In this document: positions 1 to 64,000 of the stretch, in pieces
How the letters are laid out: every line of letters begins with the position of its first letter
Numbering within the stretch: position 1 is the stretch's first letter
Notes under the pieces: generated by a model
Seen by the model: the letters and a program-made list of their open reading frames with translations, nothing else
Told to the model about the DNA's origin: nothing
Databases searched by the model: none
From: Oscillospiraceae bacterium
Lineage (GTDB): Bacteria; Bacillota; Clostridia; Oscillospirales; Acutalibacteraceae
DNA length: 64,000 bases
Direction: 5' to 3'
Assembly: GCA_015065585.1 (NCBI GenBank)
Contig: SVQC01000002.1
Coordinates: 1 to 64,000 of the forward strand
Program-made: the position numbers and the translations under genes

Positions 1-31
1 CTTTTTATTGTAGCCCTACTCTTTTTATCTT

Positions 32-57
32 CCCCCAGTAGAACTGGGGGTTTATTT
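32..57 (+). terminator. Rho-independent terminator at left edge
   Basis: A perfect 8-bp stem (32-39 with 43-50) with an AGA loop is followed by TTTATTT. It would end a plus-strand transcript that enters from outside the window. No gene belonging to it is visible here. Confidence 0.6.
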
Positions 58-77
58 CCACGTCTAAAGACACCAAT

Positions 78-115
78 GAAAAACCGTGATAACTTTTGTT
101 ATCACGGTTTTAATT
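78..115. terminator. Bidirectional terminator after the 98-aa membrane protein
   Basis: A perfect 13-bp inverted repeat (81-93 with 98-110) with a TTTT loop has A residues on the left and T residues on the right. On the minus strand it lies just after the stop codon of the gene at 116-412, so it most likely ends that transcript. Confidence 0.75.
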
Positions 116-412
116 TTAGTCTCTGAATTTGCCGAAAGGTTCTTCCTGTTCAAGCAAAAGTTCTTGTTGCTTAATGGCCTTTATGTACTCACCTGTTTTA
201 TTAAGTGCAACCATCAAGGAAAAGCCGAGAACAAGCACAATTCCAATAATAGTAATTGAAATATCAATTTTATCGCTTAAAATAGCAATAACAGCTATCA
301 AAGCGGCACAAACAAAAGCCCAAACAATCCAAACAGTAGCAAATTTACCTCTGTAGCTTTTTTTTAGCTCCTTTTTCTTTTCTTCATATTTGTTCCATTT
401 ATTAATGTCCAT
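116..412 (-). CDS. Small two-helix membrane protein, function unknown
   Basis: This 98-residue protein has a charged N-terminus (about residues 1-22, rich in Lys and Glu), two hydrophobic helices (about 26-45 and 52-69) and an acidic C-terminal tail. I do not recognise a named family. A GGGGA sequence lies about 12 bases upstream of the ATG. It has its own terminator on the left. A promoter (TTTACA, 17 bases, TATAAT) lies inside the end of the amidase gene, so it is probably transcribed separately. The function is not inferable from sequence beyond an inner-membrane location. Confidence 0.65.
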   Translation of the reverse strand: MDINKWNKYEEKKKELKKSYRGKFATVWIVWAFVCAALIAVIAILSDKIDISITIIGIVLVLGFSLMVALNKTGEYIKAIKQQELLLEQEEPFGKFRD

Positions 413-443
413 TTTTTTACACGTCCCCTTGACATTTTTTTAG

Positions 444-472
444 ATTATAACACAAAAATTCACTCTTGTAAA
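444..472 (-). promoter_or_regulatory. SigA-type promoter for the 98-aa membrane protein
   Basis: On the minus strand TTTACA (472-467) and TATAAT (449-444) are separated by exactly 17 bases. It overlaps the 3' end of the amidase gene. Confidence 0.5.
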
Positions 473-1200
473 TAGGCTGAATACGAATATCCTGTATTAT
501 TGTTATATCGAATCAGATACCAATCTGGAACCTTTGACAGCACCGTTACCTGAGTTCCATTTGGTATGCTTCCCACTATTGGCGCTTCAAAAGACGGATA
601 CTGTCTTATATTAAGATTACTGCCCTCATTAGTGCGTACTGTCGCTACACTTTGTTCGCTTGGAACGTTAAAAGGTATATCAAAATAATCGGTTAAGGAT
701 AGTACCGTATTTTCAGCTATAGCGTTTATATTATTTCTTATCCACTGAGCATCGTCTATATTATCGTGAAAGGCATATTCTATAAGCACCGATGGTGCTT
801 TTGTTCTTGTAACCTCGCCGAGAGTAGTTGTTGGAACTGTTCGCACATTTTCGGGAATAGGATATATAAGTTTTAAATTATTTGCTATAATTTCCGCCGC
901 ACGCTGTCCGTTTGCGCTACCCGGAAAATAGTACACTTCAGTTCCCCGTCGGCTTCCTGCCGCGCTTTGCCCTGCAGCATTTGAATGTAAAGCAAGATGC
1001 AAATCGTAATTCCCCTGATTTGACGCTCTTATACTGCTGGCTGCGGTCATGTCAGGTGTATTTCTGACATAGTTTATTCCCGAAGCATCAAGATAAGGTA
1101 TCATTGCATCGGCAATTAGATTCATATAAAGTTCTTCATTTCCGTAATCAACATAAGGATTATACTCTTGTGTTGACGGGCTTAAGTATATAGTTGGCAT
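460..1200 (-). CDS. N-acetylmuramoyl-L-alanine amidase with SH3 domain
   Basis: This 246-residue protein is a putative zinc-dependent peptidoglycan amidase (Amidase_3 fold, about residues 1-180) followed by a bacterial SH3 domain (about 185-246) that would bind cell wall. The motif LHLALHSNA supplies a zinc His (H72), and an IEYAFHDN motif supplies the late catalytic Glu. The N-terminal GHGG motif of the family is replaced by SPSTQ, so Gln11 and Glu22/23 probably stand in as ligands; this variant is also known in phage-like and clostridial amidases. No signal peptide is present. The ATG at 1200 is chosen because GGAGGG lies 7 bases upstream; the longer GTG start at 1215 overlaps that site. 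It is the last gene of the rpoD operon. Confidence 0.85.
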   Translation of the reverse strand: MPTIYLSPSTQEYNPYVDYGNEELYMNLIADAMIPYLDASGINYVRNTPDMTAASSIRASNQGNYDLHLALHSNAAGQSAAGSRRGTEVYYFPGSANGQRAAEIIANNLKLIYPIPENVRTVPTTTLGEVTRTKAPSVLIEYAFHDNIDDAQWIRNNINAIAENTVLSLTDYFDIPFNVPSEQSVATVRTNEGSNLNIRQYPSFEAPIVGSIPNGTQVTVLSKVPDWYLIRYNNNTGYSYSAYLQE

Positions 1201-1244
1201 AATAAATCCCTCCACGAAAATATATGTCGTGTAGGGACTATTTA

Positions 1245-1787
1245 TTATTTATTTGAAAGGGAAAATCTTTCGGTTTGCTCTTTAACAACCGAGGAAAACC
1301 AACAGTACAGAGCTTCGCCCAGTTCCTGATAGACATTGTCACCGTCATGTGAGCAAAGCATGGCAAAGGTCTGCCCTATTCTTCGCTCAACCTCAGTACC
1401 GCGTCTGTATGCCAAATAATAAAATGAAAAAGCACCGGTATCGGCAGATGTTCTGTATATTTCTGGATTATTTTCTTTCAGATAATCCAGAAAAGCTTTC
1501 TGAGCAATACCGGCATCGGTATCGTCAGCGCAGTATCTCTCGAAACCTACAGTTGCCGTAAAGGAAAGAAGTAATCTTCTTTCAATAATCATATCATAAT
1601 CGCCGTCGTCATCATATTTAAAATTAGTGGCATCCTTTGAAAAAATCTGCGCAACGGCTCTGCCGAGATTACGGGCAGCATTACGCTCTGCCGCGTTGTT
1701 CTCGGTATTTTCAGCCAATATTTTGTTTCGTTTTACATCAATGCTGGGTTTGTCCCCTGCTATCTTGATATCCGAATCAAAGTTCAC
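1245..1787 (-). CDS. Unknown 180-aa soluble protein in the rpoD operon
   Basis: No family is recognised. The protein has no signal peptide or membrane segment. An Asn/Ala/Arg-rich N-terminal stretch (about residues 25-50) is followed by a mixed helical region rich in aromatic residues. Translation probably starts at a GTG (1787) two bases after the stop of the TSCPD gene, whose end contains the AGAGG ribosome binding site, so the two are likely translationally coupled. It lies 44 bases upstream of the amidase. Conservation should be checked before assigning a role. Confidence 0.7.
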   Translation of the reverse strand: MNFDSDIKIAGDKPSIDVKRNKILAENTENNAAERNAARNLGRAVAQIFSKDATNFKYDDDGDYDMIIERRLLLSFTATVGFERYCADDTDAGIAQKAFLDYLKENNPEIYRTSADTGAFSFYYLAYRRGTEVERRIGQTFAMLCSHDGDNVYQELGEALYCWFSSVVKEQTERFSLSNK

Positions 1788-1789
1788 TT

Positions 1790-2047
1790 TTAGTCCTCTT
1801 TCTTTTCCTTTAAACTTTTCAGAGCAAGAGCTAATTGTGCCGGGCAGGAAGTATCCTTAAAACCGCACTTAATACCCTCAAGACGAGTTATAACCTCATC
1901 AATATCCATGCCTTTTACAAGGGCACCGATTCCCTTTAAATTTCCATTACAACCGCCCATAAAGGATATATCAGTAATTTTTCCATCCTCTACGGTAAAA
2001 TCAATAGAACGGGAACAAACGCCTTTTGTATTATAATGATAATCCAT
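1790..2047 (-). CDS. TSCPD domain protein (TIGR03905 type)
   Basis: This 85-residue protein carries the TSCPD pattern seen also at the C-terminus of some ribonucleotide reductases: a GVCSRSIDF segment, GGCNGN near the middle, and DTSCPAQLALAL near the end. The conserved Cys residues suggest metal or nucleotide binding, but the cellular role is unknown. The ATG at 2047 is preferred because GAGG lies just upstream; the longer GTG start at 2059 overlaps that site. It follows rpoD by 12 bases and is almost certainly co-transcribed with it. Confidence 0.85.
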   Translation of the reverse strand: MDYHYNTKGVCSRSIDFTVEDGKITDISFMGGCNGNLKGIGALVKGMDIDEVITRLEGIKCGFKDTSCPAQLALALKSLKEKKED

Positions 2048-2059
2048 AATTTTCCTCAC

Positions 2060-3154
2060 TTATCTGTCTTTGAAACGATTACTGCGAACAGGATGACGAA
2101 GCTTACGGAGAGCCTTAGCCTCTATTTGACGGATACGCTCTCTTGTAACGTTGAATTCGGAGCCAACCTCTTCAAGAGTATGGCATCTGCCGTCCTGAAG
2201 ACCGAAACGAAGTCTGATAACCGCTTCTTCTCTTTCTGTAAGGGTTTTAAGAACACCGTCAATATCTTCATTGGTAATAGTTTTAAGCGCAGCTTCATCA
2301 GGGGCAAGTGCATCTTCATCTCTTATAAAGTCCATGAGACGAGAATCCTCCTCAGGACCTATTGGCGTTTCCATAGAAACAGGTTCCTGAGCCACTCTCA
2401 TAATTTCTCTTACTCTTTCAACCGGCATATCTAGCTTTTCAGCAATCATTTCTTCAGTAGGTTCATAACCATTTTCGTGAAGAAGCTGACTCTGAACACG
2501 CTTTAGACGGTTAATGGTTTCAACCATATGAACAGGGATACGGATAGTTCTGGCCTGGTCAGCAATAGCACGTGTAATTGCTTGACGAATCCACCAAGTA
2601 GCATAAGTAGAGAATTTAAATCCCTTGGTATAATCAAATTTATCTACGGCTTTGATAAGACCAACGTTACCCTCTTGGATAAGGTCTAAAAAGTACATGC
2701 CTCTGCCAACATATTTCTTAGCTATACTAACAACGAGTCGCAGATTAGCCTCGGCAAGTCTGCGCTTGGCTTTTTCATCGCCATCAGCAATCTTAACGGC
2801 AAGCTCAATCTCCTCGTCACTAGACAAAAGCGGAACTCTGCCTATTTCACGAAGATAAACTTTTACCGGGTCATCAAGGGACATGCTTTCAAGAGCAGCT
2901 GTATCATCAAGATTATCAATGTCCATTTCCTCTAACTTCAAATCGTCATCTGTAGGTTCTTCATCGTAATCAAGTTCAAGTAGTTCGGGCTCGTCATAAA
3001 GTTCCTCAAGATTTTCGGGTGCATTTTCTATTTCGTCAATAGAAAGCTTGTCCGTTTTATCATTATTATAATCATTTTGAAAATCAAGGTCGTTATTATT
3101 TTCGGTATTTTCTTCCACCGATTTATTGAGCTTCTTTTCCTTTTCCATATCCAT
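2060..3154 (-). CDS. rpoD: RNA polymerase primary sigma factor RpoD/SigA
   Basis: This is the housekeeping sigma factor that directs RNA polymerase to TTGACA/TATAAT promoters, of which many occur in this window. The N-terminal 85 residues are acidic and of low complexity. Region 1.2 ([11 protein letters not shown]), region 2 with the -10 recognition helix ([14 protein letters not shown]), region 3, and region 4 with the -35 helix-turn-helix ([19 protein letters not shown]) follow in order. The length of 364 residues is normal for Clostridia. GGGAG lies 7 bases before the ATG. It follows dnaG immediately, the classical macromolecular-synthesis order. Confidence 0.98.
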
Positions 3155-3155
3155 T

Positions 3156-4922
3156 CTATTCTCCCTTTTTTTCTCTGAGCAAAGTCTGCATCCTGTTTAT
3201 CCAGTCATCTTCGTTTTCTTCGCCCTCTTTAGTTTTTAAAAGATTTTCTTTATTTAAAACTTCAATACTGTCATTTAAAAGCTGTACAGGATTTCTTTCA
3301 GCCTTAACACCGCTTTGAAGAGATACTATGTAGCCAAGTTCTGGCGGTGTGTATTGTTGTCCAAACAAAGAAATATCAATATTAATTTCTTCCTTTAACG
3401 CGTTGTAAATATCCCCATATATACGACGGTTAACAGAAGTAATAAACTTTTCAGGAGGAAGCGCTTCCTCCACCCTACCAAAATAATCAGGATGAGCAAA
3501 TAAAACCGAAATAATAGTTTCTTCGGCTACTGCCGCCCGTTTGTTAAAGCGTTTTTCGGGGTTTATATCATTTCTGCTGTACTTTGGTGTTACAGCGTCA
3601 TTAATTTCTTTTCTGATTTTCTTTTTGGCGTTATTTTCTCTTATCCGCCTTATGGCGTTATCGACGGCATTCTTTGAAAAACCATACTTTTCGGCTAATC
3701 TGCCCGAATATAAATCTATAGTCAGTTCATCACCCGTCTGAGCAAGAATTTCGGCAGCCACTTTAAGATAAGCAAGTTTTCCGTCATCAGAAGAGGTATC
3801 AATATTCTCCCCTGCTTTCCGTAGCTTGTATTCAATATCGCTTTCACTTTTATCAATAAGTGCCTTGAACTTTTCGGGGGAATTTTTCTTAATATAATCA
3901 TCGGGGTCTTTTCCGTCGGGAATAACGACAACTCTGGTGGGAAGCCCTGAATCCTTAAGAGTTTCCAACGCTCTTTGAACTGCTTTCTGACCCGCAGAGT
4001 CAGCATCAAGACATATAACAAGTTCTTTTGTATATCTGCTAAGAAGCTTGCCTTGCTCCACCGTAAAGGCAGTACCGAGAGCAGCAACCGTATTGGTAAA
4101 TCCCGCCTGGTAAAGAGAAATAACGTCCATATTTCCCTCTACCAAAATCACCCTGTCGGCGCAATCATTTTTAGCAAGGTTAAAACCGTAAAGATTTTCA
4201 CCTTTTTTATATACGGGAGTATCCTGAGTGTTAACATATTTCCCCGTTGCCTTATCGTCATCCGGTCTAGCGCGACCGCTAAAGGCAATTACGCTTCCCC
4301 TAAGATTTATTATCGGGAACATAACGCGGTTTCTAAAACGGTCAAAATATGTACCTCTCTGACTTTTTGAAATTACATTTGCCTGTAGCATATCGGCAAT
4401 ACTGTAACCCTTAGAAGTAAGATGTTTTAAAAGCGCATCCCATTTATCAGGTGCACAGCCTAACCCGAAACGGCGTATCGTATTAATATTTAAACCTCTG
4501 CCAATAAGATAATCAAGCGCCCATTTACCCTCAGACGACATAAGACAGCTATGAAAAAATCTAGCGGATTCCCGGTTAATTTCAAGAATAGTCTGTTTAA
4601 GACGGGCTAACGTGTTATCCTCGGAATTATCATCAGGTATAACTATTCCTGCTTTATCAGCAAGATATTTAAGAGATTCTACGTAATCAAGATGTTCTAT
4701 CATACCGGTAAAGGTTATAACATCTCCACCTACGCCGCAGCCAAAGCAGTAAAATGAGCCGTTTTCGGGATACAAAGTAAATGAAGGAGTTTTTTCGTTA
4801 TGGAAAGGACAAAGGCCGATAAGATTCTTGCCTCTGCGCTTTAATACCACATACTGAGATATTACCGATTCAATATCATTACGATATTTTATCTCGGCTA
4901 TTGTATCCTGCGGTATAGCCAT
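3156..4922 (-). CDS. dnaG: DNA primase DnaG
   Basis: DnaG makes RNA primers at the replication fork and binds the DnaB helicase through its C-terminus. The 588-residue protein has a CHC2 zinc finger (C38, H41, C59, C62), a TOPRIM catalytic core (VEGNMDV, then [10 protein letters not shown]) and a C-terminal helicase-binding region. The ATG at 4922 has AGGAG 8 bases upstream and matches the usual N-terminus; a longer frame to 4967 would overlap dgt and lacks support. The gene lies between dgt and rpoD in one operon. Confidence 0.97.
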
Positions 4923-4941
4923 AAAATCACTCCTTTGTATT

Positions 4942-5940
4942 TTATTTTTGCCATGACCCCGGCACATAAATCTTCTGGTAAACTACCGTAGCATAATGGT
5001 CAGTCATACCTGCAATATAGTCAACCACAGCCCGTTCTTTACCGCTATGTTCACAAATTTCCCTATATTCTTTTGGAAGCTTGTCTGCATTAGCTATATA
5101 GTAATCATAAAGACCCTTGACAAAATCATAAACCTTTGTTTCCTCTGATTTAGCCTTAGGATTTCTGTAAACATATTCGAAAAGGAAATCGTGAAGACGG
5201 TCAAAGCAATCCTTGGTCTTTTCATCCATACATATGGTTTCCTTGCTGTTATTTATAACCGATAACACGAGGGTATTTATTCTGTCACTCTTTGAATTAC
5301 CTAAATAAGTTTTTATATCTTCGGGTATATCATCGCCACTTATTATACCTCCGCGTATAGCGTCGTCAATATCGTGGTTAATATAAGCGATTCTGTCTGA
5401 GATACGAACAACTCTTCCCTCTAAGGTTTCAGCTTCATCGCCCTTAGTGTGACATTTTATACCGTTAAGTACTTCATAGGTGAGATTAAGTCCCTTGCCT
5501 TCTTTTTCTAAGAATTCACAAACCCGAACGCTATGCTCATAATGGGTAAAACTAAAGGGTGCAAGTGCATCTAAAGCCCTTTCCCCAGCATGTCCGAAAG
5601 GTGTATGTCCTAAATCGTGACCTAAAGCAATAGCCTCTGTTAAATCTTCATTAAGACGCATTGCCCTTGCTATTGTACGTGCTATCTGAGATACCTCTAA
5701 AGTATGGGTAAGTCGTGTTCTGTAATGGTCAGACTCAGGGGATAAAAACACTTGTGTTTTATGCTTTAGGCGTCTGAATGCCTTAGAGTGTATAATACGG
5801 TCGCGGTCGCGCTGAAAATCTGTACGTATTTCACATTTCTGTTCCTCTTTTTTTCTGCCTTTACTCATATCACTGAAAGCGGCACAGGGAGAAAGAATTA
5901 AATGCTCGGTTTTTTCAATACGACAACGGATATTCTCCAT
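4942..5940 (-). CDS. dgt: dGTPase-like HD-domain triphosphohydrolase
   Basis: This protein probably hydrolyses dGTP or other dNTPs to the nucleoside and triphosphate. The HD-domain metal ligands are visible as RLTHTLEVSQ, then GHDLGHTPFGHAGE, and a later SDRIAYINHDIDD segment. At 332 residues it matches the short Firmicute subfamily. AGGAG lies 8 bases before the ATG. It is followed after 19 bases by dnaG, an arrangement widespread in Clostridia, which fits coupling of dNTP pools with replication. Confidence 0.93.
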   Translation of the reverse strand: MENIRCRIEKTEHLILSPCAAFSDMSKGRKKEEQKCEIRTDFQRDRDRIIHSKAFRRLKHKTQVFLSPESDHYRTRLTHTLEVSQIARTIARAMRLNEDLTEAIALGHDLGHTPFGHAGERALDALAPFSFTHYEHSVRVCEFLEKEGKGLNLTYEVLNGIKCHTKGDEAETLEGRVVRISDRIAYINHDIDDAIRGGIISGDDIPEDIKTYLGNSKSDRINTLVLSVINNSKETICMDEKTKDCFDRLHDFLFEYVYRNPKAKSEETKVYDFVKGLYDYYIANADKLPKEYREICEHSGKERAVVDYIAGMTDHYATVVYQKIYVPGSWQK

Positions 5941-5993
5941 ATTTTCACTCCTATCTATCTATTATATACGCAAAAAGTTTTAAAATACCTTTT

Positions 5994-6623
5994 TTATTTT
6001 ATATTTTTTACCTTGGAAAATATTTTTCCTTTTTCTTCTAAGACAAGTTTCCCAAAAAAAGCGTCAGTAAAAGCGGTTTCAAATTTCTCTTTTTTGCTGT
6101 CCTCAATAGTAAATTCTATCAATACATTTTCCTCAAAAACTGTATTGACCACTATTGCATTATTATTTTCTATAAAAGGTACAATACGATTATATTGCTG
6201 ATAGTCACAGCAAGTAGCCAGCTTCGTAATTAGTCCCATTTCAATTATATCAGCATTATTCAAAGCATTTTTAGTTGCCTCGCTGTACGCCCTTACAAGT
6301 CCGCCCGTGCCAAGAAGTATACCTCCGAAATAACGGGTGACTACGACGCAGATATTAGTAAGGTCGTTTTTGGTTATTATATCTAGAACAGGCTTACCGG
6401 CAGTAGAATGAGGCTCACCGTCGTCAGAAAATCTGGCAGTACCTGTTTTTAAAATATAAGCGAAAACATTATGTTTTGCATCCCAGTACTTAGTTTTCAT
6501 TTCCTTAACAAACAAAAGTGCTTCTTCTTCAGTAGCTATGGGTATAATATTAGCAATGAATTTAGAACGTTTTTCTTCGTATTCTCCCTGACAAGCCGAT
6601 TCTATCGTCAGATATCCTTGCAT
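5994..6623 (-). CDS. yigZ: YigZ/IMPACT family protein
   Basis: This 209-residue protein belongs to the conserved YigZ (UPF0029/IMPACT) family. The N-terminal IMPACT domain carries the signature FSDDGEPHSTAGKP and then VVVTRYFGGILLGTGGLVRAY. A C-terminal ferredoxin-like domain (DUF1949) follows. A translation-related role has been suggested for the family, but the biochemistry is uncertain. AGGTGG lies about 8 bases upstream of the ATG. The gene starts about 33 bases after the rpmE terminator and stops 53 bases before dgt, so it may be the first gene of the rpoD operon. Confidence 0.92.
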   Translation of the reverse strand: MQGYLTIESACQGEYEEKRSKFIANIIPIATEEEALLFVKEMKTKYWDAKHNVFAYILKTGTARFSDDGEPHSTAGKPVLDIITKNDLTNICVVVTRYFGGILLGTGGLVRAYSEATKNALNNADIIEMGLITKLATCCDYQQYNRIVPFIENNNAIVVNTVFEENVLIEFTIEDSKKEKFETAFTDAFFGKLVLEEKGKIFSKVKNIK

Positions 6624-6649
6624 AGTACACCCACCTTTTTAATAAATAG

Positions 6650-6682
6650 AAAATAAAACCGCAACCAAAAACTTGGTTGCGG
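6650..6682 (-). terminator. rpmE terminator
   Basis: A perfect 10-bp stem (6659-6668 with 6673-6682) with an AAAC loop has an A-rich left flank, giving a U-tract on the minus strand. It lies directly after rpmE. Confidence 0.85.
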
Positions 6683-6690
6683 AATTGTAA

Positions 6691-6888
6691 TTATAAGCCG
6701 TAACGCTTTCTGAACTTGTCAACGCGACCGCCGGTATCAACCAGCTTCTGTTTTCCGGTAAAGAACGGATGACATTTAGAGCAGATATCAAGATGAATAT
6801 CTTCCTTAGTTGAACGAGTTTCAAACTCCGCACCACATGCACATCTAACTACGACTTTTTCGTATTTTGGATGTATACCCTCTTTCAT
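6691..6888 (-). CDS. rpmE: 50S ribosomal protein L31
   Basis: L31 is a small component of the large ribosomal subunit. The 65-residue protein starts [12 protein letters not shown] and contains CAC and CSKC motifs, so it is the zinc-binding form, and it ends with the conserved [19 protein letters not shown] lies 8 bases before the ATG. It is flanked by its own promoter and terminator, so it is monocistronic. Confidence 0.98.
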
Positions 6889-6927
6889 TACAGTGTCACC
6901 TCTTTCAAATTTTTCGTTAACATTGGT

Positions 6928-6956
6928 ATATTACCACACTTTAACATAAAATGCAA
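6928..6956 (-). promoter_or_regulatory. SigA-type promoter of rpmE
   Basis: On the minus strand TTGCAT (6956-6951) and TAATAT (6933-6928) are separated by 17 bases. The expected start lies about 35 bases before the rpmE ATG. Confidence 0.6.
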
Positions 6957-6959
6957 GAA

Positions 6960-7559
6960 TTATTTTTTATTTTTTGAAAAGATTTTTTTAATATCTTCAT
7001 AAACCTCTACACTTTTGAATTTTACGGTGTATTTACGGCTGTTTGTTACTATCTCTGCAGACGAACTGTTAAGGGCGTCTTCAATATCTGCGGCTGAGCC
7101 TACGCATACCGCCGGAAACATAACGCACCACCAGTTTTTGCCCTCGCCACTGCCTATATCAATATTAAGAGATTTGTATACTCCAGCAGGAAGCGTAAAG
7201 TCTTCGTATTCCCTGTTTTCAAAATAGGAATCACCTACGCTGACTGTTACTTCATAATCATAGCCTTGCTCTTTTATTATATTTTGCGCTATATTTTTGA
7301 AATTTTCTATATTATTTTCTGCATATTCTATAGCGCTGTCCAAATTTTCACATTCGCCGAAGTGTTCACCCTCAAAAAGAAGTATTGCATCTCTCACCTT
7401 AAGCTTTAAAGCTTGGTCAAATTCGCTATTGGAATTTGCTCTTATATGAAGCCTGAAAACATTGTCTCTTACATCCTGACATAAGGCATCAAATCTGGCA
7501 AAACTTAAACATACCGAAAAAATAAGTGAAAAAATTATTGCTGTACGAAATTTATTCAT
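6960..7559 (-). CDS. spoIIR: Stage II sporulation protein R (SpoIIR)
   Basis: SpoIIR is the secreted forespore signal that triggers processing of pro-SigE in the mother cell through SpoIIGA. The 199-residue protein has an N-terminal signal-like hydrophobic segment (about residues 5-22), the family motif RLHIRANSNSEFDQALKLKV, and the downstream block LPAGVYKSLNI followed by GKNWWCVMFP. The ATG at 7559 is preferred because GGAGG lies 9 bases upstream. It follows ispE by 43 bases, a neighbourhood common in Clostridia. It shows that the organism is a spore former or descends from one. Confidence 0.95.
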   Translation of the reverse strand: MNKFRTAIIFSLIFSVCLSFARFDALCQDVRDNVFRLHIRANSNSEFDQALKLKVRDAILLFEGEHFGECENLDSAIEYAENNIENFKNIAQNIIKEQGYDYEVTVSVGDSYFENREYEDFTLPAGVYKSLNIDIGSGEGKNWWCVMFPAVCVGSAADIEDALNSSSAEIVTNSRKYTVKFKSVEVYEDIKKIFSKNKK

Positions 7560-7602
7560 AATCACATTCCTCCGCGATTATGATAGACCGTATTTTATTT
7601 TT

Positions 7603-8445
7603 TTATTCACCTATTGCAGTTACATTGAATATTACGGGATATTTTTGTTTTAGTTTTTCAAAAGCATTCGCTGCACTGTTACTGTTTTTATAAAAACCGA
7701 TTACGGTAGGTCCGCTTCCCGACAAAGAAACCTTTAAAGCATTATTGCTTTCTAAATCTTTTTTTATTTTTTCATAATCCCAGACAAGAGAAAAATCATT
7801 ATGCACGGCGGTTAAAAAATTCCTTTCTTCATTATTTTTAAGCGCGGTTACCATAATATCGTTTCTGTTTTCGGTTTTAAGGCTTTCTGCTTTTAAATCA
7901 AACTCCTTATACATTAAAGCAGTAGAGGCTTTTTCTTCTGCCTTAATAAGTACCATATAAATCGGGAGATTTCTTATTATTTTTTCGTTATTTTCGCCTA
8001 TTCCCGTCACCCTGGCACATCCACCTTTAAGAAAGAACGGTACATCAGCACCAAGTTTTAGTGCAATACTGCATAAATGCTTATCTGTGAGAGGTTTCTT
8101 GTATATCTCATTTAATAAAGATAAAACTGCCGCCGCGTCGGAACTTCCTCCGCCAAGACCTGCGGCAAGCGGAATATTTTTTTCAATTTCAATACTAAAG
8201 GTATCACTGCTATCGATTTCCTCTAAAAAGAGCTTAGCTGCAGAGTAACATATATTATTTTCATCAGACAAATTATCAATATTGGAAATAACCTTTATTT
8301 TTCCATCAGAATTAGGTGATATTTTTACGGTATCATAAAGAGATATTTCCTGCATCACAGTATCAAGCAAATGATATCCGTCCCGTCTTTTGCCGGTTAT
8401 ATAAAGGGATAAATTAACCTTAGCGTATGCTTTTTTACTAAACAT
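7603..8445 (-). CDS. ispE: 4-diphosphocytidyl-2-C-methyl-D-erythritol kinase
   Basis: IspE phosphorylates the 2-hydroxyl of CDP-methylerythritol with ATP, a step of the MEP isoprenoid pathway. The 280-residue GHMP kinase has the N-terminal KAYAKVNLSLYI, the ATP-binding PLAAGLGGGSSDAA motif, and the C-terminal SLSGSGPTVIGF motif. AGGAGG lies 7 bases before the ATG. It is the first gene of a short operon with spoIIR. Confidence 0.96.
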   Translation of the reverse strand: MFSKKAYAKVNLSLYITGKRRDGYHLLDTVMQEISLYDTVKISPNSDGKIKVISNIDNLSDENNICYSAAKLFLEEIDSSDTFSIEIEKNIPLAAGLGGGSSDAAAVLSLLNEIYKKPLTDKHLCSIALKLGADVPFFLKGGCARVTGIGENNEKIIRNLPIYMVLIKAEEKASTALMYKEFDLKAESLKTENRNDIMVTALKNNEERNFLTAVHNDFSLVWDYEKIKKDLESNNALKVSLSGSGPTVIGFYKNSNSAANAFEKLKQKYPVIFNVTAIGE

Positions 8446-8498
8446 TTCTTCGCCTCCTTTATCATTTTATCACAAACGCCGATATTTTAAAAGATATA

Positions 8499-8527
8499 TT
8501 TACATTTTATATTAAATATGGTATATT
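8499..8527 (+). promoter_or_regulatory. SigA-type promoter of the ACT/UPF0210 pair
   Basis: TTTACA (8499-8504) and TATATT (8522-8527) are separated by 17 bases, with the start codon about 30 bases downstream. Confidence 0.5.
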
Positions 8528-8557
8528 ATCCTTAAATATTTCTTTAGAGGTGTATGT

Positions 8558-8827
8558 ATGAAAATCGTTATTTCTGTTATCGGCAAGGACTGTGTCGGTA
8601 TTTTAGCAGGTGTTTCAAACAAGTGCGCTGATTTCGGCGTAAATATCATTGACGTTTCACAGTCGGTTCTTCAGGATATGTTCTGTATGATTATGATTTG
8701 TGATATAAGCAAGCTTACCGTTGATTTCAACGAGTTCGCCGACAATATATCTGCATACGGCAAAGAAAAAAATCTATCCATCCACGCTATGCACGAAGAT
8801 ATTTTCAATTCGATGCATAAGATTTAA
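8558..8827 (+). CDS. ACT domain protein, UPF0237 family
   Basis: This 89-residue single ACT domain begins with the typical KIVISVIGKDCVGILAGVS, a ligand-binding beta-alpha-beta start seen in amino-acid-sensing regulators. The ligand is not known. GAGG lies 7 bases before the ATG. The next gene starts 9 bases after its stop. The pairing with a UPF0210 protein is strongly conserved in Firmicutes, which suggests that the ACT domain regulates its partner. Confidence 0.93.
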   Translation: MKIVISVIGKDCVGILAGVSNKCADFGVNIIDVSQSVLQDMFCMIMICDISKLTVDFNEFADNISAYGKEKNLSIHAMHEDIFNSMHKI

Positions 8828-8836
8828 GGTGATACT

Positions 8837-10195
8837 ATGCTGGAAACCAAAGATATACTTGAAACTATAACTATGATACAGGAAGAAAATCTTGATATCC
8901 GTACAGTTACTATGGGTATCTCTCTTCTTGACTGTATTGACAGCAATATTGATAAAGCCTGTCAAAAGGTATATAATAAAATCGTTGCAAAGGCAAGTCG
9001 TCTAGTTCCTGAGTGTGAGGAAATTGAAAAGAAGTACGGTATCCCGATTATAAACAAACGTATTTCGGTAACCCCTATTGCGATGCTTGTGGGCGCTTGC
9101 GAAGAAAAAAATCCTATAAAATTTGCCCTTGCTCTTGAAAAAGCTGCCAGAACTGTTGGCGTTAACTTTATCGGGGGTTATTCTGCCCTTGTACAAAAAG
9201 GCTTTACCGAGGGAGATAAAATATTAATTGACAGTATCCCAGAAGCGCTCTCAAAAACCGAACATATCTGTTCATCAGTAAATATAGGTTCTACCAAAGC
9301 CGGTATCAACCTTGATGCCGTCAAAATTATGGGTAGTGTTGTCAAAAAGGCTGCCGAACTTACTAAGGACAGAAACTGTATCGGTGCGGCAAAATTAGTT
9401 GTTTTCTGTAACGCACCTGAGGATAATCCTTTTATGGCGGGTGCTTTTCACGGAGTTGGCGAGGCCGACTGTGTAATCAATGTAGGTGTTTCCGGTCCTG
9501 GTGTTGTCCGCGCCGCCCTTGCTAAATCTAAAAACCTCGATATTACCGGTGTTGCCGAACTTATTAAGCGTACTGCCTTTAAAATCACCCGTATGGGACA
9601 ATTAGTTGCAAAGGAAGCTTCAGCAAGACTAGACGTACCTTTTGGTATTGTAGACTTATCCCTTGCTCCTACCCCTGCCGTAGGTGACTCAGTTGCTTAT
9701 ATTCTCGAGGAAATAGGTCTTGAATGTTGTGGCTGTGCCGGAACTACAGCTACCCTTGCCCTTCTTAACGATGCGGTTAAAAAGGGCGGTGTTATGGCTT
9801 CCTCTAAGGTAGGCGGTCTTTCCGGCGCGTTCATTCCCGTTACTGAAGATGCTGGAATGATAAATGCCGCAGCCTGCGGTTCTTTAACCATTGAGAAGCT
9901 TGAAGCTATGACTGCAGTTTGCTCTGTTGGTCTTGATATGATTAATATTCCGGGTGATACCACACCCGAGGTTATTTCGGCAATTATTGCCGACGAGGCC
10001 GCAATAGGAATGATTAACTCAAAAACCACCGCTGTCAGAGTTATTCCCGCTATCGGCAAAAAAGAGGGCGACTCCCTTTCTTTCGGTGGACTTCTTGGCG
10101 AAGGTCCCGTTATGAAGGTTAATACAGGCTCCCCTGCTCGGTTTATTAACCGCGGTGGACAAATCCCCGCTCCTTTACAAAGTCTTAAAAACTAA
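8837..10195 (+). CDS. UPF0210 / DUF711 (PFL family) protein
   Basis: This 452-residue protein belongs to the DUF711/UPF0210 family, related in fold to glycyl-radical-type barrel proteins but without an experimentally settled activity known to me. Recognisable features are the N-terminal [15 protein letters not shown], a central [12 protein letters not shown], and a Gly-rich C-terminal [12 protein letters not shown]. The length is typical. AAGGTG lies 5 bases before the ATG, and the gene is co-transcribed with the ACT gene. Confidence 0.93.
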
Positions 10196-10205
10196 TTTTT
10201 ACCCG

Positions 10206-10234
10206 TTGACAAATCTAGTTTTATTGGTTATAAT
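10206..10234 (+). promoter_or_regulatory. Strong SigA promoter of tRNA-Pro
   Basis: A perfect TTGACA (10206-10211) and a perfect TATAAT (10229-10234) are separated by 17 bases. It begins only 11 bases after the stop of the UPF0210 gene. Confidence 0.85.
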
Positions 10235-10238
10235 GTAT

Positions 10239-10264
10239 AAGCTGTTCCGTTTTCGGAACAGCTT
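10239..10264 (+). other. Hairpin in the tRNA leader
   Basis: A perfect 10-bp inverted repeat (10239-10248 with 10255-10264) lies between the tRNA promoter and the mature tRNA 5' end. No T-tract follows, so it is not a good terminator in the tRNA direction. It could be a weak end for the upstream gene or a processing element. Confidence 0.45.
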
Positions 10265-10270
10265 ACCTTA

Positions 10271-10346
10271 CGAGGTGTGGCGCAGTTGGTAGCGCACTAG
10301 TTTTGGGAACTAGATGCCGCAGGTTCGAGTCCTGTCACCTCGACCA
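10271..10346 (+). tRNA. tRNA-Pro (anticodon TGG), CCA encoded
   Basis: All four cloverleaf arms can be drawn. The acceptor stem is CGAGGTG with CACCTCG, the anticodon stem is CTAGT with ACTAG, and the T-loop is GGTTCGAGTCC. The anticodon TGG at 10304-10306 reads proline codons. The discriminator A and CCA end are encoded. A strong promoter lies upstream and a terminator directly downstream. Confidence 0.97.
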
Positions 10347-10350
10347 AAAA

Positions 10351-10379
10351 TCCGTCGACTTTGTCGGCGGATTTTTTAT
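10351..10379 (+). terminator. tRNA-Pro terminator
   Basis: A 9-bp stem (10351-10359 with 10363-10371, one G-T wobble) with a TTT loop is followed by six T residues. Confidence 0.85.
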
Positions 10380-10380
10380 T

Positions 10381-10494
10381 CAAGCCGATAGGCTTGGTAT
10401 ATCATCACGCGATAGCGTGTATATCATTGCCACATTTATGCGGCGTATATCATCACACCATAGGTGTGTATGCCTATATCGGCTTGATGAGATG
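10381..10494. repeat. Nested multi-hairpin element with GTATATCAT linkers
   Basis: This intergenic element is closed by an imperfect long inverted repeat (starting CAAGCCGATAGGC near 10381 and ending TATCGGCTTG near 10486). Inside it are three short hairpins: CACGC/GCGTG, GCC-CAT/ATG-GGC and CACACC/GGTGTG. Each is joined to the next by nearly identical linkers GTATATCATC or GTATATCATT. It has no coding potential of its own. From memory, intergenic palindromes with the same linker are frequent in some gut Clostridia. The function is unknown: a non-autonomous repeat or a structured RNA are both possible. Confidence 0.7.
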
Positions 10495-10505
10495 CAGTAG
10501 CTTTT

Positions 10506-10536
10506 CCGCTGATGAAAATTAGCGGATTTTTATTTT
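10506..10536 (+). terminator. Terminator-like hairpin after the repeat element
   Basis: TCCGCT and AGCGGA pair across a 10-base loop and are followed by a T-rich run (TTTTTATTTTTT). It may stop read-through from the tRNA or end a transcript of the repeat element. Confidence 0.65.
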
Positions 10537-10617
10537 TTAGGTTGGGCTTTATATCAACATTATTTTACATTGATTCCTTAAGCTCTTTCTGCCATATTAT
10601 ATACAGAGGTGATTAAA

Positions 10618-10791
10618 ATGAATGCTTGCGAATTAACGGCAGGGGTTACGGTTCTTGCCAACTCTATTACCTCTAAGTTAAATGATGATGAGCTGACTCT
10701 ATTAGCCTCGATATTAGTACAGCTTGGCGACACTCTTGTTATCATTGTCACCCAAAGAAGTATTTGCGAAAAAACATGTCAAAATAAATAA
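10618..10791 (+). CDS. DUF6774 small protein
   Basis: This 57-residue protein has the pattern MNACELTAGVTVLANSI...LTLLASILVQLGDTL, which I recognise as the DUF6774 family of short helical proteins from spore-forming Clostridia. No function is established. The ATG at 10618 has GAGGTG 6 bases upstream; a GTG start three codons earlier overlaps that site. An upstream CATATTA near 10593 resembles a SigG -10 element, but the match is weak. It ends 40 bases before the DUF421 gene. Confidence 0.75.
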   Translation: MNACELTAGVTVLANSITSKLNDDELTLLASILVQLGDTLVIIVTQRSICEKTCQNK

Positions 10792-10831
10792 CGTTCTGCC
10801 TTTCGGGTACAATAAATCTCGGAGGTATGTT

Positions 10832-11500
10832 ATGGAAATTACAAAAGTTATCTTAACATCTTTTTTATCTGCGGTATCACTGTTTGTAATTGCGAAGATT
10901 ATGGGACATAAACAAATGTCACAGCTTGATTTTTTTGATTATATTACAGGAATTACAATAGGCTCTATTGCGGCAGAACTAGCAACCGAATTAGAGAAAC
11001 CATGGAAGCCACTTATTTCAATGATAATTTACGGAATTATAACCGTTTGTTTAACACTTATTACCAGCAAACTACCAAAAACGAGAAAATTTATCAACGG
11101 TACTCCCACCATTATAATGAATGGCGGAAAAATATACAAAAAAAATATGAAAAAGGCAAAAATGGATTTGAGCGAATTTATGGTGATGTGCAGACAAGAG
11201 GGATACTTTAATCTGAACGATATCTCCACTGCAATTTTTGAATATAATGGTAGATTAACTATTTTACCCAAAGCTACCAAACGGCCTATAAATCCTACTG
11301 ATATGAATATTATTCCGCCGCCCGCATCAATCACCACCGAGGTTATTATGGACGGAAGAATTTTAGAAGACAACTTAAAACGTCTTGGACTGAACCTAAA
11401 TTGGCTCAATAACGAATTAAAATGCCAAGGCTATAAAAGTCCAAAGGAAATTTTTTTAGGCATTTGTGATGATAATAATGAGCTCACTTTTTTTGTATAA
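10832..11500 (+). CDS. DUF421 (YetF-like) membrane protein
   Basis: This 222-residue protein has N-terminal membrane helices (about residues 5-22, 36-50 and 58-78) with the family motif LDFFDYITGITIGSIAAELA, then a cytoplasmic DUF421 domain with TIIMNGGKIYKKNMKKAKM. DUF421 proteins related to YetF affect the inner membrane of Bacillus spores, so a spore-membrane role is plausible here. The ATG at 10832 has GGAGG 6 bases upstream. The neighbours DUF6774 and a CotJC-type protein also point to spores. Confidence 0.88.
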   Translation: MEITKVILTSFLSAVSLFVIAKIMGHKQMSQLDFFDYITGITIGSIAAELATELEKPWKPLISMIIYGIITVCLTLITSKLPKTRKFINGTPTIIMNGGKIYKKNMKKAKMDLSEFMVMCRQEGYFNLNDISTAIFEYNGRLTILPKATKRPINPTDMNIIPPPASITTEVIMDGRILEDNLKRLGLNLNWLNNELKCQGYKSPKEIFLGICDDNNELTFFV

Positions 11501-11552
11501 ATTCACTTAAAAATGAAAGAATAATTAGTAAATAATAAGTGGAGGAATTATA

Positions 11553-12218
11553 ATGTTTAAACACGAAAAAATGCTTTTTCATCCCGTAGAGATTGAAAAA
11601 CCAAACCCTCAATATGCGGCACTCTTACAGGAGCAACTCGGCGGTGGTAATGGTGAACTAAAAGCCGCTATGCAGTATATGTCACAGAGTTTCAGAATTA
11701 AAGACCCCGAAATAAAGGATTTATTCCTTGATATTGCCGCTGAAGAACTAGGTCACATGGAAATGATTGCACAGACCATCAACTTATTAAACGGCCACGA
11801 TGTTGACGCCTATAAAGTACCCAGCGGTGAAATTCAGTCCCATGTAATACTAGGTCTTAATCCTGGACTTATAAACGCTTCGGGCTATTCATGGACAGGT
11901 GACTATGTAACCGTTACGGGAGACCTCTGCGCAGACCTGCTCAGCAATATCGCATCTGAGCAACGTGCAAAGGTGGTTTACGAATACCTTTACCGCCAGA
12001 TTAATGATAAAAAGGTACGTGAAACTATAGATTTTCTCCTAAATCGCGAGGAAGCCCATAACCAAATGTTCAGAGATGCTTTTAACAAGGTGCAAAACTC
12101 TGGTTCTAATAGAGATTTCGGAACAACCAAAGCAGCAAAAATGTATTTTTCTATGTCTGACCCGGGTCCTAATGCTTTTGCTTCTGAGCAAACAAAACCC
12201 GTTTCTTTTAATAAATAA
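11553..12218 (+). CDS. CotJC-type manganese catalase / spore coat protein
   Basis: This 221-residue ferritin-like protein belongs to the Mn-catalase family, close to CotJC of the Bacillus spore coat. Metal-ligand motifs are visible: Glu in GGGNGELKAAMQYM, then AAEELGHMEM, and NREEAHNQMF near the C-terminus. It would dismutate H2O2 and may sit in the spore coat. GGAGG lies about 8 bases before the ATG. No cotJA or cotJB gene is adjacent. Confidence 0.88.
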   Translation: MFKHEKMLFHPVEIEKPNPQYAALLQEQLGGGNGELKAAMQYMSQSFRIKDPEIKDLFLDIAAEELGHMEMIAQTINLLNGHDVDAYKVPSGEIQSHVILGLNPGLINASGYSWTGDYVTVTGDLCADLLSNIASEQRAKVVYEYLYRQINDKKVRETIDFLLNREEAHNQMFRDAFNKVQNSGSNRDFGTTKAAKMYFSMSDPGPNAFASEQTKPVSFNK

Positions 12219-12222
12219 TTTT

Positions 12223-12254
12223 AAAACCGCTAAGTTTATTTCCTTAGCGGTTTT
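12223..12254. terminator. Bidirectional terminator between convergent genes
   Basis: A perfect 12-bp stem (12223-12234 with 12243-12254) carries AAAA and TTTT at its ends. It lies between the ends of the CotJC-like gene and the methyltransferase gene. Confidence 0.85.
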
Positions 12255-12255
12255 C

Positions 12256-12921
12256 TTACCAAATAAACGGTATTAATCTGTATTTTACTTTTTTCGTATA
12301 TTCATCATAACCAAAAAGCTGTTCTGTCAGCACTTTTTCTTCGTTTCTTATTCTGACTATAATTAACACAGGATAAAATAAAAAAGGAATCAGAGAAATA
12401 AAAGAACCGAGAATAAGTGGTATCATAGAAAACAGCAAAATAGTTGCCGTATACATAGGGTGTCTAACTATTGCATAAAGTCCGCTGGTTATTACCTTTT
12501 GGTTTTCCTCTACTTTTATGGTACGGGAAAGATACGCATTTTCCCGCATAACCTCCGCATACAATCCGTATGCCAAAAGAAATACTACCGAAGCTACCAA
12601 AGTCAGCCAATAAGGCATTTTTGTTATACAAAAGCGAAAATCAAGACCTGCACAGATAAAGCCAAGTAAAAATATAAGCGCCGAAATAGCAACCACACCC
12701 TTCTGGGTATTTTCCTTTTCCTTAACATCAAGACGTTTTCTTAAAAGGTCAGGTGATTTTATTATAAGCACTATACCGAAAATAAAAATCGGTATGAAAA
12801 GTAAGCCTATAAACAACCATCCGCCAAAAAACTTTAAAGTACCGGCAGGTATAAACAAAAGAGCAAAAATCAAAGTTAACCCTATCAAAAATTTAAAAAG
12901 AGCATTAAAAATAAGTTTCAC
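12256..12921 (-). CDS. ICMT/PEMT-like membrane methyltransferase
   Basis: This 221-residue integral membrane protein has about five hydrophobic helices and the C-terminal signature of the isoprenylcysteine carboxyl / phospholipid methyltransferase family, ITSGLYAIVRHPMYTAT, with a late NEEKVLTEQLFGYDEY segment. It probably transfers a methyl group from SAM to a lipid or lipid-like substrate, which cannot be specified. It lies 29 bases downstream of the esterase gene. Confidence 0.85.
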   Translation of the reverse strand: MKLIFNALFKFLIGLTLIFALLFIPAGTLKFFGGWLFIGLLFIPIFIFGIVLIIKSPDLLRKRLDVKEKENTQKGVVAISALIFLLGFICAGLDFRFCITKMPYWLTLVASVVFLLAYGLYAEVMRENAYLSRTIKVEENQKVITSGLYAIVRHPMYTATILLFSMIPLILGSFISLIPFLFYPVLIIVRIRNEEKVLTEQLFGYDEYTKKVKYRLIPFIW

Positions 12922-12950
12922 TTTTTATAGCCATCCTTCATTTTTAAAAA

Positions 12951-13763
12951 TCACTTCTTACAGGCAATTATTTCATTATGTATAAGCCAGTTCTTAAGCT
13001 GAACAGTCCACTGTGAAAGGCTGTTGCTGAAAGACGCAAGACCAACACCGTGCGGACCGTTCTGATAAATATGCATTTCACATTCAATATTATTTTCTTT
13101 TAACGCCATGGCATAAGCAAGGCTGTTCTTAATACTAACAACAGGGTCATCAAAGGTATGAAAAATAAAGGTTTTAGGAGTTTTTTCGTTTACTCTGTTC
13201 TGCATAGAGAGATAATCAACCAGTTGCTCATTTTCATAATTATCACCTAAAAGATTTTTTCCACTTCCAATATGTCCAAAGTCTTTGAGGGCAATAACAG
13301 GATAACAAAGAATTTCAAAATTTGGCAAATAATCAATAGCATCAATTTGGTCTTTAACAAGAACGTTGTCAAAATCATCGTATATATTACTTATTGATGA
13401 AGCCAAATGTCCGCCCGCTGACGAACCCATAACACCAATTTTTTCAGGGTTAATTCCAAATTTTTCAGCATTAAATCGCACAAACTGAACAGCACGTCTT
13501 GCATCGAGAAGCGGCAAAGGATATCTGTGAGGCGCAGTTCTGTACTGACACACAAAGGCATCCATTCCGATAGAATTAAAAAAGTCGGCATAACCCTTAC
13601 CTTCGTGCTCGGCACGGCTAGCATACCCGCCACCCGGCAAAATCACAACGGTAGCATCACATTTTTGTGAAACACCTGAATAAAATTTCGCAGGATAATA
13701 TTCTAGCACAGGAATAAATTCACAAAGTCCGGGTATTTTTTCCCATAAATTAAATATTTCCAT
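12951..13763 (-). CDS. Alpha/beta-hydrolase, acetyl-esterase type
   Basis: This 270-residue cytosolic hydrolase has an oxyanion-hole motif PGGGYASRAEHEG, the nucleophile elbow GSSAGGHLA, an Asp in HTFDDPVV and a His in GPHGVGLA, so the Ser-Asp-His triad is complete. Relatives act on acetylated carbohydrates, so deacetylation of plant or mucin glycans is plausible. The ATG at 13763 lies 2 bases after the original sfsA stop, and its GGAG site sits inside the end of sfsA. Confidence 0.88.
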   Translation of the reverse strand: MEIFNLWEKIPGLCEFIPVLEYYPAKFYSGVSQKCDATVVILPGGGYASRAEHEGKGYADFFNSIGMDAFVCQYRTAPHRYPLPLLDARRAVQFVRFNAEKFGINPEKIGVMGSSAGGHLASSISNIYDDFDNVLVKDQIDAIDYLPNFEILCYPVIALKDFGHIGSGKNLLGDNYENEQLVDYLSMQNRVNEKTPKTFIFHTFDDPVVSIKNSLAYAMALKENNIECEMHIYQNGPHGVGLASFSNSLSQWTVQLKNWLIHNEIIACKK

Positions 13764-13765
13764 AT

Positions 13766-14460
13766 TTAAATCTCCGTTTTCACAAATTGGTCTATTTCTA
13801 TAGAATCTTTAGTAACAATACTATCCACCGCCAAAATTTTCACACCCGCAACTTTTGCTCCTTTCAGTGCCTCGGCAAAAGCTTTATGGGTATCTGTATT
13901 CGGCTTAAAACAGTATATTTCTTTCATTTGTATTACGAAAACAATATATGCTTCATAACCGTTTTCTTTTGCTTTTATAAGCTCGTTTATATGCTTAATT
14001 CCCTTTCGGTAGGAGCATCGGGAAAAAGGGCTACTCCGTCTTTTTCAAGGGTAACGCCTTTGATTTCGGCAAATGCTTTCGTGTCACCGTCTTCAATATA
14101 AAAATCAAACCTTGAATTTAAATATGTTACTTCCCTTTTAATAACGGCATTTTTCGAAAAAATATTACCATTTTTAAAAAATTCTTCTGCGGCAAAATTA
14201 GGAATCTGGGAATCCATATTAATAAGCAACGGCTTTTTCCCCTGTCGTACTTTTTCTACAGCAATAAGGTCAAAAGCCGTTTTTCTGTTTTTATTATCAC
14301 TAACCGAAAGATAAACAGTACAGCCTTTTAAAAGTAATTCCTTGCATCGCCCAGTATTTTTAACATGGACGACAGTTTTTTCCCCGTTTATATTAACCTT
14401 TGCAATAAAACGGTTGATTCGTTCTATAAAAATACCTTTTATAATAGCTGTATACTTCAA
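13766..14460 (-). pseudogene. sfsA: sfsA, frameshifted
   Basis: SfsA (sugar fermentation stimulation protein) is a nuclease-like protein of about 230 residues. Here the frame starting at TTG 14460 gives a good SfsA N-terminus up to ALFPDAPTER and then stops at 13987. The next frame continues with the expected C-terminal half (HINELIKAKENGYEAYIVF, then IYCFKPNTDTHKAFAEAL) to a TAA at 13766. One missing base in the C-run at 14001-14003 would restore 231 codons. It could be a recent mutation or a sequencing error in a homopolymer. Confidence 0.88.
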
Positions 14461-14464
14461 TGAC

Positions 14465-14896
14465 TTATATTACACCTTTCTGAAGCATAATATTGGCATA
14501 TAAAGCAGATTCACCCGTTGCAATAACAGCATACGCTTTGCGGGCTTCCTCATAAAATGCAAAACGTTCAATTTCGCACATTACGTTTTCTCTGCCTTGT
14601 TCTTCTTTGATTATTCTTTCATATTCATTCCAAATAGGAGTTTCAACGTCATCGCCCGGAGTAACCTGCATAAGAGAAACAGGTTTTTCAACAAAGGTAT
14701 CAAGAGGAAATACTTTTAAAACAGCCTCAAGAACGTCACAAGCATTATGACCGTCCATACGGATAACCTTAGCATTTTTTCCTACACTTTCAGCAGGAAA
14801 ATTACCGTCAGCAATGACAATTCTGTCACTATGACCCATTTCGCAAAGAACCTTTAAAAGTTCGGGAGAAAGAATTTTAGGCACACCTATTAACAT
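14465..14896 (-). CDS. fucU: RbsD/FucU family mutarotase
   Basis: FucU interconverts the anomers of L-fucose and feeds the beta form to the pathway. The 143-residue protein matches the RbsD/FucU fold: GHSDRIVIADGNFPAES with the catalytic His near residue 22, and a C-terminal ATGESALYANIMLQKGV. It lies directly downstream of fucI, which supports the fucose assignment. No Shine-Dalgarno sequence is visible before the ATG; a perfect 16-bp inverted repeat lies just upstream instead. Confidence 0.9.
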   Translation of the reverse strand: MLIGVPKILSPELLKVLCEMGHSDRIVIADGNFPAESVGKNAKVIRMDGHNACDVLEAVLKVFPLDTFVEKPVSLMQVTPGDDVETPIWNEYERIIKEEQGRENVMCEIERFAFYEEARKAYAVIATGESALYANIMLQKGVI

Positions 14897-14906
14897 AATA
14901 AATTAC

Positions 14907-14940
14907 ACAGAAAGGGTATAAAGATTTATACCCTTTCTGT
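14907..14940 (-). other. Perfect 16-bp inverted repeat between fucI and fucU
   Basis: Positions 14907-14922 and 14925-14940 are perfect inverted copies separated by 2 bases. On the minus strand the hairpin is followed by GTAATTTATT rather than a clean U-tract. It may be a weak terminator, an mRNA-stabilising hairpin, or an operator. It lies 10 bases after the fucI stop. Confidence 0.75.
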
Positions 14941-14950
14941 TACTCCTTTC

Positions 14951-16744
14951 TTACTTATAAAGAGGACCGTAAGCAGCGCAAGCTCTGTAATCCTGACCTT
15001 CCTTATCCATGCCGAAAGCATTCCAGCAAGCAGGACGGAAGATTTTCTCTTCAGGTACGTTGTGCATACAAACAGGTATGCGGAGCATTGAGCACATTGT
15101 AATAAGGTCAGCACCGATATGACCGTAGGAAATAGCGCCGTGGTTTGCACCCCAGTTATTCATTACGTCATAAGCAGACTTAAATGCGCCCTCACCGGTA
15201 ATTCTGGGAGCGAACCAGGTACAAGGCCAGGTATAGTCAGTTCTCTTCCAAAGAGTATCGCTTACCTTTTCAGGAAGATTTACTGTCCAGCCTTCAGCAA
15301 TCTGAAGAACAGGGCCAACGCCCTTAACGAGATTAAGTCTTATCATAGTAACGGGCATTTCAGCCTTGGTTTCAAAACGTGAGGAATAACCGCCGCCGCG
15401 GAAGTATCCAAGGTCAGCATAGTTCCAGGTAGTGTTTTCCATAATAGCCTTCTGGTCAGCCTCAGTAACGTTATACCACTCTTTCATAACGGGAGTGCCA
15501 TTTTCATCTTTGGCCGCACCGGTAGCGTCAAGGCAGCAAGCACCTGAGTTAATAAGATGAATAAAGCCGTCAGACTCCTTAGCCTTGCCTTCAATATCGT
15601 AACCGGTAACACGCTTAACAGAATCACCACTCCAGCAGGTTCTAACATCAGCAAACATCTGAGCGCGGTTTGTGAGAAGCTTCATAAAGAGCATACCTAA
15701 CCCGTTAAGAACGTCGTTTTCGGTAGCAAATACATAGGGTTCTCTTGCGCCATTCCAGTCAAAAGAGGTGTTAAGCATAGCCTCCGGGAAGTCGCAGTTA
15801 GGATAGAAGTCGGTCCATTGACGCTGACCTTGGAAGCCGCCTGCAATAGCATTGTGGCCAACCATTTCTTCTTCTCTGCCTTCCGGTAGGTTTTCGTTGC
15901 CACTCATAAGGTCCTTGATAATAACCATCATCTTAACAACAAATTCCCATTCAGCATCTTTTTCTTCTCTTGTTTTCTGCATTTCTTCAGGGTTCTTGTC
16001 AAAGCCTTCAATACAGTTTGCTTTAGTCCAAGCAAATGCTTTTTCATATTCAGCCTGGTCATAGATACCCTCTGTCATTCTGCGGATGATTTCTACCTCG
16101 TCAACAGACTCAACACGCATACCGAGATATTCCTCGATAAATTCAGGAGAAATAATAGAGCCGGCAATACCCATACAGATAGAACCAATCTGTAAATAAG
16201 ATTTACCGCGCATAGTAGCAACAGCAACAGCAGCGCGACCGAAACGAAGAATTTTTTCCTTTACGTCTTCGGGAATTTCGGTATCATCGCAATCCTTAAC
16301 CTCGTTACCGTAAATACCGAATGCGGGAAGACCCTTCTGAGCGTGAGCAGCAAGAACAGAAGCAAGGTAAACAGCACCGGGGCGCTCAGTACCGTTAAAG
16401 CCCCATACGCCCTTTATGGTGAGGGGGTCCATATCCATTGTTTCGGAGCCGTAGCACCAGCAAGGAGTAACGGTAAGGGTTATATCAACGCCTTCCTTCT
16501 TAAACTGAGCAGCACAAGCTGCAGTTTCAGCCACACGACCGATAGTTGTATCGGAAATAACAACCTTTACGGGTTCGCCGTTAGAATACTTAAGGTTTTC
16601 TTCAAGTAATTTAGCGGCACTTTTAGCCATATTCATAGTTTGTTCTTCAAGTGACTCTCTCACCTTAAGAGGACCTCTTCTAGCGTCGATTACAGGGCGA
16701 ATACCGATTACAGGATATTCACCGATAAGTCTTTTTTCTGCCAT
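14951..16744 (-). CDS. fucI: L-fucose isomerase
   Basis: FucI converts L-fucose to L-fuculose, the first committed step of fucose catabolism. The 597-residue length and motifs fit the FucI family: [23 protein letters not shown] near the N-terminus is recognisable in its parts, [12 protein letters not shown]-like [16 protein letters not shown] follows, and metal-ligand regions ([26 protein letters not shown]) are present. GGAGG lies 9 bases before the ATG. Fuculokinase and aldolase genes are not in this window. Fucose use suggests growth on host mucin or plant glycans. Confidence 0.95.
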
Positions 16745-16784
16745 AGTATTAAACCTCCGTTTATTTTTATTTACTTATAATAGA

Positions 16785-16813
16785 ATTATAGTATTTTTTA
16801 CTACAAAATACAA
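16785..16813 (-). promoter_or_regulatory. SigA-type promoter of fucI
   Basis: On the minus strand TTGTAT (16813-16808) and TATAAT (16790-16785) are separated by 17 bases. No operator palindrome is obvious next to it. Confidence 0.6.
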
Positions 16814-16876
16814 GTGGAATTTAACAAATATTTTGTCTTGAGTGATATTTTTATGTGAATTTTTGTTCTTTAAATA

Positions 16877-16912
16877 AAAACAGCCCTATATATTATCGTA
16901 CAGGACCGTTTT
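16877..16912 (-). terminator. Terminator of the thioredoxin operon
   Basis: An 11-bp stem with two G-U wobbles (16877-16887 with 16902-16912) ends in a U-rich tract on the minus strand, just after the thioredoxin gene. Confidence 0.65.
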
Positions 16913-16916
16913 AAGT

Positions 16917-17222
16917 TTATATTTCCGCTAAAATTTCTTCCTTTGTGCGGTATCCTACCATCACATTTGAAATTTTTTTATCCTTTACTACTACCAGAGT
17001 AGGTATACTTGAAACGCCAAAAGCCTGAGCAAGTTCTGGCTGTTCATCCACGTTGACCTTGCAAACCTTTATATCGTCACGTTCATCAGCAATTTCACTT
17101 ATAACAGGCGCTATCATCTGGCAGGGGCCGCACCACACAGCCCAAAAATCAATAAGTACGGGAAGAGAAGACTGCATAACCTCTCGTTCAAAATTTTCAG
17201 CGTTTAGTTCTATATAAGACAT
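16917..17222 (-). CDS. trxA: Thioredoxin
   Basis: This 101-residue thioredoxin has the redox motif WCGPC (C31 and C34) and the cis-proline segment VSSIPTLVV. It reduces protein disulfides in the cytosol. GGAGGG lies 7 bases before the ATG. It follows a ferredoxin-thioredoxin-reductase-like gene by about 14 bases, so its electrons may come from ferredoxin rather than NADPH. No NADPH thioredoxin reductase gene is nearby. Confidence 0.95.
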   Translation of the reverse strand: MSYIELNAENFEREVMQSSLPVLIDFWAVWCGPCQMIAPVISEIADERDDIKVCKVNVDEQPELAQAFGVSSIPTLVVVKDKKISNVMVGYRTKEEILAEI

Positions 17223-17236
17223 AATTTTTCCCTCCG

Positions 17237-17437
17237 TTAATCTCTTGATTTATAATATAGCATACAGTGACAGTAACCCTCAAAATTCGGGTCAGCTATC
17301 TGCTCTCTGAATTCTTTGCAAATACACTTATTGTCCTCTGTTTTTTCTAGACGGCAGGGACAGTATCCGCCTTTTGCTTTTAGCCCGTCTTTTATAGCCT
17401 TTACAAGCTCTTTATTTTCATTTAATTTTACTGCCAT
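17237..17437 (-). CDS. Ferredoxin-thioredoxin reductase catalytic-type protein
   Basis: This 66-residue protein has three CxC motifs: CPC (26-28), CIC (38-40) and CHC (56-58), with GYCHCMLYYK at the end. These correspond to the six cysteines of the FTR catalytic subunit, which hold a 4Fe-4S cluster next to a redox disulfide. The spacing between motifs differs from plant-type FTR, and no variable subunit gene is adjacent. The ATG at 17437 is chosen because AGGTG lies 6 bases upstream. It is co-transcribed with thioredoxin. Confidence 0.85.
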   Translation of the reverse strand: MAVKLNENKELVKAIKDGLKAKGGYCPCRLEKTEDNKCICKEFREQIADPNFEGYCHCMLYYKSRD

Positions 17438-17491
17438 CTTCATCACCTATATTTATTTTAGCACACATTTTTAAAAATTTCCACATGTATT

Positions 17492-17521
17492 TAAAAACTC
17501 CCCTTAAGTATCTAAGGGGAG
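17492..17521 (-). terminator. Terminator of the XRE regulator gene
   Basis: A perfect 9-bp stem (17498-17506 with 17513-17521) has an AAAAA flank on the left, a U-tract on the minus strand. Confidence 0.8.
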
Positions 17522-17527
17522 AATAAA

Positions 17528-18145
17528 TTATTCTTTTACTTCACCTATAACCTTTTTCTGCCATGACTTTTTATTGCACCTCGGGCACTTCATATATCTT
17601 GTTCTGCCCATATGCATTGATAAATTGACAGCCTTGAATGTAGGAACATATCTGTGACCGCATACTTTACATTCATAATATCCAGCCACTTGCTCTATTT
17701 TAAGAGCAACAAAAAAACCAATAAAACACGGAACAAATCCGGAAAAGCACAACACTATTCTCTGCCAATCCTCCATCTGCAGATACGAAGCAATATATAT
17801 AGGTACTAATAAAACTATCATTGAAAGGATACACACTACCCATTCAAGAGCCAATAATCTTTTATCGCTTTCTTCTTTCTGCTTCACCATTTCAAGCAAT
17901 CGTTTCTCTAATTCTTTATTGTAATTTTCCATAGTTACTACCTCCCCACAAAGTAAATCGTTTACACTGATTTTAAGAATTTCACACAACTCAATCATAA
18001 TAGAAGAATCAGGCATTGCTCTTCCGTTTTCCCATTTTGATATTGCTCTGTCTGTAATTCCGAGTTTTTCAGCCAGCTGCATTTGGGTCAAATTTTCCCG
18101 TTTTCTGCACTCAGCTATAAATCTTCCAATTTTTATTTGGTCCAT
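17528..18145 (-). CDS. XRE-family regulator with membrane segment and zinc ribbon
   Basis: The N-terminal 65 residues form a Cro/CI-type helix-turn-helix (LTQMQLAEKLGITDRAISKWENGRAMPD is visible in parts). A short coiled region and two hydrophobic helices (about 105-125 and 130-150) follow. The C-terminus carries paired CxxC motifs (CKVCGHRY and CPRCNKK), a likely zinc ribbon. This architecture suggests a membrane-tethered regulator. AGGAGG lies 10 bases before the ATG. It diverges from the CorC/P-ATPase unit, which may be its target, but that is only inference. Confidence 0.88.
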   Translation of the reverse strand: MDQIKIGRFIAECRKRENLTQMQLAEKLGITDRAISKWENGRAMPDSSIMIELCEILKISVNDLLCGEVVTMENYNKELEKRLLEMVKQKEESDKRLLALEWVVCILSMIVLLVPIYIASYLQMEDWQRIVLCFSGFVPCFIGFFVALKIEQVAGYYECKVCGHRYVPTFKAVNLSMHMGRTRYMKCPRCNKKSWQKKVIGEVKE

Positions 18146-18268
18146 AAGCCGTGGTCCTCCTTTCGCTATAAGTATATCCTTTTTCAGTGGTTCGGTCTAC
18201 ATACCATTAGTTGAGTTACATTAATTATACCATCATTATTACGACTTTTAAAGTAATTTTATCTTAAC

Positions 18269-18297
18269 TTGACTATTTTTCTCTTTTGTAGTATAAT
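18269..18297 (+). promoter_or_regulatory. Strong SigA promoter upstream of leader ORF and CorC gene
   Basis: TTGACT (18269-18274) and TATAAT (18292-18297) are separated by 17 bases. The predicted start near 18304 gives a leader of about 200 bases before the transporter start codon. Confidence 0.8.
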
Positions 18298-18330
18298 ATT
18301 TAAACTAATATTTTGATAGGAGTTGGTTTT

Positions 18331-18441
18331 GTGGATCCGCTGCCGCGAAGTAGCTGCTTTGACTTTATTGTCACCGAAAAAGCTGTGAAAAGTGATTATA
18401 AAGGCGTTTATGCAATGGTTTTAACCTACAATCGTAACTGA
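18331..18441 (+). CDS. 36-codon leader ORF upstream of CorC-type transporter
   Basis: A GTG start has AGGAG 8 bases upstream and opens a 36-codon frame beginning VDPLPRSSCFDFIVTEKA and ending YAMVLTYNRN. It is the first ORF after a strong promoter and ends 60 bases before the transporter gene. It may be a genuine small protein or a regulatory leader peptide; Pro codons near the start are reminiscent of Mg2+-sensing leaders such as mgtL, but the similarity is only general. I see no clear terminator or known riboswitch in the remaining leader (18442-18500). Confidence 0.45.
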   Translation: MDPLPRSSCFDFIVTEKAVKSDYKGVYAMVLTYNRN

Positions 18442-18500
18442 TGTTATATTCCGCCTTTAAAAACACATTTTATTATTAAATCGGAGGACGATAAGTCATT

Positions 18501-19823
18501 ATGTTTAAACATTTGCTGCTACAGTTTATTCTGATTGCGCTTAACGCATTTTTTGCCGCTACCGAAATTGCGGTAATTTCTCTTAATGAGAAGAAAATCA
18601 AAGCACAAGCAGAAGACGGCGATAAAAAAGCCGAAAAAATGCTTAAGATGATAGAAAACCCTACCCGTTTTCTTTCAACTATACAAATAGGCATTACACT
18701 TGCGGGATTTTTAGGTTCCGCTTTTGCTGCTGATAACTTTGCCGAAAAGCTATCTATGTTTTTAGCTTCAAAATCTGAATTATTAACAAAACATTCCGGT
18801 ATTGTAAATGATATTTCGGTTATCGTTATCACCCTTATACTTTCATTCTTTACTCTTGTTCTTGGGGAACTTGTTCCAAAAAGAGTGGCTATGCGCCATA
18901 AGGAAAAGCTTTCTTACAGTTTTTGCGGTATTATTTCTTTCCTTACCGCTGTACTCAGACCTATTATATGGTTACTTACCGTTTCAACCAACGGTATGCT
19001 CCGTATTTTCGGCATTGACCCTAACGAAAAAGAAGACTCTGTATCTGAAGAAGATATTGTACTTATGCTTGATGCCGGCGCAGACGAAGGTTCCTTAAAT
19101 CAGGACGATATTGAATACATAAAAAATGTTTTCAAGCTCGACCGTATGACCGCCGAGGACGTTATGACCCCCAGAAATTCCGTCGTTTTCGTATCTAAAG
19201 AATCAAGCGATGAGGAATTACTTACGGTTATAGAAAATGAAGGTTATTCACGAATTCCTGTTTATAGTGAGTCTCACGACAATATTGTGGGTATACTATA
19301 TACTAAGGATTATCTGTTACACAAAAACGACGAAAACTTTTCAATTGACGATGCTATTCAGCCGCCTGTTTTTGTACCTGAATCCATACATCTTGACACC
19401 TTATTCAAGGATATGCAGACCGACCATAATCATATAGTTATGGTAGTTAATGAATATGGCGAAACCTCTGGTATCGTTACTATGGAGGATATTCTTGAGG
19501 AGATAGTGGGTGAAATCTGGGATGAATCCGACGAAGCCGTTGATGATTTTACTCCCATTGATGAAGAAAACTTCAAGGTTCTTTGCAGCGTTTCTATTGA
19601 AGACTTTTTCGAATATTTCTCTCTTGAGTTTGATGAAGAAACCGAAGCCGCAACCGTTAACGGTTGGTTGACTCAGTTGGGTGAAGGAATTCCCGCTGAG
19701 GGTGACACCTTTGAGTTTAACGGAATTTCAATTACCGTTACAAAGGCTAACGATATGATGGCGCAGGAAATCACGGTTAATACTTCAGGCAGAGAAAAAG
19801 AAGAAATTGAAACTGAAGATTAA
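18501..19823 (+). CDS. CNNM/CorC-family (HlyC) transporter with CBS domains
   Basis: This 440-residue protein has an N-terminal DUF21/CNNM membrane domain with four hydrophobic helices (about residues 1-190), a CBS pair (about 205-330, with RIPVYSESHDNIVGILYTKD and GETSGIVTMEDILEEIVGEI), and a C-terminal transporter-associated domain. CNNM proteins move Mg2+ or related ions and sense nucleotides through the CBS pair. GGAGG lies 13 bases upstream of the ATG, a slightly long spacing. A P-type ATPase follows, so the pair probably manages divalent cations. Confidence 0.93.
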   Translation: MFKHLLLQFILIALNAFFAATEIAVISLNEKKIKAQAEDGDKKAEKMLKMIENPTRFLSTIQIGITLAGFLGSAFAADNFAEKLSMFLASKSELLTKHSGIVNDISVIVITLILSFFTLVLGELVPKRVAMRHKEKLSYSFCGIISFLTAVLRPIIWLLTVSTNGMLRIFGIDPNEKEDSVSEEDIVLMLDAGADEGSLNQDDIEYIKNVFKLDRMTAEDVMTPRNSVVFVSKESSDEELLTVIENEGYSRIPVYSESHDNIVGILYTKDYLLHKNDENFSIDDAIQPPVFVPESIHLDTLFKDMQTDHNHIVMVVNEYGETSGIVTMEDILEEIVGEIWDESDEAVDDFTPIDEENFKVLCSVSIEDFFEYFSLEFDEETEAATVNGWLTQLGEGIPAEGDTFEFNGISITVTKANDMMAQEITVNTSGREKEEIETED

Positions 19824-19832
19824 GTATATTTT

Positions 19833-19862
19833 GGGCTGCAATAATTGCAGCCCTTATTTTTT
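19833..19862 (+). terminator. Terminator between transporter and P-ATPase genes
   Basis: A perfect 9-bp stem (19833-19841 with 19845-19853) with a TAA loop is followed by TTATTTTTTA. It directly precedes the AGGAGG of the next gene, so it may act as a partial terminator that lowers ATPase expression. Confidence 0.75.
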
Positions 19863-19876
19863 AGGAGGCACTTTAA

Positions 19877-22498
19877 TTGTCACACAGTAAATCTATTGAT
19901 TCCGTAAAAGAGGCTTTTGAAACTGATATTGTCAGAGGTCTTAACAATTCACAGCTTGAGTCCTTAAAAACCAAATACGGTCCTAACAAATTAAAGGAAA
20001 AGAAAAAGAAAACCTTTATCGAACGGTTTGCCGACCAGTTCAAAGACGTAATGATTTTAATCCTTATTGCCGCCGCAATAGTTTCTTTCGTTATTGTGTG
20101 TGCCGAAAAGAATTGGGGAGAACTTTTTGAACCGCTGCTTATCCTCGCTATTGTAATTATGAATGCTTTTATGGGTGTTTATCAAGAAGGAAAGGCGGAA
20201 AAGGCTCTTGATGCACTTAAAAATATGTCGGCACCACACGCAAGAGTTATAAGGAACGGTGAAGAAAAAATTATTGCCGCCGCTGACCTTGTTCCCGGCG
20301 ATATTATAAAGCTGGAGGCTGGCGACTTTGTACCTGCTGATGCCCGTTTAATAGAAAGTGTTAGCCTTAAGAGCGAGGAATCCGCCTTAACCGGTGAATC
20401 CGTACCCTCTGAAAAGGATTCCTCTGTCCTGCTTTCTAAAGATGCTCCCATTGGTGACCGAACCAATATGGTCTTTTCAGGCTGCAGTATTACCTATGGT
20501 ACGGCAACGGCTATCGTTACAGCTACGGGTATGGATACCGAAATGGGTAAAATCGCCAACCTTCTTGACGACGAGGGCGACACCCAGACGCCGCTTCAGA
20601 AAAAACTTGCTCAGTTAGGCAAATATTTAGGTATATTAGCCCTTGTTATATGTACTATTATTTTTGTTGTTGGTATACTTGCTGATACTCCTGTTATGGA
20701 AATTTTTATGACGGCTGTATCTCTTGCCGTTTCAGCTATACCTGAAGGACTGCCCGTTATAGTTACCATTGTACTCTCTATAGGCGTTCAGAGAATGGTT
20801 AAAAAGAATGCGCTTATAAGAAGACTTCCCGCCGTCGAAACTCTCGGCAGCGCCTCGATTATATGCTCCGATAAGACCGGTACTTTAACACAAAACAGAA
20901 TGACACTTGTTAAGGCTTATCTTGACTCTGAAAATATTTCAGAGGATATAAGCCCTAATAACAGCGATAAAATCAGAGAGCTTTTAATCTACGGTACTCT
21001 TTGCAGTGACGGAAGCGTTGTTTTTTCTAATGATGGAGAACAGCATATAGGCGACCCTACCGAAACTGCCATTGTTTACGCTTGTCATAAAAACGGATAC
21101 AATAAGGATTCTCTTAACGAAAAATACCCAAGAATTGCCTCTATTCCCTTTGATTCCGACAGAAAATTAATGAGTACGGTTAACGAAATCGACGGAAAAA
21201 AGGTCGTTATCGTTAAGGGTGCTTTTGATATGATGGCAGAAATATGTGTTAATGGTGACCTTGAAACTGCCGCAAAAGTAACCGAAGAAATGAGTTCTAA
21301 CGCTCTCCGCGTTTTAGCCATAGGTTACAAGATAATAGATGCTCTGCCCGAGCAAATCACTAGTGAAACTATTGAAAACAATCTTAACTTTATGGGACTT
21401 GTAGGTATGATAGACCCACCACGTTCCGAAGCAAAAATTGCAGTTGAAACCTGCCGCAAAGCAGGAATAAAGCCCGTTATGATTACAGGCGACCACGTTA
21501 TTACCGCCTCTGCAATAGCAAAGGAACTCGGTATATTGCTGGAAGGCGATATGGCTATAACGGGAGCTCAGCTTGATGCTATGAGCGATAGTGAGCTTGA
21601 CCGTCAGGTTGAAAACATTTCTGTTTATGCACGAGTTTCTCCAGAAAACAAGATAAGAATAGTAAGGGCTTGGCAGAGAAAAGGCCAAGTTGTTTCAATG
21701 ACAGGCGACGGCGTAAACGATGCCCCTGCTCTTAAATCCGCAGATATAGGCTGTGCTATGGGTATTACAGGTACCGATGTTGCTAAGGGTGCTGCCGATA
21801 TGACGTTAACCGACGATAATTTTGCTACCATAGTAGATGCCGTTCAGGAAGGCCGTGGAATTTACGCCAACATCAAAAAGGTAGTAGGATTTCTGCTTGG
21901 TACAAATGTTGGAGAAGTTATTGCGGTATTTATATCAATGCTTATTTGGCAAAAGTCCCCCTTTCTTTCTATGCAGCTTTTATGGATTAATCTTGTTTCC
22001 GACAGCTTCCCCGCTATTGCGCTTGGTATGGAAGCAGTAGAGCAGGATGTTATGACACAAAAGCCTAAGCCTAAAAATGAAGGACTTTTTGCTCACGGTT
22101 TAGGTTTAAAAGTTGTGCTTCAAGGATTGATGTTTGGTGCGCTGGCAATCATAGGCTTTTATCTTGGCGGTGGCACTTACGATATTCCCGAACTTGAAAT
22201 CAAAGGCAGAACCGTTGCATTTATAGTTCTTGGTATGTCGCAGGTCGTTCATGCCTTTAATATGAGAAGCGAACATTCCCTCTTTGCAATAAGACCTTTC
22301 AGCAATAAAAAGCTTAATCTTGCCGCGCTTTTCTCTACGCTCCTTATGTTGCTCGTTATTTTCACACCGTTGCGTCACGCTTTCGGTTTAGCTCTTCTTG
22401 AAACCGAGCTTTATATTCTAGCTTTAGCACTCACCTTTGTTCCGCTGGCAGTTATGGAAATAGCAAAGCTCATACAGTTTATATTCAGAAAAAAGTAA
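19877..22498 (+). CDS. Ca2+-type P-type ATPase
   Basis: This 873-residue P2-type ATPase pumps a divalent cation, probably Ca2+, out of the cell. In order: N-terminal cation-ATPase domain, membrane helices, LTGESVPSEK of the actuator domain, the PEGL motif in helix 4 (AIPEGLPVIVTI), the phosphorylation site CSDKTGTLTQ, the hinge GDGVNDAPALK and C-terminal membrane helices. The start is a TTG at 19877 with AGGAGG 8 bases upstream. A perfect palindromic terminator follows. Confidence 0.95.
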   Translation: MSHSKSIDSVKEAFETDIVRGLNNSQLESLKTKYGPNKLKEKKKKTFIERFADQFKDVMILILIAAAIVSFVIVCAEKNWGELFEPLLILAIVIMNAFMGVYQEGKAEKALDALKNMSAPHARVIRNGEEKIIAAADLVPGDIIKLEAGDFVPADARLIESVSLKSEESALTGESVPSEKDSSVLLSKDAPIGDRTNMVFSGCSITYGTATAIVTATGMDTEMGKIANLLDDEGDTQTPLQKKLAQLGKYLGILALVICTIIFVVGILADTPVMEIFMTAVSLAVSAIPEGLPVIVTIVLSIGVQRMVKKNALIRRLPAVETLGSASIICSDKTGTLTQNRMTLVKAYLDSENISEDISPNNSDKIRELLIYGTLCSDGSVVFSNDGEQHIGDPTETAIVYACHKNGYNKDSLNEKYPRIASIPFDSDRKLMSTVNEIDGKKVVIVKGAFDMMAEICVNGDLETAAKVTEEMSSNALRVLAIGYKIIDALPEQITSETIENNLNFMGLVGMIDPPRSEAKIAVETCRKAGIKPVMITGDHVITASAIAKELGILLEGDMAITGAQLDAMSDSELDRQVENISVYARVSPENKIRIVRAWQRKGQVVSMTGDGVNDAPALKSADIGCAMGITGTDVAKGAADMTLTDDNFATIVDAVQEGRGIYANIKKVVGFLLGTNVGEVIAVFISMLIWQKSPFLSMQLLWINLVSDSFPAIALGMEAVEQDVMTQKPKPKNEGLFAHGLGLKVVLQGLMFGALAIIGFYLGGGTYDIPELEIKGRTVAFIVLGMSQVVHAFNMRSEHSLFAIRPFSNKKLNLAALFSTLLMLLVIFTPLRHAFGLALLETELYILALALTFVPLAVMEIAKLIQFIFRKK

Positions 22499-22501
22499 TT
22501 T

Positions 22502-22531
22502 AAAAAGAGGTTGGAATTCCAACCTCTTTTT
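22502..22531. terminator. Bidirectional terminator (perfect 30-base palindrome)
   Basis: Positions 22502-22516 and 22517-22531 are perfect inverted copies with A-run and T-run ends. It separates the convergent ATPase and DAHP synthase genes. Confidence 0.85.
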
Positions 22532-23560
22532 TTATATTGTATGTGCAATATTATATATAAGTTTTTCAGTCTTTTTCCAACCGATACATGGGTCTGTAAT
22601 AGATTTGCCGTAAACATGGTCGCCGATTTTCTGGCATCCGTCTTCAAGATAGCTTTCCACCATAAGACCCTTTACAAGCTTTTTAATATCATCGTTATGG
22701 GTGCAGCTGTAAATTACATCCTTGGCAATTCTCGGTTGTTCTAAATATTTTTTAGCCGAATTTGCATGGTTTGTATCTATTATAACCGATGGATTAAGCA
22801 GTCCCGATTTTTTATAAAGTTCATCAAGCTGGGCTAAATTTTCATAATGGTAATTTGCAACGCTATCTCCGTTAAGTCCCGTATATCCGCGAAGTATTGC
22901 ATGAGCAAGAGGATTACCGTCACTTTTTACTTCCCAACCTCTGTATATAAAAGTATGTCCGTGCTGTGCAGCTGAAATTGCATTCATCATTACCGTCAAA
23001 TCTCCGCCTGTGGGATTTTTCATGCCTACAGGGGTATCCATACCGCTTGAAACAAGTCTGTGTTCCTGATTTTCAACCGAACGGGCGCCCACCGCAACAT
23101 AAGAAAGTAAATCTGATAAATAACGGTGGTTTGACGGATAAAGCATTTCATCAGCACAGGTAAATCCGTAATCCTTAAGAGCTTTCATGTGCAACTGTCT
23201 TATAGCAATTATACCATTAAGCATATCGGGATTTTTGTCGGGGTCCGGCTGATGAAGCATACCCTTATAACCTGCGCCGGTGGTTCTTGGTTTATTAGTG
23301 TAAATTCGCGGAATTATAAAAATTTTATCTTTAACTTCATCCTGAATTACCCTAAGCTTTTCTATATATTCAAGAACGCTTTCAGGATAATCGGCAGAGC
23401 AAGGACCGATAATAAGCAAAAATTTATCACTATCACCCATAAAGATTTTCTTTATCTCGGCATCTCTTTCCTCTTTAATATTTTGTTCTTTTTTGCCTAT
23501 AGGAAATTCATTTTTTATATCTTTCGGAATAGGCAATTTTCTTTTAAAATCCATTCCCAT
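22532..23560 (-). CDS. aroF: 3-deoxy-7-phosphoheptulonate (DAHP) synthase, class I
   Basis: DAHP synthase condenses phosphoenolpyruvate and erythrose 4-phosphate, the entry step of the shikimate pathway. The 342-residue protein matches the AroF/G/H class: LLIIGPCSADYPESVLEYI, then RIYTNKPRTTGAGYKGM and the His-containing VIIDTNHANSAKK. It has no fused chorismate mutase, so feedback control may lie in its N-terminus. GAGGG lies 8 bases before the ATG. It is the last gene of the aromatic operon. Confidence 0.94.
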   Translation of the reverse strand: MGMDFKRKLPIPKDIKNEFPIGKKEQNIKEERDAEIKKIFMGDSDKFLLIIGPCSADYPESVLEYIEKLRVIQDEVKDKIFIIPRIYTNKPRTTGAGYKGMLHQPDPDKNPDMLNGIIAIRQLHMKALKDYGFTCADEMLYPSNHRYLSDLLSYVAVGARSVENQEHRLVSSGMDTPVGMKNPTGGDLTVMMNAISAAQHGHTFIYRGWEVKSDGNPLAHAILRGYTGLNGDSVANYHYENLAQLDELYKKSGLLNPSVIIDTNHANSAKKYLEQPRIAKDVIYSCTHNDDIKKLVKGLMVESYLEDGCQKIGDHVYGKSITDPCIGWKKTEKLIYNIAHTI

Positions 23561-23565
23561 AATTT

Positions 23566-24426
23566 TTACCCTCTCTTATCAAAGCGCTTTCTCCTTATTG
23601 TAGAAATGCGCATCATTTTTCTTATTTCTTCTCTGTTATTTTCTTTAATTGCTTTTTTTAGTTTAAAAAGATTTTCTTCAAATCCCTCTATTTCTTTTAT
23701 AAGAGGTTCTTTGTTCAGCAAAAAAAGCTCACTCCACATCTCATCGTTGATTTTAGCAATTCTAGTCAAATCACGGAAGGAGTCGCCTGTATAATCTACC
23801 AGTGCTTCGTCGTCCTTGCTGCACATAAGTGATACTGCTATACAATGAGTAAGCTGTGATAAGAAAGCAATCATTTCATCGTGCTTTTCAACATTCAATC
23901 TGGTTACTCTGTAAAATCCAAGTTCTTCTCCAAGATTTTCACAAAGTTCAATAGCCTCGGTTGTGTTTTTTTCGGTAGGTACAACGATATAGTTGGCTTG
24001 AGTAAAAATTTTAGGGTCGCTGTTAGAAATACCGCTGACCTCTTTACCTGCCATAGGATGTGCAGATATAAATTCTATATCATCCCTTAACATAGACTGA
24101 ATTTTATATACTACGCTTCCCTTTACACCCGTTACATCGGTAAGCACAGCACCACTTTTTATATATTTTTGGTTACACTCAACCCAATTAATAAATACCG
24201 TTGGATAAAGCGCAAATATTATAAGGTCGGCATTTCCAACCGTTTCAGCGTTTACCTCAGTGCTACCGCTTATTATCATACTGTTTTCCACGGCATAATC
24301 TATAGAATGTTGAAGTTTAGTTACAGCTGTCACATTATAGCCTTTATCGGTAAGAGCCTTTGCATAGCTTCCGCCTAACAAACCAAGGCCCACAATAAGT
24401 ATATTCATATCTTTGTTAAGTTTCAT
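23566..24426 (-). CDS. tyrA: Prephenate dehydrogenase
   Basis: TyrA oxidises prephenate to 4-hydroxyphenylpyruvate for tyrosine. The 286-residue protein has the NAD-binding LIVGLGLLGGSYAKAL at the N-terminus, and ISAHPMAGKEVSG and LSQLTHCIAVSL, typical of the TyrA catalytic region. It lacks an ACT domain. The ATG overlaps the end of aroA by 11 bases, with the AGGTG site inside aroA. Confidence 0.94.
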   Translation of the reverse strand: MKLNKDMNILIVGLGLLGGSYAKALTDKGYNVTAVTKLQHSIDYAVENSMIISGSTEVNAETVGNADLIIFALYPTVFINWVECNQKYIKSGAVLTDVTGVKGSVVYKIQSMLRDDIEFISAHPMAGKEVSGISNSDPKIFTQANYIVVPTEKNTTEAIELCENLGEELGFYRVTRLNVEKHDEMIAFLSQLTHCIAVSLMCSKDDEALVDYTGDSFRDLTRIAKINDEMWSELFLLNKEPLIKEIEGFEENLFKLKKAIKENNREEIRKMMRISTIRRKRFDKRG

Positions 24427-25624
24427 TTTTACTCACCTTTATATTAAGTGCGGAAATTTTCTCGAAAAAATCAGGAAAACTTTTGCTTACCGATTCGGCC
24501 CCTTCTAAAACGCCGCCGGTCTTCGACAAAAGCACCGACATAGCCATAGCTATTCTATGGTCGTTGTGTGCAAAAATCGGTTCTGTAGGTGTTTTAAGCT
24601 CTGCCCGATAAATTCTAATTATGTCATCATCTGCTTCGCTTTTTACACCAAATTTGGCAAGTTCTTGTTGCATGCAAGCTATTCTGTCACTTTCCTTTAT
24701 GCGAAGACGAGCAATGTCGGTAAATATAGCGCCGTTGCAAAAAGCTGCTAAAGAAAAAAGAACAGGGCCTAAATCGGGACAATCAGCTAGAGAAATGACT
24801 GCATTTTCCTCTTTTAGCTTTTCAAAAAGTTCTTTATAAACCCTGTCGCCTTGCAAACTGTTATCATTTAAACCTTTTACAATAACGTCTCCGCCCAGAA
24901 TATTGAAAGCGTCTAAAAAAGCAGCGTTGGAATAATCACCTTCAACTGAAAGCGTTTTATCCTCATAATTTTGATTGCCAAAAGCCTTAATTTTTTTAAT
25001 ATCACTGTAATCAATCTTAATCCCAAAGCTTTCAAGAGCAGAAAAGGTAAGTTTTAAGTAAGATGAACTCTGAAGTTTGCCCGTAATATTTATTATACTG
25101 TCACTATTAAGCAAGGGAAGAGCAAAAAGCAACCCCGATATAAACTGACTGCTGACTTCTCCTGAAAGGGTAAATTCTCCACCGAAAAGTTTACCGTTTA
25201 CCGTTATACTGTCTTCTCTTTTTAAAAAAGCAATATTTCTTTCACTGCAGATTTTTTCATAAACAGCGTATGGGCGTTGCATCAGACGACCGCTACCCAT
25301 TAATTTTTTTTCACCATTCTGAAGAAGGCAAAGCGGCAATAAAAACCGTAATGTGCTTCCGCTTTCTCTGCAGTTAAGTAAAGCTGTGTTTTTAAAGTTT
25401 TTTAACAATCCGCCTATAGTAACTTCATTTTCGTTAATTTCAGCCTTTGCACCAAGCGCCTTAAGACAATCTATGGTAGCCAGAATATCCTCAGAAAATT
25501 CAACGCCCGAAATAACGCTTTTTTCACTTAAAGCTCCGCAAATCAAAAGTCTGTGCGCCATACTTTTTGACGGTGGCACAAATACCGTGCCTTTTGCCCT
25601 GCTTTTTTCAATGCTAATTTTCAT
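24416..25624 (-). CDS. aroA: 3-phosphoshikimate 1-carboxyvinyltransferase (EPSP synthase)
   Basis: AroA transfers enolpyruvyl from PEP to shikimate 3-phosphate. The 402-residue protein has the N-terminal PPSKSMAHRLLICGALS, a Gly-Ser-Thr stretch NCRESGSTLRFLLPL, and the C-terminal IKESDRIACMQQELAKFG and HNDHRIAMAM motifs. The GESGSTLRF-type segment with an intact Gly suggests a normal PEP site. It overlaps aroQ by 11 bases upstream and tyrA by 11 bases downstream. Confidence 0.96.
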   Translation of the reverse strand: MKISIEKSRAKGTVFVPPSKSMAHRLLICGALSEKSVISGVEFSEDILATIDCLKALGAKAEINENEVTIGGLLKNFKNTALLNCRESGSTLRFLLPLCLLQNGEKKLMGSGRLMQRPYAVYEKICSERNIAFLKREDSITVNGKLFGGEFTLSGEVSSQFISGLLFALPLLNSDSIINITGKLQSSSYLKLTFSALESFGIKIDYSDIKKIKAFGNQNYEDKTLSVEGDYSNAAFLDAFNILGGDVIVKGLNDNSLQGDRVYKELFEKLKEENAVISLADCPDLGPVLFSLAAFCNGAIFTDIARLRIKESDRIACMQQELAKFGVKSEADDDIIRIYRAELKTPTEPIFAHNDHRIAMAMSVLLSKTGGVLEGAESVSKSFPDFFEKISALNIKVSKNET

Positions 25625-26054
25625 TTCCTAAATACTCCGTCAAAAAATCTACCGCCTCGGTATATCCATTTATGGAATGCCCTGAAATCGTTTTTACGCA
25701 GGCGCTTCTTATATAGCTTATCTGTCTGAAATCTTCTCTTGCCGATACGTCAGAAATATGCACCTCAACTGTGGGAATATTAACTGATTTAACAGCATCA
25801 AGAATAGCAACGCTGGTGTGCGTATATGCGGCGGGATTAATAATAATTCCGTCGATTCTTTTATATGCCCACTGAATTTTATCAACAAGGTCTCCCTCAT
25901 GGTTAGACTGATAAAACTCAATCTCTATGCCTTTATTTTCAGCATACACCTTAACGGTATCTATAAGATTTTTATATGTTTCTTTGCCGTAAATATCGGG
26001 TTCTCTGATACCCAGCATATTAATATTGGGCCCGTTAATTACAAGAAGCTTCAT
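25614..26054 (-). CDS. aroQ: 3-dehydroquinate dehydratase, type II
   Basis: AroQ dehydrates 3-dehydroquinate to 3-dehydroshikimate. The 146-residue protein has INGPNINMLGIREPDIYG with the catalytic Tyr, the QSNHEGDLVDKIQ motif, INPAAYTHTSVAILDA, and VEVHISDVSAREDFRQ. The small size and motifs place it in the dodecameric type II class. AGGA lies about 8 bases before the ATG. It overlaps both neighbours. Confidence 0.97.
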   Translation of the reverse strand: MKLLVINGPNINMLGIREPDIYGKETYKNLIDTVKVYAENKGIEIEFYQSNHEGDLVDKIQWAYKRIDGIIINPAAYTHTSVAILDAVKSVNIPTVEVHISDVSAREDFRQISYIRSACVKTISGHSINGYTEAVDFLTEYLGNEN

Positions 26055-27285
26055 AAAGTTTCCTTTCTATTATAAGCGCTTTTTCTTCGGTACTCATTTC
26101 TCCTGAAACAATAAAATCAGCAGCCGAGCAGTATAAATTATAACGCTCATTATACCGTTTCATAATTTCTTCTCTATTTAAAGAAAGCGGTCTGTCATCC
26201 GTAGCAATAAGCATATTGGGGTCCCGGTCAATAAAAACAATTACACCGTTTTTCTTAAGATTATCGGTGTTTTCGCTTTTTAAAACAGCTCCTCCGCCCG
26301 TAGCAATTATAAGGGAGTTTAACACACTTATTTCCTTTATTACTTCGCTTTCTGTTTTTCTGAAAGCATCTTCCCCGTCCTTTAAAATAATATCGGACGG
26401 TGTCCTTCCTGTTTTTTCTGTTATAAGAAGGTCAGTATCAACAAATTTTCTTCCGAGCTTTTGCGCCAAAAAACTACCCAGAGTAGTTTTGCCGCAAGCA
26501 GGCATACCAATTAAAACTATATTTTGCTTTTGCTTCAAAACCGCGCTGTAAATTTTGTCGATTTCATCAGCTTCAATACTTTTTTCCATAAATTTTTCAT
26601 AGGCAAAAACCGCTTGTGCAACGAGCATATAAAGACCGCAAACCGCTTTTATGCCCATCTTCTTCGCATCTCTGTATAACAGAGTATTTAGGGGATTATA
26701 AACTACGTCTACTACACCCTCAAGTTTTTTGAATAAAGATATATCTATAGGCGAAGAATCTGTGTCGGGAAACATGCCGACAGGAGTTGTATTTATAATA
26801 ATTTCAGCATCATTGTGTATGCTATACGCCTGCTCGTAGGTGATATGGTTTTCTTTGGCTGTTCTCGAAACTCCGTAAACGTTTTGGGCGCCTAAATCTT
26901 TTGCAACACATAAAGCGGTTTTGCTCGTTCCGCCGCTTCCAAGTATTAGAACCTTTTTTGCCTTTAAATTAATACCGCTTTTAAAAATCATAGCTTGCAT
27001 ACCGTAATAATCAGTATTGTAACCGTAAATCTTACCTTCTTTTTTAACAACGGTATTAACCGAACCTATACGCCTTGCCGCATCATCAATATAATTTAGA
27101 TAAGGAATAACCTTTTCTTTATACGGTATAGTAACGTTAATAGCCTTAAAATCAGCCTTCTTCATAAAACCGTCAAGTTCAGTTTCAGAAAGTTCTTTAA
27201 GCTCATATTCATAATCGGCAATAAGAGCATGTATCTCTTTTGAAAAACTATGACCAAGCTTTTTTGCGATTAAACCATATTCCAT
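26035..27285 (-). CDS. aroE: Shikimate dehydrogenase - shikimate kinase fusion
   Basis: One 416-residue protein joins two pathway steps. Residues 1 to about 262 are AroE: GLIAKKLGHSFSKEIHALI, NVTIPYKEKVIPYLN and the NADP-binding VLILGSGGTSKTALCVA. Residues about 263 to 416 are AroK: Walker A GMPACGKTTLGSFLAQ, FVDTDLLITEKTGRTPSDI and GGGAVLKSENTDNLKK. The domains are joined by a short linker rich in Lys and Gln. It overlaps aroQ by 20 bases. The fusion should channel shikimate or at least fix a 1:1 ratio. Confidence 0.95.
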   Translation of the reverse strand: MEYGLIAKKLGHSFSKEIHALIADYEYELKELSETELDGFMKKADFKAINVTIPYKEKVIPYLNYIDDAARRIGSVNTVVKKEGKIYGYNTDYYGMQAMIFKSGINLKAKKVLILGSGGTSKTALCVAKDLGAQNVYGVSRTAKENHITYEQAYSIHNDAEIIINTTPVGMFPDTDSSPIDISLFKKLEGVVDVVYNPLNTLLYRDAKKMGIKAVCGLYMLVAQAVFAYEKFMEKSIEADEIDKIYSAVLKQKQNIVLIGMPACGKTTLGSFLAQKLGRKFVDTDLLITEKTGRTPSDIILKDGEDAFRKTESEVIKEISVLNSLIIATGGGAVLKSENTDNLKKNGVIVFIDRDPNMLIATDDRPLSLNREEIMKRYNERYNLYCSAADFIVSGEMSTEEKALIIERKLYEASCN

Positions 27286-27289
27286 ATTT

Positions 27290-28381
27290 TCAGTCCTTTA
27301 AATAATCAGTACCAAAACGCATAGTAAGAGCATCGGCAAGAATAATTGCGGTAATGCTGTCAACAACAACCCTTGCTCTGTGAACTATACAAGGGTCGTG
27401 TCTGCCCTTAATTTCTATATTCACATTTTCCTTTTTAACAAAATCAACGGTTCTCTGCGGCTTTGCTATTGAAGGAGTTGGCTTTACGGCTGAAGAAAAT
27501 ACAATTGGCATACCGTTTGAAATTCCTCCGTTTATACCGCCGTTATGATTGGTTTCTGTTTTAATTTTGCCGTCTTTAACAATGAATTCATCATTAGCAG
27601 TACTTCCAGTCATATCTGTTAATCTAAAACCGTCACCAAACTCAACGCCCTTTACTGCAGGTATACTGAAAAGACCGTGAGAAAGCATTGACTCAAGACT
27701 ATCAAACCATGGCTCTCCCACTCCCTCGGGCATACCTAAAACAACAGTTTCAAGAACTCCTCCAACGCTGTCGAGACTATTTGCAGCTATACGGATTTTC
27801 TCCCGCATTTTTTCCCCTGCTTTATCATCTAAAACAGCAAAAAGCTTGTTGTTTAATTCTTTAATATCTTTGAAAAAATCTCCGAATTCTATATCTGAAA
27901 TTCCGGCGCACTTTTTAATATGTGTAGCAATATAAACGCCTTTTTTATTAAGAGCGCTGATAATTATCGCTCCAGCGGCAACAAGGGCAGCCGTTATTCT
28001 TCCGCTGAAGTGTCCGCCGCCTCTGGCATCTTCAAAACCGTGATATTTAGAAAAAGCGGCATAATCAGCGTGACCGGGACGAGCTTTGCCTTCCAGCACT
28101 GAGTAATCCTTACTTATTTTATTTTGATTTTCTATAACAATGCAAATAGGCGTACCCGTAGTATAGCCGTTATAAACACCGCTGATTATAGAGAACTCAT
28201 CAGCCTCGCATCTTTGTGTAGAAATATCGCCATAGCTTTTGCGAAGAGAAAGCTGATGCTTAATAAAATCCTCATCAACCTCTATACCGGGGGCTATGCC
28301 GTCAAGTACTGTACCAATAGCTTCTCCGTGGCTTTCACCAAAAAGAGTTATAGTAATACTGTTTCCGTAAGTGTTTTTCAT
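27290..28381 (-). CDS. aroC: Chorismate synthase
   Basis: AroC makes chorismate from EPSP with reduced FMN. The 363-residue protein has the signatures GNSITITLFGESHGEAIG, RPGHADYAAFSKY and GGGHFSGRITAALVAAGA near the FMN site. The length is normal. The stop-to-start distance from aroB is zero bases, so the two are tightly coupled. The flavin dependence fits with the riboflavin uptake gene elsewhere in the window. Confidence 0.97.
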   Translation of the reverse strand: MKNTYGNSITITLFGESHGEAIGTVLDGIAPGIEVDEDFIKHQLSLRKSYGDISTQRCEADEFSIISGVYNGYTTGTPICIVIENQNKISKDYSVLEGKARPGHADYAAFSKYHGFEDARGGGHFSGRITAALVAAGAIIISALNKKGVYIATHIKKCAGISDIEFGDFFKDIKELNNKLFAVLDDKAGEKMREKIRIAANSLDSVGGVLETVVLGMPEGVGEPWFDSLESMLSHGLFSIPAVKGVEFGDGFRLTDMTGSTANDEFIVKDGKIKTETNHNGGINGGISNGMPIVFSSAVKPTPSIAKPQRTVDFVKKENVNIEIKGRHDPCIVHRARVVVDSITAIILADALTMRFGTDYLKD

Positions 28382-29389
28382 TTACAATACTTCCTCTATT
28401 CTTTCACTAAGTATCTTAAAAGGAATTTCTTCCATCTTAAAACTGCCGACCTTTTCTACAGTTACAACAGTAATTTTATCTCCCGACATCTTTTTATCAT
28501 GACTCATAGCCTTAATAACTCTTTTAGCATCACATTTTATTTCAGTTGGAAGTCCTATTTTATTCAGTACTTTTATAAGTTTTAAACGAACTTCTTCAGA
28601 ACACATTGGAAGCATACCTACGGCAACGCACTCTCCGTGGTACCATTCCTGCATTTCGCTATCAGATTCTATTCCGTGAGCTACGGTATGACCGAAATTA
28701 AGAATTTTTCTTAGATTACTTTCCTTTTCATCTTGTTCTACTACACCTTTTTTAATAATAAGCGAAGCCTCAATTATTTTATCAATATTGTCGGCTATAT
28801 TATCGTTTTCAAAAATACCAAAAAGTTCACTGTCGCTGGTTAATGCCATTTTAACAGACTCAGCAAGTCCGTTTGCAATTTGACGGTATGGAAGGGTTTT
28901 TAAGGTATCGGCATCAATAATAACCCGTTTCGGCTGATAAAAAGCGCCGACAATATTTTTGTACCCCATAAAATCTATGGCAACCTTGCCGCCGATTGAT
29001 GAGTCAACCTGAGCAAGAAGAGTTGTGGGTATATTATAAAAATCAACACCGCGCATAAAGCTTGAGGCAACAAAGCCGGCTAAATCGCCTATAACCCCGC
29101 CGCCAACGGCAACAACACAGTCACTTCTTGTAAAGCTTTCCGTAACCATTTTTTCAAGAAGTAATTTATAACTGTCTAGACATTTTGTACCTTCTCCGTT
29201 AGGTAAAACAACCGTCACGGGATGCAAGGATTTTTTTGCTACGCTCTCAGAATATTCTTTTGGTACGTTATCATCAGTAACAATAAGAACCTTTCTGTCA
29301 AGGTTTAATAATTCTTCTACCCTTGATAAAACGCCTCGTTCAATAATTATATCGTAACTTCCACCTGATAAATTTACCGTCATTTTCAT
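28382..29389 (-). CDS. aroB: 3-dehydroquinate synthase
   Basis: AroB cyclises DAHP to 3-dehydroquinate using NAD and a divalent metal. The 335-residue protein has VVLPNGEGTKCLDSY, VAVGGGVIGDLAGFVAS, YNIPTTLLAQVDSSIGGK and the metal-ligand LNFGHTVAHGIE. GAGG lies about 9 bases before the ATG at 29389. It directly precedes aroC. Confidence 0.97.
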   Translation of the reverse strand: MKMTVNLSGGSYDIIIERGVLSRVEELLNLDRKVLIVTDDNVPKEYSESVAKKSLHPVTVVLPNGEGTKCLDSYKLLLEKMVTESFTRSDCVVAVGGGVIGDLAGFVASSFMRGVDFYNIPTTLLAQVDSSIGGKVAIDFMGYKNIVGAFYQPKRVIIDADTLKTLPYRQIANGLAESVKMALTSDSELFGIFENDNIADNIDKIIEASLIIKKGVVEQDEKESNLRKILNFGHTVAHGIESDSEMQEWYHGECVAVGMLPMCSEEVRLKLIKVLNKIGLPTEIKCDAKRVIKAMSHDKKMSGDKITVVTVEKVGSFKMEEIPFKILSERIEEVL

Positions 29390-29400
29390 AAGTTTTTCCT

Positions 29401-30489
29401 CTATAAAGAAATTTCTCTTTCAAAGCTACCCACAATTTTTATGTGGTTGCAAACTTCCTTTAATTCAGTAATAAGTTTTTCTCCCGCAGGAGTGTTTAGA
29501 TTACCCTCGCCCTCAGCATAAAAATAGTAATCCCATATAAGCTCCTTTGTGGGACGGCTTTTTAACGCACGAAGGTTAAATCCGTTATTGCCTATTACCG
29601 AAAGTGCTTTTCCTAAACTACCACTTTCATTTTTAACGGTAAACAGCATAATAAACTGCTTGTCAGAAGCATTATCGGTTTTTGCCGTTCTCGAGAATAC
29701 AGCAAAGCGGGTTGTATTTCTATTACTATCGTTAATACAGCTTTCAATTACTTTAAGTCCGTATATTTCTGCCGCTTCCTCGCTTCCGATAGCGGCAATA
29801 TCAGTTCTATCACTTTTAGAAACGAACTCTGCCGCAGCGGCAGTATTAGAAAACTCAGTAGTCGAAAGTCCGTTTTTATTTATAAAACCTGCACATTGTC
29901 CTAATGCCTGTGGATGACTTATAACCTCTTTTATATCTTCTGTCTTTACTCCCTCTTTTGCGAGTAAATTTTGAGTTATGCTGATATCATAAACCCCATT
30001 TATATAAAGAGGTCCAAAAAAAGCAAGGTCCATTACCTGACCCACATCACCGTTATAGCTGTTTTCAAGAGGTAGAATAACACAGTCTGTTTCTCCCTTA
30101 ACAGTGGCATCATAAGCCTCTTTAAAATTATCAAAAGCTATAGGTGTGCAACTTTTAAAAATCTTTTTTGCCGCAACGGCGGCAAAGGCACCCCTCACTC
30201 CCGCAAAAGCTACCTTCATACCGTTATTTAACCGATTTTGAAAATTACGGGATAATTCCATATTATTGCGCAAAAAATTGACATAATATCCGCGCACAGT
30301 ATCGTCTTTAACTAACTTGCTGTTTTTTTCGATAACCTCTTCTTCTCTTGTCTTATCGAGAATAGGAAGTCCACGCTCTTTCTTGTACTCGGCAACGGTT
30401 TTTACCGCCTCCATACGCCTTGTAAAGAGCTCAGCCATTTTTTTATCTATTTCGTTAATCTCATTTCTAGCCTTGCTTAAATTATCCAT
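29401..30489 (-). CDS. pheA: Bifunctional chorismate mutase / prephenate dehydratase
   Basis: This P-protein makes prephenate and then phenylpyruvate for phenylalanine. The 362-residue protein has an AroQ-type mutase domain (about residues 1-85, starting LSKARNEINEIDKKMAELF), a dehydratase domain (GVRGAFAAVAAKKIF, PLENSYNGDVGQV, NTTRFAVFS) and a C-terminal ACT domain for Phe feedback (SGSLGKALSVIG...KSRP). The ATG at 30489 is preferred because GAGG lies about 9 bases upstream. It overlaps the aminotransferase stop by 8 bases. Confidence 0.95.
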   Translation of the reverse strand: MDNLSKARNEINEIDKKMAELFTRRMEAVKTVAEYKKERGLPILDKTREEEVIEKNSKLVKDDTVRGYYVNFLRNNMELSRNFQNRLNNGMKVAFAGVRGAFAAVAAKKIFKSCTPIAFDNFKEAYDATVKGETDCVILPLENSYNGDVGQVMDLAFFGPLYINGVYDISITQNLLAKEGVKTEDIKEVISHPQALGQCAGFINKNGLSTTEFSNTAAAAEFVSKSDRTDIAAIGSEEAAEIYGLKVIESCINDSNRNTTRFAVFSRTAKTDNASDKQFIMLFTVKNESGSLGKALSVIGNNGFNLRALKSRPTKELIWDYYFYAEGEGNLNTPAGEKLITELKEVCNHIKIVGSFEREISL

Positions 30490-31672
30490 TATTATATTCC
30501 TCATAAAGTTTTTTAAATGCAGGAAGAGATGCCTTTATCTGCTCGGTTGATACACAGTAAGAAATTCTGACATATCCGCCCATACCAAAGGAATCACTGG
30601 GAACCAAAAGTAGTTCCTGCTTCTTTGCTTCTTCAGCAAAAGCGGCGGCGTCAGACTCTAAAGCCTTTACAAAAAGATAAAATGCGCCGTCAGGCTTTAC
30701 TGCCGTGTATCCGTACTCAGTGAGAGCATTATATAAAAGTTCACGGTTTGTATTGTATACGTTAATATTAGCGGTTTTTCCAAGATTTTCAGCTACTACT
30801 CGCTGAAGCATTGAAGGGGCGCAAACGAAACCTAGTGCTCGTCCGGCGCCGCAAACAGCGGCAAAAACGAAGGCGGAGTCTTTACATCTCGGAGATACAA
30901 AAATATAGCCTATACGCTCTCCCGGAAGTGAAAGAGATTTGCTGAAAGAATAACAAACAACGGTATTATTATAGTAATTTGCAGGATAAGGTACACTCAC
31001 ATCTCCGTAAACAAGCTCTCTATATGGCTCATCTGAAATAAGGAAAATTTCTTTTCCAAGCTCTTCTTGTTTTCTATTTAAAAGTTCTGCGAGGCTTATT
31101 ATCGTTTCCTCGCTAAATACAACACCGGTAGGATTATTTGGCGAGTTTATAATAATTGCCTTTGTGTTTTTATTGATTGCTTTTTCTAGAACAGGTATAT
31201 CTATCTGAAAATCGCCTTCACGACAATTTACTACGACACATTTAAAACCGGCTTTTTCGGCAAATACTCTGTATTCAGGAAAAAAAGGTGCCAAAAGAAT
31301 AACTTCATCACCCTCATTTGCAATAGCAGTGAGTGTTACGGTAAGCGATGCGGCGGCGCCGCAGGTCATATAAATATTCGAAGCTTCTGCCTCTATACCC
31401 GAAGTTTCTTTTATGTAATTTGCTATTTTCGTTCTTACTGCCATATCACCGGGTGCAGAAGTATATCCGTGAAGAAGTACGCTGTCTTCTTTTTCAATTA
31501 ATTCCCTTATAGTCTCGTTTACGCTTTCAGGCGCAGGCACACTAGGATTTCCAATGCTGAAATCAAAAACCTTATCATCACCTATTTCGGCTTTTCTCTG
31601 CTTTCCATATTCAAAAAGCTGACGTATAGCCGAGCTTTCGGTACCGAGTTTTACCATTTTTTCATTTAACAT
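30482..31672 (-). CDS. PLP-dependent aminotransferase (aspartate/aromatic type)
   Basis: This 396-residue fold-type I aminotransferase carries the PLP Lys in SFSKSLSLPGERIGYI, the INSPNNPTGVVFSEE motif and the LISDEPYRELVYG Asp/Tyr pair. As the first gene of the aromatic operon it probably transaminates phenylpyruvate and hydroxyphenylpyruvate to Phe and Tyr, although aspartate specificity cannot be excluded. Its promoter lies about 40 bases upstream. Confidence 0.92.
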   Translation of the reverse strand: MLNEKMVKLGTESSAIRQLFEYGKQRKAEIGDDKVFDFSIGNPSVPAPESVNETIRELIEKEDSVLLHGYTSAPGDMAVRTKIANYIKETSGIEAEASNIYMTCGAAASLTVTLTAIANEGDEVILLAPFFPEYRVFAEKAGFKCVVVNCREGDFQIDIPVLEKAINKNTKAIIINSPNNPTGVVFSEETIISLAELLNRKQEELGKEIFLISDEPYRELVYGDVSVPYPANYYNNTVVCYSFSKSLSLPGERIGYIFVSPRCKDSAFVFAAVCGAGRALGFVCAPSMLQRVVAENLGKTANINVYNTNRELLYNALTEYGYTAVKPDGAFYLFVKALESDAAAFAEEAKKQELLLVPSDSFGMGGYVRISYCVSTEQIKASLPAFKKLYEEYNNG

Positions 31673-31712
31673 AATATCCGCCTACTTTTTTAAGTAATAT
31701 AAAATCTATTAT

Positions 31713-31741
31713 ATTATATAGCACTATTTTTTTAGCGTCAA
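31713..31741 (-). promoter_or_regulatory. SigA promoter of the aromatic amino acid operon
   Basis: On the minus strand TTGACG (31741-31736) and a perfect TATAAT (31718-31713) are separated by 17 bases. The 5' leader is only about 35 bases, so there is no room for a T-box or attenuator. Confidence 0.8.
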
Positions 31742-31764
31742 GAAAAATTACTTTTTTTGCATAA

Positions 31765-31801
31765 AAATGCAAAAAAACTGCTGTCCTGTTGGACAGCAGT
31801 T
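31765..31801 (-). terminator. Terminator of the oxidoreductase/isomerase unit
   Basis: A perfect 11-bp stem (31776-31786 with 31791-31801) with a TGTT loop has a run of A residues on its left, a U-tract on the minus strand. Confidence 0.85.
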
Positions 31802-31818
31802 AAAAGTATATTTATAAC

Positions 31819-32991
31819 TTAGATTTCGGGGATTTCAATTTCGATTTCCTTACCGATAGCATTTGACTTGATAATACCGTCAATAATAGCCTGATTGTAA
31901 ATAATCTGGCTGGAAGGAACGGTAGGCTCACCGCCGTATTTAACAGCATCAATAAATTCACGAAGCTTATTATAGAACAAGTCTTTACCGTTCTTAGTAG
32001 GAGCACCCATAGGAATCTTATACTCTACGCGCTTACCAGCAACATCTTTATAGATAGTAAGAGGTGTAGTAAATTCGCCGTTCCAACACTCAGTAGAAGG
32101 AATTCTAAGACCGCCCTTAGTACCAAGAATAATAGCGTCGCCGATAGTATCCATATGCATTGCCCAAGAAATCATAAAGTCAAGCATAATGCCGCCTTCA
32201 AGACGGATAAAGCCTGCAGCAAAGTCATCAACACCGAACTTATCTGCATAATCGGCAGGTTTATCATCATTAGTAAAATACTCAGGATTCTTACCGAAGA
32301 AATCAGAAGTATAACCGGTAACGGTTAAAGGCTTCGGATAACCAACAGCGTTAAGAAGCATATCAAGAGAATAACAACCGATATCACCCATAGCACCAAT
32401 ACCGCCGGTTTCCTTCTCAATAAAGGTAGTACCATAAGGAGTAGGAATACCATGACGGCGTCCGCCACCGGCTTTAAGATAATAAATCTTACCTAGCTCA
32501 CCGGAATCAACGATTTTCTTAATCATCTTCATATTTTCACTCATACGGGGCTGGAAGCCGATAGTAAGGAGCTTACCACTTGCCTTTTCAGCCTTCATAA
32601 CCTCAACAGCCTCGTCAAGAGTAACGGTGAAGGGTTTTTCAAGCATTACGTTTACGCCGTGATTAAGAGCATAAATAGTAGGTTCTGCATGCTGGCAGTT
32701 ATAGGTGCAGATAGAAACTGCTTCTACTTCACCTGCATCAATAAGCTCTTTGTGAGAAGGATAGAATTTACATCCCTCAACGCCAAATCTTTTTGCAAAA
32801 GTTTCTGCTTTGCCGGGAATAAGGTCAGCCATAGCTACAACTTCTACGTCTTCCATTGCAATATACTGACGAATATGTGCTTCGGCAATCCAACCGGTAC
32901 CGATAATACCAACCTTAACCTTTTTACTGCTATCAACAGCTTTTTCTTCTATAAAGTTACCGTCAAATCTGTCTAATACGTTATCTGCCAT
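31819..32991 (-). CDS. Gfo/Idh/MocA family oxidoreductase
   Basis: This 390-residue NAD(P)-dependent dehydrogenase has the Rossmann motif VGIIGTGWIAEAHIRQY, the conserved EKPFTVTLDEAVEVM segment with catalytic Lys, and the GGAIGAMGDIGCYSLDML-type His/Asp region (GDIGCYSLD). It acts on a sugar or inositol derivative that cannot be specified. AAGGAGTG precedes the ATG. It is co-transcribed with the sugar isomerase upstream, a common pairing for the oxidation and epimerisation of sugars. Confidence 0.92.
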   Translation of the reverse strand: MADNVLDRFDGNFIEEKAVDSSKKVKVGIIGTGWIAEAHIRQYIAMEDVEVVAMADLIPGKAETFAKRFGVEGCKFYPSHKELIDAGEVEAVSICTYNCQHAEPTIYALNHGVNVMLEKPFTVTLDEAVEVMKAEKASGKLLTIGFQPRMSENMKMIKKIVDSGELGKIYYLKAGGGRRHGIPTPYGTTFIEKETGGIGAMGDIGCYSLDMLLNAVGYPKPLTVTGYTSDFFGKNPEYFTNDDKPADYADKFGVDDFAAGFIRLEGGIMLDFMISWAMHMDTIGDAIILGTKGGLRIPSTECWNGEFTTPLTIYKDVAGKRVEYKIPMGAPTKNGKDLFYNKLREFIDAVKYGGEPTVPSSQIIYNQAIIDGIIKSNAIGKEIEIEIPEI

Positions 32992-33028
32992 GATTGATTA
33001 ACACTCCTTGTAATAACTTAATTTAAAA

Positions 33029-33850
33029 TTAGTAAATTGTTCTAATGTACTCAATACTGAGTTTAGCGCACTCAAGAGGAGTTCTGTTAAGAGCGGGTAA
33101 ATCTTGCTCAACAATTACCATTTCGGCACCTGCTTTTTCAGAAGCCTTAATGATAGAAAGAACGTCCTGCACACCGTAACCAACGGGACGAAGCTCGAAA
33201 GGTACAACCTCTTCTTTAGCTTCCACTTCACCGCCGTCAATAAGCTCATACATATTTGCGCTCTTGGAACCAACGAAGTCCTTAAGGTGAACGAGAGGAG
33301 CACGGCCGGTATACTTAAGAACGTAGTTAGCGGGATTTTCGCCACCTACGTTTGCCCAGCATGTATCAATCTGGGTCTGAAGAACGCTTTCATCAGTGTC
33401 AGCATAAAGAATATCAAGAATATTTTTACCGTCAATTTTGTTGAATTCAAAATCGTGGTTATGATATAAAAGTTTCATACCATATTTTGCGCATTCTGCA
33501 GCAACAATTTTAATTTCAGAAAGGAACTGCTCGTAACCCTCGGAACCGGCAAGCTGTTTATCGGCAGAAGCCCACGGAATAGCTATGTATTTGCAGCCAA
33601 TTTCAGCATAGTCGCCAACAACCTTAGCAACGTCTGCCATAATTACGCCAAGACCAACGTGAGCAGAAATCGGGATAAGGCCGGCTTCCTCGCACATTGC
33701 TTTTACTTCTGCTGCAGAATAGTCAAAAAGACCTGCAAATTCAACAGCATCATAACCGTATTTTTTAAGTTCTTTTAATGTTCCGGCAAAATCAGCTTTC
33801 ATAGCGTCTCTTACAGAGTAAAGCTGAATGCCTATAGGTAACTTACTCAT
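33029..33850 (-). CDS. Sugar phosphate isomerase/epimerase (TIM barrel)
   Basis: This 273-residue xylose-isomerase-like TIM-barrel protein begins PIGIQLYSVRDAMKADF and carries the metal-ligand stretches LLYHNHDFEF, QIDTCWANVGG and PLVHLKDFVG, then a final Glu in MVIVEQDLP. The substrate is unknown. GGGGGA lies 6 bases before the ATG. The partner oxidoreductase follows after 37 bases. Confidence 0.92.
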   Translation of the reverse strand: MSKLPIGIQLYSVRDAMKADFAGTLKELKKYGYDAVEFAGLFDYSAAEVKAMCEEAGLIPISAHVGLGVIMADVAKVVGDYAEIGCKYIAIPWASADKQLAGSEGYEQFLSEIKIVAAECAKYGMKLLYHNHDFEFNKIDGKNILDILYADTDESVLQTQIDTCWANVGGENPANYVLKYTGRAPLVHLKDFVGSKSANMYELIDGGEVEAKEEVVPFELRPVGYGVQDVLSIIKASEKAGAEMVIVEQDLPALNRTPLECAKLSIEYIRTIY

Positions 33851-33902
33851 TTGTAATCCCCCACATTTTTAAAATTTGAGCAACCTTTGTCACTTTAACT
33901 GT

Positions 33903-33931
33903 ATAATAACATACCCTACGGTAAAAGTAAA
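33903..33931 (-). promoter_or_regulatory. Probable promoter of the isomerase/oxidoreductase unit
   Basis: On the minus strand TTTACT (33931-33926) and TATTAT (33908-33903) are separated by 17 bases. The start codon lies about 53 bases downstream of the -10 element. Confidence 0.5.
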
Positions 33932-34018
33932 GAAAAAAACAACTTTTTAATAGACAAATATTGCTATAATGCAAAAACGGAAGAAAAAGATATTCCCTCT
34001 GCCATTTTTTACAAATCA

Positions 34019-34651
34019 TTATTTAAATTCCTGCTTTTGCTCGTCATAAACACGGGTTCTAAGATATCTTACAGATATTTCTTCCATAGCACTTTCTGCA
34101 AAATTTTCTACTATATTAGCTGGATTAATATTGTCATTTCCGGCGGTTAAAACCACCGAAACAATATTCTCTGAACACCTTTTGTTTGTAATTTTAGAAG
34201 ACACTTCAAGTTCTTTAAGCTCACCTTTTTTTGTCTTTTTTGTAATATTGACTGTAGGGGCGTTTATAAATTCAAAAAACTTCTTTGCAATATCCGAACC
34301 TTCAAATATAATATCATAACCTGCAAAAGCAATTTTCCCCACCTTTAAAACTGGCTCGGCAACCTTTTTAACGGTAATTCCGCAGGGCAAAACCTTTTCA
34401 AGCGCTTCTTTTACCTTTTCAGTAGGAAAATTATCATCAGTAAGCTTGAAATCAAGAATTTCGAAATCACTTTCGAAGCCTAAAGAAAGAGGTAACGCAA
34501 ATGCAATATAAGGATGTGGGTTAAAGCCCTCGGTATACCATATAGGCAGGCCGCTTTTGCGAAGCACTCTTGTAAAAAAACGGTTCATATCAAGGTGAGA
34601 AATAAATCTTAAATCGCCCTTTTTAGTAAAAAAAACTCTAACGCTTTTCAA
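34019..34651 (-). CDS. TIGR03936 (DUF2344) radical-SAM-associated protein
   Basis: This 210-residue protein matches DUF2344: VRVFFTKKGDLRFISHLDMNR at the start, then TEGFNPHPYIAFALPLSLG. It normally follows or is fused to a TIGR03960 radical SAM protein, as here. The start is probably TTG at 34651, which has AGGAGG 9 bases upstream; the longer frame to 34693 has no site. It overlaps the radical SAM gene by 14 bases. The substrate of the pair is unknown. Confidence 0.88.
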   Translation of the reverse strand: MKSVRVFFTKKGDLRFISHLDMNRFFTRVLRKSGLPIWYTEGFNPHPYIAFALPLSLGFESDFEILDFKLTDDNFPTEKVKEALEKVLPCGITVKKVAEPVLKVGKIAFAGYDIIFEGSDIAKKFFEFINAPTVNITKKTKKGELKELEVSSKITNKRCSENIVSVVLTAGNDNINPANIVENFAESAMEEISVRYLRTRVYDEQKQEFK

Positions 34652-36479
34652 AGCAAACACCCTCCTTATAGCAATTCGCGCCGCAAGCCGCACAGGAAAT
34701 ACGGCAGTTAGGTGTCGTTACAGCCTCTTTTGCAAGCTTATTCTGTTTAATAAAGAAATCCTTAGTAACGGCATAATCAAGATGCTCCCAAGGCAGAATT
34801 TCATCATAAGTAAAGCTTCGTTCACTATACTTTTTCGGGTCTATTCCTAAATCTGCAAAAACCTTTAACCATTTTTCAAGGGCAAAACATTCACTCCAAC
34901 CGTCAAAAATGCAGCCGCGCCTATAAGCTTCTTCAATAACGGCAGAAAGTCTTCTGTCACCTCTTGCAAAAACACCCTCAAGAAAACTTGTGGCGCTATC
35001 ATGCCATGAAAGAGAAACCTTCTTTGTGGTTATACAGCTTCTTAAATATTCCTGACGGCGCAGTATTTCTTCCCTTGAAATCTGAGGCTCAAACTGGAAC
35101 GGTGTAAAAGGCTTTGGAACAAAGGTAGAGACGCTGACACCCACATCTACGCCTTTACCCTTTCGTCGATTTGGAATGGAATAATAAATATCAACTATCT
35201 TCTGCGCTAGGTCGGCAATGCCTTTGATATCCTCGTCGGTTTCGGTGGGAAGACCTATCATAAAGTAAAGTTTAACGCTTGTATGACCGCCCTCAAAGGC
35301 GATACGGCAGGTATCAAGAATTTCCTGCTCGGTTATGTTTTTATTTATAACGTCACGAAGACGCTGAGTACCGGCTTCGGGAGCAAAGGTGAGTCCGCTT
35401 TTTCTTATATGATTAATTTTAGCAAGAAGCTCAGGTGAAAAATTATCTATTCTAAGAGACGGAAGCGAAAGGCTGACCTTTTCCTCATCTGTCCAATCAA
35501 GAAGCTTATTAAGCAACGGTTCAAGCTCAGTATAATCACTTGTTGAAAGAGACGAAAGAGAAATCTCATCGTAACCCGTAGATGCGCATAAATCTTTTGC
35601 CTGCTCACTTATAACGTCAGCTGACTTTTGTCTTACCGGCCTATAAATAAAACCTGCCTGACAAAAACGGCAACCGCGTATACAGCCGCGGTATATTTCC
35701 TGCACAGCTCTGTCATGGACAATTTCAATATAAGGCACAACAAACTCCTTTGGATAATGAACCTTGTCCAAATCCTTGATAATGCGCTTTTTAACAGTAG
35801 CAGGAGCCTCTTCTTTTGGAGTAATGCTCTTTATTTTTTCATCTTCATACTCCACCGTATAAAGAGAGGGTACATAAACGCCTTCAATTTTTGCCGCCGC
35901 TTTCAAAAATTCTTCCTTGGTTGCGCCTTTGGTTTTGTATTCTTTGTAAAGGTCAATAACCTCTAGGTCAACCTCTTCACCCTCGCCCAAGAAGAAAATA
36001 TCTATAAATTCTGCTATAGGCTCGGCATTACAAGCACAAGGGCCACCGGCAACAACGATAGGTGATAAATCATTTCTTTCCTTGCTTTTTAAAGGGAGTC
36101 CTGCTAAATCAAGCATAGACAGAACGTTTGTATAGCTCATTTCGTACTGTAAGGTAAAGCCTATAAAATCAAAATCTTTTACAGGGTCACGGCTTTCAAG
36201 AGCAAAAAGAGGAATATGGTTTTCAATCATTACCTGTCTGAAATCAATCCAAGGTGCAAAAACTCTTTCACACCAGATATCCTCTCTGCTGTTAAAAAGA
36301 GAATAAAGGATTTTCATACCGAGATGGGACATACCAATCTCATAGGTATCAGGAAAACAAAAGGCAAAACGAATATCCACCTTGTTTTTATCTTTTATAA
36401 TACTTCCCTGCTCATTACCACTGTATCTGCCTGGCTTTTGAGCCTTTAAAAAGAGTTCTTCAAGTTTTTTATTATCCAT
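34638..36479 (-). CDS. TIGR03960 B12-binding-type radical SAM protein
   Basis: This 613-residue protein has an N-terminal B12-binding-like region (about residues 25-180, with FCFPDTYEIGMSHLGMKIL) and a radical SAM core whose CIRGCRFCQ holds the 4Fe-4S cysteines. A C-terminal CRISCAACGANCYKEGVCFE stretch may bind another cluster. The function of the family is unknown. AGGTG lies 7 bases before the ATG at 36479; the GTG at 36488 overlaps that site. Confidence 0.93.
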   Translation of the reverse strand: MDNKKLEELFLKAQKPGRYSGNEQGSIIKDKNKVDIRFAFCFPDTYEIGMSHLGMKILYSLFNSREDIWCERVFAPWIDFRQVMIENHIPLFALESRDPVKDFDFIGFTLQYEMSYTNVLSMLDLAGLPLKSKERNDLSPIVVAGGPCACNAEPIAEFIDIFFLGEGEEVDLEVIDLYKEYKTKGATKEEFLKAAAKIEGVYVPSLYTVEYEDEKIKSITPKEEAPATVKKRIIKDLDKVHYPKEFVVPYIEIVHDRAVQEIYRGCIRGCRFCQAGFIYRPVRQKSADVISEQAKDLCASTGYDEISLSSLSTSDYTELEPLLNKLLDWTDEEKVSLSLPSLRIDNFSPELLAKINHIRKSGLTFAPEAGTQRLRDVINKNITEQEILDTCRIAFEGGHTSVKLYFMIGLPTETDEDIKGIADLAQKIVDIYYSIPNRRKGKGVDVGVSVSTFVPKPFTPFQFEPQISREEILRRQEYLRSCITTKKVSLSWHDSATSFLEGVFARGDRRLSAVIEEAYRRGCIFDGWSECFALEKWLKVFADLGIDPKKYSERSFTYDEILPWEHLDYAVTKDFFIKQNKLAKEAVTTPNCRISCAACGANCYKEGVCFEKR

Positions 36480-36525
36480 TGATATCACCTTAAATAATGA
36501 TACAATAATTATTCATTCGTTTCAA

Positions 36526-37116
36526 CTATAATTTAATTAAAACCGACAAAATAAGATAAAAAGCCATAATATATGCCGAATAATTCAGATTACCCATTGC
36601 TGTCATTATAAGTGCTATTATAAATGCCGCGAAACCGAAAGCCATTGATAAAATTTTCATTATTTTTTCAGCCTTTATGCTACCCAGACGAAATATAAGG
36701 ATTTCTCTTAAAACATCTCCTCCATCAAGGCCGTTTACGGGCAGCATATTAAATAAACTGTAAAGCAGATTTATAACAGCAAAGCTTAGCAATAAATCGT
36801 TTTTAAATATACTGCAACAGCAAAACAGCAGAATAAAAACAAAAAAATTAATAAGAGGTCCGCAGACCTGAACAAAAATTTCATTTTTTAGTATCAGTGG
36901 CGGTGAGCTTATTTCAATACTGGCAGGAACAAGCCTTATTTTTGTAGGGGTGCAACCACATATTTTCATTGCAATAAGATGACCTGCTTCGTGAAGTAAT
37001 GCTGAGAAAAGCATAAGAGGCGCGTATCCCGTTTTATCGCAAAGGATAACCGTTGTCAGCATAGCAAAAAACAAAAAGGAAACCTCTATTTTTGTAGAAA
37101 AAAACTTAAAAGACAT
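36526..37116 (-). CDS. M50 site-2 protease, SpoIVFB-like
   Basis: This 196-residue membrane zinc protease has HEAGH in helix 2 (about residues 42-46) and the second metal site NGLDGGDVLRE near residue 125. About five hydrophobic helices are predicted. SpoIVFB cleaves pro-SigK inside the mother-cell membrane during sporulation. The adjacent upstream gene encodes a membrane-anchored LytM protein, like SpoIVFA, which supports the assignment. A housekeeping site-2 protease is the alternative. Confidence 0.8.
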   Translation of the reverse strand: MSFKFFSTKIEVSFLFFAMLTTVILCDKTGYAPLMLFSALLHEAGHLIAMKICGCTPTKIRLVPASIEISSPPLILKNEIFVQVCGPLINFFVFILLFCCCSIFKNDLLLSFAVINLLYSLFNMLPVNGLDGGDVLREILIFRLGSIKAEKIMKILSMAFGFAAFIIALIMTAMGNLNYSAYIMAFYLILSVLIKL

Positions 37117-37119
37117 AGG

Positions 37120-37725
37120 CTAAAACTCCATATACCACATGGCGTTAACGGGAACTCCGTTTACTATCATTTCAAAATGCAAATGATTTCCGGTAGACCT
37201 ACCGGTACTTCCCACAAGGGCAACAGGCTGTCCCTTTGAAACCTTATCTCCTTTTTTTACTGTAATTTTACTGCAATGACCGTAAAGGGTTACAAGGCTG
37301 TCGTTATGCTTTATTTTGAGGTAATTTCCGTACCCGTTTTTATCAACACCAACGAAGCTGACTTCTCCGTCTGCCGCCGATAAAATTTCTTCGCCTTTGT
37401 CACCTGCTATATCGATGCCGTAATGCTTAACATAATCACTTGTAAAAGGGTCGTTTCTATATCCGAAAGTAGAAGTAATTGTTCCATAGAGAGGTACAGC
37501 CAACGAATTGTCAATTAAATGTTCACTTACCGCCGCCGATGCCGCTACCGCTGATTCCTGCTCTTCAAGAATAACTGTTTCCTCATTAAAATAATTATCA
37601 TGCTTATCTTTTATCTTTCCAAAAAGATTCTCATTGCTTACCTTGATTACGGTAAGTAAAACAACCGTTATAATGACACAAACAAGCTGTAAAATTACTA
37701 TGTAAAGTACCTTTTTATTCTTCAA
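37120..37725 (-). CDS. Membrane-anchored M23 (LytM) peptidase, SpoIVFA-like
   Basis: This 201-residue protein has one N-terminal membrane helix (about residues 8-28), a linker and a C-terminal LytM domain with all zinc-site motifs: HYGIDIA, LYGHC and HLHFE, plus FGYRNDPF. The intact motifs mean it could be a real endopeptidase, whereas SpoIVFA of Bacillus is usually described as regulatory. The start is probably a TTG at 37725 with AGGAGG 8 bases upstream. It precedes the M50 protease gene by 3 bases. Confidence 0.82.
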   Translation of the reverse strand: MKNKKVLYIVILQLVCVIITVVLLTVIKVSNENLFGKIKDKHDNYFNEETVILEEQESAVAASAAVSEHLIDNSLAVPLYGTITSTFGYRNDPFTSDYVKHYGIDIAGDKGEEILSAADGEVSFVGVDKNGYGNYLKIKHNDSLVTLYGHCSKITVKKGDKVSKGQPVALVGSTGRSTGNHLHFEMIVNGVPVNAMWYMEF

Positions 37726-37826
37726 AGCATTTTCCTCCTCGGCGCAACGGAATCGGCAATACAATACTTCATACTGCCAATTTTCCGTCACAAGAAATAT
37801 TATGCTTTAAAGGTGAGTTTAATACA

Positions 37827-37860
37827 TAAAAATACCCGAGTGAACGGTTTCACTCGGGTA
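37827..37860 (-). terminator. metK terminator
   Basis: A perfect 12-bp stem (37833-37844 with 37849-37860) with a CGGT loop is followed by a U-tract on the minus strand, directly after metK. Confidence 0.85.
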
Positions 37861-37865
37861 AAAAA

Positions 37866-39047
37866 TTAACTGAAATATTTTTTAAGTTGCTCTGCCTTAT
37901 CGGTTTTTTCCCAAGACAGTTCAATATCAGTTCTGCCAAAATGACCGTAAGCGGCAGTCTGGCGGTAAATTGGGCGGCGTAGCTCAAGCTTCTCTATAAT
38001 AGCGGCAGGACGAAGGTCAAATATTTCACCTACAGCCTTAGCAATTTCATCGTCAGCGTACTTTCCTGTGCCAAAGGTATCCACCATAACCGATACGGGC
38101 TTTGCAACGCCTATGGCATAAGCAAGCTGTATTTCACATTTCTTGGCAAGACCGGCTGCTACTATATTTTTAGCAACGTATCTTGCGGCATAAGCGGCGC
38201 TTCTGTCAACTTTTGTGGGGTCTTTACCGGAGAAAGCACCGCCACCGTGACGAGCCATACCGCCGTAGGTATCAACAATTATCTTTCTGCCGGTAAGACC
38301 TGTATCTCCCTGAGGTCCTCCTACAACAAAACGGCCGGTAGGATTAATAAATATTTTTGTATTTTCATCCATCAGCTTTTCGGGAACGGTAGTTTTTATA
38401 ACCTCTCTTAAAATATCTTCTCTTAGCTTTTCAAGGTCAATCTCAGCACTATGCTGACTTGAAACAACAACCGCCTCAACTCTTAAAGGCACGTTATTTT
38501 CATATTCAACCGTAACCTGAGTCTTACCGTCGGGATAAAGATAATCAAGAATTCCGTCTTTTCTGACCTTTGTTAATTTCTGAGCCATTCTATGAGCAAG
38601 ATAAATAGGAAGCGGCATATATGTATCGGTTTCGTCGCAGGCGTAACCAAACATCATACCCTGGTCTCCGGCGCCATGAAGATTATAAATATCATTTTCA
38701 CCGTCTTTAAGCTCGAGGGATTTATCAACACCCATAGCAATATCTGGAGACTGCTTGTCAATAGAAGTCATAACGGCAATGGTATCACCGTTAAAACCAC
38801 ATTCATTTGAGTTATAACCGATATCTTTAACTACGTTTCTTACAATATCAGGGATATCAATATTAGCAGTAGTGGTAATTTCACCCATTACCGTAACAAC
38901 ACCCGTAGTAGCAAAGGTTTCACAGGCAACTCTTGCTTTTTCGTCTTTAGCAATAATAGCGTCAAGAACAGCGTCACTTATTTGGTCGCACACCTTATCG
39001 GGATGACCCTCTGTAACAGATTCCGATGTAAATAGCAATTTCGACAT
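37866..39047 (-). CDS. metK: S-adenosylmethionine synthetase
   Basis: MetK makes SAM from methionine and ATP. The 393-residue protein starts [21 protein letters not shown], has [12 protein letters not shown] and the [19 protein letters not shown] loop. The ATG at 39047 has AGGAG 7 bases upstream; a longer frame to 39134 would run into the riboswitch terminator and is not used. Its leader carries a SAM-I riboswitch, so SAM should switch the gene off by transcription termination. Confidence 0.98.
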
Positions 39048-39061
39048 AATTCTTCTCCTTT

Positions 39062-39092
39062 TTAAATAAAAAACCGCTTCGAAAGAAGCGGT
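39062..39092 (-). terminator. Terminator of the SAM-I riboswitch expression platform
   Basis: A perfect 8-bp stem (39073-39080 with 39085-39092) with a GAAA loop is followed by a long U-tract on the minus strand. It lies between the aptamer and metK and should form when SAM is bound. Confidence 0.9.
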
Positions 39093-39097
39093 ACAAA

Positions 39098-39192
39098 AAG
39101 CCTCATCTTTCGGTAAAACCGCAGGATTTAGCACCTTGAAAAATCAGGTTGCCGGGCATCAAAGGGCCTGTCCCTCCGCCACTCTTGATAAG
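39098..39192 (-). promoter_or_regulatory. SAM-I riboswitch (S-box) upstream of metK
   Basis: Read on the minus strand, the leader contains CTTATCAAGAGTGGCGGAGG, then GATGCCCGGCAACC, GGTGCTAAATCCTGC and ACCGAAAGATGAGG, which are the conserved S-box blocks in the right order. The aptamer directly precedes an intrinsic terminator and metK. Confidence 0.97.
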
Positions 39193-39214
39193 GAAATATT
39201 CATTTAGCAAAATT

Positions 39215-39242
39215 ATTTTACCACAAAGTGAGCAAATGTCAA
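39215..39242 (-). promoter_or_regulatory. Promoter of the SAM-I/metK transcript
   Basis: On the minus strand a perfect TTGACA (39242-39237) and TAAAAT (39220-39215) are separated by 16 bases, just upstream of the aptamer. Confidence 0.7.
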
Positions 39243-39245
39243 TAT

Positions 39246-39848
39246 CTATTTTTTAGTAAAGCCCTTTTTAAGAATAGGAGAAATGCTTTTATATATTACA
39301 AAGCAAATACCCGCATGAATCATTCCCTTTGCAAAATTAAAGGGCAAATTAAAGATTAACAAAGCCTTCAGAAGATTATCGGCTGAAGGAAGCAGGGCCT
39401 TATACATTCCAAGAATTGCCTCCATAGGTAAACCGTAAATAACAGAAAAGGCAGGATAAACAAAGAAAAGATTTGTAACTACGCTAATAACCGCCATTAC
39501 CGCAGCGCCAAGTACCGAGCCTATAACAGCCCCTTTTCTTGTACGGTTAAATTTATAAACAAAGCCTGCAGTACCAACAAAAATTGCACCGAGGATAAAA
39601 TTCGAAAATTCTCCTACACCGCCTGAGCTTGTAACAAAAAGGTGCAAAAGATTTTTTATAAGACAAACAAGAATTCCGTAAACAGGTCCAAAGCCAAAAG
39701 CGGTTATAAGGGCAGGAATTTCAGAAAAATCAAATTTTATAAAGGACGGAATTATAAATGCCAAAGGAAATTCTAAGAGCATAAGTACAAAACCTACCGC
39801 TCCCATTATAGCAGTAACCGTAAAAGTTCTAATATTAATTTTTTTCAT
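39246..39848 (-). CDS. ribU: ECF transporter S component, RibU-like riboflavin uptake
   Basis: This 200-residue protein has about six hydrophobic helices and the RibU-type features FDFSEIPALITAFGFGP and an early LMLLEFPLAFIIPSFIKF. It would bind riboflavin and work with shared ECF energising subunits encoded elsewhere. The FMN riboswitch and terminator in its leader strongly support the substrate. The AGGAG-like site (GGAGC) is about 10 bases before the ATG. Confidence 0.93.
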   Translation of the reverse strand: MKKINIRTFTVTAIMGAVGFVLMLLEFPLAFIIPSFIKFDFSEIPALITAFGFGPVYGILVCLIKNLLHLFVTSSGGVGEFSNFILGAIFVGTAGFVYKFNRTRKGAVIGSVLGAAVMAVISVVTNLFFVYPAFSVIYGLPMEAILGMYKALLPSADNLLKALLIFNLPFNFAKGMIHAGICFVIYKSISPILKKGFTKK

Positions 39849-39863
39849 GTAAGACAGCTCCTT

Positions 39864-39895
39864 TAAAAAAATAAATCCCTGAGATAAGCTCAGGG
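39864..39895 (-). terminator. Terminator of the FMN riboswitch expression platform
   Basis: A perfect 7-bp stem (39877-39883 with 39889-39895) with an ATAAG loop is followed by a U-rich tract on the minus strand, between the aptamer and ribU. Confidence 0.85.
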
Positions 39896-39914
39896 AAAAA
39901 TTACAAAATTAATA

Positions 39915-40024
39915 ATAATTCTTTCATCCGGACTTTAACCGTCGGCTTCGGAATTTCACCGAATCAGTCATTAAGACTCGCGGACTTTACCGCCGGTGGA
40001 GAATTTCACTCCGCCCTGAATTAT
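39915..40024 (-). promoter_or_regulatory. FMN riboswitch (RFN element) upstream of ribU
   Basis: On the minus strand the RFN blocks are in order: AGGGCGGAGTGAAATTC, CCGGCGGTAAAGTCCGCGA, GATTCGGTGAAATTCCG, and CCGACGGTTAAAGTCCGGATG. The closing P1 stem pairs 40018-40024 with 39915-39921. The 5' edge of P1 overlaps the stop codon of the DUF1294 gene. FMN should cause termination before ribU. Confidence 0.97.
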
Positions 40025-40335
40025 ATAAATTTTAATATGAGATAAAGTAATAAAAAATGCAGTATAATCATTAACGGTAACAGTAACATAAATTTTATAT
40101 GCTTTGTTTTATGCCTGATTAAAAGCATAGTTGTATACATAGTTGCCGCACCGCCGAAAAAAGCAGTAAGCAAAAGATTTTTTTCACTTATCCGCCTTTT
40201 ACCTTTAATAGCTTTTTTCTTATCAGAAACCGTAATAAAAACAGCCACTAAGCTAATAACCAAAATGTATATAAAAATAACTTCGGTCAAACCTATCACC
40301 AAAGCTAATATAACACAACCTATATTTAATTTCAA
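40021..40335 (-). CDS. DUF1294 membrane protein
   Basis: This 104-residue protein has about three hydrophobic helices and the DUF1294 signature GGAATMYTTMLLIRHKTKHIKF. Its function is unknown. Its stop codon (40021-40023) lies within the P1 stem of the FMN riboswitch, so the riboswitch transcript either starts inside this gene or continues from it. It diverges from the lipoprotein amidase. Confidence 0.85.
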   Translation of the reverse strand: MKLNIGCVILALVIGLTEVIFIYILVISLVAVFITVSDKKKAIKGKRRISEKNLLLTAFFGGAATMYTTMLLIRHKTKHIKFMLLLPLMIILHFLLLYLILKFI

Positions 40336-40343
40336 GTAAATTA

Positions 40344-40372
40344 TTGATTTAAACTTTGACTTGTATTATAAT
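40344..40372 (+). promoter_or_regulatory. SigA promoter of the lipoprotein amidase
   Basis: TTGATT (40344-40349) and a perfect TATAAT (40367-40372) are separated by 17 bases. The predicted start near 40379 places the ATG at 40403 about 24 bases downstream and rules out a start at 40361. Confidence 0.6.
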
Positions 40373-40402
40373 TTATATATGATTTCGAAAAGGACTTATG
40401 CA

Positions 40403-42004
40403 ATGTTTTCAAGATTCAAATATATAATCATTACTCTGTTTTTTATACTTTCTCTTTTTACAGGCTGTAAAAGTAAGCTTCTTGTATCAACCGGTGAAAA
40501 ACTGCTAATTGACAGTTTTTCACCCTCTGCCGATTATACCTGCGAAGGCAATAGCATTATGGTTGTGTCGGTAGAATCAAAGCTTGACAGTCTTACGGTG
40601 ACGGCGTATTTTAATTCAACGGCAGTACAGCTTAATAAAGAATATAATAACGAACAAAGCGACATTTATTATTACAGCGGTTACTTTACTTTGCCTACGG
40701 TGAGCAAAAAGACCGATGTTGGTCAGATTAAGTTTATTTGTTCAGACGGAAATACCGAAGAGATCTACTATAGCGGTATGATTACCGTCTTACCTTCAGC
40801 TATATCCTCTGTTTCAGGCTCAGACGTAGGTAACGGACTTATCGCCGAGATTACAAAACTTCCTGCCGAAACCTTTGACGGTCAAACAGTAGACGATTCC
40901 TCAAAGCCTTATAACAGTTATCTTCCTGTAGGTACTGTTGATTACTGCTCGTCAGCGGCTATAGTAAACAGCAGAATTGACAAAAGTTACCGTTTATTGC
41001 GTTTTGGTAAACGGGTTTACGAAAGCAATATAAAAACCTATGAAGGCTCTTTACCCGATAGTAATACTTTATCAGTGTGTGAAACGATAAGTGACGAGAA
41101 ATACACCTATCTGTCCTTTTATTATGATTGGAAAGCCCCTTTCACTTTTGAACTTAAGGATCAAAAGTACAGAAACGAAAAGACTAACAACTGGAACGTT
41201 GATTCGGTTGATTTTTCCTATGTAGAAATTAAGTTTATGTATTGCGATACCTTGTACGGTGATATAACCTTTGAAAAGGATAATCCGCTCTTTTCCCACA
41301 GCGATAAATTTATTCAGGACGACACTATGGTACTAAGGTTATACTTAAAGAAAACAGGCGTTTTTTACGGTTTTAAAGCCGAGTACAGCGATGACGACTG
41401 TCTTGTTTTTAAATTTTTACAACCCACCGTTTTGTATAAAGCTCAAAATGAATATGGATATTCACTTGCTAATAAAACCATAATTATTGATGCAGGACAC
41501 GGAGGAAAAGACCCTGGCGCAACTGCCAACAGCGGTGAATATGAGTCATTTATGAATCTTTCCTTTGCTAAAAACCTTAAAACAGAGCTTGAAAAAATCG
41601 GTGCTACCGTAATTATGACAAGAAAAGATAACAGCTATGTTTCGGCTAATGAGCGTGTTAATATAGTTTTGTCAAATGAACCCGATTTTCTTATTTCTAT
41701 ACATAGAAATGCAGGCTCCTCAAACGGATATAGTTCATATTATTTTAACACATTTTCTTTTGATGCTGCTAAAATACTTAATAGAGCTATGCAAAAAGCA
41801 AACCCATACCGCAAATACGAAGAAGCAAGTTGGCATTATTTCTTCCTGAACCGTATTGGAATTTGCCCTTCTGTACTAACTGAAAACGGATTTATGACAG
41901 ATAAAACTGACGTGGAAAATATGAAAAGTGCAGACCACCAGGCAGTCTGCACTAAAGCAACTGTTAAAGGCATTGTTGATTATTTTATTTCTCAGGAAAG
42001 TTAA
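40403..42004 (+). CDS. N-acetylmuramoyl-L-alanine amidase with lipoprotein-like leader
   Basis: This 533-residue protein has a signal peptide with a lipobox-like LFTGC (Cys near residue 23; Phe at -3 is unusual), a long beta-rich region without a clear family match (about 25-360), and a C-terminal Amidase_3 domain. Zinc and catalytic residues are in IIDAGHGGKDPGA, ISIHRNAG and LTENGFM. It should cleave the amide between muramic acid and the peptide stem outside the membrane. AAGGA lies 8 bases before the ATG. It overlaps the convergent pseudogene by 20 bases. Confidence 0.88.
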   Translation: MFSRFKYIIITLFFILSLFTGCKSKLLVSTGEKLLIDSFSPSADYTCEGNSIMVVSVESKLDSLTVTAYFNSTAVQLNKEYNNEQSDIYYYSGYFTLPTVSKKTDVGQIKFICSDGNTEEIYYSGMITVLPSAISSVSGSDVGNGLIAEITKLPAETFDGQTVDDSSKPYNSYLPVGTVDYCSSAAIVNSRIDKSYRLLRFGKRVYESNIKTYEGSLPDSNTLSVCETISDEKYTYLSFYYDWKAPFTFELKDQKYRNEKTNNWNVDSVDFSYVEIKFMYCDTLYGDITFEKDNPLFSHSDKFIQDDTMVLRLYLKKTGVFYGFKAEYSDDDCLVFKFLQPTVLYKAQNEYGYSLANKTIIIDAGHGGKDPGATANSGEYESFMNLSFAKNLKTELEKIGATVIMTRKDNSYVSANERVNIVLSNEPDFLISIHRNAGSSNGYSSYYFNTFSFDAAKILNRAMQKANPYRKYEEASWHYFFLNRIGICPSVLTENGFMTDKTDVENMKSADHQAVCTKATVKGIVDYFISQES

Positions 42005-42919
42005 AATATTTGTCAAAGAAATACCGACCAATACTTCCAAGAAACTTAATAACGGAATCTGTTAATTCACTCGGGAAAATTCTCCAAGCATTTACAGCCT
42101 CAAAATTCAGTATACCTTCATATCCGTAATCCCTTAAAGCGCACATTATAAATTCCCAATCAACAGTGCCTAAAGTAAATGGTATGGTATGATTGTCTTG
42201 ATTGCCGTCAACCTCATGAAGATGAAGCACCTTTAGATTTTTGCCTAAAGTTTTAACAGCATATCTGATATTTGTGCCGGTAAGTACACTGTGACCGGTA
42301 TCAAGGCAAAAGCCGAAGCATTTTGCCCCCGCAATTCCGTTCAGCGTTTCAATATAACGATTTACCTCATCATAATCGTTACAAGGCGCATGAACAATCA
42401 CTCCTTTATTTCTTATCCACATATTTTCAAGGCAGGCAACAACATTATTTTCTTTAAGAGTTTTAGCGAATTCAGAGTAAAATTCTATATTGGCCTTAAA
42501 AACATCTTCCTTGTCGACATTACTGTAAAGAGGAAAATTTCTTGGATGAATTACTATATAAGGACAATTCAAGTACCCGGCGGCAATAATGGTTCTGTTA
42601 ATAACCTTTTTGAAATAATCCTTTGCCTCGCCTGTCCAGCAAGAAGGAAACGGCGCATGGCATTAACCAATTTTAATACCGTTTTTTCGGCAGAGTATTT
42701 AATGCCGTCCAGATATTTAAAAAGTTCTTCATCACTAAGTTCATAGAATTCACTTTTAGTAAAAGTTGAGTCAGAGCCTAATTTTCCGCCGGTTTTACTA
42801 AATATCATATCAAAGCCCAAATCGATGGCTCCAAACCCTGCTTCTTTAAGCTTTGGAAAATTCTTTTCGGCGGTATCTTTATCTATAATGAGTTCGCTGG
42901 TAGATAAACTGTAAACCAT
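41985..42919 (-). pseudogene. Sugar phosphate isomerase/epimerase, two lesions
   Basis: Two adjoining frames make one TIM-barrel sugar isomerase. The N-terminal part (start 42919, SLSTSELIIDKDTAEKNFPKL) loses its frame in the A-run (T-run 42682-42687 on the plus strand), where one base seems missing. In the restored frame a TAA (42663-42665) replaces the codon before CHAPFPSCWTGEAKDYF, where the family usually has Gln (CAA). The C-terminal part then runs intact (NCPYIVIHPRNFP, CLDTGHSVLTG, VLHLHEVDGN) to 41985. Two independent lesions argue for a real pseudogene. Confidence 0.85.
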
Positions 42920-42992
42920 ACTATCCCCTCCATAAATTTATAATATAATACTAGATTTAATTTTGCAACCATTTTTTAAGCAGGTGAAAAAA

Positions 42993-44522
42993 ATGAAAAG
43001 TAACAAACGCGGTATACGAATAAAATCCCGTATAATTCTTACCGCAATAAGTCTTATTGCAACTATTGTCTTTATACTCGTTTCGGTTATAGAATTAAAT
43101 TCTAAAGCCTTACCAATTTTTACAGCGCTTGAAGTTATCGGCATAATAACCTCTATTTATATCATAAACAAAAGGGATAATCCCAGCTATAAAATTGCCT
43201 GGATTGCCTTTATTCTTGCTCTGCCTGTTTTTGGTCTTATTATATATATGCTTTGGGGAGGACAGCGTACCTTTCCCCACCTAAAAAAAAGACTTAAAAG
43301 ATGCACAGCTCGTTATATGCCTGACCTTGAGCAAGACCCCGCCATTTCACGTCTTATTGCCTATGAGGATAACTCACTTACACGACAATCATCTTATTTA
43401 TGCAGTGAATCAGGTTTTCCGGTTTACCAGAATACTGATATTGAATATCTTTCCCCCGGCAACGTATTTTTAGATAAATTACTTTATGAGCTAGACAAAG
43501 CCGAAAAATACATTTTTCTTGAATATTTTATAATTGCCGAAGGAAAAATGTGGGACAGTATTTATAATGTTCTCGTCAAAAAAGCAGCCGAAGGGGTAGA
43601 AATTAAAATAATGTTTGACGATTTTGGTTCTATAAAGCGTCAGCATAAGGATTTTGTTACCCGCCTTAAAGCCCACGGTATTGCCGTTTCTATTTTCTGT
43701 CCTATCAAACCCTCTTTTAACATTGTAATGAACAACCGTAACCACCGCAAAATCATCGTTATTGACGGAAAGGTCGCCTTTACGGGCGGAATAAATATTG
43801 GGGACGAGTATATCAATGAGTATGAGCGCTTCGGCTACTGGATGGACTGCGCCGTTATGGTCAAAGGTAACGCCGTAAAAAGCTTTATCGTTATGTTCTG
43901 TATAATGTGGGAATATAATACCGGTATGCAGATGTTAACCTCTAAATACTTTACCGAAGTAGCCACACTTAATGACAGCTACGTTGTTCCCTACTGCGAT
44001 TCACCTATGGACAATAAATCTACCGCCGAGGGGATTTATCTGCAAATGCTTAACACTGCCCATAAATTTGTTGATATTGCAACCCCTTATTTAATTCTTG
44101 ACGATAAAATGAAAAGCGCCATCACCCTTGCGGCTAAATCAGGGGTCAGAATAAGAATAGTAACTCCTCATATTCCCGACAAAAAATACGTTCATCCCGT
44201 AACTCAGTATTACTATGCTGAGCTTTTAGAGGCCGGAGTTGAAATTTATGAATATACCCCCGGTTTTATACACTCAAAGATTTTTATAGCCGACTCACTT
44301 TCTGCAACGGTCGGTACCGTAAATATGGACTACCGCAGCTTCTTCTTCCATTTTGAATGCGGCACCTGGTTTACAAACGGCGATACGATTTCTGATATGG
44401 AAAAGCATTTCGAAGAAATTTTATCCGACAGCCAAAAAATCACCCCTGAAAAATGGAATAAACGCCCTGTTTCCTTAAAATTCAAACAAAGTCTGCTTCA
44501 TATTTTCTCTCCGCTTATGTAA
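42993..44522 (+). CDS. cls: Cardiolipin synthase
   Basis: Cls joins two phosphatidylglycerols to cardiolipin at the membrane. The 509-residue protein has two N-terminal membrane helices (about residues 10-28 and 34-50 plus a third near 65-85) and two phospholipase D motifs: NHRKIIVIDGKVAFTGGIN and HSKIFIADSLSATVGTVNMD. The ATG at 42993 has AGGTG 7 bases upstream. Confidence 0.95.
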   Translation: MKSNKRGIRIKSRIILTAISLIATIVFILVSVIELNSKALPIFTALEVIGIITSIYIINKRDNPSYKIAWIAFILALPVFGLIIYMLWGGQRTFPHLKKRLKRCTARYMPDLEQDPAISRLIAYEDNSLTRQSSYLCSESGFPVYQNTDIEYLSPGNVFLDKLLYELDKAEKYIFLEYFIIAEGKMWDSIYNVLVKKAAEGVEIKIMFDDFGSIKRQHKDFVTRLKAHGIAVSIFCPIKPSFNIVMNNRNHRKIIVIDGKVAFTGGINIGDEYINEYERFGYWMDCAVMVKGNAVKSFIVMFCIMWEYNTGMQMLTSKYFTEVATLNDSYVVPYCDSPMDNKSTAEGIYLQMLNTAHKFVDIATPYLILDDKMKSAITLAAKSGVRIRIVTPHIPDKKYVHPVTQYYYAELLEAGVEIYEYTPGFIHSKIFIADSLSATVGTVNMDYRSFFFHFECGTWFTNGDTISDMEKHFEEILSDSQKITPEKWNKRPVSLKFKQSLLHIFSPLM

Positions 44523-44538
44523 AAATACGGTATTTTTT

Positions 44539-44570
44539 AAGGCTGTTACACACGATAACAGCCTTATTTT
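44539..44570 (+). terminator. cls terminator
   Basis: A perfect 10-bp stem (44539-44548 with 44556-44565) is followed by ATTTTTG. It lies shortly after the cls stop. Confidence 0.85.
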
Positions 44571-44668
44571 TGTGCATTTTGCTCACTTTTTGGATAATAT
44601 AACTAAATAATAAAATCTTTTTGGCTATTTATTACAAAAAATAACCACTTTTACTGTTATAATAACTA

Positions 44669-44697
44669 TTGCATTTTTTACAAATTTGGAGTAATAT
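44669..44697 (+). promoter_or_regulatory. Probable promoter of glgP
   Basis: TTGCAT (44669-44674) and TAATAT (44692-44697) are separated by 17 bases, the same pair of hexamers as at rpmE. The start codon is about 57 bases after the predicted transcription start. Confidence 0.5.
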
Positions 44698-44760
44698 AAT
44701 ATTGAAAAAAATAGTTATACTATTAATAAATACTGCTTATACGAAAGGACGATGTCGATT

Positions 44761-47163
44761 ATGGGTCAATATACTTCTAAAATACTGGCTGAGATGATCG
44801 AAAAAAAACTGTCACATAATTTCGGTGTAACTCCCCTTCAGGCATCCGATGAGCTTTTCTACAAAGCCTGCGCTATGGTTTTGCGCGATATCATGAGTGA
44901 AAGAAGGACTAAATTTAAAGAAGAAACCAAAAAACAAAAAGCTAAGACCGTATACTATTTAAGTATGGAATTTCTTATGGGCCGTTCTTTTAAGAATACC
45001 CTCTTTAACCTTGACCTTGTAGATGAAATGGAAAAAGCATTATCAAAATACAAGGTTAAGCTTGACAATCTTTATGAGCTTGAGCCTGATGCCGGACTTG
45101 GAAACGGCGGTCTTGGCAGACTTGCTGCTTGTTTTCTTGACGGTCTTTCTACCGGCGGCTATCCCGCAATGGGATATTGTATCAGATACGAATTCGGTAT
45201 TTTCCGTCAGAAAATTGTTGACGGTTGGCAGACCGAAATGCCTGACTTCTGGCTTCCCGGCGGTGAAGTATGGTTAGAGCCTCGCCCCGCCTCTGCTGTT
45301 GAGGTTCATTTCGACGGTAAAATTGAAGAAACCTGGAACAATCATTATCACCACGTTGAGCACGTCGGCTACAACAGCGTACGCGCTATGCCTTATGACC
45401 TTATGGTTGCAGGTAAGGACGGTAAAACCGTAAACGCTTTGCGCCTTTGGAGCGCTGAGTGTCAGGATATAGATATGTCAGCATTTAATCAAGGCGACTA
45501 CGTCCGCGCTACCGAGCAAAAAGCTATGGCTGAAGCAATAAGCAAAGTTTTATATCCCGAGGATAATCATTCCGAGGGAAAATCCTTAAGGCTTCGTCAG
45601 CAATACTTCCTTGTTTCCGCCTCTATTCAGGATATTTTAAACCGACATCTTCGAACCTATAATACCCTTGATAATCTTGCAGAAAAAGTAGCTATTCATA
45701 TCAACGACACCCATCCTGCCCTTACCGTGCCTGAGCTTATGAGATATCTGCTTGATGAGTGCGGCTATGATTGGGATAAGGCTTGGAAAATCGTTGAGGG
45801 CGCCGTTGCTTATACCAACCATACCATTATGAAGGAAGCGCTTGAATGTTGGCAGGAAGATATGTTCCGACACAGACTTCCCCGTATTTATCAGATTGTT
45901 AAAGAAATTGACAACCGCTTTAGACTTAAGATTTGGGAAAAGACGGGCGACGCTAAATTAGTTGAAGATACTGCCGTAATTTCCGGCGGTGTTGTAAGAA
46001 TGGCGAACTTGAGCGTTGTTGCCTCCCATAAAGTAAATGGCGTTTCACGTTTGCACAGCAATATTTTAACCGATACTCTATTTAACGATTACTATAAGCT
46101 TACTCCCGATAAATTTACCAATGTTACTAACGGCATTGCGCACAGAAGATGGCTCTGTCAGGCAAACCCGAAATTAACCGAATATCTTACCGAGCTTATC
46201 GGCGACGGTTTTATAAAAGATGCCTCCGTTTTAGAACAACTAATGAACTTTGAAAACGATAAAACCGTTCTCAAAGCTCTTGGTGAAATAAAGCGTCACA
46301 ATAAGGTTCGTTTCTCAAATTATATTAAAGAAAATACAGGCGTCAGCCTTAACCCCGATTCCATCTTTGATATGCAAATAAAAAGGCTTCACGAATATAA
46401 GCGTCAGCATCTTAACGCTCTGCACATCATATCTGATTACCTTTATTTAAAAGACAATCCCAACGCTGAGTTTACACCTAAAACCTATATTTTTGGTGCT
46501 AAAGCCGCCCCCGGCTATCTTCTTGCAAAGCAGATTATCAATATGCTCTGTCGTCTTTCAAAGGAAATTGAAAATGACCGCAGTGTAAATGATAAACTTA
46601 AAATTCTTTTCCTTGAAGATTACAAGGTAAGCCTTGCCGAATTAATGATACCTGCCGCCGAAATAAGCGAACAAATTTCCCTTGCCTCCACCGAAGCCAG
46701 CGGTACGGGTAATATGAAGCTTATGATGAACGGCGCTATCACTCTTGGCACCGAAGACGGCGCTAATGTCGAAATTCACGAGTCTGTTGGCGACGATAAT
46801 ATTATTATCTTCGGTATGCGCACCCCAGAGGTTATGCAGCTTCAAAAGCAGGGCTATAATCCCGTAAATTATTATTGCAATAATGAAACACTAAAATCCT
46901 CCCTTGATTTTATAGGTAAAGGTATTGGCGGTCAGCCCTTTGATAATATACACCGCACCTTGACAGGTATGGATACCTATATGGCTCTTGCTGATTTTAA
47001 CGATTACTGTAACGCTCAAAACAATGCGTCTGTCCTTTATAACGATAAGGAAACATGGAACAGAATGTCCCTTGTTAATATTGCAAAATCAGGCAAATTT
47101 GCCGCCGACCGTTCCATTGACGACTATGCTAAAAACATCTGGAACATTAAACCTTTAAAGTAA
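44761..47163 (+). CDS. glgP: Glycogen/starch alpha-glucan phosphorylase
   Basis: GlgP releases glucose 1-phosphate from alpha-1,4-glucans. The 800-residue protein has the usual motifs: YYLSMEFLMGRSFKNTL, EPDAGLGNGGLGRLAACFLD near the active site, and the PLP-Lys region EASGTGNMKLMMNGAITLGT. AAGGAC lies about 10 bases before ATG 44761; the ATG at 44752 is too close to this site. The GH13 gene follows by 10 bases, so both probably act on stored or imported glucans. Confidence 0.96.
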   Translation: MGQYTSKILAEMIEKKLSHNFGVTPLQASDELFYKACAMVLRDIMSERRTKFKEETKKQKAKTVYYLSMEFLMGRSFKNTLFNLDLVDEMEKALSKYKVKLDNLYELEPDAGLGNGGLGRLAACFLDGLSTGGYPAMGYCIRYEFGIFRQKIVDGWQTEMPDFWLPGGEVWLEPRPASAVEVHFDGKIEETWNNHYHHVEHVGYNSVRAMPYDLMVAGKDGKTVNALRLWSAECQDIDMSAFNQGDYVRATEQKAMAEAISKVLYPEDNHSEGKSLRLRQQYFLVSASIQDILNRHLRTYNTLDNLAEKVAIHINDTHPALTVPELMRYLLDECGYDWDKAWKIVEGAVAYTNHTIMKEALECWQEDMFRHRLPRIYQIVKEIDNRFRLKIWEKTGDAKLVEDTAVISGGVVRMANLSVVASHKVNGVSRLHSNILTDTLFNDYYKLTPDKFTNVTNGIAHRRWLCQANPKLTEYLTELIGDGFIKDASVLEQLMNFENDKTVLKALGEIKRHNKVRFSNYIKENTGVSLNPDSIFDMQIKRLHEYKRQHLNALHIISDYLYLKDNPNAEFTPKTYIFGAKAAPGYLLAKQIINMLCRLSKEIENDRSVNDKLKILFLEDYKVSLAELMIPAAEISEQISLASTEASGTGNMKLMMNGAITLGTEDGANVEIHESVGDDNIIIFGMRTPEVMQLQKQGYNPVNYYCNNETLKSSLDFIGKGIGGQPFDNIHRTLTGMDTYMALADFNDYCNAQNNASVLYNDKETWNRMSLVNIAKSGKFAADRSIDDYAKNIWNIKPLK

Positions 47164-47173
47164 GGAAAATTTT

Positions 47174-49036
47174 ATGCAGTACTATCCCTTTGACTCACGA
47201 AACAGACTTTATAAATCCGTTTACGGTGCCGTAGCCTCAGAGTTTTCTCTGGGGCTAAAAGTTCTGCTGCATAAAGATGCAAAGGTGCATAACGTATTTC
47301 TTTTTGTAAATAAAGACGGTACCGACGATTATGTTAGATATAACCTTGAACCAGAAGATTGGCTTGAAGATTACCGCTTTTACGGTATCAATATTTCCTT
47401 TGACGAAGGACTTTATTGGTATTATTTTAGTTATGACAGCGATTACGGTCAGTTTTATATAAGTCGTGATAAACACTCTCTCGGTATAGTTTCAAAGGAA
47501 ATTCATCCTTGGCAGTTAACGGTTTATGATAAGGATTTTAAAACTCCCGACTGGCTCAAAGGCGGCACTATTTACCAGATTTTCCCCGATAGATTTTATA
47601 AAAGCGGTACCGATAAAAGTAACATTCCCTCCGACCGTTACATACAAAACGACTGGGATGCCATGCCTCAGCATGAGCAAAACGACACTTCAAATTCTCT
47701 TGGTAACGATTATTTTTGTGGGGACCTTAAAGGTATAACCGAAAAGCTCGGTTATCTTGCCGGCCTTTCTGTAACGGCAATCTATTTGAACCCTATCTTT
47801 GAAGCCCATTCTAATCACCGTTATAATACCGCTGATTATTTTAAGATTGACCCCCTGCTCGGTACAGAAAATGACCTTGAAGAACTCTGCAACGAAGCAA
47901 AAAAATACGGTATCTCGGTTATTCTTGACGGTGTTTTTTCCCATACGGGTGATGACAGTATTTATTTCAATAAGAAAAACCGATACGAAAGTAACGGCGC
48001 TTTCAATAGTCAGAGCAGTCCGTATTATTCTTGGTACAATTTTACTGATTTCCCTCATTCCTATAGCAGTTGGTGGGGCATTTCTTCACTACCCGAAACA
48101 AAAGAGAACGACCCTTGTTTTACCGATTTTATAACAGGCGAAAAGGGTGTTATCGGATATTGGATTAAAAAAGGCGTTCGTGGTTGGCGGCTTGACGTTG
48201 CCGACGAGCTTCCCGATGCCTTCCTTGACAACATAAGAAAAGCCGTAAAAACCGCCGATAAGGAAGCTTTTCTTTTAGGTGAAGTGTGGGAGGATGCAAC
48301 CAATAAAATAAGCCAAGGTGTAAGAAGGCGCTATTTAAGAGGCAAACAGCTTGATTCGGTTATGAACTATCCTTTTTCCGAGGCAATTATTGAATTTTTA
48401 ATGGGAGAAAGTTCGCGAAAGCTTATTGATTTGGTGCTCGATATTACCGAAAATTATCCGCCTCAGAGTATCAGTCTTCTTATGAATCATATCGGCACCC
48501 ATGATACCGCCCGAATTTTGACACGACTCGCTAATACTAATAACCTATCAGGTGATAGAAATTGGCAGTCAAAGCAGAAGCTGACCAGTGAAGAATATAA
48601 CAGAGCCGTAAAATTTTTAAGGCTTGCCGCCACCCTTCAGTATACCCTCCCCGGTGTTCCCTCTCTTTATTATGGAGATGAGGCAGGTGTTGAAGGCTTT
48701 GGCGACCCCTTTTGCCGTAAAACTTATCCGTGGGGTAATGAAAACAGCGAGCTATTAGAGTTTTATAAGATGCTGGGAAGATTAAGAAAAGAAAACTCTT
48801 GCTTTGCCGCCGGAAAGTTTATTCCGGTTTACGCTAATATGGGACATATTGCCTATATCCGCGAAAGTCTTGACGGTAAAAACGCTATTCTTGTAGCCGT
48901 AAATCGTTGGTGCGATGACGCATTTGTTGAAATACCCGACGAATTTAAAAACCATCAGGTTATTTTCGGTAACGCTCCTGAAAACAACATTCTCCGCATA
49001 GATAGTGAAAATATCTGTATATTAAAACTTTTGTAG
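47174..49036 (+). CDS. GH13 alpha-glucosidase / neopullulanase type
   Basis: This 620-residue cytosolic enzyme has an N-terminal beta domain (about residues 1-125) and a GH13 barrel. Motifs are DGVFSHTG (region I), GWRLDVADE with the nucleophile Asp (II), LLGEVWE with the acid Glu (III) and NHIGTHDTARI (IV). No signal peptide is seen. The likely job is debranching or trimming of maltodextrins so that GlgP can act. The exact specificity cannot be read from the sequence. Confidence 0.93.
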   Translation: MQYYPFDSRNRLYKSVYGAVASEFSLGLKVLLHKDAKVHNVFLFVNKDGTDDYVRYNLEPEDWLEDYRFYGINISFDEGLYWYYFSYDSDYGQFYISRDKHSLGIVSKEIHPWQLTVYDKDFKTPDWLKGGTIYQIFPDRFYKSGTDKSNIPSDRYIQNDWDAMPQHEQNDTSNSLGNDYFCGDLKGITEKLGYLAGLSVTAIYLNPIFEAHSNHRYNTADYFKIDPLLGTENDLEELCNEAKKYGISVILDGVFSHTGDDSIYFNKKNRYESNGAFNSQSSPYYSWYNFTDFPHSYSSWWGISSLPETKENDPCFTDFITGEKGVIGYWIKKGVRGWRLDVADELPDAFLDNIRKAVKTADKEAFLLGEVWEDATNKISQGVRRRYLRGKQLDSVMNYPFSEAIIEFLMGESSRKLIDLVLDITENYPPQSISLLMNHIGTHDTARILTRLANTNNLSGDRNWQSKQKLTSEEYNRAVKFLRLAATLQYTLPGVPSLYYGDEAGVEGFGDPFCRKTYPWGNENSELLEFYKMLGRLRKENSCFAAGKFIPVYANMGHIAYIRESLDGKNAILVAVNRWCDDAFVEIPDEFKNHQVIFGNAPENNILRIDSENICILKLL

Positions 49037-49172
49037 ACAGTGCTTTTCCTATATAGCGATACAGCATAACATAACAAAGGGTGTTATACTCCTATTTCCA
49101 TATAAAGCCATTCGTGCAGCAATACGCGAACAAAAACTAATTTTCGGCACATCCTTCTGGGTGTGCTTTTTT
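49037..49172 (+). other. Intergenic segment ending in the first copy of a shared terminator
   Basis: After the GH13 stop there is an ATAACA/TGTTAT hairpin (about 49070-49087), then other weakly structured sequence, then a terminator. The terminator stem is 49147-49154 with 49159-49166, loop TTCT, followed by six T residues. Its core GGCACATCCTTC...GGGTGTGC is almost identical to that at 49411-49430. It probably ends the glgP-GH13 transcript. Confidence 0.65.
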
Positions 49173-49232
49173 ATTTTCAAATACCATGCCGACAATACAC
49201 ACAAGTTATATAAAAACATTTTAAAAAGCCAC

Positions 49233-49261
49233 TTTACTTTCGTAATATAATATGATAAAAT
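49233..49261 (+). promoter_or_regulatory. Promoter of the structured RNA
   Basis: TTTACT (49233-49238) and TAAAAT (49256-49261) are separated by 17 bases. The predicted start is at about 49268, exactly where the outer stem of the RNA begins. Confidence 0.55.
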
Positions 49262-49267
49262 ACGGAC

Positions 49268-49436
49268 ATACCACACTACAGTTTTTTATGCGATAAATTT
49301 TTATATCCGTGAGGGGAGATACTACCTTGGTAAAAGGTGTTCTCTCTTTATTCCCTTGCGGATATTTATCGGTGTAGTGTGGTAGCGAAACCGAGGGAAA
49401 CACTTTTTCGGCACATCCTTCGGGGTGTGCTTTTTT
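49268..49436 (+). ncRNA. Rod-shaped structured RNA candidate (6S-like or novel)
   Basis: A perfect 12-bp outer stem (49269-49280 with 49373-49384) encloses CGATAA with TTATCG (49291-49296/49366-49371), ATATCCG with CGGATAT (49303-49309/49359-49365), AGGG with CCCT (49312-49315/49353-49356) and an apical ACCTT/AAGGT hairpin. A terminator (49411-49418 with 49423-49430, TTCG loop, six T) closes the unit. Promoter, rod shape with asymmetric bulges and terminator fit a small RNA; 6S RNA is one option, a leader of the next gene another. There is no coding evidence in the region. Confidence 0.55.
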
Positions 49437-49455
49437 ATTGTGAGGTAGAATAATT

Positions 49456-49656
49456 TTGAAAAAACAAATAATCGATATAACCGGAACACCACTCACACCA
49501 AGTTGGCAAGGCAAAAAATGTCTAGGAAACGGAGAACATCCCGAGTATGAAATATGTTGTGATGAGTGTAATTACTTTTTATATTGCTTTCCACAATACT
49601 ATTGGAAGTACAAAATCAATAAATTCAAAAGACAGATTAAAAAATTTTTAAGATAA
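49456..49656 (+). CDS. Small Cys-rich protein, unknown function
   Basis: The 66-residue protein starts at a TTG with GAGGT 9 bases upstream. The pattern ITGTPLTPSWQGKKCLGNG, then EICCDECNYFLYCFP, resembles short hypothetical proteins from gut Clostridia; five Cys in the central 24 residues suggest a metal or Fe-S site. The C-terminus is strongly basic (about residues 50-66). It lies 20 bases after the terminator of the RNA candidate, so it could be controlled by that RNA. Confidence 0.7.
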   Translation: MKKQIIDITGTPLTPSWQGKKCLGNGEHPEYEICCDECNYFLYCFPQYYWKYKINKFKRQIKKFLR

Positions 49657-49760
49657 ATTAAGCTAAAATCTTATGCAGAATGAAAGTTTTACATAATAAA
49701 AATGTCAAGCTAACAATAACATCACTTTAAGGAATATCTTCCATCATAATCATCCAAAAG

Positions 49761-49794
49761 AAACGCTATAAGCAAATTTGCTTATAGCGTTTTC
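49761..49794. terminator. Terminator downstream of the methyltransferase pair
   Basis: A perfect 16-bp inverted repeat (49761-49776 with 49777-49792) has A-run and T-run ends. It can serve the small Cys-rich gene on the plus strand and the methyltransferase gene on the minus strand. Confidence 0.8.
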
Positions 49795-49855
49795 ACTATG
49801 TTTGTTATAAATAGAACATACCAAAAATCTCGCATGAGATTTATATCTCTGAATA

Positions 49856-51052
49856 CTAAGTGCGACATAGTTGCACACAGCACTCTACATGATTTGTATG
49901 CGGAAACATATCGACAGGTTGAATTTTGCGGATACTATAGCCGTGACGGGTAAAATACTTTAAATCACGGGCAAGGGTTTCGGGATTACAAGAGACATAC
50001 ACCACATGCTTTGGAGAAAGAGAAATTACCGATGACATAAATTTTTCATCACTTCCCGCACGTGGCGGGTCCATAATAAGAACATCGGCATTTTCACCTG
50101 CGTTTGCCATTTCCAGCATAAAATCACTTGCATCGGCAGTATAAAATTTTATATTTTTTATACCGTTTTGCTTAGCATTAAATCTGGCATCCCGTACCGC
50201 ATCATTATTCACTTCAACACCTATTACCTGCCTTGCGTACTTGGAAGCGATAATACCGATAGTACCCGTACCGCAATATGCATCAATTACCGTTTCCTTG
50301 CCTGTAAGCTCCATATATTCAACAGCTTTACCATAAAGCACGGAGGTCATTTCAGGGTTTACCTGATAAAACGAGCGTGGAGATATGCGGAATTTAAAAT
50401 CAAAAATCGTATCCTCGATATATCCGTTGCCATAAAGAATTATATTCTTTTCACCCAAAACAAGACTTGTAAACTTGTTATTAATATTTTGCACTATAGT
50501 AGTTATTTCGGGATGCCTTTGAAGTAAAGCGTTAATAAAGGAACGGCTTGACGGGAAAACGGGTGTGCCCGTTACAAGTACCACCATAATCTGACCGGTG
50601 TAAAAGCCTTTACGAATTAAAACGTGTCTTAAAAAGCCGGTCATTTCATTTTCGTTAAAGGGCTTTAATTTAAAAGACTTTAAAAGCTTTCGTATAGTAA
50701 CAATAATCTCATCGCACTTGCTGTCTTCAATAAGACAGGAATCAATTGGTACAATTTTGTGGGTTGAAGACTGATAAACACCCGAAATTATGCCCGAACG
50801 GTCCTTCGAAAAAGCAGCTTGAACCTTACACCGATAGTGAATTGGATTTTCCATGCCCATAATTTCTTTAACTCGACAAAATTTACCCAACAGTTTTATG
50901 CATTTAATCTGCTTATATTTAAGCTGTTCATCATAAGTCATATTCTGCAAATGACAGCCGCCGCATTTTTTATAATGAGGGCAGCCGTTACCTTTGCCGA
51001 CACGAACAGCCGCTTTATTAAAAGCAACCGTTTTATTGCCGCTATTTTGCAT
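49856..51052 (-). CDS. 23S rRNA m5U methyltransferase, RlmCD/TrmA family (copy 1)
   Basis: This 398-residue SAM-dependent enzyme methylates C5 of a uridine in 23S rRNA. It has an Fe-S cluster motif CPHYKKCGGCH, the SAM motif VIDAYCGTGTIGI and the catalytic loops LIMDPPRAG and VYVSCNPETLARD. It lacks the N-terminal TRAM domain present in copy 2. It follows copy 2 by 11 bases. The exact target site (U747 or U1939 type) cannot be assigned. Confidence 0.92.
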   Translation of the reverse strand: MQNSGNKTVAFNKAAVRVGKGNGCPHYKKCGGCHLQNMTYDEQLKYKQIKCIKLLGKFCRVKEIMGMENPIHYRCKVQAAFSKDRSGIISGVYQSSTHKIVPIDSCLIEDSKCDEIIVTIRKLLKSFKLKPFNENEMTGFLRHVLIRKGFYTGQIMVVLVTGTPVFPSSRSFINALLQRHPEITTIVQNINNKFTSLVLGEKNIILYGNGYIEDTIFDFKFRISPRSFYQVNPEMTSVLYGKAVEYMELTGKETVIDAYCGTGTIGIIASKYARQVIGVEVNNDAVRDARFNAKQNGIKNIKFYTADASDFMLEMANAGENADVLIMDPPRAGSDEKFMSSVISLSPKHVVYVSCNPETLARDLKYFTRHGYSIRKIQPVDMFPHTNHVECCVQLCRT

Positions 51053-51063
51053 ATTTTTCTCCT

Positions 51064-52410
51064 TTAATTAGCATTTTTGCATAGTAGCGCTACCGTTTCA
51101 ACGTGAGCTGTTCTCGGAAACATGTCAACGGGAGTGTATTTTAAAACCCTATATCCAAAAGTCGCTAAAATTTTGCAGTCTCTTGCCAATGTTGCAGGGT
51201 CGCAGGAAACATAAACGATTCTTTCCGGTGCAAAGTCATTAGCAACAATATCGAGAAGCTTATCTTCACAGCCTTTTCTCGGCGGGTCAAGAATCACAAC
51301 ATCAGTTTTGATGTTTTCATCTTTCAATCTGACAGCCGCTTCTTTTGCATCAGCGCATATAAACCGCGCATTATTTATGTCGTTTATTTTTGCATTAAAC
51401 TGAGCATCCTTTACAGCCTGCTCTACTATCTCAACACCAATTATACTTTCGGCTTTTTTAGCAAAGGAAAGACCGATTGTACCCGCGCCGCAGTAAAGGT
51501 CAAGCACCTTTTTGCCATCTGCTTCGGCGTATTCCTGAGCCTTTTGGTAAAGGACCTCAGCCATATTTCTGTTGACCTGATAAAAGGACAAAGGATTAAT
51601 TCTTATTTTGTTTTCGCAAAGAATATCAGTAATATACCCTTCACCATAAAGAGTGATATTTTTCTCGCCTAAAATAACATTAGTTTTTTTAGTATTTACG
51701 TTAAGAACTACAGTTTTAAGGTTATTGCCTACTTCGTTTTTAAGAGCGTTTATCAAAGCATCGCTATGGGGAAGTTTTTCGCCGTTTATAACAATGCAAA
51801 CCATCAATTCTCCCGTTTTTTCGCCCTTTCTTAAATACAGATGGCGAACAAGACCTTTACCTGTTTCTTCCGAGTAAACCGATATAGAAAAGTTCTTTAT
51901 GAATTGCTCAAAAATTTTTGATATACTGCGAAATTCCATGGGTTGCAGTAAACAGTCCTCACAAGCAATTACTCTATGAGAATGAACGGCAAAAAAGCCC
52001 ACACTACCTTCCGATGTTACAGGAAACTGCGCTTTATTGCGGTAGCGCATAAAGTCCCCCTTAATAATTTTTTCGCACGGGGCGAAAACCGAGCCTATTC
52101 GTTTCATTGTTTCTTCAACTGTTCTTTGCTTTAGCTCTGCCTCGGCGGTATAATTAATATGACGGTAAACACAGCCGCCGCATTTATTAAAGATATCGCA
52201 GTCGTTATTGCTTCTTTTATCCGACGGTTTTATAATCTCAACAATTTTGCCAAAGCAATAATTCTTCTTAACCTTTACTATATGTACCTTTAAAACGTCG
52301 CCCACAGCACTCTGAGGCACAAAAACAGCTATTCCTTCATATCTTCCCACACCGTTACCATCAGACGTAATATCGGTTATTTCTAAAATAATTTCACTAT
52401 TTTTTTGCAT
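51064..52410 (-). CDS. 23S rRNA m5U methyltransferase, RlmCD family with TRAM (copy 2)
   Basis: This 448-residue protein has an N-terminal TRAM domain (about residues 1-60, ITDITSDGNGVGRYEGIAVF), Fe-S motif FNKCGGCVYRH preceded by a Cys, SAM motif LDLYCGAGTIGLSFA, and catalytic VILDPPRKGCE and VYVSCDPATLARD. The ATG at 52410 has GAGGG about 5 bases upstream; the longer frame to 52479 would overlap the next gene. It is a tandem paralogue of copy 1. Confidence 0.93.
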   Translation of the reverse strand: MQKNSEIILEITDITSDGNGVGRYEGIAVFVPQSAVGDVLKVHIVKVKKNYCFGKIVEIIKPSDKRSNNDCDIFNKCGGCVYRHINYTAEAELKQRTVEETMKRIGSVFAPCEKIIKGDFMRYRNKAQFPVTSEGSVGFFAVHSHRVIACEDCLLQPMEFRSISKIFEQFIKNFSISVYSEETGKGLVRHLYLRKGEKTGELMVCIVINGEKLPHSDALINALKNEVGNNLKTVVLNVNTKKTNVILGEKNITLYGEGYITDILCENKIRINPLSFYQVNRNMAEVLYQKAQEYAEADGKKVLDLYCGAGTIGLSFAKKAESIIGVEIVEQAVKDAQFNAKINDINNARFICADAKEAAVRLKDENIKTDVVILDPPRKGCEDKLLDIVANDFAPERIVYVSCDPATLARDCKILATFGYRVLKYTPVDMFPRTAHVETVALLCKNAN

Positions 52411-52472
52411 ATTTCCCTCACAAAAAAAGAACAGAAACAGAAAAAATATTCTCCATTTCCGTTCATAGCATA

Positions 52473-52886
52473 TTACCAAATTTGACCGAATGAAGCCATC
52501 TTTCTACAGTCATAGGTCTGATTGCGGCTAAGGTCTAAGGTTTTTGAGTCAATGGTTATAGTATTTGAATCCACCCAGCCTATAATAACGGTCTCTTTAC
52601 CTACTTCCCAATAAATATTTTTTCTGTCGGCAACGTTAACATTATCGTCATAGGTAACGAGTTCTACCCTTACGGCACTTCCCTCAGGAGTATTTACAGT
52701 ATAACATTCAGCAACTTTTTTAAGGTCGGGAGAAAAGGCGGAATAAGAAGCGCTCTCCCCCTCTAAAGCCTTTGGTAAATCGTTTATGCTGAAAAACATC
52801 TGGTCGCCCACAAAGAAGCCTAAATTAACTATAAAAATCACAAAAGCTATTAAATAATAAACCGTAAATTTTACTGTAGATTTCAT
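52473..52886 (-). CDS. DUF5412-like membrane-anchored protein
   Basis: This 137-residue protein has one N-terminal hydrophobic helix (about residues 8-28) and an extracellular beta-rich domain with KNIYWEVGKETVIIGWVDSNTI-type sequence (shown in part), which resembles DUF5412. The function is unknown. It lies 12 bases after the DUF975 gene, so the two are probably co-transcribed. Confidence 0.75.
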   Translation of the reverse strand: MKSTVKFTVYYLIAFVIFIVNLGFFVGDQMFFSINDLPKALEGESASYSAFSPDLKKVAECYTVNTPEGSAVRVELVTYDDNVNVADRKNIYWEVGKETVIIGWVDSNTITIDSKTLDLSRNQTYDCRKMASFGQIW

Positions 52887-52898
52887 TATAACTTCCCC

Positions 52899-53684
52899 TT
52901 AAATTTCGTGTTTAGGAACTCCGTTTATCTTATCCGCAAGCATATTGTGTCTGGCGACTAAAAAGCGGCAGGAAACCACGTAGGACATAAGTAGATAAGG
53001 CATAGTAAATAAACAAGGAACAGCAAGTATTGTCAATATAATCCAGCCAATATATGAAAACACAATATTGGCAAATTTAACCTTGGTATATCGACCTATT
53101 TTTATTCCATGCCTTATACATTCGTCAGCAGTCATATCCTCATTTGCTACCATAAGAAAGGCGGGTAAATAAAGACTTATTAAATAGGCTACTGTAGCAA
53201 TATATCCGGCAATCTGCAGAATAACCACCAGAGTTTTAAAACTTAACACCCAAAGCGGCGTTGCAGAGCCGATAAACTCATAAAAGCTTTCAGATGTAAT
53301 GGTTGCAACCACCGTAGCAGGTAAAGAAAAAATTACAGCGCCTAAAATAACTCTAAACGTGATTTTGATATTAAAATTCATAACCCTTCTGTAAGCGCTA
53401 AGGGACGAAAAATAATAAAAAATCTCTACAGGCGAGTCTTTACATTCATTAGACATACGCCAGAAATATCTTAGCACACCCATATTAAGCGGACTTAAAA
53501 TAAAAAGTAATGCTATAACTACTATTATACCCGAAAAGGTGCCAATTGGCAAGTCCAATAAAGAACCTGCCAAAAATATTATTACAGCCGTCGCTACGGG
53601 TGCTATACCTGCAAAAACCGCATTTGCCCAATTTCCCTTTAATAAAGCAAGCGCAGTAGACTTTACAGCCTTATTTTGTATCAT
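52899..53684 (-). CDS. DUF975 family integral membrane protein
   Basis: This 261-residue protein has about six hydrophobic helices. Recognisable DUF975 features are an N-terminal Ala-Leu region before helix 1, LSPLNMGVLRYFWRM, and the C-terminal segment with DECIRHGIKIGRY and FLVARHNMLADKI. Function is unknown. The ATG at 53684 has AGGAG 8 bases upstream; the GTG at 53693 overlaps that site. Confidence 0.82.
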   Translation of the reverse strand: MIQNKAVKSTALALLKGNWANAVFAGIAPVATAVIIFLAGSLLDLPIGTFSGIIVVIALLFILSPLNMGVLRYFWRMSNECKDSPVEIFYYFSSLSAYRRVMNFNIKITFRVILGAVIFSLPATVVATITSESFYEFIGSATPLWVLSFKTLVVILQIAGYIATVAYLISLYLPAFLMVANEDMTADECIRHGIKIGRYTKVKFANIVFSYIGWIILTILAVPCLFTMPYLLMSYVVSCRFLVARHNMLADKINGVPKHEI

Positions 53685-53744
53685 TGTATTCACTCCTGAT
53701 AAACTTATCTTTGTTTATTATACAAGAGAATTAGTCCTAATATA

Positions 53745-56093
53745 TTAAATAATTTTTAATTTTGCAAAACCTGCCATTATTTTTTTTAGTCCTACCTGCT
53801 CGAATTTAATTTCGAGTAATATATCACTTCCCATAGGTACAGTTTTCAAAATTTCTCCCTTACCAAAGGTCTTATGCTCAACTTTCATACCCACTTTATA
53901 AATATTTTCATTTACCTTTGTCTGCTTTGGTGCAGAAGTAAAGGTGACGTTTTTATGAAAACTTGACGAAAATGACGGGGTGTCGATAGTATGTCGTACT
54001 TCTGCCTGAGGTTTCATTCCGCTGAACTTACAAAGCTTTTCCGGTACTTCCTTTAAGAAACGTGAGGGCAGATTACGGTTAGTTTGTCCGTAAAGCATAC
54101 GGGTATAAGCGTTTGTGATATGAAGTTTTTTCTTGGCTCTGGTTATAGCTACGTAAGCGAGGCGCCGTTCTTCCTCTATTTCAGACGGTCCTGCATAAAT
54201 TGACTGGTTTCCTGGGAAAACCCCTTCTTCCCAACCTATAAGGTAAACATTGTCAAACTCAAGTCCCTTAGCGCTGTGTACCGTCATCATTACCACACGG
54301 TCATCGCTGTTATCATAAGCATCAATATCGCTTACAAGGGCAATTTCCTCAAGAAAACCGCTAAGGGTAGGCTTGTCATTTTCAAGCTCATACTGAACGA
54401 TTGAACTGGAAAGTTCCTTTATGTTTTCTATTCTGTCCTGCTCGGTTTCGCCTTGAGCCACCAGCATAGCCATATAACCGCTTTCACTGATAACGGTTTC
54501 GCAAAGCTCGTTAATAGATACATTCTCACTAAGCTCAATAAAAGACTTTATCATATCAGTAAAGCTCTTTAATTTAGCAGCACTTCTCATTAAAGGCGCG
54601 TAATTATCGGCGTTGCTCAAAACCTCAAAAAGCGAAATGCCCAGAGTTTCGGAAATTTCCGTAGCCGCCTTTAGAGTCGCTTCGCCTATTCCTCTTTTGG
54701 GTTCATTAATAATTCTTTTAAGCCTTAATGTATCACTTGGATTATTAACAACCTGCAAATATGAAACAATATCTTTGATTTCCTTACGGTCAAAGAAGCG
54801 TGTACCGCCCACTACTGTATAAAGGACACCGCTTCTTGCAAAAACGTTTTCAAGGGCGGCAGACTGAGCATTCATACGGTAAAGCACAGCGTGAGAAGAA
54901 GCCTTGCCTCCATTTCGTATATCGTCGAAAACGCAATCTGCGACATATCTTGCCTCTTCAATCTGGTCTTCGGCGGTATGTACCCTTATAGGCTCACCAT
55001 CGCCGTTATCAGTCCAAAGGTTTTTTCCTTTTCTACCTTTATTATTCTTTATAACTGCATTAGCCGCATCAAGAATATGAGTGGTGGAACGGTAATTTTG
55101 TTCAAGGCGAATTACCTTTGCATCCTCATATTCGTCTTCAAAGTTTAATATATTTTCTATTGTTGCGCCTCTGAAACGGTAAATACTCTGGTCATCGTCG
55201 CCCACAACACAGATATTGTTTTCCCCTTTTGCCAGAGTTTTAACAAGAACATACTGTGCATAGTTTGTATCCTGATACTCGTCCACTAAAACATATTTGA
55301 ATTTGTTTCGGTAATAATCAGCAACCTCGGCATTTTCGTTCAATAACTTTACGGTATTTACTATCATATCGTCAAAGTCCATAGCGTTAGCTTCTTTTAA
55401 CGCAGAGGTATACGCTTCATAAATATCAGCAATAACCTTTTTCCTGTAGTCATATCCTGCGGCATTTCTGTAATCAGCACAATTTAAAAGCTTATCCTTT
55501 GCCGAAGATATTTCAGATAGCACCGACTTTACAGGAAAAGCCTTATCGTCAACATTAAGGCTTTTTATAATTTCCTTTACTACTCTTTTTTGGTCATCGG
55601 TATCGTATATCGTAAAATGAGAATCATAACCTAGAAGATTCGCAAATCTTCTTAAAATCTTTCCGCAAATACTATGGAAAGTGCCAGCCCAAATACCGTC
55701 AGCATCACTTCCAAGCTTAGCTTCTATTCTCTCTTTAAGTTCCCCTGCAGCTTTATTAGTAAAGGTAATAGCCAAAATATTATAGGCAGGTACCGCCCCT
55801 ACCGATAAAAGCTCACTCGGGAAAATACCGGAGACGCCGTCTTTATATTCATAAATTGCTTTTAAATCGCCGTCGCTGAAAAAAGGCACTATATCGCTGT
55901 TATATGCATCACCGTATTTGACGAGATACAAAATCCGGTTAACAAGCACTGTGGTTTTTCCGCTTCCTGCACCCGCAAGAACTAAAACAGGGCCATTTGC
56001 AGTAGTAACTGCCTCTAACTGACGTTCATTAAGATTAGAAAATTCTTTTCTTATTATATCTTTTCTAAGTTCTAAAAACTGATTATCGGTCAT
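53745..56093 (-). CDS. pcrA: UvrD/PcrA-type DNA helicase
   Basis: This 782-residue superfamily I 3'-5' helicase acts in DNA repair and replication restart. Motifs in order: GAGSGKTTVLVNRI (Walker A), TFTNKAAGEL, VDEYQDTNYAQ (II), VGDDDQSIYRFRGA (III), VMMTVHSAKGLEFDNVYL (V) and RRLAYVAITRAKKKL (VI). A C-terminal KVGMKVEHKTFGKGEIL domain, typical of PcrA, is present. The ATG at 56093 has GGAG 6 bases upstream. Its own promoter lies in the divergent region with asnS. Confidence 0.96.
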   Translation of the reverse strand: MTDNQFLELRKDIIRKEFSNLNERQLEAVTTANGPVLVLAGAGSGKTTVLVNRILYLVKYGDAYNSDIVPFFSDGDLKAIYEYKDGVSGIFPSELLSVGAVPAYNILAITFTNKAAGELKERIEAKLGSDADGIWAGTFHSICGKILRRFANLLGYDSHFTIYDTDDQKRVVKEIIKSLNVDDKAFPVKSVLSEISSAKDKLLNCADYRNAAGYDYRKKVIADIYEAYTSALKEANAMDFDDMIVNTVKLLNENAEVADYYRNKFKYVLVDEYQDTNYAQYVLVKTLAKGENNICVVGDDDQSIYRFRGATIENILNFEDEYEDAKVIRLEQNYRSTTHILDAANAVIKNNKGRKGKNLWTDNGDGEPIRVHTAEDQIEEARYVADCVFDDIRNGGKASSHAVLYRMNAQSAALENVFARSGVLYTVVGGTRFFDRKEIKDIVSYLQVVNNPSDTLRLKRIINEPKRGIGEATLKAATEISETLGISLFEVLSNADNYAPLMRSAAKLKSFTDMIKSFIELSENVSINELCETVISESGYMAMLVAQGETEQDRIENIKELSSSIVQYELENDKPTLSGFLEEIALVSDIDAYDNSDDRVVMMTVHSAKGLEFDNVYLIGWEEGVFPGNQSIYAGPSEIEEERRLAYVAITRAKKKLHITNAYTRMLYGQTNRNLPSRFLKEVPEKLCKFSGMKPQAEVRHTIDTPSFSSSFHKNVTFTSAPKQTKVNENIYKVGMKVEHKTFGKGEILKTVPMGSDILLEIKFEQVGLKKIMAGFAKLKII

Positions 56094-56127
56094 CGTAAAC
56101 TCCAAATTTAAAGATTAAAGTAATAAT

Positions 56128-56156
56128 ATTATAAAATATATATAAAAATATATCAA
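56128..56156 (-). promoter_or_regulatory. Promoter of the helicase gene
   Basis: On the minus strand TTGATA (56156-56151) and TATAAT (56133-56128) are separated by 17 bases. Confidence 0.65.
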
Positions 56157-56163
56157 GTTAAAA

Positions 56164-56192
56164 TTGACCTTTTGAAAAAAAGAGTGTATAAT
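56164..56192 (+). promoter_or_regulatory. Promoter of asnS
   Basis: TTGACC (56164-56169) and a perfect TATAAT (56187-56192) are separated by 17 bases. The two divergent promoters have only 7 bases between their -35 elements. No T-box is present in the short leader. Confidence 0.75.
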
Positions 56193-56226
56193 ATTCATAT
56201 ATGTGTATTTTTTAGGAGATGTATGT

Positions 56227-57621
56227 ATGAAACGCACAGAAATTGTATCTTTATTTAAAACACCCGATGTTTTTAACAGCAGTGAAATCACTGTATGCGG
56301 CTGGATAAAAACTTCGAGAAACTCAAAAAATATTAGTTTTATTGAACTTAACGACGGCTCCTGTTTTTCTAATTTGCAGGTAGTTTACGGCGAAGATAAT
56401 ATTTCTAACTTTGCTGAAATTTCTGCACTTAACGTTGGCTCTGCTATTTGTGTCACAGGCAAACTCGTAGCTACCCCCGAAATGAAACAGCCATTTGAAC
56501 TTCAGGCTGATAAAATCACCGTAGAGGGAGCTTCAACACCTGATTATCCTTTACAGAAAAAGCGTCACTCACTTGAGTATCTTCGCACTATTCAGCATCT
56601 TCGTCCCCGTACCAATACATTTTCTGCCGCTTTCAGAGTACGTTCTGTAGCCGCTTACGCTATTCACAAATTCTTTAATGAACGCGGCTTCGTTTACGCT
56701 CACACTCCCCTTATCACCACAAGCGATGCTGAGGGCGCCGGTGAAATGTTCAGAGTTACCACCCTTGACGTTGGCAATCCTCCCCTTACTGAAGACGGTG
56801 CTGTTGATTATTCTCAGGATTTCTTCTCGAAGGGCACAAGTCTTACCGTTTCCGGTCAGCTTCAGGCCGAGGCTATGGCTATGGCTTTCGGCAAGGTTTA
56901 CACCTTTGGACCGACCTTTAGAGCCGAAAAGTCCTATACTGCCCGTCACGCTGCTGAGTTCTGGATGATAGAGCCTGAAATTGCTTTTGCTGACCTTCAG
57001 GATGATATGGAGCTTGCCCGTGATATGCTCAAATATGTTCTTTCCTATATTTACGATAATTGCCAGAGTGAGCTTGACTTCTTCGAGGCTCATTTTGAAA
57101 AAGGCTTAAAGGACAAACTCAGAAACGTTATTGATTCCGAATTTGCCACCGTCACCTATACCGAGGCTATTGACATCCTGCAAAAAAGCGGCCATAAATT
57201 TGAATATAAGGTTGAATGGGGTTGTGATTTACAAAGTGAGCACGAAAGATACTTGACAGAAGAAGTATTCAAAAAGCCTCTCTTTGTTACTGATTATCCC
57301 AAGGAAATCAAGGCATTTTACATGCGCCTTAACGATGACGGAAAGACCGTTGCCGCTGTTGACTGCTTGGTTCCCGGCATTGGTGAAATCATCGGTGGAA
57401 GTCAGCGTGAAGAACGCCTTGACTTACTGCTTCGCCGTATTGAAGAAATCGGCGGCACAGAGGAAGAATACGGTTGGTATCTCGACCTCCGCCGTTTTGG
57501 CGGTGCAAAACACGCCGGATTCGGTCTTGGCTTTGAAAGACTTATAATGTACGTTACCGGTATTTCAAATATCCGCGACGTTCTCCCCTTCCCAAGAACT
57601 ACCGGCTCTGCAGAATTTTAA
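56227..57621 (+). CDS. asnS: Asparaginyl-tRNA synthetase
   Basis: AsnRS charges tRNA-Asn directly. The 464-residue class II enzyme has an N-terminal OB-fold (about residues 15-105, with [19 protein letters not shown] in part), motif 2 ([23 protein letters not shown]) and motif 3 ([15 protein letters not shown]). The presence of asparagine-type rather than aspartate-type residues ([11 protein letters not shown]) supports Asn specificity. AGGAG lies 8 bases before the ATG at 56227. Confidence 0.96.
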
Positions 57622-57669
57622 TAAAAGAAAACCAAAACCCGTCGCTTAAATTGTGGTTTTCATTATACA

Positions 57670-57712
57670 AAAACGGCGTAACCTTTTTTAAGGGTTACAC
57701 CGTTTTATTTTT
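57670..57712. terminator. Bidirectional terminator between asnS and the oxidoreductase
   Basis: A stem with one mismatch (57670-57683 with 57692-57706) is followed by ATTTTTTT on the plus strand and flanked by A residues on the left. It separates convergent genes. Confidence 0.75.
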
Positions 57713-58696
57713 TTATATGCCGCAAGCCTTCATAATACACCGATAAAGTATTAACTCATAATCATAACTCCAAGGATTTTCCTTATCGCCGCGTACCATT
57801 TCGGCAAAAGAAGCCATCATTGTGTCATAACGGTCAAAGAATTCACTAATTTCTTCTTTCTCTCCCGCAGACTTATATTCATACACCTTCGTACGAAGGC
57901 CTTCTTTATAATAAAGTTCCACAGGCTTAATTTCTACAGTCTTTTTCGAACCACAAACAACTATTTGTCTTCTGCGATAGCCGATTACTTCCCTGGCATT
58001 CGCTTTTACAAATGAAGTACCATGGGGATATTCAAGCACCGCCATTGCAAAATCCTCTGACGTCACACCTTCCGCTCCGCTACATTTGTTAAATGATGTA
58101 ATTTTATCCGGAATTCCCTGCAAATTCAAAATTACGTCAATCATATGGCAACCAAGGAAAAACATATTTCCGCCGGGAAACTGGTTAAGCCATTGTCTTT
58201 TTTCGGGAGTATCCGGGTATATACCGTTCATATGAGTCTCCACAGAAATAATTTCTCCAAGTTCTTCCCTGCCATCATCACTCATAAGCTTCATTATCTC
58301 AGGATTATATCTGTACATATATCCCATATGAAATATAAGCTTTTTTGCTCTTGCAGTTTCTATCAGTTCTTCAAATTCAGAGGTATTCATACCACCTGGC
58401 TTATCCATATGGATGTGCTTTCCGTAATTGGCAGCCATTAGTGCATAGCTGCTAAGATTCGCCTCTTCAGTTTCTATGGTGACCGCAGTAACTTCCGGAT
58501 TTTCCATAATTTCCTCGATAGTCAGCTTTTTATATCCATTAAAACATTCTAATTTTTCAGAATATCGTTCAGCCTCTCCGTCAGGCAAATAGTAACCTAC
58601 AACTTCAAAAATATCCGATTGCTTAGTTAAACTTGAAAATATCATAGGCGCGTGGTCGTGTCCAATGCCTATCTGAGCAATTTTTACTTTTTCCAC
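57713..58696 (-). CDS. Gfo/Idh/MocA family oxidoreductase
   Basis: This 327-residue protein has the Rossmann segment VKIAQIGIGHDHAPMIFSSL, the HMDKPGGMNTSEFEELI segment with the catalytic Lys, and a C-terminal dehydrogenase domain with FLGCHMIDVILNL. It is unlike the other oxidoreductase at 31819 in sequence. It overlaps the stop of the upstream remnant by 1 base and seems to be the only intact structural gene left of this operon, so its former partners are informative. Confidence 0.9.
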   Translation of the reverse strand: MEKVKIAQIGIGHDHAPMIFSSLTKQSDIFEVVGYYLPDGEAERYSEKLECFNGYKKLTIEEIMENPEVTAVTIETEEANLSSYALMAANYGKHIHMDKPGGMNTSEFEELIETARAKKLIFHMGYMYRYNPEIMKLMSDDGREELGEIISVETHMNGIYPDTPEKRQWLNQFPGGNMFFLGCHMIDVILNLQGIPDKITSFNKCSGAEGVTSEDFAMAVLEYPHGTSFVKANAREVIGYRRRQIVVCGSKKTVEIKPVELYYKEGLRTKVYEYKSAGEKEEISEFFDRYDTMMASFAEMVRGDKENPWSYDYELILYRCIMKACGI

Positions 58697-58971
58697 TATA
58701 GATTCCTCCAGTCAAACTGAACGACTGTTGGGAAATTCTTGTCATTTATCAGCCGTTGATATACCTGCACACACTCCTCAGGTGAATAGGTTTCCTTAAT
58801 CATACCGAGAAGGTCAAGACGTTTTCCCGCGCACAGCTTCATTACCGCATTTATATCATCTCTATGGGTAAACCAACCGCTACTTGAATTATATAAAGGC
58901 CTTGCATCAGTATGAGCTCCTATTAAGGTAATACCCGGAAAATGAACCTTTTTATAATAATCTATATGCAC
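58696..58971 (-). pseudogene. C-terminal remnant of a zinc-type (MDR) dehydrogenase
   Basis: The 91-codon frame encodes only the last part of a medium-chain dehydrogenase: DYYKKVHFPGITLIGAHTDA through YSPEECVQVYQRLINDKNFP. The zinc-binding and Rossmann parts are missing. The GTG at 58971 is only an accidental start; upstream the frame is closed. The breakpoint lies near 58965, where the previous remnant stops. The original enzyme probably oxidised a sugar alcohol or sugar. Confidence 0.7.
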
Positions 58972-59150
58972 ATATCTTCAGTAAGCTTTCCATTTGCAGG
59001 AATATGGCAAGAATATACTCTGTCACCCTTTTTAAGCTTAAAGTTTTCGTATGTATACTCATCATATCCAAAAGGATACACCTCATATTGAAGTCTTCCT
59101 AAAGTAAATTCTTTCAACTCAAAAAACAGGAAAAACCAATTAACAAATAC
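58962..59150 (-). pseudogene. Remnant of a GNAT_C-type acyltransferase-domain gene
   Basis: A frame without a start encodes a segment ELKEFTLGRLQYEVYPFGYD, then KLKKGDRVYSCHIPANGKLT, ending in a TAG at 58962-58964. This resembles the C-terminal domain (DUF5596 / GNAT_C) of some acyltransferases linked to carbohydrate loci, with its LGRLQ and HIPA-G-LT motifs. Neither the upstream nor the downstream part is present. It lies between two other remnants. Confidence 0.55.
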
Positions 59151-59557
59151 GGGAAAATAAGTCTTCCGATAAAACCAATTTTCTTTATACTGGGATGAGC
59201 CACCTTTACTTGTTTAAATAATTCTTCAAAGTCTAACTGACCCTCAGTGTCATATTCAAATCCGCTAACCTCACCTATCTCAGGTAGTATTGCAATACGG
59301 CTTTCTGGTAAAGCGTTTTGCACAAGGCAGTAGTCGTATGATGCCTGACCGCTACAAACAATCACTTCGCCGTCGGAAGGAATTACTATAGCAGAACTTT
59401 CATTTACCGGCGCAAAACCACAGTAATAACGAACTATGGCGATTTCAAGTAAATTTGAAAATCCCACCACTAAATCTATACCATTTTTAGACATTTCTGC
59501 TCTTAGTTTATTTACTCTCTCCAAATATTCTTTTGCTTCAATTTTTAAACAACTCAT
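59114..59557 (-). pseudogene. N-terminal remnant of an M24 (Xaa-Pro/creatinase-like) peptidase
   Basis: The 147-codon frame starts with AGGAG and ATG and encodes a creatinase N-terminal domain: KEYLERVNKLRAEMSKNGID, then IVIPSDGEVIVCSGQASYDY, up to IKKIGFIGRLIFPY. The metal-binding catalytic domain is missing and the last codons are not related to the family. The deletion joint is around 59135-59150. This is the promoter-proximal gene of the scarred operon. Confidence 0.75.
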
Positions 59558-59599
59558 ACTATATCTCCTTACTTTTTTATTGCTAAATAATTATACTTA

Positions 59600-59628
59600 C
59601 TTATAATTGAATTATAAATCATTGACAA
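59600..59628 (-). promoter_or_regulatory. Minus-strand promoter of the remnant operon
   Basis: On the minus strand TTGTCA (59628-59623) and TATAAG (59605-59600) are separated by 17 bases. Its -35 element overlaps the -35 of the divergent AraC-gene promoter, a typical regulated divergent arrangement. Confidence 0.55.
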
Positions 59629-59650
59629 ATACAATCAAATATACTATTAT
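59622..59650 (+). promoter_or_regulatory. Promoter of the AraC-type regulator gene
   Basis: A perfect TTGACA (59622-59627) and TATTAT (59645-59650) are separated by 17 bases. Confidence 0.65.
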
Positions 59651-59695
59651 ACAATAAAACATACATTATTCTTCAAAATTGTGAGGGAATTCCTA

Positions 59696-60454
59696 ATGAA
59701 TAATCCACTATTCTCCGACGACTTTATTTTTACTCAATTTTGTTTTAACGCGCTGAGGCACTACGATAACAGTCACGGAATAGAATATCATTATATTGGA
59801 TATATGCGTGAGGGGTACGGTAATATAGTTTCAGAAAAATATACCTTTACCATAAAAAAGGGTGATTTTTTCTATTTACCGAAGCATTTTAGATATCGCT
59901 CATACTGGAATGTTGGCGATAACGGAATTGTACATTTCGATTCATATGCTTTTAAGTCCTTACCACTTCAAAACAATATAATGTTTGAGCCTCAGATAAT
60001 CAGTCCATTTAATGCCGCAATAAAGCTAAACAAAATGCTGTATCGGTATAAAAGCGTTAATTTGCAGTCAGTTGGACTTTTTTACCAACTACTTGGTATA
60101 TTAAGTGAAAAAATGATTTACATACCACAGGGGCGAAAATACCATATTGTTGAAAAGGCGGAAGAATATATGCATGAAAATATTCACTGCAAAGCTCCGG
60201 ATATTGCTCGATATTGCCAGACAAACCAAACTGAGCTTTATGAAGCGTTTAAATTAGTAAGAGGGCACACTCCCGTAACGGCAAAACATAAAATAATAGT
60301 AAAGATGGCTTGTGAACTGTTAATTACTACAGATATGTCTATTGAAGAAATAAGCACTAAACTTGGCTTTGGAAATGCCGCCTATTTTAGAAAAATCTTT
60401 TTTGAGCAAACTCAAAAAACGCCACGCGAATTTCGTAAAACTGCAAGTATTTAA
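59696..60454 (+). CDS. AraC-family transcriptional regulator
   Basis: This 252-residue protein has an N-terminal cupin-like ligand domain (about residues 20-95, with a FTIKKGDFFYLPKHFRYRS-type segment) and a C-terminal double helix-turn-helix: DIARYCQTNQTELYEAFKL and the second helix with SIEEISTKLGFGNAAYFRKIF, ending TPREFRKTASI. GAGGG lies 8 bases before the ATG at 59696. It most likely controls the divergent, now decayed, catabolic operon. Confidence 0.92.
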   Translation: MNNPLFSDDFIFTQFCFNALRHYDNSHGIEYHYIGYMREGYGNIVSEKYTFTIKKGDFFYLPKHFRYRSYWNVGDNGIVHFDSYAFKSLPLQNNIMFEPQIISPFNAAIKLNKMLYRYKSVNLQSVGLFYQLLGILSEKMIYIPQGRKYHIVEKAEEYMHENIHCKAPDIARYCQTNQTELYEAFKLVRGHTPVTAKHKIIVKMACELLITTDMSIEEISTKLGFGNAAYFRKIFFEQTQKTPREFRKTASI

Positions 60455-60496
60455 ACATTTTAATAATGCTTTATTCCCTTTTACAAATAATCGTAT

Positions 60497-60534
60497 AGAA
60501 AAAAAGAAGACTCTGACGAGTCTTCTTTTTTATC
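60497..60534. terminator. Bidirectional terminator after AraC gene and polysaccharide operon
   Basis: A perfect 13-bp stem (60501-60513 with 60518-60530) with a TGAC loop has A-run and T-run ends. It lies between convergent genes. Confidence 0.85.
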
Positions 60535-60535
60535 A

Positions 60536-61699
60536 TTATTCTTTTCTCCAGACCATCTTATTTACAACGCCTGTATAAGACTGAATAATTTTTACAACCT
60601 TAGAGGAAACGTTTTCTTCAACGTAATCAGGAACGGGAATTCCGAAATCTCCGTTTTCGTTCATGAGAACAGCCGTATCAACAGCCTGAAGCAAACTCAT
60701 TTCATCAATGCCTGCAAGCACAAAACAAGCTTTATCGAGTGCCTCAGGGCGCTCGGTAGAGGTACGGATACATACCGCAGGGAAAGGATTGCCTATACTT
60801 GTAAAGAAACTGCTTTCCTCGGGCAAGGTTCCGCTATCAGAAACAACGGCAAATGCGTTCATCTGCAAACAGTTATAATCACGGAAGCCTAAGGGTTCAT
60901 GCTGAATTACTCTCTTGTCAAGCTTAAATCCGCTAATTTCAAGACGTTTTTTACTTCGTGGATGACAAGAATAAAGTATTGGCATATCATACTTTTCAGC
61001 CATTTTATTAATAGCGCTAAATAGGCTGTTAAAGTTCTTATCGGTATCAATATTTTCCTCTCTGTGCGCAGAAAGAAGTATATATTTACCCTTTTCAAGT
61101 CCAAGTCTTTCGTGTATATCACTGGTCCTAATTTCTTCGAGATTATTATGCAGAACCTCTGCCATTGGCGAACCGGTTACGTAGGTTCGCTCTTTTGGAA
61201 GACCGCAATCAGCAAGATAACGGCGGGCATGCTCACTATATGCAAGATTAACATCTGAAATAATATCAACAATTCTTCTGTTGGTTTCCTCAGGCAGACA
61301 TTCATCTTTACATCTGTTACCTGCTTCCATATGGAAAATCGGAATATGTAGTCTCTTTGCGCCGATAACAGAAAGGCATGAGTTGGTATCACCCAGAACA
61401 AGAACGGCATCAGGCTTAATTTCTACCATAAGCTGATAGGATTTTGCAATAATATTACCCATGGTTTCGCCAAGGTCATTACCTACGGCTTCCATATAAA
61501 CATCAGGCTGGGCAAGTTTTAAATCCTTAAAAAACACACCATTAAGGTTGTAATCATAATTCTGACCCGTATGGGCAAGTATAGTGTCAAAATACTCTCT
61601 GCACTTATTAATTACGGCAGCAAGTCTTATTATTTCAGGACGTGTACCCACAATAATAAGAAGTTTCAATTTTCCGTTGTTTTTAAATGACTTATTCAT
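60536..61699 (-). CDS. Non-hydrolysing UDP-N-acetylhexosamine 2-epimerase (FnlC/WecB type)
   Basis: This 387-residue epimerase has IIVGTRPEIIRLAAVINKC, AHTGQNYDYNLNGVFF, ILSAHREENID-type (LLSAHREENIDTD) and SDSGTLPEESSFF motifs. Next to a CapF-like gene it most likely acts in UDP-N-acetyl-L-fucosamine synthesis (FnlC/Cap5G), rather than in ManNAc formation. Its ATG overlaps the stop of the upstream gene as TAATG, so translation is coupled. Confidence 0.9.
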   Translation of the reverse strand: MNKSFKNNGKLKLLIIVGTRPEIIRLAAVINKCREYFDTILAHTGQNYDYNLNGVFFKDLKLAQPDVYMEAVGNDLGETMGNIIAKSYQLMVEIKPDAVLVLGDTNSCLSVIGAKRLHIPIFHMEAGNRCKDECLPEETNRRIVDIISDVNLAYSEHARRYLADCGLPKERTYVTGSPMAEVLHNNLEEIRTSDIHERLGLEKGKYILLSAHREENIDTDKNFNSLFSAINKMAEKYDMPILYSCHPRSKKRLEISGFKLDKRVIQHEPLGFRDYNCLQMNAFAVVSDSGTLPEESSFFTSIGNPFPAVCIRTSTERPEALDKACFVLAGIDEMSLLQAVDTAVLMNENGDFGIPVPDYVEENVSSKVVKIIQSYTGVVNKMVWRKE

Positions 61700-62862
61700 T
61701 ATTCTACCACCTCAAAAAAAGTATCGGGATGATTTTGCTCAAACTGTTCATTTGCCCACATAAGTGTCACAAGGTCTTTTGTGTCGCTCAAATTTATAAT
61801 ATTATGAGTGTAACCCGGCAGCATATGTACCGCCTCAATCTTTTCTCCGCTAACTTTAAAATTAAGCACCTCGTCAGAGCCGATTTTTCTCTGTTGTATA
61901 AGCGCCTCACCCGATACGACAATGAAAAATTCCCATTTTGTATTATGCCAGTGCTGTCCTTTAGTTATAGAGGGTTTTGATATATTAACAGAAAACTGAC
62001 CGCAGGATACGGTTTTTAAAAGTTCAGTAAAAGAGCCTCGGTCATCTACATTCATTTTAAGAGGAAATGCAACCTTGTCTTTCGGCAAATAAGAAAGATA
62101 TGTAGAATAAAGCTTCTTTTCAAAACTGCCCTTTGGCATTTCGGGCATAATAAGGGTTTTAGGTTGTTCATTAAAGCTGCTTAGCAGTTCTACTATTTTG
62201 CCTAAGGTTACCTTATGGGTAACGGGAGCAACGCAGAACTTTCCGTCCCTATGTTCCTTACCCTCAAGGCATAAAAGCATTTCATCTACTAAATCATCTA
62301 TATAAAGTAAGGTCAGCTCTACGGCAGGGTCATTTACCGTAATAGGTAAATCGTTTGCAATGTTGTTGCAAAAGGTAGCAACGGCGCTGTTGTAATTAGG
62401 TCTGCACCATTTGCCGAAAAGATTTGGGAAACGGTATATGAGCACCTTTGCGCCTGTGTCTTTGCTATAGCTAAAGAATAAATCTTCGCCTGCTTTCTTG
62501 CTCTGACCGTAGGGACCGTTATATCTGCCCTCAAGTGTGGCCTGCACCGAGCTGGAAAGCATAATGGGACAGGTATTATGATACTTCTTAAGAGTGTCAA
62601 GAAGCAAAGACGCAAAACCAAAATTACCCTGCATAAACTCTTCCTCGCTTTGAGGACGGTTTACTCCTGCAAGGTTAAATACAAAGTCGGCGTTTTTACA
62701 GCCTTCCTCCAAAATTTCAGCATCAGAATCTATATCAAAAGCATAAATTTCATCAATTTTAATTTCGGGGTGCGTTCTGTCTTTTCCCTCTTTAATATTA
62801 TTAAGGGCAGCGCAAAGATTTTTACCTACAAAACCCTTTGCACCGGTTATAAGTATCTTCAT
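61699..62862 (-). CDS. capF: CapF-like bifunctional UDP-sugar reductase with cupin domain
   Basis: This 387-residue protein has an N-terminal NAD(P) Rossmann domain (ILITGAKGFVGKNLCAAL, then SSVQATLEGRYNGPYGQSKK with the YxxxK pair) and a C-terminal cupin (QHWHNTKWEFFIVVSGEALI, in which the His residues bind metal). This is the domain plan of Cap5F/WbjC, which turns a 4-keto sugar nucleotide to UDP-L-6-deoxytalosamine on the way to UDP-L-FucNAc. The FnlA/Cap5E partner gene is not in the window. Confidence 0.92.
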   Translation of the reverse strand: MKILITGAKGFVGKNLCAALNNIKEGKDRTHPEIKIDEIYAFDIDSDAEILEEGCKNADFVFNLAGVNRPQSEEEFMQGNFGFASLLLDTLKKYHNTCPIMLSSSVQATLEGRYNGPYGQSKKAGEDLFFSYSKDTGAKVLIYRFPNLFGKWCRPNYNSAVATFCNNIANDLPITVNDPAVELTLLYIDDLVDEMLLCLEGKEHRDGKFCVAPVTHKVTLGKIVELLSSFNEQPKTLIMPEMPKGSFEKKLYSTYLSYLPKDKVAFPLKMNVDDRGSFTELLKTVSCGQFSVNISKPSITKGQHWHNTKWEFFIVVSGEALIQQRKIGSDEVLNFKVSGEKIEAVHMLPGYTHNIINLSDTKDLVTLMWANEQFEQNHPDTFFEVVE

Positions 62863-62865
62863 AGG

Positions 62866-64000
62866 TTACTGCTCCTTAAAAACAATCTCAAGACCTACTT
62901 GCTTCAAATGTTGCTTTATCTGTGAAATTTTATTTTCATTAATATTATTAAATTCATTTGCAAGTCTTTTAATATTTTTAGGTTTAAAAATAATACCTTT
63001 TATCCAACGTACAACCCACATAACCGGCAATAATATCGCGTATTTATTTAATATTTTATACTGTATTGCCATTGCATTATGAGAAGGAAATATATGCTTA
63101 AAAAACATATATATTTTGGTTATTTTTTTTGTACACGGATGTTGCACCCTATTTCTAAGCACAGCATAGCTTTTCTCTATATCACTAAGACCATATGCGC
63201 CACTCCTTAATATATAGAGCGAAATCTCATCCGTTACAGAAGTAGATTCTTTATCTTCAAACCATACCGAAACAACATCTACAATATTATTATAGAATTT
63301 ATCAATACCCAATTTCTTAAATTCTTTAGATAGATAATCCTCATCAAGATTATTATTTTTACGAAACATATATATATCCGACAGTTGTTTTATACCAATA
63401 CCTCCCGACTTATAGTGAGCCGTAAAATGAGTGAAAATATATATAAATTCATCTTCTTTTGACATAACGTATTCAAAAACATTGCCTACTTTTTTGGCAT
63501 TCTTCCAGCTGTCTTCAAAATATTCGCAAAATTCAGTATATGGGGAGGAAATAAGAAATTTATGTAGTTCTAGTACTAAGGTGCCTTTTTTTTGCCATAC
63601 ATAATCATGGTTGCTCTCGTGCCAGAAACTATATCCCATTTCGGAAATCAATTCGCCGATTTTTTTATATTGGCTATTTCTGATAAGTATATCTATATCA
63701 TTCATTGAACGCATATATTGATACTTATACAACCATTTAGTTGACATACCTTTAAGAGGCATATAATCTATACCATTCTTTTCAAAAACTTCCCTAATTT
63801 TTTCATACTCTCTCTGCTGAGTAGCATCAATTGAAATTTCTTTCAGTGAACCCGATAGCAATTTTTTCATAGGTTCAAGTTCCTTATCAATGCCACATAA
63901 AACAGCACCGTTATAAATGATGTTAAAAGCTTTATGTGCTACGGCAAAATTATAAATATGCTCAGGATTTAAATTCTCAGGCAAAGATAATTTTTCATTT
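62866..64000 (-). CDS. Nucleotidyltransferase-family protein (NTP_transf_5), 5' end outside window
   Basis: The frame is open to the right edge, so the N-terminus is missing. The visible part of about 378 residues has the NTP_transf_5 signature MPLKGMSTKWLYKYQYMRSM followed by NDIDILI, with the DID metal-ligand pair. Members often sit in capsule and polysaccharide loci. A TTG at 63984 is a possible start but lacks a clear ribosome binding site and the frame continues upstream. It stops 3 bases before the CapF-like gene. Confidence 0.75.
   Translation of the reverse strand, partial: NEKLSLPENLNPEHIYNFAVAHKAFNIIYNGAVLCGIDKELEPMKKLLSGSLKEISIDATQQREYEKIREVFEKNGIDYMPLKGMSTKWLYKYQYMRSMNDIDILIRNSQYKKIGELISEMGYSFWHESNHDYVWQKKGTLVLELHKFLISSPYTEFCEYFEDSWKNAKKVGNVFEYVMSKEDEFIYIFTHFTAHYKSGGIGIKQLSDIYMFRKNNNLDEDYLSKEFKKLGIDKFYNNIVDVVSVWFEDKESTSVTDEISLYILRSGAYGLSDIEKSYAVLRNRVQHPCTKKITKIYMFFKHIFPSHNAMAIQYKILNKYAILLPVMWVVRWIKGIIFKPKNIKRLANEFNNINENKISQIKQHLKQVGLEIVFKEQ

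What the first reader, a model, noticed from the sequence alone, without database searches (positions are those of the whole stretch)
10381..10494. Nested multi-hairpin element with repeated GTATATCAT linkers
Seen: an outer imperfect inverted repeat closes a unit with three short hairpins. All three sit between nearly identical GTATATCAT(C/T) linkers, and the stems themselves differ in sequence but keep pairing. Such covariation-like design suggests that structure, not sequence, is kept. From memory, elements with this linker are widespread and undescribed in some gut Clostridia. They could be non-autonomous mobile repeats, transcription or mRNA-stability elements, or protein-binding sites.
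Basis: partly seen in the sequence, partly recalled or inferred. Interest (0 to 1): 0.75.

Follow-up and report, generated by a model that had tools for sequence, protein, structure and literature searches.

The report
tRNA-hugging mobile hairpin array
Right behind a transfer-RNA gene sits one worn copy of a seemingly undescribed family of small DNA insertions, a string of short hairpins joined by a repeated linker, which spreads to the ends of tRNA genes in gut Clostridia and keeps company with an orphan protein known from insertions in ribosomal RNA genes, so it offers a handle on what that protein is for.

Summary
In detail: 10381-10494 is a closed unit of three short hairpins with GTATATCAT linkers (fold z -5.3). 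It is the left half of a larger element: tRNA ending in CCA; terminator; outer hairpin; forward-linker hairpins; reverse-linker hairpins; often a -35 box formed by the last hairpin. 128 copies were read, mostly from ruminant-gut Clostridia MAGs. Stems covary. 67 of 119 scorable copies start 41-55 nt behind a co-directional tRNA, 18 more within 400 nt. Near-identical arrays lie between unrelated flanks. None of 29 tRNA-Pro loci read in relatives (23 with TGG anticodon, one of the same genus) carries the array, so the window copy is an accessory insertion, ORF-less and right-truncated. New link: PF05635 (S23p, 23S rRNA intervening-sequence protein). All 14 array-bearing genomes encode it; reverse transcriptase 4/14, Y1 transposase 7/14. 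33/70 PF05635 genes in the family have an inverted 7-mer array upstream (control tiles 7/608), with lineage-specific linkers; 27/70 sit behind a tRNA (0/30 elsewhere in the phylum). Tandem heptamers precede others, as in the Coxiella IVS. Best reading: a non-autonomous, S23p-associated mobile element. How it moves, and S23p's part in that, are inferred.

The parts
10271..10346 (+). tRNA-Pro (TGG), host gene whose 3' end the element abuts; perfect -35/-10 at 10206-10234
10347..10379 (+). Element-side intrinsic terminator hairpin, A-rich before and T-rich after the stem, directly after CCA
   Evidence: sequence; same position and symmetry in the relatives
10381..10397 (+). 5' outer arm; can form local hairpin CAAGCC-GATA-GGCTTG or pair with 10472-10486
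   Evidence: same dual pairing in relatives (AAGCCGCAGGCTT / CCTGCGGCTT)
10397..10405 (+). forward linker F1 GTATATCAT
10406..10419 (+). hairpin 1 CACGC-GATA-GCGTG
10419..10427 (+). forward linker F2 GTATATCAT
10428..10445 (+). hairpin 2 TGCCACA-TTTA-TGCGGCG (one A.C mismatch)
10445..10453 (+). forward linker F3 GTATATCAT
10454..10468 (+). hairpin 3 CACACC-ATA-GGTGTG
10472..10486 (+). 3' outer arm GCCTATATCGGCTTG
10486..10494 (+). reverse linker R1 GATGAGATG (start of right half)
   Evidence: family consensus
10495..10511 (+). remnant of right-half hairpin(s), degenerate; R2, R3 and terminal hairpin missing
10505..10536 (+). second intrinsic terminator downstream of the array, possibly the displaced original tRNA-Pro terminator (inference)

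Best explanation
It is an ORF-less, right-truncated copy of a small mobile element that inserts directly behind tRNA genes. The element brings its own terminator, so the tRNA stays functional. Behind it lies an array of short hairpins joined by 7-9-nt linkers, forward in the left half and reverse-complemented in the right half; in many copies the last hairpin supplies the -35 box of a promoter for whatever lies downstream. In a minority of copies the downstream gene is S23p (PF05635), a small four-helix-bundle protein. Proposed working: S23p, whose solved homologues are five-fold rings, recognises its cognate linkers in the array (as duplex, single strand or transcript) and helps copy the array to new tRNA 3' flanks; most copies, like this one, are passengers, as REPs are to RAYT genes. 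SHOWN: anatomy, multi-copy spread between unrelated flanks, absence at tRNA-Pro genes of relatives, pairing kept through stem changes, co-occurrence and adjacency with S23p, linker turnover. INFERRED: that the terminator travels with the element in every case, S23p binding, its role in mobility, the copying chemistry, and that the downstream terminator is the displaced original.
For: Same element at 8 places in this 1.5-Mb genome, 5 behind tRNAs; 14/98 relatives, 0 control matches; 128 copies in genome contigs and viral loci, tRNA 41-55 nt upstream in 67 of 119 with enough flank and within 400 nt in 18 more. Near-identical arrays between unrelated flanks: L088/L089, one MAG, 99.1% over 215 nt; L068/L089 98.6% over 221 nt. 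tRNA-Pro genes read at 29 relative loci (23 TGG), incl. same-genus G001, have no array. Stem covariation: pair 4 of 29 distinct 15-nt hairpins is TA 11/CG 9/GC 5/AT 1; 94% Watson-Crick against 73% when arms are re-dealt, maximum 83% in 1000. S23p: a cluster of 10 proteins downstream of arrays, member matches PF05635 at 1.8e-19; this genome's only PF05635 gene abuts an array; 14/14 array genomes have PF05635, p=5.5e-5 among 60 family genomes; 33/70 PF05635 genes have an inverted 7-mer array upstream against 7/608 control tiles, p=9e-30; 27/70 behind a co-directional tRNA, 0/30 elsewhere in the phylum, p=1e-5. Linkers differ between lineages but stay F/R complementary. -35/-10 at 16-18 nt in 29/51 TTG-ended arrays, 0/30 GTG-ended.
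Against: No transposition event was observed and no target-site duplication defined. Most type-A arrays have no S23p gene next to them (about 76 of 86). PF05635 has no known catalytic activity; the link is guilt by association, and Fisher tests ignore phylogeny. Solo arrays do not always match the linker of the S23p gene in the same genome (G104). Nearly all data are MAGs, where repeats this short can cause chimeric joins (L086/L113, identical over 5.3 kb with different left sides is suspect). Some copies follow protein-gene terminators, not tRNAs. L131/L159 share locus and array, so some copies are old and stay put.
Confidence: 0.6

Rival explanations
1. Host-serving transcription element: terminator plus array insulates a strongly transcribed tRNA gene from the next promoter (fail-safe terminator, roadblock or supercoil sink, like gyrase-binding BIMEs).
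For: Sits between a terminator and, in 29/51 TTG-ended copies, a promoter whose -35 overlaps the last hairpin; near-palindromic, so could work on both strands.
Against: Absent from the tRNA-Pro genes of relatives; patchy between species; linker lineages and S23p association unexplained.
Confidence: 0.13
2. Structured non-coding RNA read through from the tRNA promoter, acting as RNA.
For: Stem covariation; on the tRNA-sense strand G.T outnumbers A.C in left-half stems 39:9; S23p-linked arrays fold better in sense in 20/27.
Against: The array lies behind an intrinsic terminator; right-half stems show no such bias (2:5); left halves do not fold better in sense (30 of 84); sequences are related, so counts are not independent; the innermost linkers (last F position 4, first R position 6) do not covary (C.T in 41 of 64).
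Confidence: 0.12
3. Recombination site of a tRNA-anchored gene-cassette system (integron-like): array, promoter and one gene move as a unit.
For: Arrays in series 0.8-1.6 kb apart with ORFs between (L058, L130, L141, L173); L079/L143 share array plus gene at 92.6% over 959 nt with different tRNAs upstream; tRNA 3' ends duplicated at several junctions.
Against: Most downstream genes are ordinary and not shared; only 9 loci hold two detectable arrays; no recombinase association was tested.
Confidence: 0.15
4. Classical REP/MITE elements moved by a Y1 (RAYT/IS200) transposase or copied by a reverse transcriptase.
For: Hairpins with flanking short motifs, intergenic, many copies; Avd, a PF05635 homologue, is a reverse-transcriptase partner in DGRs (PMC10053308).
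Against: Y1 in 7/14 and RT in 4/14 array genomes, PF05635 in 14/14; no conserved REP core seen.
Confidence: 0.1

Closest known systems
23S rRNA intervening sequences (IVS) encoding S23p, e.g. Coxiella burnetii (PMC4990558)
   Same: Selfish element at a stable-RNA gene; S23p/PF05635 ORF; short repeats directly upstream of the ORF (heptamer GACAGAT in Coxiella, variable copy number; 7-nt period or 7-9-nt linkers here)
   Different: Here 3' of tRNA genes, not inside 23S rRNA; own terminator; inverted hairpin array; mostly ORF-less copies
REP/BIME elements with RAYT transposases
   Same: Many short palindromic solo copies, one or few genes next to cognate repeats per genome, modular mosaic structure
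   Different: Stems vary and linkers are conserved (the reverse of REP); the associated gene is S23p, not a Y1 transposase
BOX elements of streptococci / MITEs
   Same: Modular, non-coding, intergenic, mobile-looking, structured (from memory)
   Different: No terminal inverted repeats or target duplication found; tRNA-terminator site preference
Integron attC arrays
   Same: Conserved cores with variable hairpins; possible gene units between copies
   Different: No integrase or cassette array shown; unit of about 22-26 nt

Membership tests
23S rRNA IVS | inserted inside a 23S rRNA gene helix | tested here: not met
   behind tRNA-Pro in the window; tRNA or other terminators in relatives
S23p/PF05635-associated element family | PF05635 gene directly downstream of the repeat array | tested here: inconclusive
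   absent in the window copy; present for a cluster of 10 among 86 type-A copies and for this genome's copy at contig C31
S23p/PF05635-associated element family | short repeat array upstream of the ORF | tested here: met
   48/70 PF05635 genes have an inverted 7-mer array or tandem heptamers; control tiles 7/608 and 1/608
REP/RAYT | Y1 transposase partner in the genome | tested here: not met
   7 of 14 array genomes; this genome has Y1 matches, none shown to be linked to arrays
REP/RAYT | conserved palindrome core | tested here: not met
   stems variable, linkers conserved
MITE | terminal inverted repeats and target-site duplication | tested here: inconclusive
   shared unit mostly starts near the terminator start (-53 to -57) or its U-tract (-16) and ends at about +90 to +205; no duplication identified
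Known Rfam RNA | match above gathering score | tested here: not met

The most novel reading that the evidence does not exclude
A two-component mobile system without a recognised transposase: the S23p/Avd-like ring protein reads cognate 7-9-nt linkers in a hairpin array and propagates it into tRNA 3' flanks; rRNA IVSs and many tandem heptamer repeats in bacteria are sister footprints of the same protein family.
Probability: 0.25. Interest if true: 0.9.

Novelty: new variant of a known kind. Interest (0 to 1): 0.7.

Why it matters
S23p is an orphan: it has no known function, and the function and origin of IVSs remain unclear (PMC4990558). A family of cis arrays that co-occurs with it, changes linker by lineage and marks tRNA genes gives testable binding sites and a natural assay for how these elements move. 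It may also give a common cause for some of the heptamer repeats that are over-represented in bacteria without explanation (PMC4692102, PMC4679880).

Tried and rejected
Rfam at relaxed threshold: only tRNA and chance hits. Linker as a literature string: unrelated papers only; topic searches found no description of tRNA-linked hairpin arrays. Trunk pairing of the innermost linkers: not supported, the variable position is C.T in 41 of 64 arrays. Reverse transcriptase as universal partner: rejected, 4/14. Y1 transposase: rejected as universal, 7/14. Synteny of the window locus by the DUF711 gene: the gene is conserved but tRNA-Pro is not beside it in the relatives read, so comparison sites were taken from tRNA-Pro genes instead. 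Sense-strand folding as proof of RNA function: mixed. Window neighbours DUF711, DUF6774, DUF421, Mn-catalase: ordinary genes.

Full report
OBSERVATION. The reported anatomy is in the sequence: an outer imperfect inverted repeat (10381-10393 with 10472-10486), three GTATATCAT linkers (10397, 10419, 10445) and three hairpins. The linker is found 4 times in 64 kb where 0.52 are expected; three are here and the fourth (5325) is isolated. The stretch folds at z -5.3. It starts one terminator hairpin behind the CCA of tRNA-Pro and is followed by a second intrinsic terminator at 10505-10526. Rfam has no model for it.

FAMILY ANATOMY. The extended linker GTATATCATC occurs 29 times in the 1.5-Mb genome, forming 8 arrays plus isolated matches. 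Five arrays lie behind tRNA-Arg, Cys, Pro, Tyr and Arg. A two-linker pattern finds arrays in 14 of 98 relatives and no control matches. Reading 128 oriented copies gives one plan: tRNA ending in CCA, terminator symmetrical enough for both strands, ATCC, a short hairpin AAGCC-GCA-GGCTTGG, then F-linker/hairpin about three times, CCTGCGGCTT (which can pair with the first arm), then R-linker (reverse complement of F)/hairpin two to four times. 67 of 119 scorable copies have a co-directional tRNA ending 41-55 nt upstream, of many isoacceptor types, and 18 more within 400 nt. The window copy keeps the left half and R1 only.

STRUCTURE. Hairpins come from a recurrent repertoire and covary: among 29 distinct 15-nt right-half hairpins pair 4 is TA 11, CG 9, GC 5, AT 1 and pair 5 is GC 13, AT 12; Watson-Crick pairing is 94% against 73% when arms are re-dealt. 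Whether RNA or DNA is the folded form is open. Left-half stems prefer G.T over A.C on the tRNA-sense strand (39:9) but right-half stems do not (2:5), and folding energies disagree between halves. The innermost linkers do not covary at their variable position, so linkers look more like recognition sites than a paired trunk. That is an inference.

RIGHT END. When the last hairpin ends in TTG, TTGATT can serve as a -35 with a TATAAT-like box 16-18 nt further on in 29 of 51 copies (28 matches at exactly 17 nt); GTG-ended copies 0 of 30.

MOBILITY. Pairs of arrays at 92-99% identity lie between unrelated flanks; identity mostly begins at the terminator start or its U-tract and ends at about +90 to +205. 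Within one MAG, L088 and L089 share 215 nt at 99.1% behind different neighbours. At tRNA-Pro genes read at 29 loci of relatives (23 with the TGG anticodon), including same-genus G001, there is no such array. The window array is therefore an accessory insertion. No junction duplication was defined, and short repeats in MAGs can be misjoined (L086/L113).

PARTNER PROTEIN. The most recurrent protein downstream of arrays (a cluster of 10; 86 first genes read) is a 115-aa member of PF05635, 23S rRNA intervening-sequence protein, related to the five-chain structure 2RLD. This genome's only PF05635 gene abuts an array and looks C-terminally truncated. Turning the question round, 70 PF05635 genes of the family were read. 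33 have an inverted 7-mer array upstream (7 of 608 control tiles), 18 have tandem heptamers (1 of 608), 48 have one or the other. Period 7 is the only period seen between 4 and 12 and was absent from shuffles. 27 of 70 lie behind a co-directional tRNA; 0 of 30 elsewhere in the phylum, where tandem heptamers are still seen (8 of 30 at the same threshold). Linkers differ by lineage (GTGAAGC, GTGATGC, AATGATG, ATGAAGC, TTATATT, TGAAATC, TATTCAT and others) and forward and reverse copies stay complementary. All 14 array-bearing genomes have PF05635; RT is in 4 and Y1 transposase in 7. Solo arrays of the same linker often accompany an S23p-linked array (G054, G103, G113) but G104 is an exception.

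MEANING. Coxiella's IVS, called a selfish element, also has heptamer repeats directly before its S23p ORF, variable in number between strains, and S23p has no known function (PMC4990558). PF05635 resembles Avd, the accessory protein of diversity-generating retroelements (PMC10053308). The simplest account is that the window array is a passenger copy of an S23p-associated mobile element that, in this bacterial order, took to tRNA 3' flanks. S23p reading the linkers and driving copying is a proposal; nothing here shows it.

Noticed in passing
L103, L093, L079, L137, L146, L147, L151, L177, L180 (upstream of the arrays): Small 150-250-nt segments between a full tRNA and a duplicated 3' end of that tRNA (about 20 nt), several containing an inverted T-arm-like stretch; look like a second, miniature tRNA-targeting element.
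   Followed up: partly
L070, L072, L076, L095, L098, L109: A palindromic insert of about 45 nt (TAGGGGTTCCCCGAAGCGAGCTTGCCGAGCTTTGGGGGTTCCC and variants) in the loop of the 5' outer hairpin: nested insertion into a hairpin loop.
   Followed up: no
L068, L081, L089, L110, L160: Conserved stretch GTTCGAATTCATACGCAAAA..ATATCTTTTTTGTAGCCCATAGCCA after some arrays, in some directly before the next terminator; resembles a tRNA 3' end.
   Followed up: no
L188, L189: PF05635 genes behind a T-box-like terminator and behind a truncated tRNA-Leu.
   Followed up: no
L180 (end of a 48.5-kb IMG/VR contig): A type-A array at the edge of a predicted viral contig beside tRNA-Arg, probably host flank of a provirus.
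   Followed up: no
window 39100-39194 and 39912-40027, minus strand: SAM and FMN riboswitches.
   Followed up: no
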